A DNA stretch of 64,000 nt from Phycisphaerales bacterium (lineage in GTDB: Bacteria; Planctomycetota; Phycisphaerae; Phycisphaerales; UBA1924). Shown piece by piece: positions 1 through 64,000 of the stretch. Below the pieces are notes generated by a model. The model did not search any database. It saw only the letters and a list, made by a program, of their open reading frames with translations, and was not told where the DNA came from. The stretch's first letter is position 1. Each line of letters opens with the position of its first letter. The DNA is taken from NCBI GenBank assembly GCA_905339235.1, contig CAJPFG010000004.1, positions 1 through 64,000 of the forward strand. Direction: 5' to 3'. A program made the translations under genes and the position numbers.

Positions 1-160
1 AAGAGAAGCCTGAGCCTGAAAGCCGCCTGAGACGCCGCGGTGATAGGCCGCTCACACGGCGAACGCACCGCGCGCATCCATGCGGATCACGCGTCCACGC
101 GGGAGATCATGCCACGGCGAGAGGTTAGATCAGAGGCTCCAATTCGCCTACCCTCGCCCC
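1..160. other. window edge, no clear gene
   Basis: No convincing gene. One frame reads a short lysine/serine tail into a TGA at 28-30, so the 3' end of an upstream plus-strand gene may lie here, but the piece is too short to identify. The rest is the leader of the aminotransferase gene. Confidence 0.25.
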
Positions 161-1405
161 ATGCCGGCCCCCACGACCTTTCGCGATCTCCCCTTCATGG
201 GCGTCATCCACGTCAACAACGAGGCCATGAAAGCCGGGTGGGTCATGGGCGACCCGAACTGGTCGAACCTCGGCCAGGGCCAGCCCGAGGTCGGCCACCT
301 GGACGGCGCGCCGCACCGCATCGCCCACTTCGACATCAACCCCGCGGACCACGCGTACGGACCGGTCGAGGGAATTCCGGAATACCGCCAGGCCATCGCC
401 GACCACTACAACCGGCTGTATCGCGCCGGGAAGGCCAGTCAGTACACCATCGAGAATGTCTGCGTCGCGCCCGGCGGGCGGGCCGCGCTCACCCGTCTGG
501 CCGCGGCCCTTGACCGAGTGCGGCTGGCGTACTTCACGCCCGACTACACCGCGTACGAGGACATGCTCAACACATTCACCCGCATCGAGCCGGTGCACAT
601 CCACCTGACGCCCGAGTCGCGCTTCCGCATCGACCCGGCCGACCTCGCCGTGCGAGTCCAGCGCGATCGCCTTGGGGCGCTCCTCATCTCCAACCCCTGC
701 AACCCCACCGGCGTGGTGCTGCGCGGGGCGGAGTTGGCCGCGTGGGTCAATGTCACCCGCACCCATCGCACCACCCTCATCCTCGACGAGTTCTACTCGC
801 ACTACACGTACCTGCCCGATCACCCCGGCCCCGCCTCCGCGGCCGCGCACATCGACGACGTCAACGAAGACCCCGTCGTCCTCGTGGACGGTCTCACCAA
901 GTGCTTCCGCTACCCCGGCTGGCGCTCCGGATGGATCGTCGCCCCGCGCGCGATCATCCGCACGCTCACCGCCGCGGGGTCGTTTCTCGACGGCGGGGCC
1001 TCGCGCCCCGTCCAGCGCCTGGGCATTGAGGTGCTCAAGCCCGCCCGCGCGGACCAGGAGACCGGCGCCGTCCGCACGCAGTTCAAGATCAAGCGCGACC
1101 TCACGGTGCGAATGCTCAAGGAAGTCGGCGTCCAGTTTCCGCTGGAGCCGGAAGGGACGTTTTATGCGTGGGGTGATGTGTCGCAACTTCCGGCGAGCCT
1201 GAACACCGGCGAGAAGTTCATGCGCGAGGGTTTCAAGAACCGCACCCTCACCGTCCCCGGCCAGTTCTTCGACGTAAACCCCGGCAAGACACGCACCGGT
1301 GCGTCTGCCCTCTCCACCTTCGTCCGCTTCTCGTATGGGCCGCCGCGGGACAATCTGGAGGCTGGGCTGTCGCGGCTGGTGGCGATGGTCCAAAGGGCCA
1401 AATAG
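161..1405 (+). CDS. PLP-dependent aminotransferase, class I/II
   Basis: Fold-type I aminotransferase of 414 residues from the ATG at 161, transferring an amino group from an unidentified amino acid to a 2-oxoacid. Visible motifs are NPCNPTG (residues 178-184), the cofactor Asp209 with Tyr212 in LDEFYSHY, the Schiff-base Lys247 in DGLTKCF and the carboxylate-binding Arg255 in GWRSGW, all in family order. I prefer 161 to the upstream ATG at 80 because the extra N-terminus is arginine-rich and unlike the family. The stop lies inside a long inverted repeat that separates it from the acetyltransferase gene. Substrate cannot be read from sequence. An aspartate- or aromatic-type enzyme is possible. 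Confidence 0.9.
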   Translation: MPAPTTFRDLPFMGVIHVNNEAMKAGWVMGDPNWSNLGQGQPEVGHLDGAPHRIAHFDINPADHAYGPVEGIPEYRQAIADHYNRLYRAGKASQYTIENVCVAPGGRAALTRLAAALDRVRLAYFTPDYTAYEDMLNTFTRIEPVHIHLTPESRFRIDPADLAVRVQRDRLGALLISNPCNPTGVVLRGAELAAWVNVTRTHRTTLILDEFYSHYTYLPDHPGPASAAAHIDDVNEDPVVLVDGLTKCFRYPGWRSGWIVAPRAIIRTLTAAGSFLDGGASRPVQRLGIEVLKPARADQETGAVRTQFKIKRDLTVRMLKEVGVQFPLEPEGTFYAWGDVSQLPASLNTGEKFMREGFKNRTLTVPGQFFDVNPGKTRTGASALSTFVRFSYGPPRDNLEAGLSRLVAMVQRAK

Positions 1406-1490
1406 CAAATTTCCAAATGGCCACATAGGAGCGAGCCATTCGCCCGTGGTCCGACTTGGCCATTTGGCAGTTTGCCGTTTGGCGCTTTGG
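1390..1490. repeat. long imperfect inverted repeat across an intergenic gap
   Basis: Two 34-base arms at 1390-1423 and 1457-1490 pair at 29 of 34 positions, with two further G-T pairs, across a 33-base spacer. Each arm is built from short CCAAA / TTTGG units in tandem. The left arm covers the aminotransferase stop codon and the right arm ends 11 bases before the acetyltransferase ATG. It could be a terminator-like hairpin, an intercistronic structure or a dispersed palindromic element. There is no T-run after the right arm. Confidence 0.7.
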
Positions 1491-1501
1491 TACCCTTTCC
1501 C

Positions 1502-1999
1502 ATGCCCGCCCCGCTCATCCGCCCCGCCACCGTCTCCGACTTCCCCGCCATCGCGGCGCTCACCAACCACTTCATCGCCAACACCACCATCCACTTCGGC
1601 ACCACCCCCGTCACAGCCGACGAACTCACCGCCGCGTGGCTCCAGTCCCGCGACACCTACCCCCAACTCGTCGCCGAACTCGACGGTCGCTTCGCCGGTT
1701 TCGCCAAGGCCTACCGCTGGCGCGAGCGCGAGGCGTACGCGAAGACCGCCGAGGTCGGCATCTACATTCTGCTCGACCTCCACCGCCGCGGCGTCGGCCG
1801 CGCGCTCTACTCCGCCCTCCTCGACGACTGCCGCACGCGCGGCTTTCACACCGCCATCGGCGGCATCGCGCTCCCCAACGAGCCCTCCATCCGCCTCCAC
1901 GAGAAACTCGGCTTCACCCACATCGGCACCTTCCGTGAATGCGGCTACAAGCACGGGGCGTGGCGGGATGTGGCGTTCTACCAGATGATGCTCGGCTGA
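1502..1999 (+). CDS. GNAT N-acetyltransferase, phosphinothricin-acetyltransferase-like
   Basis: Acetyl-CoA-dependent N-acetyltransferase of 165 residues. It opens with IRPATVSDFPAI, carries the acetyl-CoA pyrophosphate loop RRGVGRAL near residues 98-105 and ends with the PN..S..LHEKLGF...G and WRDVAFYQ pattern typical of the Bar/PAT branch, which acetylates phosphinothricin, methionine sulfone or related amines. The ATG at 1502 is chosen because it sits directly before the conserved first strand; the earlier ATG at 1472 lies inside the inverted repeat. The real substrate is unknown. A detoxification role is inferred from the family only. Confidence 0.88.
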   Translation: MPAPLIRPATVSDFPAIAALTNHFIANTTIHFGTTPVTADELTAAWLQSRDTYPQLVAELDGRFAGFAKAYRWREREAYAKTAEVGIYILLDLHRRGVGRALYSALLDDCRTRGFHTAIGGIALPNEPSIRLHEKLGFTHIGTFRECGYKHGAWRDVAFYQMMLG

Positions 2000-2086
2000 A
2001 GCCCGCGCCCCGCGGTGTGACCCGTCGCTTCCTCCTGTCCTTTCCGCGCCCGCCGCGCCTCCGCGAGAGCCCTCTTATCCTTCCGC

Positions 2087-3718
2087 ATGCCAAAGACCAA
2101 GCCTCGCAAGCCCGCTTCCAAATCTTCCAAACCCGCCAAGCCCGCGCCCCCCCGCCCCGCGCCGAGCAAGGTCCACAACGGCGCGACACTGACGCCCCGA
2201 CACCCTGAAGCCCCGACGCCCTCGCTCACCTCTCCCCCCACTCGCCTCGAAAAGGACACCATGGGCGAGATGGAGGTCCCCGCCGACGTTCTGTACGGCG
2301 CCTCGACCCAGCGCGCCGTTCTCAACTTCCCCGTCTCCGGGCGGACCGTGCCCGAGCCGGTACTCAAGGCCTACGGCCTGCTGAAGGCCGCCGCGGCCGC
2401 GGTCAATCTCAAACTGAACCGCCTCGACAGGGCCCGCGCCACCGCCATCATCGAGGCCTGCAAGGAAATCCAGGACGGCCTCCCTGGCATGGGCGGCCTC
2501 GCCAAGCACTTCCCCGTTGACATCTACCAGACCGGCTCGGGCACCTCCACCAACATGAACGCCAACGAGGTCATCGCCAACCTCGTCGCCGTCCGCGCCC
2601 ACAAGCCCATCGGCCACTCCAAGGACCCCGCGTACATCAAGGCGGGCGGGGTTCATCCCAACGACCACGTCAACATGGGGCAGTCCTCCAACGACACCTT
2701 CCCCACCGCGATGCACATCGCCGCGGCGGTGATGATCCAGTCCGAACTGCTCCCCGCCGTCCGCGCTCTCGCGGAGCGGCTCGAGTCGCACGCCGCGGCG
2801 TGGGACAAACTCGTCAAGATCGGCCGCACGCACCTTCAGGACGCAACTCCCATCAGGCTTGGGCAGGAGTTCTCCGGTTTTGCCAGCCAGATGCGGCACG
2901 CCGAGGAGCGCCTCCATCGCGCCCTGCACACGCTGGGCGAACTTGCGCTCGGCGGCACGGCCGTGGGCACGGGCATCAACTGCCACGAGAAGTTCGGCGG
3001 CATGGTCGCCGCGGAACTGACCAAGCGCACGGGCGTGCATTTCCGCGAGGCGGTGAACCACTTCGAGGCCCAACACGCCAAGGACGCGTACGTCGAGGCC
3101 AGCGGGCACGTCAAGACCATCGCGGTCTCCCTCACCAAGATCGCCAACGACATTCGACTGATGGGCATGGGCCCGCGCTGCGGGCTGGGCGAGTTGGTCA
3201 TCCCCGCGGTGCAGCCCGGCTCGTCGATCATGCCCGGCAAGGTCAATCCGGTCATCTGCGAGTCCATGATGATGGTCTGCTGCCAGGTCATCGGCAACGA
3301 CGCGGCGGTGGCGATGGGCGGGGTAGGGGGCGTGGGCTCGCTGCTGGACCTGAACGTCGCCATGCCCATGATGGCGCACAACCTGCTGGACAGCATCCAC
3401 CTGCTCGCCCGCGCGTGTGCCATGTTCGACAGCAACCTCCTCAAGGACCTCCGGCCCGACGAGAAGCGCTGCGCCGAACTCATCGAGGGCTCGCTGGCGA
3501 TGTGCACCTCGCTGGTGCCGGTGATCGGCTACGACAAGTCCGCGGCCCTGGCCAAGCAAGCGTTCAAGGAAGGCAAGACAGTCCGGCAACTCGCGTACGA
3601 GATCGTGGTCGGCACCAAGGACAACGCGGGCAACACCATCACCCGCGAGGACATCGACGGCTACCTGAACCCGTGGAGCATGACGCTGCCGGGGGGCGAG
3701 GGCTCAGCGGGCGGCTGA
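2087..3718 (+). CDS. fumC: class II fumarate hydratase
   Basis: Fumarase of the citric acid cycle, interconverting fumarate and malate in the cytoplasm. The family signature GSSIMPGKVNP is at residues 378-388. SSNDTFPTAMH and KIGRTHLQDATP are also present, and GSGTSTNMNANEVIAN fits fumarase better than aspartase. At 543 residues it is longer than the usual 460 or so. The excess is an N-terminal stretch of about 50 residues rich in Lys, Pro, Ala and Ser before the normal TRLEKDTMGEMEVPAD start. No in-frame ATG, GTG or TTG lies between 2087 and the conserved TRLEKD, so the extension is probably translated unless a rarer start is used. It looks disordered and might be a planctomycete-specific tail. 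Confidence 0.95.
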   Translation: MPKTKPRKPASKSSKPAKPAPPRPAPSKVHNGATLTPRHPEAPTPSLTSPPTRLEKDTMGEMEVPADVLYGASTQRAVLNFPVSGRTVPEPVLKAYGLLKAAAAAVNLKLNRLDRARATAIIEACKEIQDGLPGMGGLAKHFPVDIYQTGSGTSTNMNANEVIANLVAVRAHKPIGHSKDPAYIKAGGVHPNDHVNMGQSSNDTFPTAMHIAAAVMIQSELLPAVRALAERLESHAAAWDKLVKIGRTHLQDATPIRLGQEFSGFASQMRHAEERLHRALHTLGELALGGTAVGTGINCHEKFGGMVAAELTKRTGVHFREAVNHFEAQHAKDAYVEASGHVKTIAVSLTKIANDIRLMGMGPRCGLGELVIPAVQPGSSIMPGKVNPVICESMMMVCCQVIGNDAAVAMGGVGGVGSLLDLNVAMPMMAHNLLDSIHLLARACAMFDSNLLKDLRPDEKRCAELIEGSLAMCTSLVPVIGYDKSAALAKQAFKEGKTVRQLAYEIVVGTKDNAGNTITREDIDGYLNPWSMTLPGGEGSAGG

Positions 3719-3783
3719 CACGCAAGCCCGGAAAAGGCGAACGCGGAGCGAGGGGGAGAGAGAGTCGCGGGGGGAGATTCCGC

Positions 3784-3789
3784 TATAAT
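3784..3789 (+). promoter_or_regulatory. -10 box of the low-GC cassette
   Basis: A perfect TATAAT sits 30 bases before the chosen ATG at 3819, placing a transcript start near 3796. The -35 region (about 3761-3766) does not match consensus, so the call rests on the -10 box and the local change to AT-rich sequence. The ribosome-binding site GGAGG is at 3809-3813. Confidence 0.45.
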
Positions 3790-3818
3790 GTACAATGCTT
3801 GGCAACTTGGAGGATCGA

Positions 3819-4676
3819 ATGACTCTCTGCACAAGCGGCTGCGGCTCCGAAATCCCAATCAATGTTCGGATCTGCCCTGCCTGTGGCATGGACAACGCAT
3901 GCCCGAACGTGCGTGCCGCCTCGCAGCCTGCGGAGGTCGACGCCTTAGACCATCGCTATTCCGAAGCGCTCAACAGAGCGGCACAGCGTGGCACGCGTGC
4001 CATCGTGCTAGACTTTCAAGCCGCAGTCGACCAGTCCGTCGCAGTTAATGCACTCTCTCTTGATGAGGCCGAGCGTATACTCAAGGCTTCTAACAAACTA
4101 TTTCAAACATTCGCTGCTCGTATTTCTGCCGGCTCGCAATCTCCATGTACTACAGATTACTATGATATGGTCAGGCCGCGAGTGGAGGCGCTCCTCTTTC
4201 CATACTACGGTCAGGAGATTCGCTTCGCCGCCCTGAGCTTGACCTACGATGGCTTGACATCATTTGGACCTATTGCCCTAATCCTGAGTGAACAGGCAAT
4301 CGCTTGTCGTTCAACAGTATTAGAAGATAACTCCGTGCACTTCTTCCAAGATCACAAGACTGACTTGCTTGCGGATTTTCCGCCAGGTTACCGTGCGACA
4401 TGGTCACGACGTGGTATGCTGGCGGTCGCAAAACTCGCAGACCAGATTTCTGGGCCATTAGATCGTCGAGGTTATCATAATCTGCTTCTGCACCACGATG
4501 CCACAACAGGGAGGGAACACTGCATCGAGGTTCACATATTTGGCGCGTGCAACCTGCATACGGTTAACATTGTCCGGGGCCCCAAGCGCTTTCGACGCAA
4601 TGCTGATCAGGTCCGCTGGAACGATCTGCAATACCGCGCCCACTCCCACGGACTGACGGTGGAACTCACTCCATGA
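3819..4676 (+). CDS. zinc-ribbon protein of unknown function
   Basis: Not recognised. 285 residues. The N-terminus is a treble of cysteine pairs (C4-x3-C8, C19-x2-C22, then C28) that should bind zinc. A helical middle follows, then a conserved-looking C-terminal half with PPGYRATW, MLAVAKLA and a closing CIEVHIFG strand, the sort of mixed alpha/beta region seen in enzymes. The ATG at 3819 has GGAGG five bases before it and is preferred to the ATG at 3795. The stop overlaps the next gene's start (ATGA), so the two are translationally coupled. Codon use and base composition are AT-richer than the fumarase gene before it, which suggests transfer. A nucleotide-modifying or toxin-like enzyme is possible, but that is speculation. 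Confidence 0.75.
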   Translation: MTLCTSGCGSEIPINVRICPACGMDNACPNVRAASQPAEVDALDHRYSEALNRAAQRGTRAIVLDFQAAVDQSVAVNALSLDEAERILKASNKLFQTFAARISAGSQSPCTTDYYDMVRPRVEALLFPYYGQEIRFAALSLTYDGLTSFGPIALILSEQAIACRSTVLEDNSVHFFQDHKTDLLADFPPGYRATWSRRGMLAVAKLADQISGPLDRRGYHNLLLHHDATTGREHCIEVHIFGACNLHTVNIVRGPKRFRRNADQVRWNDLQYRAHSHGLTVELTP

Positions 4677-6988
4677 AGGCCACGATCTCCGGACAAGCTG
4701 ACATGGCGGCATTCCAGCGGGACGGGCTGTGGATAGCGGTATCCTCAGACAGGCTCTCGCCGCCGGAGCGATTGACAATGTCGGGATTGAGATCGCTGCT
4801 TTCTCAGTTTACGGACGTGGAAACGATCGAGTGTCAAGATGTTGACTCCGCCATCGCACACCTCGAGCGAGCACGCAGGAAGGCAGTGGCGCTACCGCTG
4901 GCGCTGATTTTTCTCGACGATAATGCGCTCGAATGCACGCGCCGCGAGGCTGCGTCTGAGTTGGAGCTGCTCCTGGAAAGCAAAGACATAGCAGCTGCTG
5001 TTCGCGATCGCCTTTACTCTGCTCCACTTCCAGTAAATGTTCGCGTTGCCCTTGAGTTCGCTAGCGGTGCTCCCACCCCATTCCTCAAACAGCTCCTCGA
5101 CGATACCATCTGCCTACAGCCCTCTATTGTGCGTGTTCGCGAAGCTTGGGACAGGTCATGCTTTGCTATCGGCCATTCCGTTGCGAGCGAGGGAGCTCGG
5201 CTCTCGCTCTGCGACCTAGGCTATTGGCGAAGGCTCGTGGAGGCACACCACGATCGCGCTCAATATGATTTGGTCGCATGGGAGATCCTACACCCTCTAC
5301 AGCTTGTTACGATCCGAACGCGAGCGAGACTAGCTCACACATATCCTCTTCGTCAGGTTGTACTTCGGTGGATGGCCGCCTGTAGACCTGCAGCGATACG
5401 GCATGCTTATTCAGCCGAGCCTATGTCCACGGACGACGCCCTTGATTACGAACAAGATCTCCTTGGGCGCCGAAAGAGGTCGCGCAGCCACTCGGGCGCC
5501 GACGAGGCGCTTGCCAGAGTTTCCAGCCAGCAGCGCTCGATCGTGAAGCTCTGGCGGAGCCACAAGTTTCGAGAGGCTGATCGAATACTAGGGCAACTAA
5601 TCCAACAGCAGCGAAAGGACTCCACTGCAGAACAACTTGGAAAGACACTCTCGAAGTTGGGCATGCAAGCCATGCATTTGCTACCGATGGAAAAGTGTTT
5701 GAGCCTGACTCGTCTAGCCATCGAGGCCAACCCGCACGATGTGACAGCTCGTACGCAACTCGCAACGCAATTAGCCGCATTTGGCTTTCTCACCGAAGCA
5801 CTTGCGGTATGCCAGGGTTGTATTGTCGAACAGCCGAAGGACGTAGTTCCTCGCTGCCTGGAGGCAACGATCCTAAAGCAAATGGGCAGGCTGCGCGACG
5901 CATTAGAGGCATTTCAGCGCACCGCCAGCGAGTTTCCGGATGATCCTTTTCCCCTAAATGGTGCGGCGGATGTCCTGAAGGTTATGGGATACTATTCGGA
6001 GGCACTCGAGGCATACCAATCGGTCACAAGAACCTATGGCAGTACTAACGTGGTTTCACGTACCGGCGAAGCTGACGTACTCAAGCTGATGGGTCACTTG
6101 GGGGAAGCCCTGCATGTTTATGATGAAGCCATACGCGACCATCCTGGTGAAGTTGTTGCATGGTCTGGTAAAGCTGATGTACTAATGACTATGGACAGAC
6201 TACCTGAGGCGCTCGTCGCCTATCAGCATGCCTCAAGTGAATTTACTAACGAATTGGGACCTAGAAGCGGCATTGCAGAGGTTTTGAGAGCAATGGGGAG
6301 ATTACCAGAGGCACTCGCAGAGTATCGAAAAGCTGGACAGGCATTTCCAGGTTGTGCGATGTTCCGGTCCGGTGCTGCACATATATTGAAATTAATGGGT
6401 AGATTGCATGACGCACTTGCGGAATATGAACAATATTTGCTTGAGTTTCCAAACGACGAGTACTTATCGAGCGGCCGAATTAGCTGCCTGCTTTTACTCG
6501 GCAGCAGTGACGCCGTTCGAGGGCTATGTCCACTGCCAGCGGATCTGAAACTGGTTAGCTCGCAAGCCGACTGGATCGCTATTCACATGCTCGGCATGCT
6601 CGAGCTTCGGTCGGGTGACTATGCCGCGGCCTTGAGAATCTTCTCGGCGGGCAAGCATTACTGCGAATGGGCGGACACACGTGCGTACTTTGCCATGGCT
6701 TTGGCAGCTACCTACGTGCGTCAACGGCAGTGGCTCGCTGCACGCAATGCGTTGAATGGAATTGACGCGATTAAGGCGGATGTGCTTCGCCTGCACGTAT
6801 CATGCGCGGCCGAAGATGTTGCCAGCGCGCGTAAGCTGTTCGCCCGCCTGGGACGGTCTACAGATGTCCCTCTCGCCAATGCACGCGATACTATTGCAAG
6901 ACGATATCGTCTCACTTCGGGTTCCGAAGCCGTTGCGACCGACGACGACGTCTTCGAATCGGAGGCACGCCTTCTGCTGGCGGCCTGA
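4673..6988 (+). CDS. large TPR-repeat protein coupled to the zinc-ribbon gene
   Basis: 771 residues. The first 290 or so residues have no motif I recognise and contain several conserved-looking aromatic and charged patches. From about residue 350 to 600 there is a run of 34-residue tetratricopeptide repeats with the unit ADVLKxMGxxxEALxxY, for example around 5961, 6060, 6165 and 6270. The C-terminus is helical and ends in an acidic tail. TPR arrays bind partner proteins, so this is likely a scaffold or sensor for the product of the upstream gene, with which it shares the ATGA overlap. Base composition is clearly AT-richer than the flanks. No signal peptide or membrane segment is seen. The function of the pair is unknown. 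Confidence 0.78.
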   Translation: MKATISGQADMAAFQRDGLWIAVSSDRLSPPERLTMSGLRSLLSQFTDVETIECQDVDSAIAHLERARRKAVALPLALIFLDDNALECTRREAASELELLLESKDIAAAVRDRLYSAPLPVNVRVALEFASGAPTPFLKQLLDDTICLQPSIVRVREAWDRSCFAIGHSVASEGARLSLCDLGYWRRLVEAHHDRAQYDLVAWEILHPLQLVTIRTRARLAHTYPLRQVVLRWMAACRPAAIRHAYSAEPMSTDDALDYEQDLLGRRKRSRSHSGADEALARVSSQQRSIVKLWRSHKFREADRILGQLIQQQRKDSTAEQLGKTLSKLGMQAMHLLPMEKCLSLTRLAIEANPHDVTARTQLATQLAAFGFLTEALAVCQGCIVEQPKDVVPRCLEATILKQMGRLRDALEAFQRTASEFPDDPFPLNGAADVLKVMGYYSEALEAYQSVTRTYGSTNVVSRTGEADVLKLMGHLGEALHVYDEAIRDHPGEVVAWSGKADVLMTMDRLPEALVAYQHASSEFTNELGPRSGIAEVLRAMGRLPEALAEYRKAGQAFPGCAMFRSGAAHILKLMGRLHDALAEYEQYLLEFPNDEYLSSGRISCLLLLGSSDAVRGLCPLPADLKLVSSQADWIAIHMLGMLELRSGDYAAALRIFSAGKHYCEWADTRAYFAMALAATYVRQRQWLAARNALNGIDAIKADVLRLHVSCAAEDVASARKLFARLGRSTDVPLANARDTIARRYRLTSGSEAVATDDDVFESEARLLLAA

Positions 6989-7110
6989 ACGATGCTGCGC
7001 GAATCTGCCACCCATTAGTGTCCTAACATTGATGGCGGTTGATGGGCCGACTCATGCGTTTCCTGACACCCTCGCGTGGCGGGGAGGCATCGCACGATGA
7101 CCGATGGCCT
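6989..7110. other. intergenic, edge of the low-GC cassette
   Basis: No gene or strong structure. Composition climbs back to the GC-rich background within about 100 bases of the TPR gene stop, marking the right edge of the AT-rich block. I see no flanking direct repeat, tRNA or integrase that would define an attachment site. Confidence 0.4.
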
Positions 7111-7169
7111 CGCATCCTGACACCCCGGTCGTGCTATTGCACCGTCGGTCGGCCGGTCTTCAGGCCGAG
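7111..7169. repeat. intergenic repeat A, copy 1
   Basis: 59 bases that match 9785-9843 at 53 positions. Both copies end in a small hairpin (CGGCC stem around GTCTTC, closing with GGCCG). Copy 2 lies just downstream of a dockerin-coding 3' end on the minus strand, so the element may be a terminator region that has been duplicated. Confidence 0.7.
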
Positions 7170-7170
7170 T

Positions 7171-7329
7171 CCTTGCCGGCGCGTGCGATGCTTCGCGCGG
7201 CGGGCGCGGGATCAGGATCGGGGGCCCCTCGGCCGTGAATCACCCGCGCGTTCGCATCACTCCCGCCGCAAAGCCGGCGCGAGCGATGGCACCCCTTGTC
7301 GCCGTTGATCGGCTTCGACTGCTGCCACC
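7171..7329. repeat. intergenic repeat B, copy 1
   Basis: A second dispersed element, similar with insertions and deletions to 8363-8554. Shared blocks include TGCGATGCTTCGCGC near the start, AATCACCCGCGCG in the middle and the end TTGATCGGCTT-GACTGCTGCCACC. The shared blocks are far too long for chance. No open frame is conserved between the copies. Confidence 0.7.
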
Positions 7330-7347
7330 CGCCTCCACGACCAAGCC

Positions 7348-7842
7348 TTACGTTGGCCGCAATCCCGGGGGCGGGGTCTGCCCCGATTCACGCCAAGGGC
7401 CGCGAAACGGAGCGCGGCCTCCCAGCGTGATACCCACAAACCCCACGGGGATCGACACGAAAGTAAGCCACCACGGGGGCACGGTCGCCTTGTTCGCTGC
7501 AAAGAACCCGATCTCGCCGACACGCGGACCGTGATTGCCCCTATCCCTGACGAGCGACGGAAGACTGCCGAAGACGCTGATCGCAAGCACGATGCGTGCG
7601 AACAAAACCACAGGAAGAGGCCCCCGCGCAATGCCGCGACAGACCGCCCCTCCGATGAGTGCGCCTGCGACATTGAGGATGAGCCCCAGCGCGATCCACA
7701 GCGCGGACAGGCGATACGTGCCCGGCTGAAACTCGTACTCAGGCCCCAGCGTGAAGAACGCGGCGAGTGTGCCCGCGTAGGTGAATGCGCCATACGCGAG
7801 AAACCCGGCGACCACCGCCACGATAGGTCTTGCTTTGCCCAT
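7348..7842 (-). CDS. small multi-pass membrane protein
   Basis: Not recognised. 164 residues from the ATG at 7842, with an AAGGA-type ribosome-binding site just before it; the longer frame to 7998 adds an arginine-rich N-terminus that does not look coding. Hydrophobic segments at roughly residues 5-28, 42-68, 72-95 and 122-145 predict four membrane helices, with AGALIGGAVCRGIA between the second and third. The C-terminus runs into repeat B sequence on the other side of its stop. Its upstream region contains three alternating copies of a CACGGCTTG motif. Confidence 0.65.
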   Translation of the reverse strand: MGKARPIVAVVAGFLAYGAFTYAGTLAAFFTLGPEYEFQPGTYRLSALWIALGLILNVAGALIGGAVCRGIARGPLPVVLFARIVLAISVFGSLPSLVRDRGNHGPRVGEIGFFAANKATVPPWWLTFVSIPVGFVGITLGGRAPFRGPWRESGQTPPPGLRPT

Positions 7843-7916
7843 GCGAGTCCTTGTGATCAACCATAGGGGGCAGGCGGCCCGGCTTCGGGAGCGCGGAGCG
7901 GAGCCAAAGTCGGTGC

Positions 7917-7983
7917 CACGGCTTGACGCTTTGGGCAAGCCGTGCCTTTGCGTCCGAACACCAGCGGCGTCCGGCACGGCTTG
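7917..7983. repeat. three alternating inverted motifs in a leader region
   Basis: CACGGCTTG occurs at 7917-7925, inverted as CAAGCCGTGCC at 7936-7946, and upright again as GGCACGGCTTG at 7973-7983. The middle copy can pair with either neighbour (9 or 11 base pairs), giving two mutually exclusive hairpins. It lies 75-140 bases before the start of the minus-strand membrane protein. Confidence 0.6.
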
Positions 7984-8616
7984 GCGCCGAGCCACCAAGC
8001 CTTGGCACCCCTTTCGTCACTTCGAAGCCGGGCCACCCCCCCACCCGCCCAACCGCCGCCCAGGCCCGTTCTGTCCCCTATGCTCGTCTGTCCCTATCTC
8101 TCACCACGGAACTCAATGCCCAATCCCCAAGACGCATCCCGCCCCCTCGCCCGCCCCTCCAAACACACCAACGAAGACCCCAAGCCACCGCATCCGACTT
8201 GGGTTCCACCAGCCAGGCCCCCGCTCCAGAGCGGCATGCTCCAGAACCGCAAGTTCGACCTGCACAAGTCCAAACGCGTCGCCTCCAGTCGCCGCAGGCC
8301 CTGATCCGGCGGAGTGGCTGCGTTCACGGCCGCCCTGGGCTGCGCCATCGCATCGCCGTTGGCCTTGCAACGGCGCATGCGATGCTTCGCGCCGTCGGCT
8401 TCGTGACGAGATCTCCACGCTCACCGCGACCCGCCCGCGGCCAATCCCCAGCCCAGTCTCCGGCCCCTCACGCGGGTCGATCGGCCGGGAATCACCCGCG
8501 CGTCCGCACCGATGGCACCCTTGTCGTCGTTGATCGGCTTTGACTGCTGCCACCTGCCCCGTAAATAGAAAGCCTCGGGATACGCTCCCGGGCTTGAATG
8601 ATCAGATCGAGTCCTC
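7984..8616. other. gene-poor stretch with repeat B copy 2
   Basis: No well-supported gene in about 630 bases. A 62-residue plus-strand frame starting at 8116 (MPNPQDASRPLARP...) has no ribosome-binding site and is proline/arginine-rich; I do not call it. The recognisable content is the second copy of repeat B. Confidence 0.5.
8363..8554. repeat. intergenic repeat B, copy 2
   Basis: Partner of 7171-7329, longer because of an internal insertion. It ends 62 bases beyond the stop of the minus-strand dockerin gene, so both repeat families lie downstream of minus-strand genes. Confidence 0.7.
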
Positions 8617-9549
8617 TCAGCACGGCGCACCGTTCACACGTTGCTCTTCGGTCTCGATGTCGAATCCGTTCTCCGCGCCGTCGCCGTTGAGATCGGCCGA
8701 GCCTTGGCAGAAGTTCGAGTAGTCACCGTTTAGCGCTTGCTCGGTCGCCTCGATGTCGAATCCGTCCAGCGAGCCGTCGCAGTTCACGTCCGGGTCGCAC
8801 GGGGCGATCTCCACCCGGATCGCGTCGTAGAGCGTCGAGATTCGTACGCCGGAGACGTCGAACAGGTCGTAGATGACCACGAAACTCTCGTTACTCGCGC
8901 CGCCCCACGGGATCGTGGTGCTCAGACTCTGCCCCGGGCCCAATGCGACCGGGGACTCGTCGAGGATCGTGGCGGAGTCGTACAGGAACGTATCCACGAG
9001 CAGATCGTCGGCGCCGATCACTCCCGGCGTCGCGTTGACGCGTCGCTGCACCAAGAAGACCTGCGAGAACTGGTTGCTGAACGCCTGTTGCAGACCAGTC
9101 CACGGACCGCCTCCACCCCCGCCGCTCGTAGTCGGCACCCAGCGGTAGCCCGGCACGGGCATCCGCGCGCCCACTTGCGTGCCGTTAAACGTCCAGTAGC
9201 AGCTCGCGCTCGTGTTCGGGTCGTGCGGTGGGGACGTATACAGCAGAACGCCGAACCCCGCCGATCCACCCGGAGGTGTCGAACTTCCGCTGTAGTCGAC
9301 CGTGAAACCCGTGCCGCTGCCGTTGGGGCTCCACGTCCCGTTGTACTGCCCCTGCACCACGCCCCACACCAGCCCCGGGGAGCGGTTCAGGAACTCCATG
9401 TGGAAGTCGTTGACGGTCTGGCCTGTGTTGTTCCAGACCGTCAGACAGCCGAGGTTGCCGGTGATCATCTGCCCCGGCGCGGCCGCTGCAAGAGCCAAAC
9501 TCAGGCACCCGGACACGGCGAACATTGAACGAGCAAATCGAGCATTCAT
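8617..9549 (-). CDS. secreted GC-type dockerin-anchored protein
   Basis: 310 residues. An N-terminal signal peptide (FARSMFAVSGCLSLALAAAAPG) is followed by a beta-rich body with serine/glycine linkers, including a run of glycines near residue 145, and by the C-terminal dockerin module from CDPDVNCDGSLDGFDIEA to NGAPC. The module has two D-x-N-x-D-G calcium-loop-like segments. In Phycisphaerae such modules occur at the ends of exported proteins and are presumed to attach them to a surface partner. That partner is not known to me. The start has AAAGGAG a few bases upstream, within a predicted hairpin. The body shows no enzymatic motif. Confidence 0.85.
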   Translation of the reverse strand: MNARFARSMFAVSGCLSLALAAAAPGQMITGNLGCLTVWNNTGQTVNDFHMEFLNRSPGLVWGVVQGQYNGTWSPNGSGTGFTVDYSGSSTPPGGSAGFGVLLYTSPPHDPNTSASCYWTFNGTQVGARMPVPGYRWVPTTSGGGGGGPWTGLQQAFSNQFSQVFLVQRRVNATPGVIGADDLLVDTFLYDSATILDESPVALGPGQSLSTTIPWGGASNESFVVIYDLFDVSGVRISTLYDAIRVEIAPCDPDVNCDGSLDGFDIEATEQALNGDYSNFCQGSADLNGDGAENGFDIETEEQRVNGAPC

Positions 9550-9552
9550 GGG

Positions 9553-9602
9553 AGTCTCCTTTCAGTCTGGGACCGGGCGTTGCGCCGCGGTCGGAGGAGA
9601 CT
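9553..9602 (-). promoter_or_regulatory. nested hairpin sequestering a ribosome-binding site
   Basis: On the minus strand AGTCTCCT (complement of 9595-9602) can pair perfectly with AGGAGACT (complement of 9553-9560), which overlaps the ribosome-binding site of the dockerin gene. Between them GACCG-C-GGCG-CAA-CGCC-CGGTC forms a further hairpin. The structure would hide the start region unless opened. Confidence 0.5.
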
Positions 9603-9784
9603 TCGGTCCTCGCAGCCGGACCTATCACTTGCGCGATGGATATTTTCGGCACACTTGACGAGCCACGCGTGCGGCCGGATCGTCTCCGGCCGCGTGGCGG
9701 GGAGGGGCGGGGTGGCAATCGTCTGCCGCCGGCGTCGAGGAATGCACCGCTTCATACATCTTCATCGCACGCATGCCGTCGCAC

Positions 9785-9843
9785 CGCACACTGACACCCC
9801 GGCCGTGCCATTGCACCGCCGGTCGGCCTGTCTTCAGGCCGAG
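9785..9843. repeat. intergenic repeat A, copy 2
   Basis: Partner of 7111-7169 (53 of 59 identical). Here the hairpin is CGGCCT-GTCTTC-AGGCCG. On the minus strand it follows the stop of the truncated dockerin frame by about 15 bases, as a terminator would, though without a T-run. Confidence 0.7.
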
Positions 9844-9858
9844 CGCCGATCCGCCACT

Positions 9859-10116
9859 TCAGCACGGCGCCCCATTTACCCGCTGTTCCTCCGTCTCGAT
9901 GTCAAACCCGCTTTCCGAGCCGTCGTCGTTCAGATCCGCCGTGAAGTTCGAGAAGTCTCCGTTCACGGCCTCCTCCGTCGCCTGAATGTCGAACCCGTTG
10001 ATCCCCCCGTCGCAGTTCACATCCGCATCGCAGTACAACACCGGCAGCGGCGTGAACCGCAGCGTGAAGTCCATCAGGTCCAGCAGGTCGTTCGGCCCGT
10101 CCCCGATCCGACCAGA
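9859..10116 (-). pseudogene. orphan GC-type dockerin module, truncated
   Basis: The frame encodes a nearly complete dockerin module (YCDADVNCDGGINGFDIQA ... GFDIETEEQRVNGAPC) preceded by only about 20 residues and then an in-frame TAA at 10117-10119. There is no signal peptide, no body and no ribosome-binding site before the single ATG at 10074. The module has lost the CQ-S/A segment between its halves that the other three copies keep. This is best read as the 3' remnant of a lost secreted-protein gene. A short expressed dockerin peptide cannot be excluded. Confidence 0.65.
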
Positions 10117-10273
10117 TTACCCGGACCGCACCACGCCGCAAGATTGCTTTTTCACGCCCGGAACCCGCCCCATTCCCACCTTGCTTCAGGCGTAGAACGC
10201 GCTTGCATCCCCGCCCCCGCGCGGTACGCTCGTGGCAGTTCGCCGCGCCCGCGGCGGAGTGGGAGGTATTTCC

Positions 10274-11773
10274 ATGCGCACGTACCGGCTCGCCGCGGCG
10301 TTCTCGTTGGCCCTCGTTCCCATCGTGTACTCACAAACCCCCGTGAGTCAGGCCTTCACCTTTCAGGGTGAACTCTCCACCGCCGGCGCTCCCGTTTCGG
10401 GCGTCCATGACTTTCGGTTCGCCCTCTTCGACAGCACCGGCGCCCAGATCGGCTCCACGCTCTGCGCCGACAACACCACGGTCACGGACGGTCGCTTCAC
10501 CGCCCAACTCGACTTCGGAGCCGCATTCACCGGCCTGCAGCGGTTCCTCGAGGTTCGCGTCCGCCCCGATACGGGCCTCGCATGCAGCGACCTTTCGGGA
10601 TTCACCACGCTCTCACCGCGCCACAATCTTACCGCCACGCCATACGCTCTTTACGCACTGTCCGGCGCGCCCGGCCCACAGGGACCAACCGGCCCCCAGG
10701 GTGACCAGGGTCCGCCCGGCCTGCAAGGACCCATCGGCCCCGCAGGCCCGGATGGTCCCGCCGGTCCCGCAGGCCCGGACGGTCCCGCAGGCGCCCAAGG
10801 GCCCCAGGGCGATCCGGGGGACTCGCACTGGCTGCTCGTGGACAGCGATACGTACTTTGACGCCGGGCGCGTCGGTATTGGCGGCAGCCCGTTCTACGAC
10901 ACCCGCCTGGAAGTCAACGCGCGGGGCACTGAGTACGCCGCGAAGATGTGGAACTCGGTCTCCGACGTCGAATTGTGCTCGACGACCTTCGCGCTCAAAG
11001 CCTGGCGAACCGTCGGCCCCCTGGCCCGGCTGGCCGATGCCGACGTCGCCGTGTACGGCCGGTCCGCCGACCTCTCGGGGACCTTCGGCGCCATCGGGCG
11101 CGACACCCGGGCCGTCGAGGGCACGTTTTCGAACGGGAACTTCGGCTCCCTCGCCAGCGCGACGCACGGCGTGTTCGGGTCGGTCGCGAGCGCCACGAAT
11201 GTGCCCGGCCTGTTCGGCGTGCAGGGCTCCTATCCCGCCGCAACCACAAGCGGATACCTCGGCACTACCGACGCGGGCGTCCTGGGACGCATCAGCCTCG
11301 CCAGCGGTGACGGCGTGCGCGGCGAGTCCACCGGCGGGGCCTTCCGTTTCGCCGGTGTCCATGCGGTGGGCGCCGGCGTCTTCGGCCCCGGCATCCCGCT
11401 GGCCGCGGCGCTCCGCATCACCGACGGCGCCATCACCGTCGCCGGCGACAACCGCCCCTCTCGCACCATCGACGTTCCCGGCGGCAACTGGCTGCCCATC
11501 TCCTCGTGCTCGACGGCCTCTCACCTTCACACCATCGGATGGATGATCGACGTGACGGTGCCCAACTCGCTCGTCACTTCCGGGAGCATGATTCAGGCCA
11601 CCGTCGAGACACTGGCCCCGCCTCCGTTGTGCACCTCGTACTACGTGCAAGTGCACTCCAAGGGTTCCGGGACGTTCACCCTCCGGGTCTCTCGCATGGG
11701 CAGCACCGCGCAGGGATGCACCACGCCGGACCCATGCAAGGTGCACTACTTCATTGTCAATCCGGTGGATTGA
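10274..11773 (+). CDS. secreted protein with collagen-like Gly-X-Y segment
   Basis: 499 residues from the ATG at 10274, which has GGAGG at 10262-10266. A signal peptide (residues 1-20) is followed by a beta domain, then about 16 Gly-X-Y triplets near residues 136-185 ([20 protein letters not shown]), and a long C-terminal region with repeated GVFG / GTFG / GVLG units that resembles the trimeric stalk-and-head layout of phage tail-fibre and bacterial collagen-like proteins. Such proteins form trimeric surface fibres. The C-terminal 60 residues contain four or five cysteines that may be disulphide-bonded. No enzyme motif is present. It faces the PEP-CTERM-like gene across a hairpin. Confidence 0.8.
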
Positions 11774-11832
11774 CTCCCGAGGTGGGCGTTCCGTTCTGCC
11801 GGTATGAGTGGCGCCGTGCGTCTCGCCTCCGC

Positions 11833-11853
11833 GGCCGCGCTGCAAGCGCGGCC
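11833..11853. terminator. hairpin between convergent genes
   Basis: A perfect nine-base-pair stem, GGCCGCGCT around GCA and AGCGCGGCC, lies 60 bases after the collagen-like stop and 35 bases before the stop of the opposing gene. Symmetrical and without a T-run, it could end transcription in both directions. Confidence 0.5.
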
Positions 11854-11887
11854 CGCCCGCGGTTGGGCGAGCGCGGTGATGTTCGCC

Positions 11888-12493
11888 TCACCGCCGCCGC
11901 CGCGCCGTGCTCAGCACCAGCATTCCCACTCCCGTCGCCACCACCCCGGGCGCGGGGATCGGCTGCATGGTCAGGGCCGTCTCCGCGTCCGACTCGAAGG
12001 CCCACCCGTGCAGGGTCATCCCGAACAGGCTCTCGCCCGGAAGCGGCGGGTCGATTGAAAGGTCCCAGTATCCGAAGTGATTCTGCCCGGTGCTGTCGAG
12101 GAACCGGAACGCGACGAACGCCCGCTCGCCCGGCGCCCAGTCGGCGAACCCCGCCTGCTCCATATACCCCAGGGGCGAGGTGGGCGTCGTGTCGCCGATG
12201 CCGAAGCGGCGAACTCGTCCGAACCCGTCGCCCAGCACGGCGCCGCCGGGGACGAACCCCGTCATGATGTGCCCGCCGCCGCTCCCGCCCGGGGCCCGGC
12301 TGAACAGAAAGTCCGGCGGCAGCCCCGGGCCCGGCTCGCCGTCCGGGCTGACCACCGAGAACTGCGCCTCCGTCGGGCGATCTCCCCGCTGGAAGTAGGA
12401 CTTGAGCACGGAGCGCGGCAGGACCGCCGCGGATGCCGGCGCTGCGACAATCGCTCCAACCACCACCGCCGCGACGATGCCAATCCTCGACAT
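11888..12493 (-). CDS. secreted protein with PEP-CTERM-like tail
   Basis: 201 residues from the ATG at 12493 (GAGG just upstream). Signal peptide MSRIGIVAAVVVGAIVAAPA, a body rich in Gly, Pro and aromatic residues without recognisable domain, then the tail PIPAPGVVATGVGMLVLSTARRRR: a Pro-Ala-Pro-Gly motif, a hydrophobic helix and terminal arginines. This is the layout of sorting signals cut by exosortase-type enzymes in planctomycetes. It runs in the same direction as the gene at 12528 with 34 bases between, probably one transcription unit. Confidence 0.75.
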   Translation of the reverse strand: MSRIGIVAAVVVGAIVAAPASAAVLPRSVLKSYFQRGDRPTEAQFSVVSPDGEPGPGLPPDFLFSRAPGGSGGGHIMTGFVPGGAVLGDGFGRVRRFGIGDTTPTSPLGYMEQAGFADWAPGERAFVAFRFLDSTGQNHFGYWDLSIDPPLPGESLFGMTLHGWAFESDAETALTMQPIPAPGVVATGVGMLVLSTARRRR

Positions 12494-12527
12494 GCCTCGC
12501 TCCTCGTTGATCCACCCCCCCACCCCA

Positions 12528-13298
12528 TTACTGCACGCGCCGCCGGCGGCGCAGGCCCGCGGCCGTCAGGCCCGACAGCACCAACGCCCCGCCCGGCGCC
12601 GGCACGATTTCCGCCGTCAGCGTGAACTGACTGATCATGTTGGAATAGTCCATGTTCTGCCCCGTCAGGCCGTCGTGGCGCGTGTAGATCATCGAGTACT
12701 GGCCCGCGGGCAGCGTGCCGCTCCACACGCCGTTGTCCACGTTGCTGCTGCCCGCGACCGAGCCGGGCGTGGGGCTCTGCTGATAAATGTCCCAGAACAT
12801 GACCACGCTCGTCGGCGGCAGGCCGGCCAGGAGGCTTGTTCCCCAGGCCATCGTCACGTTGGCCGGAGACGGCAGCGTGAACATGAAGAACTGCGATGAG
12901 CCGCAATAGCCCATCACCGTGTCGCCCGGGGAGCCGAAGAGCGAGTTGGCGTTGCGGATGGCCGCGTTGATCGTTGAGGTCGTGGCGGTCGTGGTGTAGG
13001 TGCCGAAGTCGGAGTGGTTCGAGTGCACGAACGAGCCGCCGGCAAACGTCGTTCCCGCCAGCCGCGACACCGGCGAGTTCGCGATCAGATCGTCCGTGTA
13101 CACGTTCGGCGGGAAGTACCCGTTCGTGTCGTACGTGCTCGTGTGCTGGATGACCGAGTTGCTGCCCGTCGGCGCCACAGAGCCGGGGAACCCCGTGTTC
13201 GAGGGGCCCATCACGATCGCCTGGCCGAACGTCGCGCCGCCCGCCACGCACATCGCGGCCACGGTAGCCCACCCCGAAACGCACTCGCGGTTGTTCAT
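12528..13298 (-). CDS. secreted protein with PEP-CTERM-like tail
   Basis: 256 residues from the ATG at 13298, with AAGGAG eight bases upstream. Signal peptide ending near TFGQA, a Ser/Thr/Asn-rich beta body, and a C-terminus EIVPAPGGALVLSGLTAAGLRRRRRVQ that is a textbook PEP-CTERM-like tail. The body resembles the many small exported proteins of Phycisphaerae with no assigned role. It is the first gene of a likely pair with 11888-12493. Confidence 0.78.
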   Translation of the reverse strand: MNNRECVSGWATVAAMCVAGGATFGQAIVMGPSNTGFPGSVAPTGSNSVIQHTSTYDTNGYFPPNVYTDDLIANSPVSRLAGTTFAGGSFVHSNHSDFGTYTTTATTSTINAAIRNANSLFGSPGDTVMGYCGSSQFFMFTLPSPANVTMAWGTSLLAGLPPTSVVMFWDIYQQSPTPGSVAGSSNVDNGVWSGTLPAGQYSMIYTRHDGLTGQNMDYSNMISQFTLTAEIVPAPGGALVLSGLTAAGLRRRRRVQ

Positions 13299-13811
13299 GT
13301 CTATCTCTCCTTGGCCCGCACCATACCACAACCTCGCCCCGCAACCAAGACATTGCGGCACCTTTCAGCCGCGCCAGTTTCTCAAAATCCGCTGCAAGGT
13401 CCGCGAAGCCCACGGCAAGTCATTCGGGAGGACTCCGCGCGCCCGGGTTTCGTCCGGACCGGCCTCAACCACAGACCGCCAGAACCCACGTGCGCCGAAC
13501 TCCGGTTTGGGTAGCGCGTGCTCGGCGATGCTTGGCGTTCAGGGATCGCAGCAGGGCGGGGAACAGGACTGGTGCGATCACGCTGGCGAAGTCGTGGCGG
13601 CCTCGCGGGCGAGATCGCTGCTCGCAGGACCATTTATTCGTGGAATGGGTCATTCGAGTCCATTGGGACCGGATGGCGCATCGCGGCTCGTGGTTGCGGG
13701 CGTGGGAACCAGGGAGCGTTTGCCGGCGCGGAGTCCGCCGGCGTCCGTCGTTCCCCGGCCCGCGACCCGCGCCGCTGCCACCTTACGCTTCGCACGGCGA
13801 AGGAGGCCCGC
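13299..13811. other. intergenic, about 510 bases, no gene seen
   Basis: Divergent spacer between the PEP-CTERM-like gene and the reductase operon. A minus-strand frame near 13345-13415 (GFADLAADFEKLARLKG) looks locally coding but has no start or partner. Nothing else beyond the AGGAGG ribosome-binding site (13801-13806) of the next gene. Confidence 0.45.
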
Positions 13812-14810
13812 ATGCGCACGCGTCCCATCGGTCAATCCGGAATCCAAGGCTCGGTCGTCGCACTGGGCACGTGGGTCATGGGCGGCTCCATGTGGGGCGG
13901 CGCCGACGAGGCCTCCTGCGTGCGCGCCATCCGGGCCGCGGTTGATCGCGGCATGAACTTCATCGACACCGCCCCGATCTACGGCTTCGGCCAATCGGAA
14001 CTGATCGTGGGCAAGGCGCTGAAGGGCCGCCGCGACCGCGCGGTCATCGCCACCAAGTGCGGCATGGTCTGCAACACGCGCAGCGGCGAGTTCAAGTTCC
14101 GCACCACCGCCCAGATGCCCAGCGAACTCGGCCACATCGAGGTCTACATCTACAACCACGCCGACTCGATCCGCCGCGAGGTCGAAGACTCCCTCCAGCG
14201 CCTCCAGACCGACTACATCGACCTCTACCAGACGCACTGGCAGGAAAGCACCACGCCCATCGAAGACACGATGGGCGCCCTCACTCGCCTGAAAGAACAG
14301 GGAAAGATCCGCGCGATCGGCGTCTGCAACGCGACCGGCGCGATCATGGACCGCTACCGCAAGGTCGGGCCCCTCGACAGCGATCAGGAGAAATACTCGA
14401 TGCTCGACCGGCGGCTCGACGCGGAGCAACTGCCCTACTGCAAGCAGCACAACATCGCGGTGCTCGCCTACTCGCCCCTCGCCCTGGGCCTTCTGACCGG
14501 CAAGGTCGGCCCCGACCGCGAGTTCAACGAGGGCGACGTGCGCCGGAACCACCCCCGCTTCTCCAAGGAGAACCGCGAGCGCATCGGCGCCATGCTCGCC
14601 CGGTTCCGCGGCCTCACCGCCAAGCACAACTGCACCATGTCGCAACTCGTCATCGCCTGGACGATTGCCCAGCCCGGCCTGACCCACGCCCTCGTCGGCG
14701 CCCGCGACGCCGCGCAGGTCGAGGAAAACGCCAAGGGAGGCGAGATCTCGCTCTCCGAGGCGGAGGTCCACGAAATGAACGACGCTGCCCGCGCCTGGGT
14801 TCAGGCATGA
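13812..14810 (+). CDS. aldo/keto reductase
   Basis: NAD(P)H-dependent oxidoreductase of 332 residues acting on a carbonyl substrate in the cytoplasm. The catalytic tetrad reads Asp52, Tyr57 (FIDTAPIYG), Lys82 (ATKCGM) and His142 (LYQTHWQ), all in place. The C-terminal AWTIAQPGLTHALVGAR segment binds the cofactor phosphate. The ATG at 13812 follows AGGAGG directly, while the longer frame from 13518 has no family support. The downstream permease is 72 bases away in the same direction, so a sugar or polyol substrate is plausible, but the enzyme's specificity is not readable. Confidence 0.92.
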   Translation: MRTRPIGQSGIQGSVVALGTWVMGGSMWGGADEASCVRAIRAAVDRGMNFIDTAPIYGFGQSELIVGKALKGRRDRAVIATKCGMVCNTRSGEFKFRTTAQMPSELGHIEVYIYNHADSIRREVEDSLQRLQTDYIDLYQTHWQESTTPIEDTMGALTRLKEQGKIRAIGVCNATGAIMDRYRKVGPLDSDQEKYSMLDRRLDAEQLPYCKQHNIAVLAYSPLALGLLTGKVGPDREFNEGDVRRNHPRFSKENRERIGAMLARFRGLTAKHNCTMSQLVIAWTIAQPGLTHALVGARDAAQVEENAKGGEISLSEAEVHEMNDAARAWVQA

Positions 14811-14882
14811 GCGGCGCACCCCGGAAACCGGTAGACTGCGACCTCGCGCCCGGAGGGGGCAGGGCGCGGGAAAGAGGCCCGG

Positions 14883-16226
14883 ATGTCGCAGATGATGCCG
14901 GTTGATGACCGCGGAAGCACGGGTGTCGTCGCCCGCCTGAGCATGATGATGTTCCTCCAGTTCTTCGTCTGGGGCGCGTGGTACGTTTCCCAAACGGGCT
15001 ACATGGGGGCGAAGGGGATGAGCCCGCTCATCGCGTGGGCGTACACGGTCGGCCCGATCGCGGCCATCATCTCGCCGTTCTTCCTGGGGATGATCGCGGA
15101 CCGGTTCTTCGCGAGCCAGAAGGTGCTGGGGGTGCTGCACCTGATCGGCGGGGGCGTGATGCTGCTGGTGCCGAGCATGGCGGGGGCGTACACGGACGGC
15201 GCCAAGTTCCTGCACCCCTACGTGCTGCTGCTGATGGTGCACATGCTCTGCTACATGCCGACGCTGGGGCTGACGACCAGCCTTTCGATGCACAACCTGA
15301 CGAACTCGGAGAAGCAGTTTCCGATTGTGCGGGTGTGGGGAACGATTGGTTGGATTGTGGGAAGCGTCGTGGTCGGCGGCAGCCTGACCAACTTCGGAAT
15401 CGATGTGACTTGGTTCGCTGAAGGCGATCGCTCGCCCGTCCAATACTTCGTGTCCGGTATCGCCGGAGTGGTGCTCGGGCTGTACGCGTTTTCGCTGCCT
15501 GATACGCCCCCGCCGTTGGCGGGCAAGCGGGTGACGGCCCGAGAGATTCTCGGCCTGGATGCCCTCTCACTCTTTGCCAAGCCGTCATACTTCGTGTTCA
15601 TCATGTGCTCGTTCCTGCTCTGTATCCCGCTAGCCGGGTACTACAACTGGGCCCGAACATTCGTCGACGAGACCTGGAGTGCTCATGCCCCGCTTGTTAA
15701 CGGTGTGAAGGAGTACACGAACGCGACGGGCACCATGACCCTCGGACAAGGAGCCGAGATCTTCTTCATGCTGATCATGCCGCTGTGCTTTGCGAGGCTC
15801 GGTGTCAAGTGGATGCTCGCGGTGGGCATGGCGGCGTGGGTGGTGCGGTACGCGCTCTTTGCCGGTGCCGCTGAAGAACAGGTGAAATGGATGGTGCTGG
15901 GTGGTATCGTACTTCACGGCATCTGCTACGACTTTTTCTTCGTGACCGGCATGGTGTACGTTGACAAAACAGCCCCAGCATCCATCCGTGGGCAGGCCCA
16001 AGGCCTCCTGGTGCTGGTCACTCAGGGGCTGGGGCTTGGCCTTGGCGCCCAGGCCTTCGGATGGCTGGTGGCGAGGCATACCGTGAGCGCGCCGCCGGCG
16101 CCGGACGTGCTGGATTGGAAGCAGATCTGGACGTGGCCGGCGGTGTTCGCGGCGGTGATCCTGGTGATCTTCGTCGCGGCATTCCGCAACGGGAAAAAGA
16201 CCGAGGTTGCGGCGCCAGAGGGTTGA
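14883..16226 (+). CDS. MFS permease, nucleoside:H+ symporter type
   Basis: 447 residues with about twelve hydrophobic helices. The opening SMMMFLQFFVWGAWYVSQTGYM matches the N-terminus of the NupG/XapB nucleoside:proton symporters, and IADRFFASQKVLGVLHL fits the loop between helices 2 and 3 of that branch. Planctomycetes encode many copies next to Gfo/Idh/MocA genes, where the true substrate may be a sugar or nucleoside. The ATG at 14883 has AAGAGG close upstream. Inner membrane. Neighbours (reductase before, oxidoreductase after) suggest uptake of a small carbohydrate followed by oxidation. Confidence 0.85.
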   Translation: MSQMMPVDDRGSTGVVARLSMMMFLQFFVWGAWYVSQTGYMGAKGMSPLIAWAYTVGPIAAIISPFFLGMIADRFFASQKVLGVLHLIGGGVMLLVPSMAGAYTDGAKFLHPYVLLLMVHMLCYMPTLGLTTSLSMHNLTNSEKQFPIVRVWGTIGWIVGSVVVGGSLTNFGIDVTWFAEGDRSPVQYFVSGIAGVVLGLYAFSLPDTPPPLAGKRVTAREILGLDALSLFAKPSYFVFIMCSFLLCIPLAGYYNWARTFVDETWSAHAPLVNGVKEYTNATGTMTLGQGAEIFFMLIMPLCFARLGVKWMLAVGMAAWVVRYALFAGAAEEQVKWMVLGGIVLHGICYDFFFVTGMVYVDKTAPASIRGQAQGLLVLVTQGLGLGLGAQAFGWLVARHTVSAPPAPDVLDWKQIWTWPAVFAAVILVIFVAAFRNGKKTEVAAPEG

Positions 16227-16335
16227 GATTCGGCGGGGTTTTCGGGTAGGCTGTGGGGAGGAGTTCTCGCGGAGTTCGCAGAGGGCGCGGAGCGAAGTCT
16301 TCACCGGCCGCGGCCGGTGCAATCAGGAGCATGTC

Positions 16336-17673
16336 ATGACTGAACAACATGGGAACGAGGGCGCGCAGAGCCGGCGGACCTTTCTGACGGCCGCGGCGGT
16401 GATGGCGGGAGCGGGCGCGGTGATGAGCGCGTGCCGGACGACGGGCACGGGCCGGGCGTCGGCGGGGGTGGTGGCGAAGGCGAAGGACCGCGTGCCGATC
16501 AAGGACGGCGAGACGATCAAGATGGCGGTGATCGGCACGGGGGGGATGGGCGGCGGGCACGTGGGCTCGTTCATCAAACTGAACAAGGCCAAGCGCGAGA
16601 ACGTGAACATCGTGGCGCTGTGCGATGTGAACGACCTGCACGTGGCGCGGGCGAAGGCGACCTGCGACAAGGAGCAGGAGGGCGTGAAGGTCGATACGTA
16701 CCGCGACTACCACAAGGTGCTGGCGCGGGACGACATCCACGGCGTGCTGATCGCCAGCCCGGAGCACTGGCACGCGCAACATGCGATCGATGCGCTTCTC
16801 GCGGGCAAGGATGTGTACCTCGAGAAACCCATGACCCTGAACCTGCCGGACGCGATGCGTCTGCGCGAGGTGGTCGTGGGGAACCCGAGCATGATCCTGC
16901 AGGTGGGGACGCAGTACGCGGCGCAGCCCAAGTACCTGGAGGCCAAGAAACTGATTGAATCCGGCGAGGTGGGCCTGCCGCTGTGGAGCCAGATCGCGTA
17001 CTGCCGCAACACCCCCAGCGGGGAGTGGAACTACTACGGGATCGACGACAAGTGGAAGCCGGGCGTGAACCTGGACTGGGAGGAGTGGTGCCGGCCGATC
17101 GGCAAGCACGCGTGGGACCCCAAGATGTACATCCGGTGGCGGCGGTACCGCAAGTGCTCGACGGGCATCGTCGGGGACCTGCTGGTGCACGAGATGACAC
17201 CGTTCTTCGTGGCGCTCAACAACTGCGGGTGGCCGGTGAAGGTGCACGCCTTCGGCAGCCACATGATCGACAAGGAGATGGAGAACCACGACCAGGTGAA
17301 CCTGAACATCCAGTTCGAGAACGGCCACAACATGATCGTGGCCGGCAACACGAACAACGAACTGAACTTCGAGAAGATCATCCGCTGCCAGAAGGGCAAT
17401 ATCTTTCTGACCGGCCGGCACTGCGTGCTGCGGCCGGAACGGCCCTTCGAGAAGGAGGTCGAGGAGAAGACGATCCAGTGCCCGGACGTGGGCGACGACC
17501 AGGACCAGCACCGCGTGAACTGGCTGCGGTGCCTGCGTTCGCGCGAGCAGCCGCACAGCAACATCGAGCAGGGCACGAAGGTCATGGTGGTCGTCGATCT
17601 GGCCACCCGCGCGATGTGGGAGGGCGGGTCGTGGGAGTTTGATCCCAAGACCATGAAGGCCAGAAAGTCCTGA
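16336..17673 (+). CDS. Tat-exported Gfo/Idh/MocA oxidoreductase
   Basis: 445 residues. The N-terminus has a twin-arginine signal (SRRTFLTAAAV) followed by a lipobox-like VMSAC, so it is probably exported folded and lipid-anchored. The Rossmann fold starts at MAVIGTGGMGGGHVG, and the EKPMTLN motif, with the conserved lysine of the family, lies near residue 175. The family oxidises or reduces sugars and inositols with NAD(P). The ATG at 16336 is preferred to one at 16331 in another frame because AGGAG (16325-16329) fits it. A strong terminator follows. Confidence 0.9.
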   Translation: MTEQHGNEGAQSRRTFLTAAAVMAGAGAVMSACRTTGTGRASAGVVAKAKDRVPIKDGETIKMAVIGTGGMGGGHVGSFIKLNKAKRENVNIVALCDVNDLHVARAKATCDKEQEGVKVDTYRDYHKVLARDDIHGVLIASPEHWHAQHAIDALLAGKDVYLEKPMTLNLPDAMRLREVVVGNPSMILQVGTQYAAQPKYLEAKKLIESGEVGLPLWSQIAYCRNTPSGEWNYYGIDDKWKPGVNLDWEEWCRPIGKHAWDPKMYIRWRRYRKCSTGIVGDLLVHEMTPFFVALNNCGWPVKVHAFGSHMIDKEMENHDQVNLNIQFENGHNMIVAGNTNNELNFEKIIRCQKGNIFLTGRHCVLRPERPFEKEVEEKTIQCPDVGDDQDQHRVNWLRCLRSREQPHSNIEQGTKVMVVVDLATRAMWEGGSWEFDPKTMKARKS

Positions 17674-17696
17674 TTGATGGTGTGAGGCACATGCAG

Positions 17697-17727
17697 TCGC
17701 CCCGGGTCGCCGGGGCGATTGTTTTTT
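17697..17727 (+). terminator. rho-independent terminator
   Basis: A nine-base-pair stem TCGCCCCGG / CCGGGGCGA with loop GTCG, followed by TTGTTTTTT. It ends the transcription unit of the first Gfo/Idh/MocA gene. Confidence 0.9.
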
Positions 17728-17795
17728 CCGGAGTGGCCCATCGGGCGAGGAGTTCCGTGTCGTCTCCGAGAATCGCAGCACCGGTTTGCTCGCCA

Positions 17796-17825
17796 CACTG
17801 GCAACGTGAGGAGACGTTGCCAGTG
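17796..17825 (+). promoter_or_regulatory. perfect hairpin with ribosome-binding site in the loop
   Basis: CACTGGCAACGT and ACGTTGCCAGTG are perfect complements around a six-base loop GAGGAG, itself a good Shine-Dalgarno sequence. The right arm ends on the candidate GTG start of apbE. It may be a translational switch, a protein operator, or one of the dispersed palindromes ending in GTGCCACCC. Confidence 0.6.
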
Positions 17826-18719
17826 CCACCCGTCTTAATGGCTCTGGAGGCGATGGGGACGCGGTTTGAGGCGGTGCTGGTGGGAGAGGACGAGTTCGCG
17901 CTGCGGAGCGCGGGCGAGGCGGCGTTTGAGGAGATCCGGAGCCTGCACGCCCGGCTGAGCGCGTTCGAGCAAGGGAGCGTGGTGAGCCTGCTGAACCAGC
18001 GGGCCGCGGCGGGGCCGGTTCGGGTGGCGGGCGACGTGTTCGGGCTGCTGTCGCTGTGCCGCGGCGTGTGGGAGGCCAGTGGAGGCGCTTTCGACCCCAC
18101 GGTGGGCCCGTTGATGAGGTTGTGGGGCTTCCGGCAGCGGGGCGGGGAAGACTGGAATCCCCCCACCGACGCCGAAGTCGAAGCAGCGCGGGCGCGCGTG
18201 GGGATGAATCTGGTGCAACTAGACGCGGAGTCGTGGAGTGTGCGTTTTTCGAGACCGGGAGTGGCGGTTGACTTCGGGGCGGTGGCGAAGGGGTACGCGC
18301 TTGATATGTGTGCGGAGGTGCTGCGGGAGCGGGGCGTGGCGTGCGCGTTTGTGCACGGGGGGACGAGCTCGATCTCGGCGATCGGCGCACCGCCGGGCGC
18401 GGCGGGATGGGTGGTGGAGGTGAAATCGCCGATCGAAGGCGTGGGGTCGAAGCGGGTGAGCCTGCGGGATGAGTCGATGTCGGTGTCGGCGCCGCACGGG
18501 CGCGAGGTGATGGTCCGGGGCGAGCGGCTGGGGCACGTGATCGACCCCCGCACGGGGCGGCCGGCGCGGGGGGCGGCGCTCGCGGCGGTAGTTTCGCGGA
18601 GCGGAGCCTTGGCGGACGCGTGGTCAACCGCGGGGCTGGTGCTGGGCGGCGGGGCTGATCGGTTGCCGGAGGGGATGAGAATGATGGTGCTGAGCCAGGG
18701 TGGAGTCTGGGAGGGATAA
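17823..18719 (+). CDS. apbE: FAD:protein FMN transferase
   Basis: ApbE covalently attaches FMN from FAD to Thr/Ser of exported flavoproteins. The family features MGTRFEAVL near the N-terminus, FDPTVGPLMRLWGF, VAVDFGAVAKGYALD (the FAD-binding DfGai.KGya element), HGGTSSISAIG and GHVIDPRTGRPA are all present. 298 residues from GTG 17823, with GAGGAG nine bases before it; the alternative ATG at 17838 lacks a ribosome-binding site. No signal peptide is visible, unusual for a periplasmic ApbE. It leads a run of four genes (apbE, Gfo/Idh/MocA, cytochrome, propeller), suggesting a flavinylated electron-transfer partner nearby. Confidence 0.9.
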   Translation: MPPVLMALEAMGTRFEAVLVGEDEFALRSAGEAAFEEIRSLHARLSAFEQGSVVSLLNQRAAAGPVRVAGDVFGLLSLCRGVWEASGGAFDPTVGPLMRLWGFRQRGGEDWNPPTDAEVEAARARVGMNLVQLDAESWSVRFSRPGVAVDFGAVAKGYALDMCAEVLRERGVACAFVHGGTSSISAIGAPPGAAGWVVEVKSPIEGVGSKRVSLRDESMSVSAPHGREVMVRGERLGHVIDPRTGRPARGAALAAVVSRSGALADAWSTAGLVLGGGADRLPEGMRMMVLSQGGVWEG

Positions 18720-18775
18720 TGGGTGCCCGGTTGGGCATTGCGAACGGGGTTCACAGCGACACGAGAGGAACGATC

Positions 18776-19990
18776 ATGGCGATCGATCGACGCGAGTTTC
18801 TGGTTCGGGCGGCGGGCGCGGCGGCGGCGGTGGCGCTGGTGCCGGAGGCGTTTCCCGCGGCCGTGCGGGCTCGGAACGGGCCGGTGAGCGTGGGCGTGAT
18901 CGGGTGCGGTCGGCAGGGCCGGAAGATCGCGATCGAGATGCTCGACAAGATGGGCGAGGGTGCGCGGGTGGCGGCGCTGTGCGATCCGGTGGACCGGCTG
19001 ACGCAGAACCTGCTGGGCCGGGCGAAGGGCGCGGCGGCGTTCGCGAATCACAAGGAGATGCTGGACAAGGCCAAGGACGTGCAGGCGGTGATCATCGCGA
19101 CGCCGACGCACACGCACAAGGACATCGCGCTGGACTGCATCGCGGCGGGCAAGCACGTGTACTGCGAAGCGCCGCTGGCGCACACGCCGGAGGATTGCCT
19201 GGCGATCTCGAAGGCGGCGCGGGGGGCCAAGGCGGTCTTCGCGGCGGCGTGCGAGGGGCGGAGCAACCCGATCTACAACCTGGCACGGTCGTTCTTCAAG
19301 ACCGACGCGGTGCGGACGGTCGTGGGGATGTACGCGCAGGACCACCGCAAGAGTTCGTGGGGGCGCAGCGGCGACTGGTGGCTGGACCCCAGCGTCTCGA
19401 CCGGGCTGGCGGGGGAGTCGGGCGTGCAGCAGTTCGACGTGATGCACTGGTTCCGCGGGACCTACCCGGTGGAAGTGAATGGGCGCGGAGCGATCCGGCT
19501 GTACGAGGACGGGCGGCAGGTGGCGGACTCGGTGCGGGCGACGCTTCGGTGGGCGGACGACACGGAACTGACGTACTCGGCGTCGCTGTGCAACTCCTTC
19601 GGCGGGAAGCACGAGACGTTCTACGGCGTCAACGCGGCGATGAAACTCGCGTGGACGCACGGCTGGATGTTCAAGGAGGCCGACTCCCCGCAGATGGGCT
19701 TCGAGGTGTACGCCAACCGCCAGTCGTTCCACAACGACGAGGGCATCACGCTGATCGCGGACGCCACGAAACTGGCGAGCCAGGGCAAGTTGAAAGAGGG
19801 CGTGGGCCTGCCCAACCCGTCGCACTACTACGCGGTGAACGACTTCATCGCGGCAGTGGCGGAGGGCAAGGAAGTCAAGTGCTCGGCGAGCGAGGGGGCC
19901 CGGGCGACCATCGTGGCGCTGCTGACCAATGAGGCTGTGAAGGGCGCAAAGACCGTGGCGATCGACGCGGAGATGCTGAAGGGGGCGTGA
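18776..19990 (+). CDS. Tat-exported Gfo/Idh/MocA oxidoreductase
   Basis: 404 residues. Twin-arginine signal DRREFLVRAAGAAAAVAL, then the Rossmann start SVGVIGCGRQGRKIAIEM and CEAPLAHTPED in the place of the usual EKP motif: the family lysine is replaced (E-A-P-L), so catalysis may differ from the first copy at 16336. The ATG at 18776 follows GAGGAA. The stop overlaps the next gene's ATG by one base, so it is co-translated with the cytochrome. Likely a periplasmic NAD(P)-dependent sugar oxidoreductase or a catalytically altered relative. Confidence 0.87.
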   Translation: MAIDRREFLVRAAGAAAAVALVPEAFPAAVRARNGPVSVGVIGCGRQGRKIAIEMLDKMGEGARVAALCDPVDRLTQNLLGRAKGAAAFANHKEMLDKAKDVQAVIIATPTHTHKDIALDCIAAGKHVYCEAPLAHTPEDCLAISKAARGAKAVFAAACEGRSNPIYNLARSFFKTDAVRTVVGMYAQDHRKSSWGRSGDWWLDPSVSTGLAGESGVQQFDVMHWFRGTYPVEVNGRGAIRLYEDGRQVADSVRATLRWADDTELTYSASLCNSFGGKHETFYGVNAAMKLAWTHGWMFKEADSPQMGFEVYANRQSFHNDEGITLIADATKLASQGKLKEGVGLPNPSHYYAVNDFIAAVAEGKEVKCSASEGARATIVALLTNEAVKGAKTVAIDAEMLKGA

Positions 19991-20790
19991 TGAACGCGTT
20001 TGCACTTCGATCGTTGCCGCTGGGAGTGCGGCTGGCGCTGGTGTGCCTGTGCGGAGTGCTGGGGATCGGGCTCGCGGCGTCACTCCAGCACCTGCGATGG
20101 CACTACGAGAAGCGCGACGAGCGGCCCGGCTTCACGATGGACGACGTGACGGGGGCGTACCACGGGATGCAGTCGGTGGCGCCGCTGCGCGTGGCCCTGG
20201 AACGCGGCCACCCGGAGACTACATCGCAGGCTGACCGCGAAGCACTGCTCGATTGGCTGCTGGGAAAGAAAGACGCCGCGGGGAAGCGACCCAAGCAGGG
20301 GAACCCCTCGCTCGGCTCGGACTACGACAGCATCGATCTGGGGGACAAGGCGCCGATCGAACTCATCCGCGCGAACTGCCTGGAATGTCACGCGAAGAGC
20401 GCGGCCGCGACGCACGCGATCGCGAAGCAGTTCCCCCTGGATTCGTGGGACGACGTGAGAGGGTTCGCGATATCTCGCGAGATCAACCCGACCGACCCCA
20501 AGAAACTGGCGATCTCGATTCACGCGCACGCCCTCAGCCTGGGGGTGATGGCGCTGGTGGTGTCGGGACTATTCTGGTGCACCGCCTGGCCGCGGAAGAT
20601 CGTCAGCGCGGTCATCCTGGTGACGTGCGCCGGGCTGCTCGCGGATTTCGTTGGGCAGTTGGCGGCGCGAGACTACGTCGCGGGAGTGTGGTTCATCATG
20701 GCCGGCGGGGCCGCGGCCAACGGGCTGATGGGATTGATGCTGCTGGCTGTGGTTGTGGATGTGATTCGGCCGGCGCGGAAGGAGGCGTGA
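19990..20790 (+). CDS. membrane-bound mono-haem cytochrome c-like protein
   Basis: 266 residues. One membrane helix near residues 11-33, then a periplasmic segment with a single haem c site CLECH (residues 130-134), then three hydrophobic helices (about 178-255). It could pass electrons from the exported oxidoreductase encoded just upstream to the membrane chain. The axial sixth ligand is not obvious. I do not recognise a named family. Coupled at both ends: TGATG overlap with the gene before and an AAGGAGG-started gene right after. Confidence 0.72.
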   Translation: MNAFALRSLPLGVRLALVCLCGVLGIGLAASLQHLRWHYEKRDERPGFTMDDVTGAYHGMQSVAPLRVALERGHPETTSQADREALLDWLLGKKDAAGKRPKQGNPSLGSDYDSIDLGDKAPIELIRANCLECHAKSAAATHAIAKQFPLDSWDDVRGFAISREINPTDPKKLAISIHAHALSLGVMALVVSGLFWCTAWPRKIVSAVILVTCAGLLADFVGQLAARDYVAGVWFIMAGGAAANGLMGLMLLAVVVDVIRPARKEA

Positions 20791-20791
20791 A

Positions 20792-21979
20792 GTGAAGCCG
20801 AAGTTTGTCGCGATCGTGCTGGCGTCGATGACAGCGATGGCCGCGGCGCAGGGATTTCAGGCCGGGGCGCCTTCGGAGCCGGCGGTGCGGGTGGAGGTGG
20901 TGCGAACGCCCGATGGCGGGATTCAGCCGCAGGTGGTCGTGGATGCGGAGGGAACGCTGCACCTGCTCTACTACAAGGGCGACCCCAAGAGCGGCGATCT
21001 GTTCTACACGAAGCGCGGCAAGGGCGCGACCGATTTCTCCGGGCCCCTTCGCGTGAACTCGATCGAGGGCAGCGTCGTCGCCATCGGCACGGACCGAGGC
21101 GGTCAAGTGGCCATCGGCAAGGACGGAGCGGTGCACGTCGCGTGGAACGGGAGCGCCAAGGCAAGCGAGAAGGGCTCTCATGAGCGCAGCCCGATGCTCT
21201 ACGCAAGGAAGCCGGCGGGCGCGGATGCGTTCGAGCCGCAGCGCAACCTCATGACGGCCAGCGGCGTGCTCGACGGCGGCGGGAGCGTCGCCGCGGACTC
21301 GAAGGGTAAGGTGTACGTCGTGTGGCACGGCGTGCCGAACGGATCGAAGGACCGTGGCGAATCGGCGCGGCGGGTGTTCGTCGCGATTTCGCACGACGAC
21401 GGCGCAACGTTTGGAACCGAGGCCGCGGTTTCTGCCCCCGAGAACGGCGCCTGCGGATGCTGCGGGCTCAAGGCCGGCACCGATGCCGAGGGAAACCTGC
21501 TGATCCTCTATCGCGCAGCCGAGCGGGGCGTCAATCGCGATACCCACCTGCTCCGCTCGTCGGATTACGGCAAGACCTTCTCCGATGCGCGGCTGGACTC
21601 ATGGAACCTCAAGTCCTGCCCCATGACAACCGCCTCGATCTCGCATCACGGCGCGGCGACCGTGGTGGCGTGGGAATCGCACGAAGACGTGCGGTGGGCA
21701 CGCCTCAACTCCGAGGGCACGCCCGGCGAGATTTGCTCCGCGCCGGAATCGCGGACCACGAGGCGGCGATATCCCAGCGCCGCGGTGGACAGCCACGGGC
21801 GCGTGTTGCTGGCCTGGACCGAGGGAATGGCGTGGGGAGCGGGGGGAACGGTGCATTGGGCGGCCTTTGAATCTTCGGGCAAGGCGCTGGCGGGCGCTTC
21901 GGGCTCGGCGCCGGACGTGCCGGCGTGGAGCCTGGTGAGCGTGTTCGCGGTGGATGGCAAGTTTGTCGTCATGCGGTAG
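20792..21979 (+). CDS. secreted BNR/sialidase-like beta-propeller protein
   Basis: 395 residues starting at a GTG with AAGGAGG six bases upstream. Signal peptide ending AMAAAQG. Repeated short Asp-box-like units (SHDDGATFG, SSDYGKTFS) and repeated DAEG/DSKG/DSHG turns point to a six-bladed propeller as in exo-alpha-sialidases, but the arginine triad of true sialidases is not evident. A striking ACGCCG cysteine cluster (around residue 224) may bind a metal or form disulphides. Last gene of the apbE run. A binding or sensing role is as likely as catalysis. Confidence 0.72.
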   Translation: MKPKFVAIVLASMTAMAAAQGFQAGAPSEPAVRVEVVRTPDGGIQPQVVVDAEGTLHLLYYKGDPKSGDLFYTKRGKGATDFSGPLRVNSIEGSVVAIGTDRGGQVAIGKDGAVHVAWNGSAKASEKGSHERSPMLYARKPAGADAFEPQRNLMTASGVLDGGGSVAADSKGKVYVVWHGVPNGSKDRGESARRVFVAISHDDGATFGTEAAVSAPENGACGCCGLKAGTDAEGNLLILYRAAERGVNRDTHLLRSSDYGKTFSDARLDSWNLKSCPMTTASISHHGAATVVAWESHEDVRWARLNSEGTPGEICSAPESRTTRRRYPSAAVDSHGRVLLAWTEGMAWGAGGTVHWAAFESSGKALAGASGSAPDVPAWSLVSVFAVDGKFVVMR

Positions 21980-22037
21980 CCGCGCGAGATCGACCGCAAA
22001 ACTCGGTATCATGCTCGCTTCACCCCGGAGCGCGATC

Positions 22038-25000
22038 ATGACCCCCTTGCGCCTTTTTTCCGTGCTGGCCCTGTCGCTTTCGGCTTCGCTGACCTGCCCG
22101 GCGATCCAGCCCCAGGGCGCGGCCCCGGCCGCCGCGCCTCCCGCCGAGTTGCAGACCGTCGCCGAACGGAGCGGCTACAAGGCGACCTCCACATCCGACG
22201 AGGTAAGGACATTCCTCGACTCGCTCGCGGCGGGATCGAAACTGCTCAAAGTCTCTTCGCTGGGAAAGTCGGGCGATGGCAAAGAGATACCACTCGCGAT
22301 TCTCGCGGACCCGCCGGTGGAGAAAGCCGAGGAGGCCGCGCGGAGTGGCAAGGTGCTGGTCCTCTGCATCGGCAACATTCACGCGGGCGAGGTGGACGGC
22401 AAGGAGGGGTTGCTGGCGCTGCTGCGGGACATCGCGGCCAAACCCGAGGCGCACGCGGACCTGCTGAAGAACATCATCATCGCGGCGGTGCCGAACTACA
22501 ACGCCGATGGCAACGACAAGATGGGAAAGGACACTCGCCCGGGGCAGGTCGGGCCCGAGGAGGGGCAGGGCCGGCGCGAGAACGCGGCGGGGCTGGACCT
22601 CAATCGTGATTTCGTGAAGGTGGAGGCCCCGGAGACGCGGGCGCTGCTGAAGTTCATTCGCGTGTGGGATCCGGCGGTGGTGATCGATACGCATACCACC
22701 AACGGGTCGTATCACCGGTATGTGCTGACGTATGGGGGCGCGAAGAATCCGGCGGGTGACAAGGCGATCATCGAGTACGTCAACAAAGCGATGCTGCCGG
22801 GCGTGGGCGCGCGGGTGAAGGAAAAGCATGGACTGGAGACGTTTTTCTACGGGAACTTCGAGCGGGACCACACGGCGTGGGAGGACTACCCGGACGAGCC
22901 GCGGTACGGCGTGCCGTGCATCGGGATGCGGAACCGGATCGCGATCCTGACCGAGGCGTACTCGTACGCGACCTACGAGCAGCGTGTGAAGGCGCAGGCG
23001 GCATTCGTGGCGGAGTGCCTGGCGTGGGCGGGGGAGAAGAAGGACGAGATCAAGTCGCTGATCGCGAGGGCGGACGAGGCCGCGGTGAGCGCGGGGCGCG
23101 ATCCGGGCGAGAGCGACACGGTGGCGATCCGTTCGCGGCAGCAGGCCTTCGACGCGAAGGTGACCGTGCTGGGGTACGTCGAGCGGATGGAGGGGCAACG
23201 TCGGGTTCGCACGGACACGCCCAAAGACTACGAAGTCGAGCATGTCGCCAACTTCGTCGCCGACGCGACGGTGAGGCGGGCCTACGCCTATGTGCTGCCG
23301 CAATCCGCGGGAAAGATCGTCGAGGTGTTGCAGCGCCACGGCGTGCAGGTCGATGAACTCCGCGAGAGGGTGGAGGTCGATGCCGAGATTTACCGCGTGG
23401 ACAAGGTGACTCGTCCCCAGCGGCCGTTCCAGGGGCATCACACGCAGAAACTGGAAGTGACGCCGCGCGTTGAGCCTCGAACGCTTGAGCCGGGCATGTT
23501 CGTCGTGAAGACCTCACAGAAACTCGGCGTGCTGGCGAGTTACCTGCTGGAACCCGGGTCGGCGGACGGATTGGCGACGTGGAATGTTTTCGATGACGGC
23601 ATGGCGGAGGGTTCTGACTTTGCCGTGATGCGATTGGTGACGCAAACGGCCGTGCTGACCGTCGCGTGCCGGGCGCTCGAGGAGGATCGCCAACCGATCC
23701 GGAGCATCACGTTCGAGGATCTGCGGGGGCCCGATGCGCCGAACCTGAGCGGCTCGCCCACCGGCGGGCACGAGTGGCTGGACGACGGCGAGCACTTCCG
23801 CCAGAATCGCGAGGGCAAACTGCGGGTATTCGCGGCCCGAACCGGGCGGACGGTCGCGGCCATCGACACGGAAGCGGCCGCGAACGCACTGGCGGCTCTC
23901 CCCCCTATCGGTGAGAAGGCCGCCAAGCAGGTCGCTGGGCGTGCGAGATGGAACGACGACCGCACGGCGTTTTTCGCGGAGCACGAGAACGACCTGTATT
24001 ACGCGACGCTCGACGGGACGCGGGCGCTGCGGCTGACCAGCACGCCCGAGGCGGAGGAACTCGCCTCATTCAGCCCGGACGGGAAGTTCGTCGCGTTCGT
24101 GCGGAGCAACGACCTGTGGGTGGTGGATGTCGTGGACGGGGTCGAGCGGGCGCTGACCGTGGGCGGCAGCGAGACGCTCCGTCGCGGCAAGGCGGACTGG
24201 GTGTATTTCGAGGAGATCTTCGGCCGGTCGTGGAAGGTGTACTGGTGGTCGCCGGACTCGGCGCGCATCGCGTTCATGGAAGTGGACAGTTCGAAGGTGC
24301 CCGGGTTCGCGATCGTGAACAACTCGCAGATCAAGCAGCGGGTCGAAGACACGCTGTATCCCAAGGCGGGCGAGCCCAACCCGCGGGCGAAGGTGTTCAC
24401 GGTGTCGGCCGCGGGGGGAGACCCGAGCGAGGTGGACCTTTCGGCGTACGAGCCGGACAACATGCTGGTGACGCGATTGTTCTGGCGGCCGGATTCATCG
24501 GGGCTGGTGGTGTGCGTGACGAACCGGGTGCAGAACTGGATGGACCTGCTGGCGGCGCCGGCGGCGGGCGGCAGCGCCAGGGTGCTCTTCCGCGAGACGA
24601 CGAAGGCGTGGATCGAAGAGAGCCCGACGCTGCGGTTCCTGAAGGACGGATCGTTCCTCTTCGGGTCGGAGCGGTCCGGGTGGCGGCACTTGTACCACTA
24701 CGACAAGGAGGGGAATCTGCTGAAGCAGGTGACGGACGGCGAGTGGGAATGCCGCGGCGTCGCGCGGATCGACGATGCCGAGGGCGTGGCGTACATCACC
24801 GGCACGAAGGACAACCTCATCGGCGAGAACCTGTACCGCGTGAAACTCGACGGGTCGGAGATTACGCGGCTGACGTTCGAGGCGGGGTCGCACCGGGTGG
24901 CGGTGGCGCCCAAGGGGGACCTGTTCGTCGATTCCTGGTCCAGCAGCGGGCAGACTCCTCGGGTGATGCTGCGTTCGCTCACGGATGGGTCGGTGGTGCG

Positions 25001-25874
25001 GGTGCTGGACACCAACCCCGTTCGCGACCTGGAGAAGTATCGACTCGGCGAGAGCACGCACCTCCAGATCACCACGCCCGACGGCTTTGCGATGGAGGCG
25101 ACGCTGGTGAAGCCTCCGGACTTTGATCCCACGAAGAAGTACCCGGTCTGGTTCATGACCTACGCGGGCCCGCACGCCCCCACCATCGGCGACACGTGGA
25201 ACGGAGCAGGCCCCGCGCGCACCTGGGATCAGGCCCTTGCCACCGCCGGAATCCTCGCCTTCCGCGCCGATCCGCGCAGCGCCAGCGGCAAGGGCGCCGT
25301 TTCGGCGTGGGCGTGCTACAAGCAACTCGGCCAGCAGGAACTCAAGGACATCGAGTCGGCGATCACGTGGATCACCGAGAACTCCTGGGCCGACAAGTCC
25401 CGCGTCGGCATGGCCGGGCACAGTTACGGCGGGTACATCACCTCGTACGCGATGACGCACAGCACGTTGTTCGCGGCGGGGATCGCGGGGGCGCCCGTCA
25501 CCGACTGGCGCGAGTACGACTCCATCTACACGGAACGGTACATGCTGACGCCGCAAGAGAATCCGGAGGGGTACAAGGCCGGAAGCGTGATCGAAGCGGC
25601 GAAGAACCTGCACGGCCGGCTGCTGCTTTCGCACGGGATGATGGACGACAACGTGCACCTTCAGAACAACACGCGGCTGATCCGGGCGCTTCAGGAGGCG
25701 AATAAGCCGTTCGAGATGATGCTGTACCCCGACTCGCGCCACGGGATCGGCGGGCGGCACTATCAGCAGTTGCAGGTGGACTTCATCATGCGCACCATGC
25801 TGGACAAGGCCGCGCCGTCGTCCGAAGGAGCGCCCCCGAACGGCGCGGAACGGCGGAGACGGCGACCGTCCTGA
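22038..25874 (+). CDS. M14 carboxypeptidase fused to S9 prolyl oligopeptidase
   Basis: Exported two-enzyme protein of 1278 residues. After a signal peptide, an M14 zinc carboxypeptidase domain has His115 and Glu118 in HAGEVDG, the third ligand His219 in DTHTTNG and the general-base glutamate in LTEAYS. The second half is a dipeptidyl-peptidase-IV-like S9 enzyme: an eight-bladed-type propeller (FSPDGKFVAFV, WWSPDSARIAFME) then the hydrolase with Ser1129 in GHSYGGY, Asp in MMDDNVH and His in SRHGIGG. Both catalytic sets are intact. The ATG at 22038 has GGAG seven bases upstream. Such a fusion could strip both ends of peptides in the periplasm. A read-through of two adjacent genes is not seen, since the frame is continuous. 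Confidence 0.9.
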   Translation: MTPLRLFSVLALSLSASLTCPAIQPQGAAPAAAPPAELQTVAERSGYKATSTSDEVRTFLDSLAAGSKLLKVSSLGKSGDGKEIPLAILADPPVEKAEEAARSGKVLVLCIGNIHAGEVDGKEGLLALLRDIAAKPEAHADLLKNIIIAAVPNYNADGNDKMGKDTRPGQVGPEEGQGRRENAAGLDLNRDFVKVEAPETRALLKFIRVWDPAVVIDTHTTNGSYHRYVLTYGGAKNPAGDKAIIEYVNKAMLPGVGARVKEKHGLETFFYGNFERDHTAWEDYPDEPRYGVPCIGMRNRIAILTEAYSYATYEQRVKAQAAFVAECLAWAGEKKDEIKSLIARADEAAVSAGRDPGESDTVAIRSRQQAFDAKVTVLGYVERMEGQRRVRTDTPKDYEVEHVANFVADATVRRAYAYVLPQSAGKIVEVLQRHGVQVDELRERVEVDAEIYRVDKVTRPQRPFQGHHTQKLEVTPRVEPRTLEPGMFVVKTSQKLGVLASYLLEPGSADGLATWNVFDDGMAEGSDFAVMRLVTQTAVLTVACRALEEDRQPIRSITFEDLRGPDAPNLSGSPTGGHEWLDDGEHFRQNREGKLRVFAARTGRTVAAIDTEAAANALAALPPIGEKAAKQVAGRARWNDDRTAFFAEHENDLYYATLDGTRALRLTSTPEAEELASFSPDGKFVAFVRSNDLWVVDVVDGVERALTVGGSETLRRGKADWVYFEEIFGRSWKVYWWSPDSARIAFMEVDSSKVPGFAIVNNSQIKQRVEDTLYPKAGEPNPRAKVFTVSAAGGDPSEVDLSAYEPDNMLVTRLFWRPDSSGLVVCVTNRVQNWMDLLAAPAAGGSARVLFRETTKAWIEESPTLRFLKDGSFLFGSERSGWRHLYHYDKEGNLLKQVTDGEWECRGVARIDDAEGVAYITGTKDNLIGENLYRVKLDGSEITRLTFEAGSHRVAVAPKGDLFVDSWSSSGQTPRVMLRSLTDGSVVRVLDTNPVRDLEKYRLGESTHLQITTPDGFAMEATLVKPPDFDPTKKYPVWFMTYAGPHAPTIGDTWNGAGPARTWDQALATAGILAFRADPRSASGKGAVSAWACYKQLGQQELKDIESAITWITENSWADKSRVGMAGHSYGGYITSYAMTHSTLFAAGIAGAPVTDWREYDSIYTERYMLTPQENPEGYKAGSVIEAAKNLHGRLLLSHGMMDDNVHLQNNTRLIRALQEANKPFEMMLYPDSRHGIGGRHYQQLQVDFIMRTMLDKAAPSSEGAPPNGAERRRRRPS

Positions 25875-25927
25875 AAATCCGGAAAGTCCGATTAGCCGGT
25901 TGGAGGCGATTCGGCGCACTATTGATG

Positions 25928-25962
25928 GACGCGGGTCGGCCCCGCGTCTAGCCGATCTTTTT
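25928..25962 (+). terminator. terminator-like hairpin
   Basis: GACGCGGG / CCCGCGTC with a five-base loop, followed after eight bases by a CTTTTT run. It would end the fused-peptidase transcript; the gap between stem and T-run makes it weaker than canonical. Confidence 0.45.
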
Positions 25963-26089
25963 GTCCGCTAACACCGTCAGCCCGACCGAGTTATTGGACC
26001 AGGGAAACTCGCTGGGAGTGATACGTGTTCTCCCCGCTTTTGCGCGTTGCTGGATAGAGAGAAACCCGCATACTCAAAGGAATGCCCAG

Positions 26090-29000
26090 ATGAAGACTCG
26101 CTCTCAGCGTCACGGTCTGCTTGGATGCACGATGGGAATGATGGCCGCGGCGCTGGTCGCGGCGGCCGGGACCGCGTTCGGCGCGGCGCCGGGCGTTGGC
26201 GAGGGCGGGCTGCATGCCGAGCATGCGGGGCTGCCGTTCTTTGACGTTCGGCAGACGGCGGGCGAGGCCCCGTCCGCGGCGGTCGAGCGAGCCTTGGACC
26301 GGCACAAGGCCTCCGAGTCCTGGAAGCGCCGCGAGGCGCGGCGGGCTGAGTTGATGCGGGAGATTCCCGAACTGCGTTGCGATGCGGACCCGTTCTTCGG
26401 CACCCCCCACTTCCTGCGTTCCACGGCGCAGATGCTGACCGGCCCGAGCCAGAACGGCCCTCAGGCCGTTGTTCGGGACTACGTGCAGGCCAACCGGGAC
26501 CTCTTCGAGATTGACGCCAAGGAACTCGAGCAAGCGCTGGTCGCCCGCGACTTCAGCACCCACGGGATCATGCACCACCTGACGTTCCAGCAGGCTATCG
26601 GCGGCGTGGAACTTTTCGGCTGCATCATGCGGACGAGCGTGACCACCAGCGGCCAACTCATCAACGTCAGCAGCGCCATGATCCCCAGCCCCGACGGCGG
26701 TTGGAACCTGCCCGCGGAGAACGTGAACGCCGAGCAGGCGTTGCGGGCGGCCGCGGCCAACGCGGGAGTCACCGTCTCCTCGCCCCTCATCGCCGGGGAG
26801 GCGGAAGGCGCCGACGCGAAGACCACGTGGACGGTCGGGGAGGAGTTCGATCACTGGCTGCCGGTGGTGACACGGAAGGTGTACTTTCCGCTGACGCGCG
26901 AAGAGGTGCATCCGGCGTGGCACGTGACCGTGCCGACGAAGGGAATCGGCCATACGTACACGATGGTGGTGGATGCGGTCGATGGGCGCGTACTCTGGCG
27001 GCGGAACCTGCTTCGCAGCGATACGACGCAGCCGGTGACGTACCGCGTGTACACCTCCGACAGCCCGGCGCCGGGCAGCCCGGGCACGGCCACGCCGTCG
27101 GGCGCGCAGTTCCCGTTCGTCCCGCGGCAACTGGTGACGATCCCGCCGGCGACGCTGACGCTGGTGTCGCCCAACGGCTGGATCCCCGACGGCGGGTCCA
27201 CGACCAGCGGGAACAACGTGGACGCGTACCTTGACGCGGATGGAACGCCCAACACGCCCGACGTGGGGGGCCGGCCGGTGAGCGGGGCGCGCGTCTTCGA
27301 CTTCGCGATCGCGGTGGACGGCGCCAACATGCCCACGGGCGCCCCGAGCACCTACTCGATGGCGAGCGTCACACAGGGCTTCTATCTCGCCAACCTGTAC
27401 CACGACCGGCTTTGGACGCTGGGATTCGACGAGCCCGCGGGCAACTTCCAGTCCGACAACTTCGGGCGTGGCGGGCTTGGCGCCGACTACGTCCGAATGG
27501 AGATGCAGGACGCGGGCGGCACGAACAACGCCAACTTCGCGACGCCGGCGGACGGGTCGCTCCCCCGCTGCCAGATGTACCGGTTTACCGCGACGACCCC
27601 GGACCGCGACGGGGGCCTGGACGCCGACATCGTGTACCACGAACTGACGCACGGAACGTCGAACCGCTGCCACGAGTTGACGTTGTCGGGCACCCAGGCC
27701 GACAGCATGGGCGAGGGCTGGGGCGACTTCTTCGCGATCTGCCTGAACGCGGAGTCGGGAGACGACATGAACGGCGTGTACACCGTGGGCGCCCATACGA
27801 CCTTCCTGCTCTGGGACCCGGGCTTCAACACGAACTACTACTACGGCATCCGGCGGTTCCCCTACAGCACCGACGAGAACAAGAACCCGCAGACCTTCGC
27901 GGACATTGATCCCGCGCAGCAGGCGTACCCGCCGGGCGTGCCGCGGAACACGCTGGTCCCAAACTCGGCCAGCGAGGTGCACAACGCGGGCGAGATCTGG
28001 GCGAACGCGCTGCTGGAGTGCCGCGCAGTCATCGCCCAGGACGAGGGCTTCGCCGCCAACAACACCACCATGCAGGTGGTGCTGGACGGGATGAAGCTCG
28101 CGCCCTCGAACCCCAACTACCTTCAGGAGCGGGATGCGATCATCCAGAGCGACCTGGTGCGGTACGGCGGGGCCCACTACGGGCGTCTGTGGCAGGGGTT
28201 CGCGGACTCGGGGATGGGCTGGTCGGCCACGAGCCCCGTGGGCGGGTCCACCAGCGGCGTCGTCGAGGCTTTCGATGTCCCGGCGCCCGCGAACAACTCC
28301 TGCGCGAATGCCCTGGTCTACGCCCCGGGGGCTTCAACCTCCGGCACGACGGCCTCGGCGACGAACGACGGTTCCGCGGGCTGCGGGCTCTCCACGACGG
28401 CGCCCGACGTGTGGTTCCAGATGTTCGCCACGTGCACCGGCCGCCTGCGGGTGGATACCTGCGGCTCTTCCTTTGACACGGTGCTGTCGGTGCATCCGGC
28501 CTGCCCGGGCACGAGCGCCAACCAGATCGCGTGCAACGACGATCACGGCTCGGGGGTCGGCGGGTGCGGGGGGATCCGCGACTCCGCGCTGGAGTTCAAC
28601 GCCGTGGGCGGGACCACGTACCTCATCCGCGTGTCGGGGTACAACGGGGCGAGCGGCGCATTCTCGCTGAACTCCGAGTACGTGTCGGTCGGATCGGATG
28701 ACTGTGCGGGCGCGCCAAGCGTCGCCGACGGCTCGTATGTCTTCAACAACTGCGCCGCGACCACCGACGGGCCGCAGGAGCAGAACTGCTCGTTCTGCTG
28801 CGGCGATCTGCTGGTCAACAACGACCTGTGGTTCCGGTACACCGCGCCGGTCACGGGGACCGTCACAGTCGATACGTGCGGGAGCGGAGCGCCAACGTTC
28901 GATACGAAACTCGCGGTGTACGCGGGCTCCTGCCCCACCCTTCCCAACACGGCGATCGCGTGCAACGACGACGTGGGGAGCGGTTGTGGCAGTTCCACGG

Positions 29001-29302
29001 TGCTCTCCCGGGCTTCGTTCGACTCGGTGCTGGGCCAGCAGTACCTGATCCGAGTGGGCGGCTTCGGGAGCGCCCGCGGCACCGGCACGCTGACCATCAG
29101 TTCGGTTTCCGGAAACCCCTGCGACGCCGACGTCAACTGCGACGGCAGCGTGAACGGCTTCGACATCGAGGCAACGGAGCAGGCGGTCAACGGAGATTTC
29201 TCGAACTTCTGCCAGGCAACCGCCGACCTGAACGGCGACGGCGCCGAGAACGGGTTTGATATCGAGACCGAGGAACAGCGTGTGAACGGCGCGCCCTGCT
29301 GA
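26090..29302 (+). CDS. secreted M36 fungalysin-type metalloprotease with dockerin
   Basis: 1070 residues from the ATG at 26090 (AAAGGA upstream). Signal peptide, a long propeptide with an FTP-like fold (residues about 60-300), then the zinc protease domain with HELTHG (His517, Glu518, His521) and a third ligand Glu542 in GEGWGDFF. Two beta domains follow (around 28290-28680 and 28700-29100), each with DTCGSxFDTxLxV and IACNDDxGSG patterns like bacterial pre-peptidase C-terminal domains, and last the GC-type dockerin module ending NGAPC. It is an extracellular protein-degrading enzyme probably held at the cell surface. The propeptide likely inhibits it until cleavage. Confidence 0.92.
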   Translation: MKTRSQRHGLLGCTMGMMAAALVAAAGTAFGAAPGVGEGGLHAEHAGLPFFDVRQTAGEAPSAAVERALDRHKASESWKRREARRAELMREIPELRCDADPFFGTPHFLRSTAQMLTGPSQNGPQAVVRDYVQANRDLFEIDAKELEQALVARDFSTHGIMHHLTFQQAIGGVELFGCIMRTSVTTSGQLINVSSAMIPSPDGGWNLPAENVNAEQALRAAAANAGVTVSSPLIAGEAEGADAKTTWTVGEEFDHWLPVVTRKVYFPLTREEVHPAWHVTVPTKGIGHTYTMVVDAVDGRVLWRRNLLRSDTTQPVTYRVYTSDSPAPGSPGTATPSGAQFPFVPRQLVTIPPATLTLVSPNGWIPDGGSTTSGNNVDAYLDADGTPNTPDVGGRPVSGARVFDFAIAVDGANMPTGAPSTYSMASVTQGFYLANLYHDRLWTLGFDEPAGNFQSDNFGRGGLGADYVRMEMQDAGGTNNANFATPADGSLPRCQMYRFTATTPDRDGGLDADIVYHELTHGTSNRCHELTLSGTQADSMGEGWGDFFAICLNAESGDDMNGVYTVGAHTTFLLWDPGFNTNYYYGIRRFPYSTDENKNPQTFADIDPAQQAYPPGVPRNTLVPNSASEVHNAGEIWANALLECRAVIAQDEGFAANNTTMQVVLDGMKLAPSNPNYLQERDAIIQSDLVRYGGAHYGRLWQGFADSGMGWSATSPVGGSTSGVVEAFDVPAPANNSCANALVYAPGASTSGTTASATNDGSAGCGLSTTAPDVWFQMFATCTGRLRVDTCGSSFDTVLSVHPACPGTSANQIACNDDHGSGVGGCGGIRDSALEFNAVGGTTYLIRVSGYNGASGAFSLNSEYVSVGSDDCAGAPSVADGSYVFNNCAATTDGPQEQNCSFCCGDLLVNNDLWFRYTAPVTGTVTVDTCGSGAPTFDTKLAVYAGSCPTLPNTAIACNDDVGSGCGSSTVLSRASFDSVLGQQYLIRVGGFGSARGTGTLTISSVSGNPCDADVNCDGSVNGFDIEATEQAVNGDFSNFCQATADLNGDGAENGFDIETEEQRVNGAPC

Positions 29303-29339
29303 ATCGTGTCACGGCAGGCACATCGATTCCAACGTCCCC

Positions 29340-29363
29340 AGCCCCGCCCGCGCGGGGCTTTTT
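29340..29363 (+). terminator. rho-independent terminator
   Basis: AGCCCCGC / GCGGGGCT with loop CCGC and a CTTTTTCTTT tail, 38 bases after the protease stop. Confidence 0.85.
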
Positions 29364-29577
29364 CTTTGGCCTCATCAGCGGCAACTCGACAACCCTCGCA
29401 CGCGTGACGGGGATTCCCCCACAGGCCGGGAAACTCAGGCGCAGCAGAGAATCCGTCTTTATTTGCGATATTATTCTCCGCAATCTGGCCTCGAGGTCTG
29501 CCTTGCTACCGAGCGCCGGCCTGAGCCGATCTCCGTCGTGGCACCGGCACCGCGAGGCCCTTGCAGGGAGAAACATC

Positions 29578-30978
29578 ATGAACTCGTCCAACCACTTCCA
29601 CTGGTCGCGGCGGCCATTCGGACTTCTTGCGCTTTCGTGTGCTGCGGGCGCGGCGCTTGGTCAGGTCGCCACCACCCCGACGATGAACACCGACGCGCTG
29701 GCCCTCGCCCTCAACCCTGTCGGCCTCTCGATCACCGCCGTCTCTATTCACAACGGGGTCTCCGGTCAGTTCGGCACCTTCACCAACTTCGAACTGCTCC
29801 CGGTCACTATCCGGCCGGGCATCGTTCTCTCCAGCGGGGACGTCACCGACCTGACTCCCATTCCCGGCGCGGGCGACCCGGGGTACGACCCGGCCTCACC
29901 GCCCGCAAAGGTCAACAACCAGATGAACCCCGAGCCCGTCCGCGGCCACACGCCGGAGTTCGATGCCTTTGGATTCACGGCGGGAAACATCGAGAACTTC
30001 CAGGGCTGCTACGACGTCGCGGCGCTGCGGATCGACTTCACGCTGGACAACCCCAGCCCGATCAAGTTCGACTTCCTGTTCGGTTCGGTCGAGTACCCGT
30101 TCTGGACCAGCCAGTTCACCGATTCGTTCCTGGTGTTCCTCGACGGGACAACTCCATCCAACCAGATCACACTGGACTTCGCGGGCAACGCCGTGCAGGT
30201 GGGAAGCTCGTTCGCCGGCCTGGAGACGACAGGAGACATGAACTCGGCTTTCTCCAACCCCCACGGCGTGATCCACCATCTCACGACCACGTCCCCCATG
30301 CTTGCTGACGGTGAGCACTTCCTGATCTTCGAGATCGGCGATGTGAACGACCACATCCTGGACAGCGCTGTGTTCATCTCGAACCTTCGCGCCGAACCTG
30401 GCCCCGAAGGCACTCACGAGACGGAAGATCCTCCGTACGTCAACTGCCCGCACCTCAACGTGCAACCCGTCAACACCGCGGCGTGCGCCGAGAGCGCGGC
30501 GTCGTTCTCCGTCAGCGCGACCGGCATTCCCCCGCTGACCTACCGCTGGCAGATCCGGACCGCGCCGGAGACCTGGGCCAACCTCACAACTACTCCGCTG
30601 GCGCTCCCCTGCGGCGGCTGGGCACAGGCGAGCACGCCGGACGCCGCGGCCACGCAGATCACCATCAGCCCCTGCGCGGGCGTCAGCACCTACCGCGTCC
30701 GCTGCCGGGTGGCGAACGACTGCGGCGACCTCAACACCAATCACGTCACACTGACCATCCTTCCCGATTGGGACCCCGCCTGCGGCGGTTCGGGATGCGA
30801 CCCCGACGTGAACTGCGACGGCAGCATCAACGGCTTCGACATCGAAGCCACCGAGCAGGCGGTCAACGGCGACTTCTCCAACTTCTGCCAGGCCAGCGCC
30901 GACCTCAACAGCGACGGCGCGGAGAACGGGTTCGATATCGAGACCGAGGAGCAGCGCGTGAACGGAGCGCCCTGCTGA
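29578..30978 (+). CDS. choice-of-anchor L protein with GC-type dockerin
   Basis: 466 residues from the ATG at 29578 (CAGGGAG upstream); the longer frame from 29404 adds an N-terminus without a signal. Signal peptide ending AALGQ, then the choice-of-anchor L domain: MNTDALALAL, GIVLSSGDVTD, and DFLFGSVEYPFW with the FLDG and LDFAGNAV pieces. An Ig-like segment with cysteine pairs lies at about residues 300-405, followed by the dockerin module ending NGAPC. No catalytic motif. A surface-displayed binding or adhesion role is inferred. The protease upstream ends in an almost identical module. Confidence 0.85.
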   Translation: MNSSNHFHWSRRPFGLLALSCAAGAALGQVATTPTMNTDALALALNPVGLSITAVSIHNGVSGQFGTFTNFELLPVTIRPGIVLSSGDVTDLTPIPGAGDPGYDPASPPAKVNNQMNPEPVRGHTPEFDAFGFTAGNIENFQGCYDVAALRIDFTLDNPSPIKFDFLFGSVEYPFWTSQFTDSFLVFLDGTTPSNQITLDFAGNAVQVGSSFAGLETTGDMNSAFSNPHGVIHHLTTTSPMLADGEHFLIFEIGDVNDHILDSAVFISNLRAEPGPEGTHETEDPPYVNCPHLNVQPVNTAACAESAASFSVSATGIPPLTYRWQIRTAPETWANLTTTPLALPCGGWAQASTPDAAATQITISPCAGVSTYRVRCRVANDCGDLNTNHVTLTILPDWDPACGGSGCDPDVNCDGSINGFDIEATEQAVNGDFSNFCQASADLNSDGAENGFDIETEEQRVNGAPC

Positions 30979-31012
30979 CACCGCGTGAGATGGACACCAT
31001 GAGTATCCCGGG

Positions 31013-31041
31013 GTCGCGCCGACAGCAACTGCCGGCGCGAC
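31013..31041 (+). terminator. hairpin after the choice-of-anchor gene
   Basis: GTCGCGCCG / CGGCGCGAC, nine base pairs with an eleven-base loop, 35 bases after the stop and without a T-run. It may protect the 3' end or stop transcription with help of a factor. Confidence 0.4.
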
Positions 31042-31145
31042 TTCGCATTGCAGGCGACCGCATATCTCCTGGTGCGCGACGCACTGTACCGGGGCGACGG
31101 ATCCAAAAACAGCATCGCCGTGCAGTTGCGTGCACGGCGAGCCAA

Positions 31146-31220
31146 TGACCCCAAGGGGATTCGAACCCCTGTTTTCAGGATGAGAACCTGACGTCCTGGA
31201 CCGGGCTAGACGATGGGGCC
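31146..31220 (-). tRNA. tRNA-Glu (anticodon CTC)
   Basis: 75 bases fold into a full cloverleaf: acceptor GGCCCCA / TGGGGTC with discriminator A, anticodon stem TCAGG / CCTGA around loop TTCTCAT giving CTC, and T-arm with GGTTCGAATCC. The acceptor and anticodon identify glutamate. CCA is not encoded. Confidence 0.96.
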
Positions 31221-31319
31221 ATCGAGATGGTCCGTCAGGTTTGCGGCAGAAAGATAGCGGGGCAGGGCGGGGGGTCAAATCCGGCCGCGGCCTGGGGTTG
31301 GGCCTGCTGGTGGGACTTG

Positions 31320-31622
31320 TCAGGCGACGGATTCTGAGAGTTGGCGGCGGAGTTGAGAAAACGCGTAGACGGCGGCCTCTTCGGCGGTCTGGCCAACCAC
31401 CGCGCCGCGCGCCTGTCCGCCGGCGTCGCGCCATTCGGCGCGGTAGCAGTCGAATAACTGAATATGCCTGACCGAGAGCGCCAGGGCATGCTCGGCGAAG
31501 GCCGCTTCGATGTGGGCTTGTGAGGGGTACGGGCGGCCGCTTGCATCCAAAGGCAAGTCCTTCGGCTCCGGGACGTTCCAGCCCGTCTGATACAACGCGT
31601 CGATCGCGAAATCCAGGCCCAT
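31320..31622 (-). CDS. small conserved-looking hypothetical protein
   Basis: Not recognised. 100 residues starting MGLDFAIDALYQTGW with an AAAGGA site upstream. Acidic and amphipathic, with an alternating aromatic/charged pattern (HIQLFDCYRAEWRDAGG) and no signal peptide or membrane segment, so probably cytoplasmic. The helix-rich C-terminus (AEEAAVYAFSQLRRQL) looks well folded. It lies just downstream of the tRNA-Glu on the same strand direction but is unlikely to share its transcript. Confidence 0.65.
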   Translation of the reverse strand: MGLDFAIDALYQTGWNVPEPKDLPLDASGRPYPSQAHIEAAFAEHALALSVRHIQLFDCYRAEWRDAGGQARGAVVGQTAEEAAVYAFSQLRRQLSESVA

Positions 31623-31775
31623 TTTGACCGTCCTTTCGCTTCAAACGCGGCGGCGGAACGAATGCCGCCGGAGTGCGTCTCTGACTCCGAGTTTTCACAG
31701 ACCCCAAGCAGGGTGAGTATACCACTGCGTCATGCCCGGTTCGAGGGACAATTCGGAAGTAAGCGGCCCCCAACT

Positions 31776-32540
31776 TCACCGGGCCGGGGGGAACGCCAGC
31801 AGGGCGACTATGTCGTACATCGCGTGGGCGGCGACCACGATCCCGAAGCCCCGGGTGATAAAAACGCCCGCGAAATAGAGGCCCGCCACGCCGAAAAAAA
31901 GCACCTTGCGGCCGTCCAGGCCCCCGTCCGACGCCCAGACGTTGTGGTAAAACGCGAAAGTCACGGCCGAGACCAGGCTCGCCACAAAGAACCCGAATCG
32001 GTCAGGAAAGCGGATGAGGTCAACCAGGATGAGGTGGGCCGCGGTGATGAGAAGCAACCGGAAGAGCAGTTCCTCGTAGATCCCAGCGCCCAGCGCTATG
32101 GAGAGGTCCGCCTGCCAGGGCAACCTCCCCAGGGGCGCATCCGAGAAGCCGGCCCCGGGGGTGCCGCGGGCCACGAAGAGGCTGAATACCAGGAGCGGCA
32201 CGGCCCACAGCGCGGCCTCGAGCGACATCCCCGCGAGGACCTTCGGCCGGACGCGCCAGGGATCGTGGAGCAGGATGTGCCATGCGAGCAGCACGACCAC
32301 GAGGGCGATGGGGGGCACGTGGAGGCTGGCGGCGCCGAAGGCGTTGAAGAACGAACCGAGAATACTGCGGGCGCCGATGGTGTCGGCGCCCCTCGCTCCG
32401 CCAGAGAGGTAGGCGATCGACCCGATCTCGTAGGCGATCATGAGGGGGATCAGGAACACGAGAATGTGCAGTGGACGCGTCGAAACCAGCGCGTAGGGGG
32501 CGTTCGAAGAAATGCGTGTTGAACCGCCCGTGCGCGACAT
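31776..32540 (-). CDS. CPBP-family intramembrane glutamic endopeptidase
   Basis: 254 residues with about seven hydrophobic helices. The family motif EExxxR is seen as YEELLFR and the second motif FxxxH as FAFYHNV, followed by the HAMYD helix with the third conserved histidine. In eukaryotes this fold removes the last three residues of prenylated proteins; bacterial members (also called Abi) process membrane-embedded peptides or cleave other substrates. Inner membrane. It precedes rpsT on the other side but is on the same strand, 127 bases apart with a terminator between, so it is separate. Confidence 0.88.
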   Translation of the reverse strand: MSRTGGSTRISSNAPYALVSTRPLHILVFLIPLMIAYEIGSIAYLSGGARGADTIGARSILGSFFNAFGAASLHVPPIALVVVLLAWHILLHDPWRVRPKVLAGMSLEAALWAVPLLVFSLFVARGTPGAGFSDAPLGRLPWQADLSIALGAGIYEELLFRLLLITAAHLILVDLIRFPDRFGFFVASLVSAVTFAFYHNVWASDGGLDGRKVLFFGVAGLYFAGVFITRGFGIVVAAHAMYDIVALLAFPPAR

Positions 32541-32618
32541 CAGCGGAGGATAGTGTGCGACTGGGGAGTGCGCATGTCGGATGCGGGTCTTGAGGCCGCG
32601 CGAGTCGCGGCCGGAACG

Positions 32619-32642
32619 AAAAAGGGCCCCGATACGGGGCCC
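32619..32642 (-). terminator. rho-independent terminator of rpsT
   Basis: On the minus strand GGGCCCCG-TAT-CGGGGCCC is followed by TTTTT. It lies 25 bases after the rpsT stop and separates it from the CPBP gene. Confidence 0.9.
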
Positions 32643-32666
32643 CGGAATCGCTCGGATGGGAAGACC

Positions 32667-32939
32667 TCAGGCCGCCTTGCTCTTGGCCTTGAGACGGGCC
32701 GCGAGCCGGCTCTTGCGTCGCGAGGCCTGATTCTTGTGGATGATGCCGTTGGAAGCAGTCCGATCGATGATGCGGGAGACCTTCTTGAACAACTCGCCGG
32801 CCTCGGCAGGGGTGCCGTGGGCGATCTTGTCGTTGAGTTCCTTGATTGCCTCGCGCATCGTAACGAGGCGCCAGCGATTGCGGGCACGGTGCTGGACGTT
32901 CTGGCGGACGCGCTTCTTGGCGGTGCGGGAATGGGCCAT
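32667..32939 (-). CDS. rpsT: 30S ribosomal protein S20
   Basis: 90 residues, strongly basic, matching S20 throughout: MAHSRTAKKRVRQNVQHRARNR at the N-terminus (seen as MAHSRTAKKR), KKVSRIIDRTASNGIIHKN in the middle and ASRRKSRLAARL at the end. S20 binds 16S rRNA early in small-subunit assembly. Single-gene unit with its own terminator, as is common for rpsT. Confidence 0.97.
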   Translation of the reverse strand: MAHSRTAKKRVRQNVQHRARNRWRLVTMREAIKELNDKIAHGTPAEAGELFKKVSRIIDRTASNGIIHKNQASRRKSRLAARLKAKSKAA

Positions 32940-33087
32940 GTTCTGGAAACCGACCTTTCGTGAGTCCGGCGGCGGTGCCGGGCCTCAATCGTTGCGTGCT
33001 GACGGCCGGAATCAAGCGCCCGGGCGGCACGACTTGCCGGGGGGGTTGGGAGGGGTTATGGTTCTGTCCCGCTGAGAAGCGGCGAGT

Positions 33088-33161
33088 GCGGGCGTAGCTC
33101 AATTGGATAGAGCATCTGACTACGGATCAGAAGGTTAGGGGTTCGAGTCCCTTCGCCCGCG
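33088..33161 (+). tRNA. tRNA-Arg (anticodon ACG)
   Basis: 74 bases: acceptor GCGGGCG / CGCCCGC with discriminator G, anticodon stem TCTGA / TCAGA around CTACGGA giving ACG, T-arm GGTTCGAGTCC. ACG is normally edited at the first base to read CGU, CGC and CGA. CCA is not encoded. Confidence 0.96.
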
Positions 33162-33328
33162 TTGCGGCAGTGCCCCCGGTTGAATGACCGGGGGTCGCTT
33201 GCTTTTTGTGCCCTTGTGGAATGGCGGATGTCCCGTCCGGAATCATCTCCGAGTGCGGTTCGGTACACTGACGGCCCTTCGCGGGCCGGTTCCGGCCTTT
33301 CCGGGTTTCGAAATTCAGGAGTGATTCC

Positions 33329-36300
33329 GTGAAAACGAGCCAACTGCGTTGTGCGGGAGCATGGTCTGTGGTGGCGGCTGCGGGCGCGGCCTCTTCTGTG
33401 CTTGGGCAGGTCGCTCCCCACGCGGGGATGCTCCGCTGGCCGGACGTATCGGCGACACACATCGTGTTCAGTTATGCAAACGATCTGTGGATCGTGCCGC
33501 GGGCGGGCGGAATGGCCGCGCCCCTCGCCAGCCCGCCTGGGGCTGAGTCGTACCCCAAGTTCAGCCCGGACGGGAAGTCGATCGCGTTCGGCGGGAACTA
33601 TGACGGCAGCCGCGACTTGTACACGATTCCCGTGGAAGGCGGGGTGCCCACGCGGGTGACGTACCACCCGGCTGGGGAAGCCCTGTGCGACTGGACTCCC
33701 GACGGCGCGGCGCTGCACTTCACCTCCAACGGACTTTCAGGGTTGGGGCGGCAGACGTGGGCGTTCACGGTGCCCGCGAGCGGCGGCATGTTCGAGAGGC
33801 TGCCCGTGCCCTACAGCGGCTTCGGAGCGATCTCGCCCGACGGCACGTGGCTGGCGTACACCCCCCACTCCACGGACACACGCACATGGAAGCGCTACCG
33901 CGGCGGAATGGCGACGGACATCTGGCTGTTCAACCTGAAGGACAACACCAGCAAGCGCATCACGAACTGGGAAGGGACCGACACGCTTCCGATGTGGGTC
34001 CCCGGGGGCGACGGGCGGGTGGTGTACTACCTGAGCGATCAGGGGCCGGAGCACCGGCTGAACATCTGGTCGTGCACCGTGGGCACAGGCGAGCGGACGC
34101 AGGTGACGAAGTTCACGGACGACGATGTGCGCTGGCCCAGCATGGGTCCGGGCGCGAACAAGAAGGGGGAGATCGTCTTCCAGTTGGGCGCGTCGCTCAT
34201 GCTGCTGGATCTGGGCACGGCAAAGTCAGCGGAAGTGAAGGTCACGATTCCCGGTGATCGCCCGAAACTGAAGGTGCGGAACGTGGACACGTCGAGCAGC
34301 GTTTCCGGCGCCTCGATCTCACCCAGCGGCAAGCGAGTGGCGATCGAAGCCCGTGGGGACGTGTGGTCGGCCCCGGCGAAGGAGGGCGTGATCCGCAACC
34401 TCACGCGCACCGACGGAATCGCGGAGCGCAGCCCCTCGTGGAGCCCGGACGGGAAACTCATCGCGTACTTCTCCGACGAGACGGGAGAGAACGAACTGTG
34501 GGTTCGGGCTTCTGACGCGAAGCCGCCGGAAAAGAAGGACGATAAGAAAGACGAGAAGAAAGAGGACAAATCCGACGACGCGAAGGGCAATGACAAACCC
34601 GCCGATGAGGCCGCGCAGGACGAAACGCCCAAGCCCGAACCCAAGCCGCAGCCTCGCAAGTTGACCAACCTGGGGGCGGGGTACCGATTCGGCCCGACCT
34701 GGTCGCCGGATTCGAAGATGATCGCCTTCACGGACCAGGGTGGGCGGATCTTCGTCTCGGTTGTGGAGTCCGGAGAGACCAAGGAACTCGACAAGGACCC
34801 CTGGATGAACGGGCCGGGCCTGAGTTGGTCGAGCGATTCGAAGTGGATCGCGTACACGCGTTCGGATGAGGGCAACGGAAACGGCGTGGTGTGGATCGCC
34901 GACGCGAAGTCGGGCGAGAAGCACCAGATCACGACCGGCATGTTCGCCGCCGCGGCGCCGGCTTTCGACCGCAAGGGCGACTGGCTGTTCTATCGGAGCG
35001 CCCTGGCGGTGAACAACCCCGAGTACTCCGACCTGGACTCGACCTACGCGTACCGCGAAAGCGAGGTCATCCTGATGACGCCGCTGCGCAAGGACGTGAA
35101 GAGCCCGTTCCTGCCCAAGAGCGATGAGGAGACGCTCAAGAAGGACGACGCGAAGAAGGACGACAAGAAAAAGGATGAGGCGAAGAAGGACGAGAAGAAG
35201 GACGAGGAAAAGAAGAACGGCGACGACAAGAAACAGGACGCGAAGCCGGACGACGGCGTCACCGGCACGTGGAGCGGCACGGCCAAGGGCAACTCGCCGG
35301 AAATGGCCGCGGGCCTTCCGTTCACGATGACGCTCAATCTCGAAGAGGGCGGCGCGCTGAACGGGACGATCAACAGCGTGATGGGCGGCGGGCCCATCAC
35401 GGGCCACTACGACAAGGCGTCCGGCGAGATCACCTTCTCGTTCAGCATGGGCGAGGCCCAGATCTCGCTGAAGGGGAAAGTCGCCAATGGCGAGGCGAGC
35501 GGCACGTGGGAGGCGGGCGAGGACAAGGGCGATTGGACCGCCAAGCGATCGAGCGATCAGCCCGAAGACAAGAAGGACGGCGATGGCGAGAAAAAGGACG
35601 AGGCCGCGAAGGAAGTGAAGATCGACTTCGACGGCATGGAGGGTCGCTCGATCCAACTGCCGATCCAGGCCGGGAACTTTGGCGGGATGGCGGTGGCGGA
35701 CGGAGAGAAACTCATCTTCTCGCGCCAGGCCTCTCGCTCGGGCAGCGACAACGGCATCCGCGTCTACGAATACGCTGCCGACGAAAAGGAAGAAAAGGCG
35801 GTAACGGGCGGGGGCGGCTGGGAACTCTCGGCGGACGGCAAGAAACTACTCGTCACGCGGGGCGACTCGATTGTGATCCACGACGCGAGCGCGGGCGGGG
35901 GCAAGGCCCAGAACGTCTCGACCAAAGGCATGACGGCGCAGATCGACCCGCGCCGCGAGTGGAAGCAGATCTTCGACGACGCGTGGCGCATCATGCGTGA
36001 CTACTTCTACGAGCCGACGATGCACGGGGTGGACTGGGCCGGCATGAAGAAGCACTATGGCGCAATGCTCGAAGACGCCGCCAGCCGCGAGGACGTCAAC
36101 TGGATCATCAGCGAGATGATCTCCGAACTCAACATCGGGCACGCATACCTGGGGAACCCCGGCGATGTGGAGGGACAGCCCAGCGTGGGCGTGGGTATGC
36201 TGGGGTGCGATTTCGCCCTCGAAAAAACCGACGCCGGATCCGGCTACAAGATCACCAAGATCTACTCGGGCGGGGTGTGGGATGCGGACGCCCGCGGCCC

Positions 36301-37189
36301 GCTGAGCCAGCCGGGGGTGGACGTCAAGGAGGGCGACTTCCTGCTCGCGGTGAACGGCGTTCCGGTAGACACCACGCGCGACCCGTGGGCCGCCCTGGTC
36401 GGCACGGCCGGACAGGTGGTGTCGCTCACGGTCAACGCGGCTCCCGCCATGGACGGGAAGGAGCGCGAGGTGCTCGTCAAGCCCGCCTCGAGCGAATCCA
36501 CGCTGCGGTACCGGGCGTACATCGAGTCCAAGCGCGCCTACGTCGCGGAGAAATCCGGCGGCACGATCGGCTACATCTACGTGCCCAACACAGGCGTTGA
36601 CGGTCAGAACGATCTCTACCGGCAGTTCTTCGGCCAGCGGGGCACGCAGGCTCTGATCATCGACGAACGGTGGAACGGCGGCGGACAGATTCCCACCCGC
36701 TTCATCGAGTTGCTCAACCGCCCCACCACCAACTTCTGGGCGCGGCGGGAAGGCATCGACTGGCCCTGGCCGCCGGACGCCCACTGGGGGCCCAAGTGCA
36801 TGCTCATCAACGGCCTGGCCGGCAGCGGCGGGGACATGTTCCCGTGGCTCTTCCGGCACAACAAACTCGGGCCGCTGATCGGGATGCGCACGTGGGGCGG
36901 CCTGGTGGGGATCTCGGGGAATCCGGCGTTTGTGGACGGGGGCACCATCACCGTGCCCACGTTCGGCTTCTATGAAGCCGACGGCACGTGGGGCGTGGAG
37001 GGCCACGGCACCGACGCGGACATCGAGGTGATCGACGACCCAGCGCTAATGACCAACGGCGGCGACCCCCAACTCGACCGCGCTATTGCCGAGATGCAGC
37101 GGGCGGTCAAGGAAAAGCCGTTCGTGCGCCCGGCGCGGCCCGCGAGCCCCAACCGCAAGGGGATGGGAATCGAGCCCAAGGACAAATAG
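33329..37189 (+). CDS. tricorn protease homologue (S41)
   Basis: 1286 residues from a GTG with AGGAG seven bases upstream. Signal peptide ending VLGQVA, so exported. Two beta-propeller regions (FSPDGKSIAFGG; WSPDGKLIAYFS; SSDSKWIAY) gate the active site; then a PDZ domain (DVKEGDFLLAVNGVPVD) and the S41 core with the catalytic serine in LAGSGGDMF and the downstream glutamate in WGVEGHGTDADIEV. Unusual for the family are two Lys/Asp/Glu-rich linkers (residues about 395-445 and 595-640), the second followed by a 90-residue beta domain (TGTWSGTAKG ... GTWEAGEDKG). Tricorn degrades oligopeptides left by larger proteases, consistent with the peptidases around it. Confidence 0.92.
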   Translation: MKTSQLRCAGAWSVVAAAGAASSVLGQVAPHAGMLRWPDVSATHIVFSYANDLWIVPRAGGMAAPLASPPGAESYPKFSPDGKSIAFGGNYDGSRDLYTIPVEGGVPTRVTYHPAGEALCDWTPDGAALHFTSNGLSGLGRQTWAFTVPASGGMFERLPVPYSGFGAISPDGTWLAYTPHSTDTRTWKRYRGGMATDIWLFNLKDNTSKRITNWEGTDTLPMWVPGGDGRVVYYLSDQGPEHRLNIWSCTVGTGERTQVTKFTDDDVRWPSMGPGANKKGEIVFQLGASLMLLDLGTAKSAEVKVTIPGDRPKLKVRNVDTSSSVSGASISPSGKRVAIEARGDVWSAPAKEGVIRNLTRTDGIAERSPSWSPDGKLIAYFSDETGENELWVRASDAKPPEKKDDKKDEKKEDKSDDAKGNDKPADEAAQDETPKPEPKPQPRKLTNLGAGYRFGPTWSPDSKMIAFTDQGGRIFVSVVESGETKELDKDPWMNGPGLSWSSDSKWIAYTRSDEGNGNGVVWIADAKSGEKHQITTGMFAAAAPAFDRKGDWLFYRSALAVNNPEYSDLDSTYAYRESEVILMTPLRKDVKSPFLPKSDEETLKKDDAKKDDKKKDEAKKDEKKDEEKKNGDDKKQDAKPDDGVTGTWSGTAKGNSPEMAAGLPFTMTLNLEEGGALNGTINSVMGGGPITGHYDKASGEITFSFSMGEAQISLKGKVANGEASGTWEAGEDKGDWTAKRSSDQPEDKKDGDGEKKDEAAKEVKIDFDGMEGRSIQLPIQAGNFGGMAVADGEKLIFSRQASRSGSDNGIRVYEYAADEKEEKAVTGGGGWELSADGKKLLVTRGDSIVIHDASAGGGKAQNVSTKGMTAQIDPRREWKQIFDDAWRIMRDYFYEPTMHGVDWAGMKKHYGAMLEDAASREDVNWIISEMISELNIGHAYLGNPGDVEGQPSVGVGMLGCDFALEKTDAGSGYKITKIYSGGVWDADARGPLSQPGVDVKEGDFLLAVNGVPVDTTRDPWAALVGTAGQVVSLTVNAAPAMDGKEREVLVKPASSESTLRYRAYIESKRAYVAEKSGGTIGYIYVPNTGVDGQNDLYRQFFGQRGTQALIIDERWNGGGQIPTRFIELLNRPTTNFWARREGIDWPWPPDAHWGPKCMLINGLAGSGGDMFPWLFRHNKLGPLIGMRTWGGLVGISGNPAFVDGGTITVPTFGFYEADGTWGVEGHGTDADIEVIDDPALMTNGGDPQLDRAIAEMQRAVKEKPFVRPARPASPNRKGMGIEPKDK

Positions 37190-37280
37190 GCCCCCGCGGC
37201 CTAAACCACGCCGCCCGGCCCCCTTGCGCCCACGGACCCTCTCCGTGCATTTGGCGGGCTTGACTTCGGCGGCGGGCGTG

Positions 37281-37308
37281 TCAAACATCTGTTTGAAATA
37301 GGTGTTTG
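37281..37308 (+). promoter_or_regulatory. candidate TetR operator
   Basis: TCAAAC-ATCT-GTTTGA (37281-37296) is a perfect inverted repeat, and a third half-site GTTTG follows at 37304-37308. A TTGACT box lies at 37260-37265, so the repeat would cover the -10 region of the efflux operon. Autoregulation by the TetR gene is inferred. Confidence 0.5.
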
Positions 37309-37310
37309 CC

Positions 37311-38000
37311 ATGAAGACCGCCGCCAAACCCCGCCGCCGTGCCGCTCCGCGCCATCCGGCCCACGACGCCGGCACACGCGACCGGATTCTCGAGGCCGCC
37401 GGGGAGGTCTTTGCGGCCGAGGGCTTCCGGCGCGCGACCGTCCGCGAAATCTGCGCCCGGGCCAAGGTCAACATCGCGGCGATCAACTATCACTTCGGCG
37501 ACAAGTACGAACTCTACCGCGAGGTCTTCAGCCATTTCGCGCGCGCCGGCATCGAGCAGTACCCGGTGACCTTCGACCCCGGGGGCAAGCCCGAGCCGCA
37601 GTTGCGGGCCTTCTGCCGCAACTTCACCCGCCGCCTGCTGGACCCCGGCCGCCCGGCGTGGCACGGAAGACTCATCGCACGCGAAATGGTCGAACCCACC
37701 CCGTTGCTCGACGAGATCGTCAAATCGTTCATGCGGCCGCAGTGGGAGACGATCCTGCGCATCGTGGCCGCCAATGTCGGGGCGCCCCCGGGGAGCGAGT
37801 TGGCGCGCCGGTGCGCGACGAGCCTGATCGGGCAGATGCTGTTCCAGCACAACTGCCGCGCCGTGATCGACCGTGTGCAGCCCGGGCAGGAGTACACGCC
37901 GGAGGAGAACGATCGTCGCGCGGCGTTTGTGGCGGAGTTCTCGCTGGCCGCGCTGAGGGCGCTCCGCGGGGCGGCGAAGCGCAAGGCGGTTGCCCGATGA
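37311..38000 (+). CDS. TetR/AcrR-type regulator (CerR-like C-terminus)
   Basis: 229 residues. N-terminal helix-turn-helix with GTRDRILEAAGEVFAAEGFRRATVREICARAKVNIAAINYHFGDK (seen as RILEAAGEVF and INYHFGDK), followed by the longer C-terminal domain GRLIAREMVEPTPLLDEIV typical of CerR/DUF1956 regulators, which in enterobacteria control adjacent ABC efflux pumps. First gene of the efflux operon; its stop overlaps the permease start (ATGA). Start set at ATG 37311; a GTG at 37302 is possible. It probably represses the operon until a toxic compound binds. Confidence 0.9.
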   Translation: MKTAAKPRRRAAPRHPAHDAGTRDRILEAAGEVFAAEGFRRATVREICARAKVNIAAINYHFGDKYELYREVFSHFARAGIEQYPVTFDPGGKPEPQLRAFCRNFTRRLLDPGRPAWHGRLIAREMVEPTPLLDEIVKSFMRPQWETILRIVAANVGAPPGSELARRCATSLIGQMLFQHNCRAVIDRVQPGQEYTPEENDRRAAFVAEFSLAALRALRGAAKRKAVAR

Positions 38001-39157
38001 TCCCCATCGCGCTCAAGATGCTCTTCCGCGACACCTCGAAGTTTTTCGGGATTGTGATGGGCGTGACGCTGGCCTCGATGGTTATCACCTGGCAGGGCTC
38101 GATCTTCATCGGGATCATGAGCCGCACCGTCGCGGTTATCTCCGACATGGGCGATCCGGACATCTGGGTGATGGACCCCAAGGTGCAGTACATCGACGAC
38201 GTCAAGCCGCTGATCACGACGGACCTGTACCGCGTGCGGGGCGTCGAGGGGGTGTCGTGGGCGTCGCCCTTGTACAAGGGCATGACGCGGGCCCGCATGG
38301 AGGACGGGCAGTTCCAGAACTGCAACCTGCTGGGGCTGGAGGACTCGACGCTCACGGGCGGGCCGCCGATCATGGTGGAGGGACGCATCGAGGACCTTCG
38401 AAGGGCGGACGGGGTGATCGTGGACGTGATCGGAGCGACGACGCGGCTGGCCAAGCGGCCGCGCGAGCCGGGGGCCGCGCCCACGCCGCTGAAGGTCGGC
38501 GACACGATGGAACTCAACGACCATCGGGCGGTGGTGGTCGGGATCTCCCGCAACATCCGGACGTTCCAGAGCCAGCCGGTGATCTACACGACCTACAGCC
38601 GGGCGACGACCTTCGTGCCCAACGAGCGCAAGATGCTCTCGTTCATCCTGGTAAAAGCGGCGCCGGGCGTGGCGCCCGCCGAGGTGTGCGACCGCATCGA
38701 GCGGGCCACTGGGCTGGCGGCCTACACGCGAGACGAGTTCAAGGGCCGCACGATCGATTATTTCCTGAAGAACACGGGCATTCCGATCAACTTCGGGATC
38801 GCGGTCGCCCTGGGGTTCTTCGTGGGCACGGTGATCACCGGCTTTATGTTCTTCAGTTTCACGGTGGACAACCTTCGCTACTTCGGCACGCTCAAGGCCA
38901 TGGGCTCGGGCGACGGGCGTCTGCTGGGGATGATCCTGATCCAGTCGCTCACGGTGAGCCTGCTGGGTTTCGGGCTGGGGCTGGGAATCTCGGCGGGGAT
39001 GGGCGCGATGACCAAGGACAGCGCCCTCGCGTTTCTGATGCCCTGGCAACTGCTCGTGGTTGCGCTGGGCGCCACCATTGTGATCTGCATGGCGTCGGCA
39101 ATGCTCAGCATCCGGCGCGTCGTGACGCTCGAACCGGCGATCGTGTTCAAGGGATAA
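37997..39157 (+). CDS. ABC transporter permease (MacB/FtsX-like)
   Basis: 386 residues. One N-terminal helix (FFGIVMGVTLASMVITWQ), a large periplasmic domain (about residues 45-260), and three C-terminal helices (GIAVALGFFVGTVITGFMFF; LLGMILIQSLTVSLLGFGLG; WQLLVVALGATIVICMASAM), the FtsX/MacB fold that moves substrates out of the periplasm through a mechanotransmission mechanism. Works with the ATPase, adaptor and outer-membrane factor that follow. The longer frame from 37658 is in an alternative frame of tetR and is not used. Confidence 0.9.
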   Translation: MIPIALKMLFRDTSKFFGIVMGVTLASMVITWQGSIFIGIMSRTVAVISDMGDPDIWVMDPKVQYIDDVKPLITTDLYRVRGVEGVSWASPLYKGMTRARMEDGQFQNCNLLGLEDSTLTGGPPIMVEGRIEDLRRADGVIVDVIGATTRLAKRPREPGAAPTPLKVGDTMELNDHRAVVVGISRNIRTFQSQPVIYTTYSRATTFVPNERKMLSFILVKAAPGVAPAEVCDRIERATGLAAYTRDEFKGRTIDYFLKNTGIPINFGIAVALGFFVGTVITGFMFFSFTVDNLRYFGTLKAMGSGDGRLLGMILIQSLTVSLLGFGLGLGISAGMGAMTKDSALAFLMPWQLLVVALGATIVICMASAMLSIRRVVTLEPAIVFKG

Positions 39158-39159
39158 GC

Positions 39160-39918
39160 ATGCGGGTTGACGCGACAGTTCAGGACGGGCAGAACATCGC
39201 GGTGCGCTGCCGCGGCGTGACCAAGACGTACGGCGCCGGCCCGTCGGCGGTCAAGGCGCTGCGCGGCGTGGACCTCGACGTTGAGCGGGGCGAGTTGCTG
39301 ATGCTGGTGGGCCCTTCCGGATGCGGCAAGACGACGCTTATTTCTGTCGTGGCCGGCGTGCTCAACCGCGACGGCGGCGAGTGCGAGGTACTGGGCGAGG
39401 ACTTCGCCCGGATCGGCCCCGCGGCCACCACGCGCTTTCGCGCCCGGAACGTCGGGTTTGTCTTCCAGGCGTTCAACCTGATCCCGACACTTACCGTCGC
39501 CGAGAATGTCGCGGTGCCGTTGCTGATCAACGGGGTGTCGCGGCGCGAGGCCATCGCCAAGGCGGCGGAAGTGCTGTCGCGCGTCGGGCTGGGCGACCGC
39601 ACGAACGACGTACCGACGCGTCTCTCGGGCGGGCAGCAGCAGCGCGTGGCGATCTCGCGGGCGCTGGTTCACGACCCCAAACTGATCGTCTGCGACGAGC
39701 CCACGAGCGCGCTGGACCATGCCACGGGCCAGCGAGTCATGGAACTGCTCCGCGAGGTGGCGGAGGGCCATGACCTGTCCCTGGTGGTCGTCACGCACGA
39801 CGCCCGGATCTTTGAGTTCGCCGATCGCATCGCCGAGATGGACGACGGACGCATCGTCCGCCTTTCGACGGGTCAGTCGCACAAGAAGGCCGAGCACGAA
39901 CTGCCGGTGGTGAAGTGA
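39160..39918 (+). CDS. ABC transporter ATP-binding protein (LolD/MacB type)
   Basis: 252 residues. Walker A GPSGCGKTT, signature LSGGQQQR, Walker B LIVCDEPTSALD, H-loop VVTHD: all complete. The sequence GFVFQAFNLIPTLTVAENV is typical of the MacB/LolD subfamily that partners FtsX-like permeases. It starts two bases after the permease stop and is followed after 13 bases by the adaptor. Provides the power stroke for the tripartite pump on the cytoplasmic face. Confidence 0.95.
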   Translation: MRVDATVQDGQNIAVRCRGVTKTYGAGPSAVKALRGVDLDVERGELLMLVGPSGCGKTTLISVVAGVLNRDGGECEVLGEDFARIGPAATTRFRARNVGFVFQAFNLIPTLTVAENVAVPLLINGVSRREAIAKAAEVLSRVGLGDRTNDVPTRLSGGQQQRVAISRALVHDPKLIVCDEPTSALDHATGQRVMELLREVAEGHDLSLVVVTHDARIFEFADRIAEMDDGRIVRLSTGQSHKKAEHELPVVK

Positions 39919-39931
39919 CTGGAGACTTGTC

Positions 39932-41029
39932 ATGCTGAGAACCTACCTGATTCCGCTGCTCGCAATCGCCGGTGTTTCCTTCGCGATCGTGACGGTCGTG
40001 AAGGGCAGCCGCCCCCAGGCGGCGCAGCCGCCCGTGATCGAGCCTCCGCAGGCGCCCTTCGATTCGTTCGTCGCGGGCTCGGGGCTGGTGGAGACCAGTT
40101 CGCAGAATATCGCGATCGGCTCGCCCATCGGCGCGGTGGTCGCACGGGTGGGAGTGAAGGTGGGGCAGGATGTGAGGGCGGGGGAGGCGCTGTTTGAACT
40201 GGATTCCCGCGAACTGCGGGCCGCGCTGGGAGAGCGCGAGGCGGCGGTCGAAGTCTCCGAGCGGGCGCTGTCGCGGCTGCGTTCGGGCACCCGGCCGGAG
40301 ATGCTCCCGGCGGCCCGCGCGAAGGTGCTGGAAGCGCAGACCTCTCTGGCGGATCAGGAGGACCGCCTGCGGCGCTGGGAAAAGATCTCCGACCCGCGGG
40401 CCCGGAGCGAGGACGAAATCGCTCGCCAGAGATTTGCGGTGCAGTCGGCCCAGGCTCGTCTGGCCGTCGTGAACTCCGATCTCGCGCTGCTGGAGGCCGG
40501 CTCGTGGTCTCACGATATCGAAGTGGCGGAATCGCAGGTCCGGCAGGCCCGCGCGGCCGCGGAAACCACCCGCACCGAGATCGAGCGTCGCACGATCCGC
40601 GCCCCCATCGACGGGCGAGTGCTGCAGGTCAACGTGCGGCCCGGCGAGTTCGCGCCCGCGGGCATCGTGCAGATCCCGCTGATCATGATGGGCTCGGTCA
40701 CGCCCCTTCACGTTCGCGTGGATGTGGACGAGAACGACGCGTGGCGGGTGAGGGCCGGGTCCAAGGCCACGGCGTACGCGCGCGGCAACAAGGACATCAG
40801 CACGCCGCTGGAGTTCGTACGGTTCGAGCCGTACGTTATCCCCAAGCGGTCGCTGACCGGCGAAAGCACGGAGCGCGTGGATACGCGCGTGCTGCAGGTG
40901 ATTTTCAGTTTCGACGGGTCGGGCCTGCCGCTTTTCGTCGGGCAGCAGGTAGACGTGTTCATCGAGGCGCCGCCCATCCGCCGCGCCGAGCCAACTTCAT
41001 CGTCCGCCGTACAAAGGGACAGACAATGA
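39932..41029 (+). CDS. HlyD-family periplasmic adaptor
   Basis: 365 residues. One N-terminal membrane anchor (LIPLLAIAGVSFAIVTVV), a split lipoyl/barrel-sandwich domain (GAVVARVGVKVGQDVRAGEALFELD), a coiled-coil hairpin at about residues 90-200 and a C-terminal beta domain. It joins the inner-membrane ABC permease to the outer-membrane factor encoded next; the stop overlaps that gene's ATG. The lipoyl second half reads RTIRAPIDGRVLQVNVRPGE. Confidence 0.92.
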   Translation: MLRTYLIPLLAIAGVSFAIVTVVKGSRPQAAQPPVIEPPQAPFDSFVAGSGLVETSSQNIAIGSPIGAVVARVGVKVGQDVRAGEALFELDSRELRAALGEREAAVEVSERALSRLRSGTRPEMLPAARAKVLEAQTSLADQEDRLRRWEKISDPRARSEDEIARQRFAVQSAQARLAVVNSDLALLEAGSWSHDIEVAESQVRQARAAAETTRTEIERRTIRAPIDGRVLQVNVRPGEFAPAGIVQIPLIMMGSVTPLHVRVDVDENDAWRVRAGSKATAYARGNKDISTPLEFVRFEPYVIPKRSLTGESTERVDTRVLQVIFSFDGSGLPLFVGQQVDVFIEAPPIRRAEPTSSSAVQRDRQ

Positions 41030-42525
41030 CCTCGCTCAACTCGCGATTCTCACGGAGTGTGTATCCGGCCGGTGCGGCCCTGGCCATGCTCGGCCTTGCC
41101 GGCTGCCGGGTGGGACCCGACTACCAGCAGCGGCAGGCCAAGGCCCCCGACGCGTACTCGAGCCTCACCGACCCCGATGCGTCGCTGGGAGTGAAGCCCG
41201 TGGCGGGCGCTGCGGACCCCGCCGCGCTGGCGGCCTGGTGGGGCGTCTTCGGCGACACGACGCTGGATTCGCTTGTCTCCCGGGCGGTTGAAGGGAATCT
41301 CGACCTGCGGCTGGCCCGCGCCCGGGTTCGGGAGGCCCGAGCGCTGCGGGGCGTCGCCGATTCGACCGTGCTCCCGACTGTGGATGCCAGTGGCGGCGTC
41401 ACACGCAGCCAGCGCAGCGGCACCGTGCGCAACTCCTTCGGGAGTGACGACGCCACGACGCTCTGGGATGTCGGCCTCGACGCGTCATGGGAAATCGACG
41501 TTTTCGGCGGGAAGCGCCGCGGGATCGAGGCCGCGCAGGGTGATCTTGAGGCGGCGGTTGAAGATCAGCGTGCGGTGCTGGTGACGCTGGCGGCGGAGGT
41601 TGCGCGGAACTACAATGAGTTGCGCGGATTTCAGCGGCGGATCGTCGTGACGGAGCAGACGATCCGCGCCGCGCAGGAAACCCTGGAACTCACCGAATCC
41701 CGCAGCCGCGCCGGGCTCTCCGCCGAGATCGAAACCGAGCAGTCGCGAGCGCAACTCGCGACGCGGCAGAGCCAGTTGCCGTCGCTGCGCTCGGCGGCTC
41801 ATGCCGCGGCATTCCGGCTGAGTGTGCTGCTGGGCCAATCGCCCGGCGCCCTGCTGGCGGAACTGGATCAGGCGGGCACCATTCCCAAGCCCCCGGCGGA
41901 GATTCCCGTCGGGCTCCCCTCCGAACTGCTCACTCGCCGGCCCGACGTTCGGCGCGCCGAGCGCCAACTCGCGGCGGCGACCGCCCGCATCGGCGTCGAG
42001 GAGTCGGAGTTGTACCCCAAGTTCACGTTGACGGGCGCGCTGGGACTCCAGAGCGGCGAACTCGCGAGCCTGCCTGATACCTCGAGCCGCGCCTGGTCGA
42101 TCGGGCCCACGGTGCGATGGCGGCTGTTCGATCGCCGGGCGATTCATCAGCGCATCGCCGCGGCCGATGCGCGGGCCGAGCAGGCGTTGATCGCCTACGA
42201 CCAGACGATGCTTACTTCGCTCGAAGAGGTCGAGAACGCCCTCACGGGGCTTGTGGAGGAGCAGGCACGGTGGAAGCGTCTGGATGAAGCGGTGACCGCG
42301 AGCCGTCGGGCGGTGAATCTGGCGAACGAACGCTACAGGAGCGGAATCGGCGATTTCCTGACGGTGCTCGTCAACCAGCGCGAGTTGTACGACCGCGAAG
42401 ACCAACTGGTGCAGAGCGAGGCTTCGGTGACGCGGAACGTGATCGCGCTTTATAAGGCACTGGGGGGGGGATGGGCGCAGGCGGACCCTGCGGTGTCGCA
42501 GCCCACGGAGCCCTTGCCGAAGTAA
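41026..42525 (+). CDS. outer-membrane efflux lipoprotein (NodT/OprM type)
   Basis: 499 residues. Lipobox LAGC near residue 25, the family opening CRVGPDYQ, and paired alpha-hairpin domains with the WWGVFGDTTLDSLVSRA and RPDVRRAERQLAAATARIGV signatures of RND/ABC outer-membrane factors. It forms the exit channel of the pump encoded by the preceding three genes (ATGA overlap with the adaptor). Stop lies seven bases from the convergent porin gene. Confidence 0.93.
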   Translation: MTSLNSRFSRSVYPAGAALAMLGLAGCRVGPDYQQRQAKAPDAYSSLTDPDASLGVKPVAGAADPAALAAWWGVFGDTTLDSLVSRAVEGNLDLRLARARVREARALRGVADSTVLPTVDASGGVTRSQRSGTVRNSFGSDDATTLWDVGLDASWEIDVFGGKRRGIEAAQGDLEAAVEDQRAVLVTLAAEVARNYNELRGFQRRIVVTEQTIRAAQETLELTESRSRAGLSAEIETEQSRAQLATRQSQLPSLRSAAHAAAFRLSVLLGQSPGALLAELDQAGTIPKPPAEIPVGLPSELLTRRPDVRRAERQLAAATARIGVEESELYPKFTLTGALGLQSGELASLPDTSSRAWSIGPTVRWRLFDRRAIHQRIAAADARAEQALIAYDQTMLTSLEEVENALTGLVEEQARWKRLDEAVTASRRAVNLANERYRSGIGDFLTVLVNQRELYDREDQLVQSEASVTRNVIALYKALGGGWAQADPAVSQPTEPLPK

Positions 42526-42531
42526 TCGCCG

Positions 42532-43809
42532 TTAGAAGAGCACTTCAAACTCCAACTGCCCCACCACCGCGTCGTTGATCGACGGGTCGCCCGACGGATT
42601 GATGATCACCTGCAGGTCCGGCGTGATGCTCATGCTGGGCGTTAGGACGATCTTGTAGTACAACTCGATCGCCGTCTCGTTGTCGGGATAGGGCGTGCCC
42701 TCCTCATCCGTGAGGTCGATCCAGGAGACGTACATCCCCGTCGAGTCGCTGTCGCGCGACGGGCATGGCCCGCGCCACACCACCCCGGCCGCGGCGTGGC
42801 AGGTGACGTCGCCGGAATCGCACCACGATACCTGCCCGAAGCCGTAGAGGCCGCGGTCGGAGTCTTCGCCCGCACGCGCGGGGCTCCAGAACTGCTGCTC
42901 GGCGAGCGCGTAGACGCCGAACGACCCATCATTCACAGAGCCGTCGTACGCCGCGACCTGAGCCGTGGAGTGGTGAGCGCCTACGGCGAAGCGCCCACCG
43001 CCCATTCCCGCGGCTTCGCTCCAGCGCACCCCGGCCTCGCCGATGAAGAACCACGACGCGCTGAGGTCGTCCTCGAACGCGGTGTCCGGCGCCCGGTTGC
43101 CGGTGGGGATGCCGTCCAGCAGCGCACCGTCGAACACGCCCGCGCCCACGTACCAGCGCTCCGATGGATAGGCAAATCCCAACACGCCCATCGCGGGATC
43201 GGGGTAGGTCGGCAGGCCCATGATCGTCGGGGGTGTGTAGGCGCTGGAGTGCAGGAAGTCGTCCGCCTGCTCGGGGAGTGCAAACTCGTAGTACGCGTCG
43301 ATCTTCCCGACCTTGACGCGGAACGTGCCCTCCGCGAACTCGTGCTGGTACCAGACCTCGGCCAACTGCCCGCCGTTACGGCCGGTCTCGAGCATCGAGA
43401 ACCACTGCCAGTCGTTGACATCGCGCGACCCGCCCCGCATCGACGCGGCGTAGAAGTCCGCGTAGAACGTGCCGCCTTTCAGGCCGAAGGCTGTTTCTGT
43501 ATCTAGTGCGGCGTTCAGGTCGAAAAGGTGCCGCGATGAGGCGACGTTCCGCAAACCCCCCGACCAGACGCTCGACCAGTGAACCGTGTACGACGCGCCG
43601 ATCGTGAGCCCGTGTTCCTCGAGTTTAGTGCGCGCTCCGGCCCAGTCGCCGGTCGCTCGCTCCCACTCGCTCCACGGCTTGCCGCCGAACCACTCGCGGG
43701 GCGCTTCCTCCGCGGTGGACTCGGAGTTCTCGGCGGGCGCAGCCGTCGGTTGGCCGCACGCGGTTGAGGCCGCGAGCGCGATCATCGGCAGTGATGTTCG
43801 AAGTGCCAT
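42532..43809 (-). CDS. OprB-family carbohydrate-selective porin
   Basis: 425 residues from the ATG at 43809. Signal peptide ending AASTACGQ, then the OprB start WERATGDWAGARTKLEEHGLTIGASYT, repeated strands with aromatic girdles, and the family end LQVIINPSGDPSINDAVVGQLEFEVLF with a C-terminal phenylalanine as expected for an outer-membrane barrel. OprB porins let glucose and other sugars cross the outer membrane. It faces the efflux operon tail to tail. Confidence 0.9.
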   Translation of the reverse strand: MALRTSLPMIALAASTACGQPTAAPAENSESTAEEAPREWFGGKPWSEWERATGDWAGARTKLEEHGLTIGASYTVHWSSVWSGGLRNVASSRHLFDLNAALDTETAFGLKGGTFYADFYAASMRGGSRDVNDWQWFSMLETGRNGGQLAEVWYQHEFAEGTFRVKVGKIDAYYEFALPEQADDFLHSSAYTPPTIMGLPTYPDPAMGVLGFAYPSERWYVGAGVFDGALLDGIPTGNRAPDTAFEDDLSASWFFIGEAGVRWSEAAGMGGGRFAVGAHHSTAQVAAYDGSVNDGSFGVYALAEQQFWSPARAGEDSDRGLYGFGQVSWCDSGDVTCHAAAGVVWRGPCPSRDSDSTGMYVSWIDLTDEEGTPYPDNETAIELYYKIVLTPSMSITPDLQVIINPSGDPSINDAVVGQLEFEVLF

Positions 43810-43947
43810 GAATGGATGCTCCGCGGTTGAAGCAGCCATCGGCCCTGACGCGCTGTGACTTCGATGCGTCTGAAAACCTTGGTCGCTATTCCGCACCTTC
43901 AGGTGCAGGATAACGTCCGACGATCAGGCCGGTAAGAACCAAGGAAA

Positions 43948-46242
43948 TCACCGACGCCGACGCGAGCAAGCCAGCGTCGCCAGCCCGAAGAGGGCGAGCG
44001 ACCCCGGCGCGGGCGTGGCGGTCACCACCAAGTCGATGCGGAACGTATCGCTCGGATCTCCGTCCGGTACCCGCTCGATGTACCGGACTTCGAGTCGATA
44101 GCCGTTGTTGGCTTCGAGCCCCTCGTACCGGCTGAAGCGTCCGAGGATCACTCCATCCGGGGATTGCGCCCACACAACCCCCTCGAACACCGTCCCCATC
44201 GCGGGGAAGAAGCCGGAGAGCATCACGACCTGCATAAGCCCGGACTGGGGAGTCTCGAAGGACATGTCGCCGCCGTCGGTCAGGATCAGTTGGTCGTATC
44301 CGCTGCCGCCGAGCAGGCCGCCGAGTTCGATCTGCACGACCGAGTCGGGAGACATCTGGATGTTCCCGCCGACCATGAGCATGCCGGGGGATTGCCCGGG
44401 CCCGATGACGCCGTTGGTGACGATGTCGCCGTTGATCGTGCCCGAGCCGCGGAGTTCGCCACCAGCCAGGTTGAAGCCGCCCGTAGCGTTGATCGTGCCG
44501 TCGCGAAGCGTGGTGATGCCCGCGGACTGGTTGTACGCGCCGGGGAGCGTGAGCGTGGAGCCGCTCCCGATTGCGCCGATTGTCACGTTTCCGGCCGTGG
44601 CGAGAGAGCCGGTCACGGCGAGGTCGCGGCCGTTGGTAATCCCCAGCGAACCGTTGGTGGTCACGGTGTCGAGGTTGCGGAAGGCGTCGTTGCCGAACTG
44701 GTCCTCGATGCTCGCGTTGGCATCGTTCAGAGAGAGGTCGGCATCCACGGTATCGATGTCGGCGTCGTTGAATACCAGAGTCCCGGCGACGTCGAGGGCG
44801 CCGCTTGTGAACGTGCCTGTGACGAGGTTGGTGACAACACCGTTGATGCTCATCACCGAACCGGCCCCGACACGGATCGTCCCCGCGCCGTTGAGCGTGA
44901 TGTCGCCGGTGGGATTCAGGTTCCGCCCGTTGGTGATCGCCAACTCACCGTTGGTGCCGATGATGTCGATCCGCTCGAGGGGGTCGTCGGCCCCGCCGTC
45001 ATTGAACAAGGCCCCGGGGCCGTCGAGAGTCACTTTCGAGTCGAGATTCGACAGATTCACGGTAAGATCGTCGGCCCGGAAGGCGCCCTGCACCAGGAAC
45101 TCTCCGCCCGCGAGCGTGTCGCCCGCGACATTCACGTTCAGAAGCCGCGACCCCGGAAGCACCTCGAAGGTGCTCCCGGCTCCTACTTCAACGGTTCCGT
45201 CGTTCTGACAATCGCCCGTGGATTCGAAGGTGCCCCCCGCCCGCACATTAATCGCTCCATCGTTCTGGAATGGGGAGGCGACCGTTGTGAACGTCCGCAC
45301 GGCGTCGATGGTGATCGATCCGGCGGCGTCGTTGGTCGTCACGGTGTCAAAAGCCGCGAACGCGCCCGAAGCGCTCGTGAACCGCACGTCGGCCTGGTTG
45401 GTGGTCACGGTCTGCCCGACGAGATCAATATCGCCGCCCGCGACGTTCCACACGCCTTCGGCAAGCGTGTTGCCGGCGAGCGCCAGGCCGTCGGTGCGGA
45501 ACGTGCCGGTCCGAACCTCCAGCGTGCCTGGGTTCGCGAACGTCACGCCCTGAATGTCGCAGATGCCCGCGCTGGTGTCGCGGATGATCGTGCCGCGGTT
45601 GGTAAAGCTGCCCGTGGCGCCCGCGCCCTGCTGCATGACGGCCGCGTTGGAGATCGTGAAGGTGCAGGCGGCCTCGTTGTCGATCGTCGAGCCGTTGGAG
45701 AGGGTGATCCCTCCCGGTCCGGACCAGATCGCCGAACCGTCGCCGTGATCGATATCGGTGTCGTCAACGGCGACCATGGTCGAGGCGCCGTAGATGACCG
45801 GCCCGGTCGAGATGATGTTGGTCTGAGTGAGCGTGATGTCGTTGAATGTCGTGTTGCCGGAAACGCGGATGGTCCCGCCGACGCCCTGACCGTTTACCGT
45901 CGCCCCGGCCTGGCTCAGCCAGTTGCCGTTTACCGTGAAGTTGAAGTTCCCGAGGATGAACGTCGCATCCACCGAGTCGAGCGTGAAATCCTCGATGGTG
46001 ATGTCCTGATCCAGCGTCACCGAATACGCCTGCCCGGTCGCGTTGATCACCGCGTGGAACAAGTTGGGGCCGTTGTTGTTCGGAAACACAGGATCGGTGG
46101 ACCAGAACGTCGCGTTGGTCCAGTTGCCGCTGTTGGTCGCCGAGAGCCAGGTCGCCGTGGTTTGGCCCAGCGCACTCGCGCCGCCCAGGCACAGCGCCGC
46201 TCCGGCGATGGACGAAATAACTCCCGGCGACAGCGTTCGCAT
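43948..46242 (-). CDS. large beta-repeat surface protein with PEP-CTERM-like tail
   Basis: 764 residues from the ATG at 46242. Signal peptide, then repeated autotransporter-like units of the kind GTTTWTGGNWTNATFW (seen as GNWTNATFW), SGNTTFNDITL and TNGxxxITNGRDL that build a right-handed beta-helix, ending in the passenger-like GVIGPGQSPGMLMVGGNIQMSPDS. Instead of a beta-barrel the C-terminus is TPAPGSLALFGLATLACSRRRR, a PEP-CTERM-like signal. Exported, probably cell-surface or matrix. No enzyme motif. Confidence 0.85.
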   Translation of the reverse strand: MRTLSPGVISSIAGAALCLGGASALGQTTATWLSATNSGNWTNATFWSTDPVFPNNNGPNLFHAVINATGQAYSVTLDQDITIEDFTLDSVDATFILGNFNFTVNGNWLSQAGATVNGQGVGGTIRVSGNTTFNDITLTQTNIISTGPVIYGASTMVAVDDTDIDHGDGSAIWSGPGGITLSNGSTIDNEAACTFTISNAAVMQQGAGATGSFTNRGTIIRDTSAGICDIQGVTFANPGTLEVRTGTFRTDGLALAGNTLAEGVWNVAGGDIDLVGQTVTTNQADVRFTSASGAFAAFDTVTTNDAAGSITIDAVRTFTTVASPFQNDGAINVRAGGTFESTGDCQNDGTVEVGAGSTFEVLPGSRLLNVNVAGDTLAGGEFLVQGAFRADDLTVNLSNLDSKVTLDGPGALFNDGGADDPLERIDIIGTNGELAITNGRNLNPTGDITLNGAGTIRVGAGSVMSINGVVTNLVTGTFTSGALDVAGTLVFNDADIDTVDADLSLNDANASIEDQFGNDAFRNLDTVTTNGSLGITNGRDLAVTGSLATAGNVTIGAIGSGSTLTLPGAYNQSAGITTLRDGTINATGGFNLAGGELRGSGTINGDIVTNGVIGPGQSPGMLMVGGNIQMSPDSVVQIELGGLLGGSGYDQLILTDGGDMSFETPQSGLMQVVMLSGFFPAMGTVFEGVVWAQSPDGVILGRFSRYEGLEANNGYRLEVRYIERVPDGDPSDTFRIDLVVTATPAPGSLALFGLATLACSRRRR

Positions 46243-46375
46243 GACCTCTCCCTCCGCCGCCGATCGGAACGGACGGCGGCTCTTCTGACTGCCTCCCAGA
46301 GTACCCGGTTTTGCACATAAGGCAACGCCGCCGCAAGCCTTATACAGCATGCCCCCGAGCCCAAACCAGACCCTA

Positions 46376-49087
46376 TCACCGCCCTCGCACTTCTGTTACC
46401 CGCTGCATCGCTTCGCCCAACTGCCGCAGATTCTCCGTTTGCGGCGACCCCTTCTGCTCCAGCGCCTCCAACTCCGACTTTGCCTCCGCCAGGAACGCCG
46501 ACGCCTGGGCCACGTGCCCATCACGCCCCTCCGCGTCGGCCTTTGCCCACTTTCCGTACATCTCTCCCAGCCGCACCAGTCCTTCCGCCCGGTTCTGCCG
46601 GTGCCGGTCCACCGCATCGGTCTTGAAGATCTCTTCCAGCGTGCCTTGGCTCTCCTTGAGCGCGGCCTCGGCTTCCGTCCATCGGCTCAACTCGGCCAAC
46701 TCCGCCCCGAGCGAGCCCAGACACACCGCAAGGTCACGACGCGCCTGCACGTTTCCCGCGTCAACGTCCCCGATGCGGCGCGCGATGTGAGCGGCCTGCG
46801 TGAAGGTCTCCACGGCCTCCGCGCGGGCGGCCCGGGAACGGCCCGCTCCGCCCTCGATGCCCAACTCTTCCAGGGCCGTGAAGACCGTCGCGGCCTCGTG
46901 CGCAGCATCGGCCAGCCCGATCAGTGCGACGAAGTAACTCCGCCGCGATTCCACGTTCTGCGGCTGGGCGAGAGACATCGCGTCGAATGCCTTGCTGGAC
47001 GCGATGAACTGCGTCCTCGCGTGGTCAAGTTTCGGGAGCGCGGCCTGGTACTGCGCCACGGCCTCATCGCGCCGGCCGGATTCACGCAGTGCGCGGCCCG
47101 AGTCTCTGAACAGTTCGGCCGCGTACATCGCCACGCGCGCCTTGTGGTCGATCAACACCACCAGCCCACGGTTGACTTCCTCGATGTTGGCGTCGGCGGC
47201 CTGCAGCTCCTTCCACACAACTTCCGCCTCGCCAAAGCTCCGCTCCGCGTCCAGCAGCAGCGTCCGTATCGTCGCGGCGTCCTGCGTGCCCTGGAGCGAC
47301 TTGGCCAGCTTGAACGCCGCGTCTCCCAGAGCGCGTTTCGTCCAGCCCAGACGGGTCGCCCACAAAGTCGTTTCGTAAGACGGCGAAGGGCTTGTTCGGG
47401 CAAGCGAGAGCGCACGCTCGTACTCGGTCACGGCCGCGCCGAGGGCCTCGCGTGCCTTCGTGTAGTCGTGATCCTTGACCAGCGTCCCGCCCGCGCGGTA
47501 GTGGCTGCGGGCCATGGCCGCGTGCATGCGGGCGTCGTTGGGCAGGCGCTTGACCAGGCCCTCGCGGATTTCGCGGGCCTTTTCAAAGTTCTGGGCGGCG
47601 AGCGCGGCCTCGCCGGTGCGGCCCATGTACAGGTCGCCCCGCAGGTTGCCGAGCACCTCGTGCGCCGACGCAAGGTCCAGGAGCAGTTCCGGATCGTCGC
47701 CGATCTCGGTGCGCAGGCCGTCGAGATAGGACTGCGCTTCCTTCAGGAGCATCTCGCGGGCTTTGGTCGCCCCCCGAAGCAGGCGGAGTTCCTTCTCGAT
47801 GTCGTTGATCATCGCCATCGCGACGTGGTGGCCGGCACGGAAGTTGCGGTCCGCTCGGTCGTGCTGAGCCTTTTCCGCTTCGGAGGCAAGCCTCGAGGCC
47901 TCGAGCGCGTTCACGGCCCTCTGCTCCGCGGCCTTGGTGTTGCCGTACATCACGGTCATCGCGATGCTGAAGGCGATGAGCAGCACCACCAGCGTCACCC
48001 CCGTGGCGAACGCCCCGCGATACCGCCGCAGCGCCTTGCTCATGAGGTACATCGCGCTGTCGCGCTTCGCCTCGATCGGCTCGCCGGCGATGTAGTGCCG
48101 CAGGTCCCGCGCCAGTTCGCCGGCGGTCTGATACCGCCGGTCACGATCCTTGTTCAGGCACTTGAGGACGATGGTCTCGATCTCGTCGTTGATCTGCCGG
48201 CGCACCGTGCTGGGCTTCGCGGGCTCGGCGCGCAGGATGTTGTCCAGCACGTCCCGCATGTTCCCCACGACCTTGTACGGGAACGTGCCCGTCAGCATCT
48301 GGTAGAACACCACACCCAGCGAGTACACGTCCGTGCGGACGTCGATGTTTCCCGGCAGGCCCTCGGCCTGTTCCGGGCTCGCCCACGGGAGGCTGCCGAT
48401 GAACTGGCCGGTCAGCGTCATCAGGTGCGGCGTGCGGGCCGCGTCGTCGTCCTCGATCACGTCGGGCGCCGCCACCTTCGCCAGCCCGAAGTCCACGACG
48501 ATCGGCTCGCCGTTGGCGTCGATCCGGACGTTGCTGGGCTTGATGTCGCGGTGGATGACGCCCTTGAGGTGGGCGGCGTTCACCGCGTCGCAGATCTTGA
48601 CGAACAGCCGCAGCGCATCCTCGATCCCCACTTTCTTGTCGGCGATGTATTCCTCGAGCGACTTGCCCGAGATGTAGTCCATCACGTAGAAGAAACTGCC
48701 GTCCGTGGTCACGCCGCTGTCGTGCAGGCGCACGATGTTGGGGTGGCTCAACTGCCCGAGCACCTGCACCTCGCGCTCAAACCGCGATCGGCCGGTCGAG
48801 CCGGTGAACGGCCCGCCGTGGAGGACCTTCAGAGCCACCTTCCGCCGCGTGGCCTTCTGGATCGCCTGGTAGACCACCCCCTGCCCGCCCCGATGCACCT
48901 CGCGCAGCAGTTCGTAGCCGGGAAACGTGCCGTCCGCGGGAAGGTCGCCCTCGAACGTGACGCTCCCGCTCCGCGGCGTGGCCTGGTTGATGGCGTCCCG
49001 GATCAGGTCCCGCTCATTGCGAGTCGATGGCTTCTTCCCCGGCTTCTCGCCCGCCCCGCCCGGAGTTGTCGGTTCGTCCTGCGCCAT
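46376..49087 (-). CDS. membrane Ser/Thr protein kinase with helical-repeat sensor
   Basis: 903 residues. Cytoplasmic kinase domain with glycine loop HRGGQGVVY, VALK lysine, HRDIKPSN catalytic loop, VVDFGLAK and SPEQ, all active-looking. A single membrane helix VTLVVLLIAFSIAMTVMYG (around residue 360) leads to an extracytoplasmic tail of about 500 residues made of degenerate TPR-like helices. Planctomycetes pair such kinases with ECF sigma factors. Here the sigma gene lies just upstream on the same strand, so this kinase is probably part of an ECF-STK signalling unit. The ATG at 49087 is used because the TTG five residues upstream lacks a better site. Confidence 0.93.
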   Translation of the reverse strand: MAQDEPTTPGGAGEKPGKKPSTRNERDLIRDAINQATPRSGSVTFEGDLPADGTFPGYELLREVHRGGQGVVYQAIQKATRRKVALKVLHGGPFTGSTGRSRFEREVQVLGQLSHPNIVRLHDSGVTTDGSFFYVMDYISGKSLEEYIADKKVGIEDALRLFVKICDAVNAAHLKGVIHRDIKPSNVRIDANGEPIVVDFGLAKVAAPDVIEDDDAARTPHLMTLTGQFIGSLPWASPEQAEGLPGNIDVRTDVYSLGVVFYQMLTGTFPYKVVGNMRDVLDNILRAEPAKPSTVRRQINDEIETIVLKCLNKDRDRRYQTAGELARDLRHYIAGEPIEAKRDSAMYLMSKALRRYRGAFATGVTLVVLLIAFSIAMTVMYGNTKAAEQRAVNALEASRLASEAEKAQHDRADRNFRAGHHVAMAMINDIEKELRLLRGATKAREMLLKEAQSYLDGLRTEIGDDPELLLDLASAHEVLGNLRGDLYMGRTGEAALAAQNFEKAREIREGLVKRLPNDARMHAAMARSHYRAGGTLVKDHDYTKAREALGAAVTEYERALSLARTSPSPSYETTLWATRLGWTKRALGDAAFKLAKSLQGTQDAATIRTLLLDAERSFGEAEVVWKELQAADANIEEVNRGLVVLIDHKARVAMYAAELFRDSGRALRESGRRDEAVAQYQAALPKLDHARTQFIASSKAFDAMSLAQPQNVESRRSYFVALIGLADAAHEAATVFTALEELGIEGGAGRSRAARAEAVETFTQAAHIARRIGDVDAGNVQARRDLAVCLGSLGAELAELSRWTEAEAALKESQGTLEEIFKTDAVDRHRQNRAEGLVRLGEMYGKWAKADAEGRDGHVAQASAFLAEAKSELEALEQKGSPQTENLRQLGEAMQRVTEVRGR

Positions 49088-49195
49088 GTTCAACCCCCGC
49101 GGAAGCGCAACGCCTCCGCGAAGTCAGGGTACCAGACAAGTATGAACGGCGGGATACTCCTCACCCCACCACGGAGCCCACCCTCCCGCCAATGC

Positions 49196-49229
49196 CCTGC
49201 CCGGGCGCCCCTCCGGCCGCCCGGGCAGG
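49196..49229 (-). promoter_or_regulatory. perfect hairpin between sigma and kinase genes
   Basis: CCTGCCCGGGCG and CGCCCGGGCAGG, twelve base pairs with a ten-base loop, in the 224-base gap between the sigma stop and the kinase start. No T-run on either strand. It may tune the ratio of the two products. Confidence 0.5.
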
Positions 49230-49311
49230 ACCAAGGTTTAACGGCGCGCAGACCGCTCCCCCACAGGGCGGCTCGCCGTCACCTTTTAAAACGATGGAAT
49301 CCCCACCGCAC

Positions 49312-49947
49312 TCACGCTTGTTTCGAAAAAAAGTTCCCGGACGGCCCCATGGCCTCCCGGAGCCGGTCGTGTGCCCGCGAACGGAGCATGAAAACCGCCC
49401 CCTCGGACCGCCCGATGGTCTTGGCGACCTCGTCTATGGGCTTTCCTTCCAAGTCGTACATCCGGACAACTTTCTCGTAATCTGGAGGCAGGCTCTTGAG
49501 GGCCGCGTCAAGATGGGCTGCGGCCTCCCCCCGGGCCGCATGCCGGCTGGGGGTCGTCATCGTTCCGCTCAGCATGTCCACGAGCGCCACCATCGACTCG
49601 TGCCCCGTGCGGGGCGCCGCGGAGACGCGGCGGGAAGGGTCGGGCCGCCGCGCGGCCTCGAGCGACCGGACGGCGTCGATCAGGTTGTTCTCCGCCAAGC
49701 GTGTCAGCCATGCGTGGAACCCCGACGCCCCGCCGGTCTTGAACCGCCCGATCCGCATCACCGCCTCGACATACGTCACCTGCATCACGTCGTCCACGTC
49801 GAGCGACGATCGCAGGTGTGGGTTGATGCGCGAGTCGATCCGCGCGCGCACCTTCGGCGCGCACGCCTCGAGAAGTGACATGAGCGCGGGCATGTCACCC
49901 CCCACGGCCAGATTCACCAGTGATTCGAGGTCCGGAGGGTCTGACAT
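49312..49947 (-). CDS. ECF-type sigma-70 factor
   Basis: 211 residues. Region 2 with DVDDVMQVTYVEAVMRIGRFK and an HAWLTRLAENNLID core-binding helix, and region 4 with LPPDYEKVVRMYDLEGKPIDEVAKTIGRSEGAVFMLRSRA, the helix-turn-helix for the -35 element. It matches the planctomycete sigma factors that sit beside membrane Ser/Thr kinases and lacks an anti-sigma gene, so phosphorylation by the kinase may control it. The ATG at 49947 follows GAGGAG. A perfect palindrome lies in its promoter region. Confidence 0.93.
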   Translation of the reverse strand: MSDPPDLESLVNLAVGGDMPALMSLLEACAPKVRARIDSRINPHLRSSLDVDDVMQVTYVEAVMRIGRFKTGGASGFHAWLTRLAENNLIDAVRSLEAARRPDPSRRVSAAPRTGHESMVALVDMLSGTMTTPSRHAARGEAAAHLDAALKSLPPDYEKVVRMYDLEGKPIDEVAKTIGRSEGAVFMLRSRAHDRLREAMGPSGNFFSKQA

Positions 49948-49972
49948 GGGCTCCTCATAACCGACAACGCGG

Positions 49973-50000
49973 AGTGTACCCGATCGCTCACGCGCGTGAG
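49973..50000 (-). promoter_or_regulatory. palindrome and weak promoter upstream of the sigma gene
   Basis: CTCACGCGCGTGAG (49987-50000) is a perfect 14-base palindrome. On the minus strand a TACACT -10 box (complement of 49973-49978) lies 17 bases from a weak -35, so the palindrome overlaps the -35 side. An operator, possibly for autoregulation, is inferred. Confidence 0.4.
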
Positions 50001-50190
50001 TACCGCCTGCATTCCTCGCTTACAGAGTGCACGCGTTCCGCCGGGCCGGAGAAGACCCGGCGGGACGCGAAAGCGCGACCCCGATCACCCCACCGACCAC
50101 ACCCCATTTCCCCTGCGAGGAGAGAGGGCACGAGGGGAGGGCTTCCCGAACAGGGGGCCCTCTTCCATTGCATCCGGCGCCTAGAACGGC

Positions 50191-52128
50191 TCAGTCCCGC
50201 TCCGCGACGACGCCCTCGTAGTACGCCTGGATCAGGCGTTCGAGGTTCTCCAGGTTCTGCCGAACGCGGTTCCCTTCCGAAGTTTCGCCGATCGTCCTCA
50301 CGTTGGGGTACTTCCGGAGCGTTGTCACCTTCGGTTGAATATCCGCGCCCTCGTGAATCGCCGATTCGACACCCTGGAACGGGGCCAACTCCGCAAGATC
50401 GATGCGATCGGGCCGAAGCACCAGCGTGTATCCCCGGTCTCCGTAGGCCTCGGAAAACGCACCGTCGATAGTCACGGCATTCCCGCCACGCTTCACGGGC
50501 TGCTCGCCCTTCTCGATCTTCACGGGCACGTGCCCGTTCACCACCAGCACATCGTTCTCGCAGCCGAACATGCGGCCGACCTTCCGGATGAACGCCGCGT
50601 CGTGCATGAGGTCGAAGTACGGGTTCTTGTGCTCTTTGTGGGCGTCTTTGTCCGCCACAAACGACGTTTCGAACGTGGCGAGCCGGTCCTTCCCGAACAG
50701 CGGGGAGCGCGGCCCGCCCCACAGGTACCACAGGTAGTCCGCATCATCATCGACCGCGAACCAGCGTTTGCGCATGGCCCTCCGCACCACCGAGCCGAGC
50801 GCGTCCATCAACTCCCGCCCCGCGACCTCGCGACCCTCCACCTTCATCGCCAGCGGCTCGCCCCGCTCGTCCACCGGCACGCACGCGTGGAACAGCAGCA
50901 CATCATCCCGGCGGGTCCACATCCCTCCGTGCCGCACGAGCCATTGCATGTGCTGCCGTAGTTTCATCGACTTCGTGAACGACTGCCTCATCCGGTCCAC
51001 GCACGCCTGCTCCTCGGGCGAGTACGCGTACGGGTCTTTGGGGTTGATCGTCGGCAGGAAGCCGTCCAGCATCGGGTGGGTCTTGCCGTCAATCTCCACG
51101 GATACCGCTCGACCGTTCTCGAAGCGGATGCGGTGCAGCAGCCGCCGGTGGGCCAGGCCCCAATCCGGATGCCGCTCGAACATCCGCCCCTCGGCCTTGA
51201 ACTGCATCACCGCCACGGCCTTTTGCATCCGCGCGATGATTGAAGTCTCACGGAAACCCTCGCCTTTGGGCACGAACCGCTCCGCCGGGTCGTCCGCGTA
51301 CACCTGGCGCACCAGCCGCTCGATCGGCGCCATGATCACGCCGTATCCCTCCTCGAGTTGGCTCAGCCGCCGATACCGCAGGCTGAACCGCAGGCACGTC
51401 AGCATGCACGGCTCGTGCCCCAGGTGCGACCCGATCCACAGCATGTCGTGATTGCCCCACAACAGCGATACTTTTGGCTGGCGGATCAGGATGTCCATCA
51501 CGTGATCCATCCGCGGCCCGCGATCCCCCAGGTCCCCCGCCACCAGCAACTCCGCGATGGAGAGGTTCCGCACCAGCCGCGCCGACGCCCGCACCGCCCC
51601 CCAGTCGCGGTCGTGCCGCGAGAGGTCGGCGATCATCTCGCGGATGTAGTCGGGCCGCTGCCCGGAGCCCAGTTCGATGAACAACTCGCGATACGACGTG
51701 GGCAGAAGGTGCTCGAAATGATCCCGCCGGTAGGTCTTACGGAGCGCCTTGACGATCTCGAACTGCAGCGTCAGCGTCTGGTACACCCACTCCAGCCGCC
51801 CGCCCGACGCGACGATCTCCCGCGAGAACGCGTTGATCGCCTCGCGCGGGTAGTACAGCACCGCCATGAACCGCTGCTTTTCGGCCGCGGACAGCCGGTT
51901 CCCCAGCACCTCGTCCACCAGGCGCCGCAGTTCGCCCGAGGCGTTATTGATGACGTGCCGGAGTTTGGTGTCCTCGCCGTGGATGTCGGAGATCACGTGC
52001 ACCACCCCCATAGGCAGGGTGAGTTTCGCGTTGAGCGCGGCCGTCTCGGAGATCGCCGCTTCGGCGGTGGGAAACCGCTCGGCCAGGGAACGCACGGTCG
52101 CCAGTCTCTCTTCCGTGAACTCTTGCAT
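50191..52128 (-). CDS. fbp: fructose-1,6-bisphosphatase class III
   Basis: 645 residues from the ATG at 52128 (GAGGA upstream). Calcineurin-like metallophosphatase with the metal ligands in VISDIHGE, LGDRGPRMDHVMD and GNHDMLWIGS, matching the Bacillus-type class III enzyme rather than the class I or II fold. It removes the 1-phosphate of fructose 1,6-bisphosphate in gluconeogenesis. The C-terminal part GNAVTIDGAFSEAYGDRGYTLV completes the family signature. It ends 243 bases before the sigma gene and is divergent from the PSD1 gene. Confidence 0.93.
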   Translation of the reverse strand: MQEFTEERLATVRSLAERFPTAEAAISETAALNAKLTLPMGVVHVISDIHGEDTKLRHVINNASGELRRLVDEVLGNRLSAAEKQRFMAVLYYPREAINAFSREIVASGGRLEWVYQTLTLQFEIVKALRKTYRRDHFEHLLPTSYRELFIELGSGQRPDYIREMIADLSRHDRDWGAVRASARLVRNLSIAELLVAGDLGDRGPRMDHVMDILIRQPKVSLLWGNHDMLWIGSHLGHEPCMLTCLRFSLRYRRLSQLEEGYGVIMAPIERLVRQVYADDPAERFVPKGEGFRETSIIARMQKAVAVMQFKAEGRMFERHPDWGLAHRRLLHRIRFENGRAVSVEIDGKTHPMLDGFLPTINPKDPYAYSPEEQACVDRMRQSFTKSMKLRQHMQWLVRHGGMWTRRDDVLLFHACVPVDERGEPLAMKVEGREVAGRELMDALGSVVRRAMRKRWFAVDDDADYLWYLWGGPRSPLFGKDRLATFETSFVADKDAHKEHKNPYFDLMHDAAFIRKVGRMFGCENDVLVVNGHVPVKIEKGEQPVKRGGNAVTIDGAFSEAYGDRGYTLVLRPDRIDLAELAPFQGVESAIHEGADIQPKVTTLRKYPNVRTIGETSEGNRVRQNLENLERLIQAYYEGVVAERD

Positions 52129-52160
52129 GGTTCCTCGCGCAGTTGGGCCCACAGTGTAGA

Positions 52161-54992
52161 ATGCGAGCCGTGATGGCCGCGTGCTCGTACATGCTGGTTC
52201 TGGCCGCCGCACCGACACCCGGGGAGCGTCTGGATGCGTTGGCGCAGTTCGCGGGCCGGCTGCACCCGCTCGTCGTTCACTTCCCGATTGCACTGATTAT
52301 TCTGGCCGGGGCTCTCGAACTCCGGCGCACGTTGCGCCGCGACGCGGTCCCTTCGCGTACCGCGATGGCCTGCCTGCTGTTCGGCGCTATCGGGGCGGTC
52401 GTGGCCGCGGCCACCGGCTGGCTCAACGCCGCGATCGAGATCAACGCTCCCGACACGCTGGTGGTCGGTTCGCACCGGTGGCTGGGCATTATCGTTGCGG
52501 GACTGTCGGTGCTCGCCCTGGCCGCGGCAGCCGGCGCCCGTCGTGGAGCGTCGATCGGGTTCCTGGCCGCGTACCGCACCGCTCTCATCCTCACCGTGGG
52601 CGTGATCGCCGTGGGTGGGCACCTCGGCAACGTCATCGTGCGCGGTGACGAATACGTCACGCGTCCGCTGGCCGCCGCGCTCGGCCGCCCGGTACGCCAA
52701 CCGGCGGCCGTTGCGACGCCTGCCGGGGGGATCGACTTCTCGCGCGATATTCTCCCCATCTTCGATCGCCATTGTCTGGAATGTCACGGCCAAGCCAAGC
52801 ATCGCGGCGGTCTTCGGCTCGACTCGCGCGAAGGCATGCTCGAGGGAGGCGACAACGGACCCGCGCTCATTCCAGGCGACGCGGAAAACAGCCCCATTAT
52901 CCGGCGCGTGCTGGGCCGTGACGGCGAAGACCGGATGCCCCTCAACCGCGACCCGATTTCGCAGGGCCAGATCGAAGCGCTCAAGGCCTGGATTGCCGCG
53001 GGCGCGCCCTGGACCACGGGCGCCATCCATCACGACACTTCAAAGGACCCCGCGCACTGGTCGTACAAGCCGCCGAGGCGTCCCGGTCCGCCCGCCATCA
53101 ACCACCCCGCCCTCGCCCGCAACGACATCGACCGATTTGTGCTCGCGCGACTCGACAGGGAAGGATTGGAGTTCGCACCCGAGGCCGAGCGCGGCGTCCT
53201 GCTCCGCCGCGTTTCACTCGATCTCACCGGCCTGCCACCTTCGCCGGGAGACCTTGCGGCCTTTGCCGTGGATTCGTCCGCCGAGGCCTACGAGCGAGCC
53301 GTCGATCGCCTTCTCGCTTCTCCGGCGTACGGCGAGCGGTGGGCGTCCCGCTGGCTTGACCTAGCCCGCTACGCCGATTCGCGCGGCTACGAGAAGGACC
53401 AGACCTGGTCCATGTGGCCCTACCGCGACTGGGTCATCAACGCCCTCAACGCCGACATGCCCTTCGATCGCTTCACCATCGAGCAACTCGCGGGCGATCT
53501 CCTGCCCCGGGCCACGCAGGACCAACTCATCGCCACGGGGTTCCACCGCTGCTCGATGATCAACGAGGAGGGCGGCGTCGATCCCGAAGAAGCCCGCATC
53601 ACCGCCGTCGCCGACCGCGTAGACACCACGGCCACGGTGTGGCTCGGCACCACTCTGGCCTGCGCCCGCTGCCACGACCACAAGTTCGACCCCTTCACCA
53701 CACACGACTACTACTCGCTCTTTGCGTTCTTCAACAACTCACCCGGCGAGACCACGCAGGTCGGCGATGGCGAGACCCGCGTCATCAGCGAAACTCTTGC
53801 CCTCCCGCGTCCCGACGAGCAGGAACTCTCCGCCCGCGAGGGCGCGCTGAATGAGAAGTTGTCCGCCGCGGGCGAAAGCGATCCTCGCACCGCCGAATGG
53901 AGAGAGGCGCTCAAACTCATCCAGTCTCTGCAGGCCAACCCGCCCACCACCCAGGTCATGCGTGAACTCCCCACGCCGCGGGCCACGCACATCTTCGAAC
54001 GCGGCAACTTTCTCACACCCGGCGAGGCGGTCGCGCCTGCGGTCCCCGCCGCACTGGGCGCCCTGCCGGCCGGCCCCGCCGACCGCCTCGATCTGGCCCG
54101 CTGGCTCGTCTCCCGCGACAACCCGCTCACCGCGCGCGTCCACGTCAACCGCCTCTGGTCCGCCTACTTCGGGCGCGGCCTGGTCGAAACCGAGGAAGAC
54201 TTCGGCACCCGCGGCATGCCCCCCACCCATCCCGACCTCCTCGACTACCTCGCCGTCGAGTTCATGGAGCACGGCTGGAGCCAGAAGCACGTCCACCGCC
54301 TGATTGTCACCAGTGCCGCCTACCGCCAATCCTCCCGCGTCACGCCCGACCTCCTCGAACACGACCCGCATAACACGCTCCTCGCTCGCGGCCCGCGCAT
54401 CCGCCTCGAGGCTGAGATCATCCGTGACCAGGCGCTCGCCCTTGGCGGCATTCTCTCCACCACGCGCGGCGGCCCCAGCGTCATGCCCCCGCAGCCCCCG
54501 GGGATCTGGAGCCACGCCTACAGCGGCGAGCAGTGGAAGAACAGCGAGGGCGAAGACAGCCGCCGCCGCGCCGTGTACACCTTCTGGAAGCGAGCCTCGC
54601 CGTATCCGGCGTTCGTCGCGTTCGACGCCCCACAGCGTCAAGTCACGTGCACGCGCCGGTCCCGCACCAACACGCCCTTGCAGGCCCTCACCACCCTCAA
54701 CGACCCCGTCTTTATGGAGTGCGCTTCCGGTCTCGCGAAGCGCATCCTCGACCAGGTCGGCATGAACGACGACCATCGCATTGAGTTCGCGTTCCGGGCC
54801 TGCACCGCCCGCACCCCCCGCGCCGAGGAACGAGCGCGCCTGCTCGCCCTCCTCGACCAGCAGCGCTCAACATTTGCCGCCGCGCCGCAGGACGCCAAGA
54901 CTCTCACCGGCGAGGAGTCTCCCGAGCGCGCCGCGTGGGTGGTTGTCGCCAATGTCCTTCTCAACCTCGACGAGGTGCTCACGAAAGGTTAA
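52161..54992 (+). CDS. PSCyt1/DUF1549/DUF1553 exported protein
   Basis: 943 residues from the ATG at 52161. N-terminal DUF2231-like membrane part (RLHPLVVHFPIALIILAG and three more helices), then a cytochrome-c-like PSCyt1 domain with CLECHGQ (C205-H209), then DUF1549 (DRFVLARLDREGLEFAPEA, RWLDLARYADSRGYEKD) and DUF1553 (LARWLVSRDNPLTARVHVNRLWS, RRSRTNTPLQALTTLNDP). This planctomycete-specific architecture is usually followed by a DUF1501 gene, as here, 24 bases on. The pair is thought to act on sulphated polysaccharide or in electron transfer, but no reaction is proven. The start leaves only 32 bases to the divergent phosphatase gene. Confidence 0.92.
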   Translation: MRAVMAACSYMLVLAAAPTPGERLDALAQFAGRLHPLVVHFPIALIILAGALELRRTLRRDAVPSRTAMACLLFGAIGAVVAAATGWLNAAIEINAPDTLVVGSHRWLGIIVAGLSVLALAAAAGARRGASIGFLAAYRTALILTVGVIAVGGHLGNVIVRGDEYVTRPLAAALGRPVRQPAAVATPAGGIDFSRDILPIFDRHCLECHGQAKHRGGLRLDSREGMLEGGDNGPALIPGDAENSPIIRRVLGRDGEDRMPLNRDPISQGQIEALKAWIAAGAPWTTGAIHHDTSKDPAHWSYKPPRRPGPPAINHPALARNDIDRFVLARLDREGLEFAPEAERGVLLRRVSLDLTGLPPSPGDLAAFAVDSSAEAYERAVDRLLASPAYGERWASRWLDLARYADSRGYEKDQTWSMWPYRDWVINALNADMPFDRFTIEQLAGDLLPRATQDQLIATGFHRCSMINEEGGVDPEEARITAVADRVDTTATVWLGTTLACARCHDHKFDPFTTHDYYSLFAFFNNSPGETTQVGDGETRVISETLALPRPDEQELSAREGALNEKLSAAGESDPRTAEWREALKLIQSLQANPPTTQVMRELPTPRATHIFERGNFLTPGEAVAPAVPAALGALPAGPADRLDLARWLVSRDNPLTARVHVNRLWSAYFGRGLVETEEDFGTRGMPPTHPDLLDYLAVEFMEHGWSQKHVHRLIVTSAAYRQSSRVTPDLLEHDPHNTLLARGPRIRLEAEIIRDQALALGGILSTTRGGPSVMPPQPPGIWSHAYSGEQWKNSEGEDSRRRAVYTFWKRASPYPAFVAFDAPQRQVTCTRRSRTNTPLQALTTLNDPVFMECASGLAKRILDQVGMNDDHRIEFAFRACTARTPRAEERARLLALLDQQRSTFAAAPQDAKTLTGEESPERAAWVVVANVLLNLDEVLTKG

Positions 54993-55016
54993 CCCCCGCC
55001 GCCCGGGCGCATTCCT

Positions 55017-56477
55017 ATGGGATGCCACGAACCAAAGCCCCGCACCCCCGCCGATCTCCTCGCGATCACCCGCCGCGAGTTCTTCGCCCGCAGCGTCACG
55101 GGCGTCGGCGCGATCGCGCTGGCCTCGCTTCTCAACGAGAGCGCCGGCCGCGCCGCCCAGCCCGATTCCCCCATGCTCGAGCGCTCGCCGCACTTCGCGC
55201 CCAAGATCAAGCGCGTGGTCTTTCTCCACATGGCCGGCGCTCCCTCGCAACTCGACCTCTTCGACCCCAAGCCCCTGCTCACGGAACTTGACGGCCAGCC
55301 CTGCCCGGCCGACATCATCAAGGGCGAACGCTTCGCCTTCACCCGCGGAACGCCCAGGGTCTTGCGATCGCCCTTCACTTTCGCCCGCCACGGCCAGTGC
55401 GGGGCCGAGATAAGCGAACTTCTCCCGCACACCGCGAGCATCGCCGACGACCTCACCATCATTCGGTCGATGCGCACCGACCATTTCAACCACGCCCCGG
55501 CGCAACTCTTCGTCCACACCGGCAGCCAACTCGTCGGCCGCCCCAGCATGGGCTCATGGGTCACCTACGGACTGGGCAGCCGAAACCAGGATCTCCCCGG
55601 CTTTGTTGTTCTTACCAGCAACGGCAACCCCGACGGCGGGAACGCCCTGTGGTCCAGCGGGTTCCTTCCCACCGGCTACCAGGGTGTGCAGTTCCGTTCG
55701 CAGGGCGACCCCGTCCTGTACGTCTCCAACCCGCCCGGCGTTCGCGACTCTACACGCCGTCAGTCCCTCGACGCCCTGCGCGATCTCAACAGCATGAACC
55801 TCGCCGTCGCCGGCGATCCCGAGATCGCCACCCGCATCTCCCAGTACGAACTTGCCTACCGCATGCAGGCCAGCGTCCCCGAACTCATGGACATCGCGAG
55901 TGAACCGCCCGACGTTCACGCGATGTACGGCACCACGCCCGGCCAGACCTCATTCGCCAACAACTGCCTCCTCGCGCGTCGGCTGCTCGAACGCGGCGTC
56001 CGCTTCGTACAACTCTACCACTGGGGCTGGGACAGTCATGGCACCGGCGCCGGCGACGACATCGTCCACAGTCTGCCGCAGCGCTGCAGGGAGTGCGACC
56101 AGCCCACCGCCGCGCTCGTGAAAGACCTTAAGCAACGCGGCCTGCTCGACGACACGCTGGTCATCTGGGGCGGCGAGTTCGGCCGGACGCCGCTCAACGA
56201 AGCCCGCAACGGCAGCACCTTCCTGGGCCGCGACCACCACCCCCATGCGTTCACCATGTGGATGGCGGGCGGGGGCCTCAAGCACGGCCTCACCTATGGC
56301 CAGACCGACGAACTCGGCTATCGGGTAGCCAGAGACGCCGTGCACGTGCACGATTTGCAGGCAACGATTTTGCACCTGCTGGGTCTGGACCACAAGAAAC
56401 TGACCTACCGCTTCCAGGGCCGCGACTTCCGGTTGACGGATGTGCACGGCGAGGTGGTGCGCGGGATTCTGGCGTGA
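55017..56477 (+). CDS. DUF1501 Tat-exported sulfatase-like protein
   Basis: 486 residues. Twin-arginine signal [24 protein letters not shown], then the DUF1501 core: [58 protein letters not shown] and WGGEFGRTP ... [15 protein letters not shown]. The fold is related to alkaline phosphatase/sulfatase and the last motif supplies metal ligands. It follows the PSD1 gene in the same direction, the usual planctomycete pairing. Whether it is a sulfatase in fact is inferred from fold only; the formylglycine CxPxR motif of type I sulfatases is absent. Confidence 0.93.
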
Positions 56478-56522
56478 TGTCATCGGCGAGAGGTGCCTGG
56501 TGCGGCGGGTTTCCGTACCGCA

Positions 56523-56756
56523 TCACGCCCCCGCCTGCGACACCCACGCCCGCACCACGCCTTTGAGCGCCGCTCGCCTCTTGGGGGTGCTCGTTCCGTC
56601 GAACGCGATCGCGGCCCGGTCGTTCAACAGCCACTTGAACAGCCCCGCGTGATCCGCGATCTTCACCGAGCCCGTGTTGTCCCTTGCCTTCGCACCCCGG
56701 TGCACCTGACTCCTGTTTGATGCCGAAGTGGGCTTGACGTGAGACTTCTGTCGCAT
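56523..56756 (-). CDS. possible small gene or fragment
   Basis: 77-residue frame whose last 45 residues (LFKWLLNDRAAIAFDGTSTP and RAALKGVVRAWVSQAGA) look like folded coding sequence, while the first 30 are low in hydrophobic content. No clear ribosome-binding site. The N-terminal part overlaps the plus-strand promoter at 56734. It could be the C-terminal piece of a decayed gene. Confidence 0.35.
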   Translation of the reverse strand: MRQKSHVKPTSASNRSQVHRGAKARDNTGSVKIADHAGLFKWLLNDRAAIAFDGTSTPKRRAALKGVVRAWVSQAGA

Positions 56757-56762
56757 TATGCT
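56734..56762 (+). promoter_or_regulatory. near-consensus promoter
   Basis: TTGACG, 17 bases, TATGCT. Start point predicted near 56769, followed by AAGGAG (56783-56788) and the ATG at 56796. It drives the broken small gene and possibly the NTF2/TetR pair behind it. Confidence 0.7.
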
Positions 56763-56795
56763 ACTTAAGTCCTGCTTCCACGAAGGAGTCCTCGA

Positions 56796-56965
56796 ATGTC
56801 CAGCGCTGTCGAGATCGTCCCTGCACTTCCCGGGCGGTGCTCGAAGAGGCTTCGCGACGCGGTGTTGAACGAGTCCGCCTGTTGCAGGAGGCGATCAACA
56901 CGACTTCGCTCTCGGGCCGTTCAATCCGCCGCGGGGGGGTATGGCTGCCGTCGATTCTGAACTAG
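56796..56965 (+). pseudogene. frameshifted small gene
   Basis: The ATG with an ideal AAGGAG site opens MSSAVEIVPALPG, then the coding look moves to the next frame: AVLEEASRRGVERVRLLQEA and INTTSLSGRSIRRGGVWLPS to a TAG at 56963. One G missing from the CCCGGGCGG tract near 56830 would restore a 56-residue protein. A seven-G tract at 56932-56938 is another weak spot. I do not recognise the product. It may be a true frameshift or a sequencing error. Confidence 0.5.
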
Positions 56966-56997
56966 GCATGATAAGGAACTCAACGAAGGGATGAACC

Positions 56998-57420
56998 ATG
57001 GGACTGACGCGGGAACAGATGGACTGGAAGATTGACGAGCACTTCGGATTCGAGGCCGCGGACAACATCGAGGGCGTCGTCGCGACGCTTTCGCCGGACG
57101 CGGTCCATGACATCGTGGGCTACCCCACGGGGCCAACACGGGGTCGGGAAAGCGCGAGGCCGTTCTACACCCGGATGTTCGCGGACCTGTCCGAAGGCAG
57201 GGCGACCGTCTTGAAGCGTCTGTACGGCGACAACTTCCTGGTGGACGAGTCGATGTGGGAGGGGAGAGCACCGGGACGGCCGTTCGGGCTGGAGGGGCGA
57301 AATCGCCCGCTGAAGTTCAGGCTACTGCACGTGATCGAGTTCAGCGGGGAAGGGCAGATCCAGCGGGAACAGGTATGGATCGACATGGCCGCGATCCTGC
57401 AGCAACTGCCTCAGGAGTAG
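56998..57420 (+). CDS. NTF2-fold (SnoaL-like) protein
   Basis: 140 residues. The sequence ADNIEGVVATLSPDAVHDIVGYPTG and the strands VLKRLYGDNFLVDESMWEG and FRLLHVIEFSGEGQIQREQVWID form the cone-shaped NTF2 fold. Members act as small hydrolases, isomerases or ligand binders; the pocket residues here (His, Asp) are compatible with a small-molecule ligand but no reaction is assignable. It is followed after two bases by a TetR regulator, suggesting that the regulator controls it. Confidence 0.8.
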   Translation: MGLTREQMDWKIDEHFGFEAADNIEGVVATLSPDAVHDIVGYPTGPTRGRESARPFYTRMFADLSEGRATVLKRLYGDNFLVDESMWEGRAPGRPFGLEGRNRPLKFRLLHVIEFSGEGQIQREQVWIDMAAILQQLPQE

Positions 57421-57422
57421 CC

Positions 57423-58046
57423 ATGGCGAAGCACCGGGAATCGGGGCGTCCCAACCAGCGGCATCGGACGCGCAAGGACCTGCTCTCGGCGGCGGCGCGG
57501 CTGCTGAAGGAGAGGGAGGGCACGCCGAGCATGGACGATGTGGCCGCGGCGGCGATGGTTTCTCGGGCGACGGCGTACCGGTACTTTCCGACGATCGAAT
57601 CGCTGCTGGTAGAGGCTCCGCTCGACGGGGCGGTGCCGGGACCGGAGGACGTATTCGCGGACGACGCGACGCAGGACCCCGCGGCGCGCGTGGACAGGGC
57701 CGAGGCGGCGCTGCACGACATGTGCTATCGCAACGCCGCGCAGTTGCGGGTGATGCTCGCGGCATCGCTGGAGCGCGCGGCGGGCGGCGCCGCGGAAGGG
57801 GTTCCTGTGCGGCAGAATCGGCGTACATCGCTGATCAAGGCGGCGCTGGAGCCGGCCCGGGCACGATTCAGCGACGGCGCGTACGAGAAACTGTGCGCGG
57901 CGCTGGCGCTGGTTTTCGGTACCGAGTCCATGATCGTGTGCACGGACGTGCTGGGTGTGGACTCGAAGCACGCGAGAAAGGTCAAGAGTTGGGCGGTCCG
58001 GACGTTGGTGCAGGCCGCGCTGGAGGATTCGCGGGCGCGGCGTTGA
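57423..58046 (+). CDS. TetR/AcrR-type regulator
   Basis: 207 residues. Helix-turn-helix RKDLLSAAARLLKEREGTPSMDDVAAAAMVSRATAYRYFPTIESL (seen as MVSRATAYRYFP), then a C-terminal ligand domain with an arginine/alanine-rich helix set. It starts two bases after the NTF2-fold gene. Ligand unknown. The next gene is convergent, eight bases away. Confidence 0.87.
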   Translation: MAKHRESGRPNQRHRTRKDLLSAAARLLKEREGTPSMDDVAAAAMVSRATAYRYFPTIESLLVEAPLDGAVPGPEDVFADDATQDPAARVDRAEAALHDMCYRNAAQLRVMLAASLERAAGGAAEGVPVRQNRRTSLIKAALEPARARFSDGAYEKLCAALALVFGTESMIVCTDVLGVDSKHARKVKSWAVRTLVQAALEDSRARR

Positions 58047-58053
58047 GTCTGGG

Positions 58054-58401
58054 TTACTCCTCGAGGAACGACTTCAGGCGCGCGAGGGCGTGGTCCCATT
58101 GGCGGGAGATGTCGTCCAGGGCGCGGCGTGCTGCTTCGAGCGGCGCGGGATCGAGTTCGAAGAGGGTCTCCCGCCCGTGCCGCACGCCGCGGACCATCCC
58201 CGCGTTCTCAAGCACACGAAGGTGCTTGGTGATGGCCTGGCGGGTGAGAGAGGAGCCCTTGGTGAGGCGGGCGATGGATTGCGGCGCGCCCTGGCCCAGA
58301 GTGGTCAGCAGCGAAAGCCGCGTCCGGTCGCCGAGGGCGGCGAAGACGGGCGCGGTGTGCTGCGGCGTCCGGAGTGATGTCCTATGGCGTCGTCGTGGCA
58401 T
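58054..58401 (-). CDS. ArsR-type regulator paired with SRPBCC gene
   Basis: 115 residues. Winged helix VFAALGDRTRLSLLTTLGQGAPQSIARLTKGSSLTRQAITKHLRVLENAGMV with the closing wing GRETLFELDPAPLEAARRAL. There is no cysteine metal site, so it belongs to the SdpR-like branch that responds to other signals. It overlaps the end of the SRPBCC gene by 20 bases and is translated from the same transcript. A likely operator lies before that gene. Confidence 0.87.
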   Translation of the reverse strand: MPRRRHRTSLRTPQHTAPVFAALGDRTRLSLLTTLGQGAPQSIARLTKGSSLTRQAITKHLRVLENAGMVRGVRHGRETLFELDPAPLEAARRALDDISRQWDHALARLKSFLEE

Positions 58402-58840
58402 GGTTCTGGATATTCCTGACCTGCTCGGTCCAGCCGCCGCTATTCATGCGGAAGGCCTCGTCGCGGCGGTGGGCGGGGATGGCGCTGAATCCCGACTCGG
58501 TCACCGTGAGGAGTGTCCCCAGCGCCGAGGGCTCGAGTCGGAACTCGACCAGCGTGGGCTTTTCGCCCGAGTAGTCGGCTTTCGAGTCCACGGCGTTGGG
58601 ATGCCAGGTGTAGGAGAAGAGTCGCTCCGGCTCCATTCTCTGAACAACGACCTCCATGACCAGGTGCTCGTACCCCGGGTACGTGATTCGCCCGCGCGTG
58701 GTCTTTCCTGGAGCGAAGGGCGACTCGAGGCTCACGCGGAACCACGTGCCGAACTCCCTGTGGTCGGTGAGGGCGCGCCAGACGCGGGCCGGCGGGGCTT
58801 TGATGTCGATGCTCTTCACGATGGAATCGGGCGTGTTCAT
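58382..58840 (-). CDS. SRPBCC/AHA1-like protein
   Basis: 152 residues from the ATG at 58840 with AGGAGG seven bases upstream. START-like fold: SIDIKAPPARVWRALTDHREFGTWFRVSLE, then a long beta sheet and closing helix NSGGWTEQVRNIQNHA. Family members bind hydrophobic ligands and, in bacteria, are often co-transcribed with an ArsR repressor, as here. Function unknown. The ribosome-binding site lies inside the operator-like repeat. Confidence 0.85.
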   Translation of the reverse strand: MNTPDSIVKSIDIKAPPARVWRALTDHREFGTWFRVSLESPFAPGKTTRGRITYPGYEHLVMEVVVQRMEPERLFSYTWHPNAVDSKADYSGEKPTLVEFRLEPSALGTLLTVTESGFSAIPAHRRDEAFRMNSGGWTEQVRNIQNHATTTP

Positions 58841-58841
58841 G

Positions 58842-58859
58842 TGCAACCTCCTGGTTGCA
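58842..58859 (-). promoter_or_regulatory. ArsR-type operator overlapping the ribosome-binding site
   Basis: TGCAACC-AGGA-GGTTGCA, seven-base arms, reading toward the SRPBCC start. The AGGAGG site spans the loop and the right arm. A TAATAT -10-like box ends on the repeat. In ArsR/SRPBCC pairs such TGCAACC repeats commonly serve as the repressor's binding site. Confidence 0.65.
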
Positions 58860-58945
58860 TATTAGGCTCGTCTCAGGCTCGTCGCTCCCGCCCGGCAGGC
58901 CCGACGCCGGGAGCCCCGCCCCCCGTTCGCGTCGCCGACGCATGG

Positions 58946-59413
58946 TTACGGCGCGTCGGGGTTTTCCGGCTCGACCAGATGCGCCAACTGCAAAAGCGAT
59001 TCCTGCCATCCCAGATAGCACATCTCTGGCGGGATCACGCCCGGGACGCCCTCCTGCACGATGGTGGCGTCGGTCCCGCAGGAAACTCTCCGCAGGGTGA
59101 CCGTGGTCAGCATCTCGCCGGGTAGGTTGGGGTCTTCGAACTTGTCGGTGTACTTGAGCCGTTCGTTCGGAACGAGCTCGACGTAGGTGCCGCCGAAGGC
59201 GTGGCTGTTGCCGGTGGTGAAGTTCTTAAACGACATGCGGTACGAACCGCCGGCGCGAGGGTCGGATTCGTGCACCGTGCCCGTGTACCCGTACGGCGGG
59301 AGCCACTTGGCCATCGCGGCGGGGTCGATGAACGCCCGGTACACCCGTTCGGCGGGCGCACGGAGCACGCGGTGAAGTCGGATTGTGTTTGTCGCGGATG
59401 TGGGAGTTGCCAT
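58946..59413 (-). CDS. SRPBCC-family protein
   Basis: 155 residues. START-like fold with IRLHRVLRAPAERVYRAFIDPAAMAKWLPPYGYTG and GTYVELVPNERLKYTDKFED, ending in the helix LGWQESLLQLAHLVE. Relative of the Hsp90-activator AHA1 C-terminal domain used in bacteria as a ligand-binding module. GGAGA lies a few bases before the ATG. It is separated from the SRPBCC/ArsR pair downstream by about 100 bases and could be a paralogue of it. Confidence 0.87.
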   Translation of the reverse strand: MATPTSATNTIRLHRVLRAPAERVYRAFIDPAAMAKWLPPYGYTGTVHESDPRAGGSYRMSFKNFTTGNSHAFGGTYVELVPNERLKYTDKFEDPNLPGEMLTTVTLRRVSCGTDATIVQEGVPGVIPPEMCYLGWQESLLQLAHLVEPENPDAP

Positions 59414-59493
59414 TGAGTGAATCTCCTATCGAGATTGAGGATGAGACTGGCGAGGACGCCGCGGCCGGCGGCACGTCGCGCGGTGAACAGGTT

Positions 59494-59937
59494 CTACTTG
59501 GCCCCGTCGAGCACACCCACCATCCAGCCCATGCCGAACCGGTCGGTCAGCATGCCGAAGCGGGGCGACCAGAAGGTCTTGTTCAGCGGCATGGTCACCT
59601 TGCCCCCTTCGGACAGCGCGGCGAATGCGCGATCAACCTCAGCCGCGGTCGGCAGGCTCAGCGAAAGCGAGAAGCCGCCGAAGTTGCAGGCTTCGCCGCA
59701 CCCATCGGATGCCATCAGCGTGGTATCGCCGACGCGAAACGAGGAGTGCATGACCTTGTTCTCGAAACCGGGCGCCAGTTGCCCGGAGGGGACGGGCTGA
59801 GGGCTGTCCTTGAACTTCAGGACCATGTCAACCTGCGCGCCGATGGCCTTGCGATAGAAGTCCAGGGCCTCTTCGCAGCGGCCGCCGAAGAACAGGTAAG
59901 ACTGAACGAGAGCCGGGGACGGGGTTCCGGTGGTCAT
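59494..59937 (-). CDS. VOC-fold (PhnB-like) protein
   Basis: 147 residues. The start SYLFFGGRCEEALDFYRKAIGAQVDMVLKF and the end NKTFWSPRFGMLTDRFGMGWMVGVL match PhnB-type glyoxalase-fold proteins (3-demethylubiquinone-9 3-methyltransferase-like label in databases), whose own reaction is unclear. The ATG overlaps the stop of the TetR gene before it (ATGA), so both are made from one transcript. Metal ligands of true glyoxalases are incomplete here. Confidence 0.87.
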   Translation of the reverse strand: MTTGTPSPALVQSYLFFGGRCEEALDFYRKAIGAQVDMVLKFKDSPQPVPSGQLAPGFENKVMHSSFRVGDTTLMASDGCGEACNFGGFSLSLSLPTAAEVDRAFAALSEGGKVTMPLNKTFWSPRFGMLTDRFGMGWMVGVLDGAK

Positions 59938-60563
59938 GAATGCGTTCCTTCCGAGTTTGGGATGGTGAGGAGCATTTCTACGTACCGCCGCAGGTGCCCG
60001 ATGCATTCCGCGGCGACTTTGGGGCCGTGTTTGGCTTTCGCGAGTACAAACGATCCCTGGAGCACCGCTTGGGTGAACAGGGCGAGGCTTTGCGGGTCCC
60101 ATTCGGCGTCGGAGGCGTACTTCTCCTTGGCCAGCGCAATGTCGCGCGCGACCTCGGCCGCGTGCGCGGAGATGTGCCGCTCGCACGCCCGCCGGATGGC
60201 GGGATGCGAGTCGTAGGTCTCCTGGACCATGGTTCCGAGAAGGCAGGTGTATCGCGCTAGATCGCCTTGAAGGATGGCCGCGCGAAAACCGAGATAGCCC
60301 AAGACCCGGTCCCGGGGGTCGGCCGGGGCGTGGTAAGGGGCGGCGCTGAAGAGCGACTCGGCCATCTCGGCGAAGTGATCGGCGGCGGCGAGGGCCAGAT
60401 CCTCCTTGCTTTCGAAGTGGTGGAAGAAACTGCCCTTGGTGAGCCCCGCGGCCTCGCAGATGTCGTCCACCGTGGTCGCGGCGTATCCGTTCTCCCGGAT
60501 CAGCCCCATGGCGGCGTCGAGGATGCGGGTTCGCGAGTCGCGTTGGGCTCTTGGGCGTGACAT
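59934..60563 (-). CDS. TetR/AcrR-type regulator
   Basis: 209 residues. Helix-turn-helix RTRILDAAMGLIRENGYAATTVDDICEAAGLTKGSFFHHFESKED (seen as GLTKGSFFHHFESKED), followed by a ligand domain with CLLGTMVQETYDSHPAIRRAC. First gene of a two-gene unit with the VOC protein. It has a textbook promoter with an inverted repeat in its spacer, so it most likely represses itself. The predicted leader is only about ten bases, with no ribosome-binding site. Confidence 0.88.
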   Translation of the reverse strand: MSRPRAQRDSRTRILDAAMGLIRENGYAATTVDDICEAAGLTKGSFFHHFESKEDLALAAADHFAEMAESLFSAAPYHAPADPRDRVLGYLGFRAAILQGDLARYTCLLGTMVQETYDSHPAIRRACERHISAHAAEVARDIALAKEKYASDAEWDPQSLALFTQAVLQGSFVLAKAKHGPKVAAECIGHLRRYVEMLLTIPNSEGTHS

Positions 60564-60579
60564 ACCAGTCAGTACGGCG

Positions 60580-60608
60580 ACTATACCACATGGTACGCCC
60601 GGTGTCAA
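60580..60608 (-). promoter_or_regulatory. consensus promoter with embedded operator
   Basis: Reading leftwards: TTGACA (60608-60603), a 17-base spacer and TATAGT (60585-60580). The inverted repeat TACCA-TG-TGGTA (60584-60595) lies between the boxes. Predicted start point 60573, ten bases from the tetR ATG. Confidence 0.8.
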
Positions 60609-60758
60609 CTTCTTTCGGCTCCCTGAACGGGCAACCAAGGAGTCGAATCGCGCGAGAGCGACGCTGAACCGGCCGCCGCAACGCGGGCTTGACGACTTAC
60701 TCCATACGCGGCTGCCGGCCAACGAACCGCGATCCGGACGTGAATTCGGGCTCAGGTT

Positions 60759-60964
60759 CGTGGCCGATCTCTCGTAGTCAGCGCCGACTCGGCACGCCAT
60801 GTAGAAGGACGCGAAGAGCATCACGACGAAATGGGGCACCAGGCGCACGGCGATGCGCAGGACAACATCGCGAGGAAGATGCAGAGAGTGAGGTAGCGAT
60901 CCAGGAAAGAAAGCCGGCCGGCCCGGCGTGGCGGGCATGGGGCTATCGGGAGGTATTCGGTCAT
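60759..60964 (-). pseudogene. acr3: remnant of Acr3 arsenite efflux pump
   Basis: Starts at an ATG 15 bases after the arsM stop. The first 34 codons read MTEYLPIAPC ... RLSFLDRYLTLCIFLAML, the N-terminus of Acr3. At 60863 the reading shifts by one base into VLRIAVRLVPHFVVMLFAS and RVGADYERSAT, a segment that in intact Acr3 lies some 200 residues later. Sequence after 60759 no longer matches. So the gene has lost its middle and end. Acr3 is the bile-acid-transporter-fold permease that expels arsenite; without it the operon relies on methylation or on a pump elsewhere. Confidence 0.75.
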
Positions 60965-60979
60965 GCTCAGCCCCGTGAA

Positions 60980-61966
60980 TCAGCCGTCCGCGTCAGCCCG
61001 AGCGCCGTCGGGTTTCCGCGCGGAAATGTCCAGGCTGGTGATGAAGTCGGATGGCCGCGTTCCGGGGGGAAGCGACTCGATGATCCTCCGGTACAGCGGA
61101 TCCTCCCAGCCGGACATGGACTCGATGTATTGCGGCTTGGGTGTGAGCACGATCCCGGACAGCCCCGCGGCCTGCATCTGCGCCCGCGTGTCTTTGACAA
61201 GCGCCGCGCCGGCGATGCAACCGACCAGCGCCTCGACGTCCTGTCGAACCACCTCGGGCAGCGGGCGCAGCAGCGCAAGATCGGATACCGCGACGCGGCC
61301 GCCGGGCCGGAGCACGCGAGCGATCTCGCGCCACACCCGCGGCTTGTCAGGGGATAGGTTGAGCACGCAGTTGGAGATCACCACGTCCACGCTCGAATCG
61401 GGAACTGGTAGATTCTCGATCTCGCCAAGGCGGAACTCGACGTTGTTCAGTCCGGACTGGGCGACGTATGAGGCGATGTTCCGGCGCGCCTTGGTCACCA
61501 TGTCGGGAGTCATGTCCACGCCGATGACCCTGCCCGCCGCGCCGATCTTGGGACCGGCGACGAAGCAATCGAAACCGCCGCCCGCACCGAGGTCGAGCAC
61601 GACTTCGCCCGGCCTGAGAGAAGCGATCGCGGTCGGATTGCCGCACGAGAGGCCCATGTTGGCGCCTTCGGGCATGCCGGAGAGTTCGTTCTGTGAGTAG
61701 CCGATCGCGGCCGCAAGTTGCTCGGGAGAGAATGTCGCCGGCCCGCAGCAGCCTCCGCCCGCGGAGGAGGACGAGCCGCCGCAGCACGTGCTCGTTGGCG
61801 CCGCGCCGGTCGCCGGAGCGGACCAGGAACCGCTCTGCGCGATCTTGGAGTATCCCTCGCGGATCTGTTGGCGGATCGAGTCGGCGGCCGAGTCCGGGGG
61901 GGTGGCGTGGCGGGATGCCTTGGAACCGCCGCAGCAATCGGGGCCAGAGCATGTCTGGGTGGTCAT
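60980..61966 (-). CDS. arsM: arsenite methyltransferase
   Basis: 328 residues. S-adenosylmethionine-dependent methylation of arsenite to methylated and volatile arsenicals in the cytoplasm. The SAM motif VVLDLGAGGGFDCFVAG, GVDMTPDMVTKAR and the arsenite-binding cysteines in LSCGNP, ISNCVLNLSPDK and VGCIAGA match ArsM. The N-terminus holds additional cysteine clusters (CSGPDCCGG, TCCGG, GGGCCG), more than usual, that may bind or relay As(III). Its ATG overlaps the arsC stop (ATGA). The next gene is the broken acr3. Confidence 0.93.
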   Translation of the reverse strand: MTTQTCSGPDCCGGSKASRHATPPDSAADSIRQQIREGYSKIAQSGSWSAPATGAAPTSTCCGGSSSSAGGGCCGPATFSPEQLAAAIGYSQNELSGMPEGANMGLSCGNPTAIASLRPGEVVLDLGAGGGFDCFVAGPKIGAAGRVIGVDMTPDMVTKARRNIASYVAQSGLNNVEFRLGEIENLPVPDSSVDVVISNCVLNLSPDKPRVWREIARVLRPGGRVAVSDLALLRPLPEVVRQDVEALVGCIAGAALVKDTRAQMQAAGLSGIVLTPKPQYIESMSGWEDPLYRRIIESLPPGTRPSDFITSLDISARKPDGARADADG

Positions 61967-62439
61967 GGGATGCTCCTTGAACTTAAGTGATGCAGTGGCT
62001 GCGCGGGGAGAATCGCCCCGGGCAGCGTCTCGATGAACGCACGGATTTCGTCGCGAACGCGCCGGTAGTGCGGCATGGCCTCGTCGTCGCGCCGCGCACC
62101 CCGGGCGAGGCGCGGCGGGTCGTCGAACCCGACGTGAATCACTCGGGCGCCGGGCACGAGGGGGCAGGCTTCACGGGCCGAGTCGCAGACGGTCACGATT
62201 ACGTCGAACTGGGCCGCGATATCGCCAAGGGGCTTGGAGAGGTTCCGGGAGATGTCGATTCCGACTTCCGCCATCGCACGCACCGCCATCGGATTCAGGG
62301 GCACGGGGTACGTGCCGGCGGAGAAGGCCTCGATGGCTTTGGGCAAGAGCGCCCCAGCCCAGGCCTCGGCCATCTGGCTCCTGCACGAGTTTCCCGTGCA
62401 GAGGAACAGGACGCGCAGCGGGCGGTCATCGCTTGCCAC
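61963..62439 (-). CDS. arsC: arsenate reductase, thioredoxin-coupled type
   Basis: 158 residues. P-loop C14-TGNSC-R20 in LFLCTGNSCRSQMAE gives the nucleophilic cysteine, and the pair in VTVCDSAREACP (seven apart) relays the disulphide to thioredoxin. It reduces arsenate to arsenite for methylation or export. A GTG start at 62439 is chosen because AAGGAGG lies six bases upstream; it overlaps the end of arsR by 14 bases. The frame open further upstream runs inside arsR and is not used. Confidence 0.92.
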   Translation of the reverse strand: MASDDRPLRVLFLCTGNSCRSQMAEAWAGALLPKAIEAFSAGTYPVPLNPMAVRAMAEVGIDISRNLSKPLGDIAAQFDVIVTVCDSAREACPLVPGARVIHVGFDDPPRLARGARRDDEAMPHYRRVRDEIRAFIETLPGAILPAQPLHHLSSRSIP

Positions 62440-62821
62440 AGCATCCCTCCTTGCAGGCTTTCGCCTCGGAGGCCGGACAGCACTCTTCAATCGCGTCGGC
62501 GAGTTTGCGGAGAGTTCGGCACAGGTGGGCGTACTGGACGGAGTAGGAGACAACGCGGCCTTGCTTGGTTGCCGCGAGGATGCCCGCGCCCTCAAGGAGC
62601 GCAAGATGGCGGGAGACTACCGAAAAGTCCACCGAGCAGCACTCGGCGACCTCGGTCACCGAGCAGGGGCGGCCGCACTTGACCAGGCAGCCCAGCAGCC
62701 GGGCGCGGGTGGGGTCGCAGAGGGCCTTGAAGAGGTCGGGGTTGAGGAGGTCGTCCACGGGGCGGCAGCAGGCCGCGGCCTGGCGGGGCGACATGGTCCG
62801 TCGTGTGTGTACTTGCGTCAT
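62426..62821 (-). CDS. arsR: ArsR arsenic-responsive repressor
   Basis: 131 residues. Winged helix LFKALCDPTRARLLGCLVKCGRPCSVTEVAECCSVDFSVVSRHLALLEGAG with vicinal cysteines in ECCSVD and further cysteines near the N-terminus (AACC) and C-terminus (CKEGCCGK): good As(III) ligands, as in Acidithiobacillus/Corynebacterium-type ArsR. First gene of the operon. The ATG at 62821 coincides with the predicted start of transcription, which implies a leaderless mRNA; an ATG at 62794 is the alternative. Arsenite binding would release it from the operator and start transcription. Confidence 0.9.
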   Translation of the reverse strand: MTQVHTRRTMSPRQAAACCRPVDDLLNPDLFKALCDPTRARLLGCLVKCGRPCSVTEVAECCSVDFSVVSRHLALLEGAGILAATKQGRVVSYSVQYAHLCRTLRKLADAIEECCPASEAKACKEGCCGKR

Positions 62822-62856
62822 CATGCAAGTATTGCCATACGGCGCCGCCGGGTCAA
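62810..62856 (-). promoter_or_regulatory. ars promoter and operator
   Basis: Reading leftwards: TTGACC (62856-62851), 17 bases, AATACT (62833-62828). The inverted repeat TACTTGC-N8-GCAAGTA (62810-62831) overlaps the -10 box and the start codon. Repression by steric block is inferred. Confidence 0.75.
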
Positions 62857-62924
62857 GCCTCGCCCTGAGATTCAACGCAAATCAACGGTGGCCGGGGGCG
62901 TTACCGGAACTCTGCCGCCGCTCA

Positions 62925-63401
62925 TCAGCCTTGGAGGACGAACTCGGCGACTTCGCAGGCGACGTAGCGGTCCGTCTCCTGTCCCGTGCGATAGCCGGTG
63001 AGACGGAAACCGCAGTTGTGCAGGACCCGGATGGACGCGAGGTTGGCCCGGGCGGCCGTGGCGTGCAGCGGTCGGCGGGGAACCTCCTGCAGGAACAGGC
63101 GGAGCGCCCGAGTCGCGACACCCCTGCCCCAGTGCTCGCGGGCGATCCAGTATCCGACGGCGTCCAGTCCGTCCATGTCGAAGCAGGACACCCCGCCGAT
63201 GATGGACTCGTTCTCAACGATCACGCGCGCGGTGACGGCGGCATCCTTGAAGATCCGATCCCACACGGCCTGAAACGCTTCGAGACTTCGCGGCTTGGTG
63301 CCGGCCATGCGGTTGGCTTCGGGATCGAGTTGATGCAGGTAGAGCGCGGGGATGTCGTCAGGGCGGACCGGGCGCAGGTAAGTTGCGGCGAGTGGCGGCA
63401 T
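62925..63401 (-). CDS. GNAT acetyltransferase, RimJ/RimL-like
   Basis: 158 residues. TYLRPVRPDDIPALYLHQLDPEA at the start, the acetyl-CoA loop REHWGRGVATRALRLFL and the closing strand NLASIRVLHNCGFRLTG, as in ribosomal-protein N-acetyltransferases and related amine acetylases. Substrate unknown. Only loosely linked to the arsenic operon (convergent side), separated by about 20 bases of unassigned sequence from the promoter region. Confidence 0.87.
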   Translation of the reverse strand: MPPLAATYLRPVRPDDIPALYLHQLDPEANRMAGTKPRSLEAFQAVWDRIFKDAAVTARVIVENESIIGGVSCFDMDGLDAVGYWIAREHWGRGVATRALRLFLQEVPRRPLHATAARANLASIRVLHNCGFRLTGYRTGQETDRYVACEVAEFVLQG

Positions 63402-63564
63402 GGGGCGATCCTACCCCACCGCTTGTAGGCTTCCCCGCGGGTGTCGGCCACGCCGGGTTGAGGTGACTCCTTCAAGGGGAATGGAGAATCGCCTACCGCG
63501 GCCCACCAACGGGCAAGCGAGTCGGTAGTCGTCGAATCGATTTCCGGAATGACGCAAACTGGCC

Positions 63565-63592
63565 TTGACATATTCCCGTATCGGCATATATT
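63565..63592 (+). promoter_or_regulatory. consensus promoter of a leaderless regulator gene
   Basis: TTGACA, 16 bases, TATATT. The start point predicted seven bases on is 63599, exactly the A of the ATG. Confidence 0.8.
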
Positions 63593-63598
63593 AACGCC

Positions 63599-63982
63599 AT
63601 GGCACGTTCACCGACCACCGCCGACGCCTTCGCAGCCATCGCCGAGCCGCGGCGCCGCGAGATCCTCGGCATCCTCGCCGGCGGCATCGGCGAGGCGGCG
63701 GAGCGTGACGTCACCTGGATCGTCGAGGAACTCGGCTGGCCCCAGCCGCAGGTTTCCAAGCACTTGGGAGTGCTTCGCAAGGTCGGCCTCGTCAGCGTCG
63801 TGCGGAAAGGCAGGCGCCGAATGTACAGCCTGAACGGCGAGGAACTGCGGCCCGTGTACGAGTGGGTCAAGGCCTACGAGCGCTACTGGGATCACCAACT
63901 CAAACGCATTAAGGACCGCGCGGAGCAGATGGAACGTGAATCAAGTCTCAAGGAACGCTCATCACATTCCGGCCGAACCTGA
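63599..63982 (+). CDS. ArsR-type regulator
   Basis: 127 residues. Winged helix AFAAIAEPRRREILGILAGGIGEAAERDVTWIVEELGWPQPQVSKHLGVLRKVGLV with wing VVRKGRRRMYSLNGEELRPVYEWVKAYERYWDHQL. No metal cysteines: SdpR-like branch. It is the first gene of an operon; the following ATG at 63996 has AAAGGAGG in front, so a second gene, probably SRPBCC, continues beyond the window. Confidence 0.88.
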   Translation: MARSPTTADAFAAIAEPRRREILGILAGGIGEAAERDVTWIVEELGWPQPQVSKHLGVLRKVGLVSVVRKGRRRMYSLNGEELRPVYEWVKAYERYWDHQLKRIKDRAEQMERESSLKERSSHSGRT

Positions 63983-63995
63983 AAGGAGGAACCCC

Positions 63996-64000
63996 ATGTC
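63996..64000 (+). CDS. start of a gene running off the window
   Basis: ATG with an AAAGGAGG site seven bases before it, 13 bases after the regulator stop. Only the first codon and two bases are present, so the product is unknown; an SRPBCC protein would fit the pattern at 58382-58840. Confidence 0.55.

Follow-up and report, generated by a model that had tools for sequence, protein, structure and literature searches.

Operons that pair the arsenite methyltransferase ArsM with only the regulator gene arsR are a known arrangement (PMC6205960). A fuller layout, arsR-arsC-arsM-acr3, occurs in Phycisphaerales (for example in JAHBXL010000011, JADLFW010000040 and JAHBXG010000008), and these operons resemble the locus described here in gene families, in direction and in the placement of acr3, the arsenite pump gene, after arsM; their arsM genes are 69–80% identical to ours, and the start region of acr3 in one of them, L053, is also similar. 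Their layouts are not uniform, as L054 gave no arsC match and L053 has an additional arsC-like gene between arsM and acr3. The principal difference is that acr3 is full length in those operons, whereas in the window (the whole 64,000-nucleotide stretch analysed) all that is left of it is a 5′ piece and an internal piece in different frames. Pump-less arsRM and arsR-arsC-arsM operons have the same intact gene content as the window, but among the surveyed loci without acr3 only the window shows a visible remnant of the pump gene. We consider it about 93% probable that the two blocks are a pseudogene left from the acr3 that once belonged to this operon, lost by deletions, and that a copy on another contig, C17, most likely takes care of efflux. 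The features of the locus, in the order in which the operon would be read, are as follows.

62426–62875, minus strand: arsR, opening gene of the operon, encoding an ArsR/SmtB-family regulator; its start codon within the ORF is uncertain
61963–62604 (longest ORF, start uncertain), minus strand: arsC, thioredoxin-type arsenate reductase, with the reductase domain from about residue 65
60980–61966, minus strand: arsM, arsenite S-adenosylmethionine methyltransferase, full length (NF008823)
60866–60964, minus strand: acr3 remnant block 1, the ATG (60964) and Acr3 N-terminus, 33 codons (tblastn)
60759–60863, minus strand, in a frame other than that of block 1: acr3 remnant block 2, 35 codons matching core codons 248–282 (tblastn)
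60567–60758, minus strand: non-acr3 sequence in place of the acr3 3′ end, with TTGACA-17-TATAGT at 60608–60580 reading into tetR
59937–60566, minus strand: tetR-family regulator (TetR-family matches), the next recognisable gene, with its own predicted promoter

The genes upstream of the remnant form a predicted arsR-arsC-arsM operon in which regulator, reductase and methyltransferase are intact, lie on one strand and keep their conserved cysteines. The regulator scored 60.3 bits against NF033788 (NCBIfam; cut-off 55), and its true start probably lies further in, because a promoter-like site found by promoter scan (62856–62828) falls inside the longest arsR ORF. ArsC matched TIGR02691 over residues 65–193 with 112.6 bits, under the curated equivalog cut-off of 174.3, and its Cys69, 74, 140 and 147 are conserved in 48–49 of 49–50 relatives. 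ArsM scored 305.7 bits against NF008823 (cut-off 263), with Cys108, 200 and 250 conserved in 80/80 relatives. Given these residues, whose catalytic roles we take from general knowledge of the two families, the predicted operon should still be able in principle to reduce arsenate and methylate arsenite. The initial annotation's description of an otherwise intact ars operon is fair, yet a layout without acr3 is common in the group. An Rfam scan over 58000–64000 gave no match.

Both blocks of the remnant align with Acr3, as had been proposed from the initial reading of the sequence. On a shared Acr3 core of 336 positions, on which block coordinates are given here, block 1 (60964–60866, minus strand; translation MTEYLPIAPCPPRRAGRLSFLDRYLTLCIFLAM) aligns with core residues 1–17 of intact Acr3 at 94% identity to the best match (tblastn against a 14-locus set, E = 1.5e-4), and its 33 codons, which follow arsR, arsC and arsM, comprise the start codon and the N-terminal codons. 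The portion preceding the core resembles the intact acr3 of the closest relative, L053, which reads MTADSPAIPCPPCRTGRLSVLDRYLTLWIFAAM there. Block 2 (60863–60759, minus strand; translation VLRIAVRLVPHFVVMLFASFYMACRVGADYERSAT) matches core residues 248–282 at 60–66% identity (tblastn, E down to 1e-9). Core codons 1 and 248, separated in the remnant by 53 bp (2 mod 3), lie out of frame with each other, which bears out the suggested shift into a segment normally far downstream. Approximately 230 codons are absent between the blocks, as are the last ~86 codons of the gene (reckoned on the 384-codon L053 acr3), so that only two stretches, one of 33 codons and one of 35, can be aligned with the TIGR00832 ACR3 family. 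There is no full-length frame scoring above the TIGR00832 cut-off at 60759–60964; instead, collinear segments of the family stand at the expected operon position with the frame disrupted and conserved residues lost, and they cannot encode a pump protein.

Nothing recognisable as Acr3 follows block 2. When the 192-bp tail was compared with acr3 3′ ends it scored 24, against an average of 24.7 for 100 shuffles, indicating chance similarity only; the 3′ end is therefore missing beside the internal deletion noticed at first. The tail carries a promoter-like TTGACA-N17-TATAGT site (60608–60580) that scored 11/12 in the promoter scan. The tetR gene it precedes is outside the ars operon; its best match among 60 related genomes was ~33% identical, and it was absent from all 80 arsM loci searched. 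Because tetR lacks close relatives and is absent from those loci, the 3′ end of acr3 probably gave way to foreign DNA, and the gene group containing tetR may have been acquired and have effected the replacement. This group adjoins the remnant on the minus strand (58054–60566) and comprises tetR, a VOC gene (YjdN-like), two AHSA1-domain genes and an ArsR-like HTH gene. A palindrome read by eye, TACCATGTGGTA, overlaps the near-perfect tetR promoter (window 60608–60565) and could be an operator through which tetR regulates itself.

A 47-codon ORF that begins with ATG close after arsM, together with an open frame of 334 codons (60938–59934) in which block 2 is continuous with the tetR frame, raises the prospect of a remnant that still functions in reduced form, as a 47-residue peptide, a leader, or an N-terminal extension of TetR. 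This is scarcely credible: conserved Acr3 residues have been lost, only the first 33 codons of the short ORF are Acr3, beyond block 2 tetR is preceded by a near-consensus promoter of its own, and such a remnant was found in no other genome. The running of the block 2 frame into that of tetR is apparently chance.

Scanning 84,980 species genomes yielded 80 arsM loci, the majority with a label of Planctomycetota or of a group belonging to it. At L053, L054, L055, L059, L060, L065 and L066, which are among the closest ArsM relatives (80% ArsM identity to the window copy for L053, 75% for L054), arsM is followed by a co-directional, full-length acr3. Since a complete acr3 stands at precisely this position in the nearest ArsM relatives, the remnant is best explained as the leftover of an ancestral operon gene, and the earlier statement that the operon no longer has a pump of its own holds. 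The intact copies used for comparison all come from other genera; among the near sisters, where an intact copy had first been suggested for a check, the same-genus genomes G002 and G003 have arsR-arsC-arsM with no adjacent acr3. Among the 68 arsM loci with room on both sides, acr3 lay after arsM in 20 and before it in 7, with none nearby in 41; an arsM locus without a neighbouring acr3 is the commoner state in the group (41/68). No acr3 remnant was found after arsM in the 41 other acr3-less loci. Selenocysteine codons were suspected from relatives' ArsM matches marked as having one TGA inside, but at 18 relatives' loci no stop lay within the BLAST alignments, and the idea was dropped.

The genome (4.55 Mb, 45 contigs, 93.7% complete) contains exactly one full-length Acr3 by whole-genome search, at C17:160406–161392 (TIGR00832 434 bits, cut-off 282.8). 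It groups in one clade with the operon copies and shares 87% identity with the L053 Acr3; it could have been duplicated, moved or acquired. It lies convergently in a second ars cluster (positions 7142–11479 of locus L023) that also holds arsR, an ArsP_1-family permease with weak matches to the SaoE and SO_0444 efflux proteins, arsF and arsG. ArsB (PF02040) was sought across the genome and not found, so that of the two alternative pumps for which a search had been proposed, acr3 is present elsewhere and arsB was not detected. L053's own genome holds a second, more distant acr3 (L142, G061:C5:65480–66592, 363 bits).

The initial annotation had taken the loss to imply reliance on methylation or another exporter. 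That arsenic removal now depends on methylation alone, or on some other channel, gains some plausibility from the 41 of 68 loci without acr3 beside arsM, from the known ArsM operons with only ArsR, and from several relatives in which no Acr3 was found genome-wide, among them G003 (96% complete). It is nevertheless unlikely here, as the second cluster in this very genome encodes an ArsP_1-family permease as well as a full-length Acr3. Because of the intact C17 acr3 the cell is not forced to rely on methylation, and that half of the earlier conclusion falls; another exporter is the better reading, given the C17 Acr3 and, together with it, the ArsP_1-family permease and ArsF/ArsG. Judged from the genome sequence, the C17 acr3 is the most likely source of arsenite efflux.

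The junction near 60865 is known from one assembly, a draft, and a second acr3 in the same genome could in principle confuse assembly, leaving a full gene collapsed or mis-joined in the genome bin. We regard such an error as very improbable. Both blocks differ from the C17 copy; promoter-bearing sequence and tetR stand in for the 3′ end of acr3; and the remnant is located well within a 153-kb contig. Moreover, of the 52 residues compared, 7 are unmatched in any of 27 intact Acr3s (0 to 4 such residues per intact Acr3 under the same scoring), which looks like genuine decay rather than an assembly slip. Four of the seven replace otherwise invariant W, P, Y and F, substitutions that mis-joining cannot make; the invariance of the block 1 W is partly by construction, as the intact set was gathered with a pattern that demanded this residue, and the other three positions carry no such dependence. 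Where nine close relatives agree at a nucleotide column, the remnant differed at 3, 2 and 2 sites for codon positions 1, 2 and 3, small counts whose spread would be as expected without selection on the protein.

Under the pseudogene reading, the ancestral layout would have been arsR-arsC-arsM-acr3, as retained in the nearest relatives. A single deletion of ~690 bp would have fused the first 33 codons to near-end codons out of frame, and a second loss would have taken the last ~86 codons, possibly as the tetR-VOC-AHSA1 gene group came in. The losses themselves are evident from the comparison; the order of events and their cause are as we would reconstruct them. With the C17 acr3 in place, the operon copy would have become dispensable. 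Decay of an acr3 that has a spare elsewhere in the genome is ordinary, and the remnant, a probably redundant pseudogene, is by itself of little importance. It does caution that a missing arsenite pump should not be deduced from one operon without a genome-wide search.

The surveyed pattern, with acr3 beside arsM, elsewhere, absent, or with a channel instead, bears on whether methylating bacteria retain or export arsenite. One tentative and rather doubtful extension is that arsM operons of this group repeatedly lose acr3, sometimes with an aquaporin-family channel in its stead, and that the window captures a rare visible intermediate; if true, the uncoupling of ArsM from active efflux would be a recurrent evolutionary change. 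Eight arsM loci that lack acr3 alongside encode a major intrinsic protein (aquaporin family) directly after arsM, where acr3 sits in other genomes.

L081:4870–5529 (183 bits), L063:4954–5592, L095, L097, L091, L130, L107 and L026: aquaporin-family gene after arsM (PF00230)

The arsM-linked protein could act as a channel for arsenite or methylarsenicals. The genome studied here has two MIP channels, just ~27–32% identical to the arsM-linked ones.
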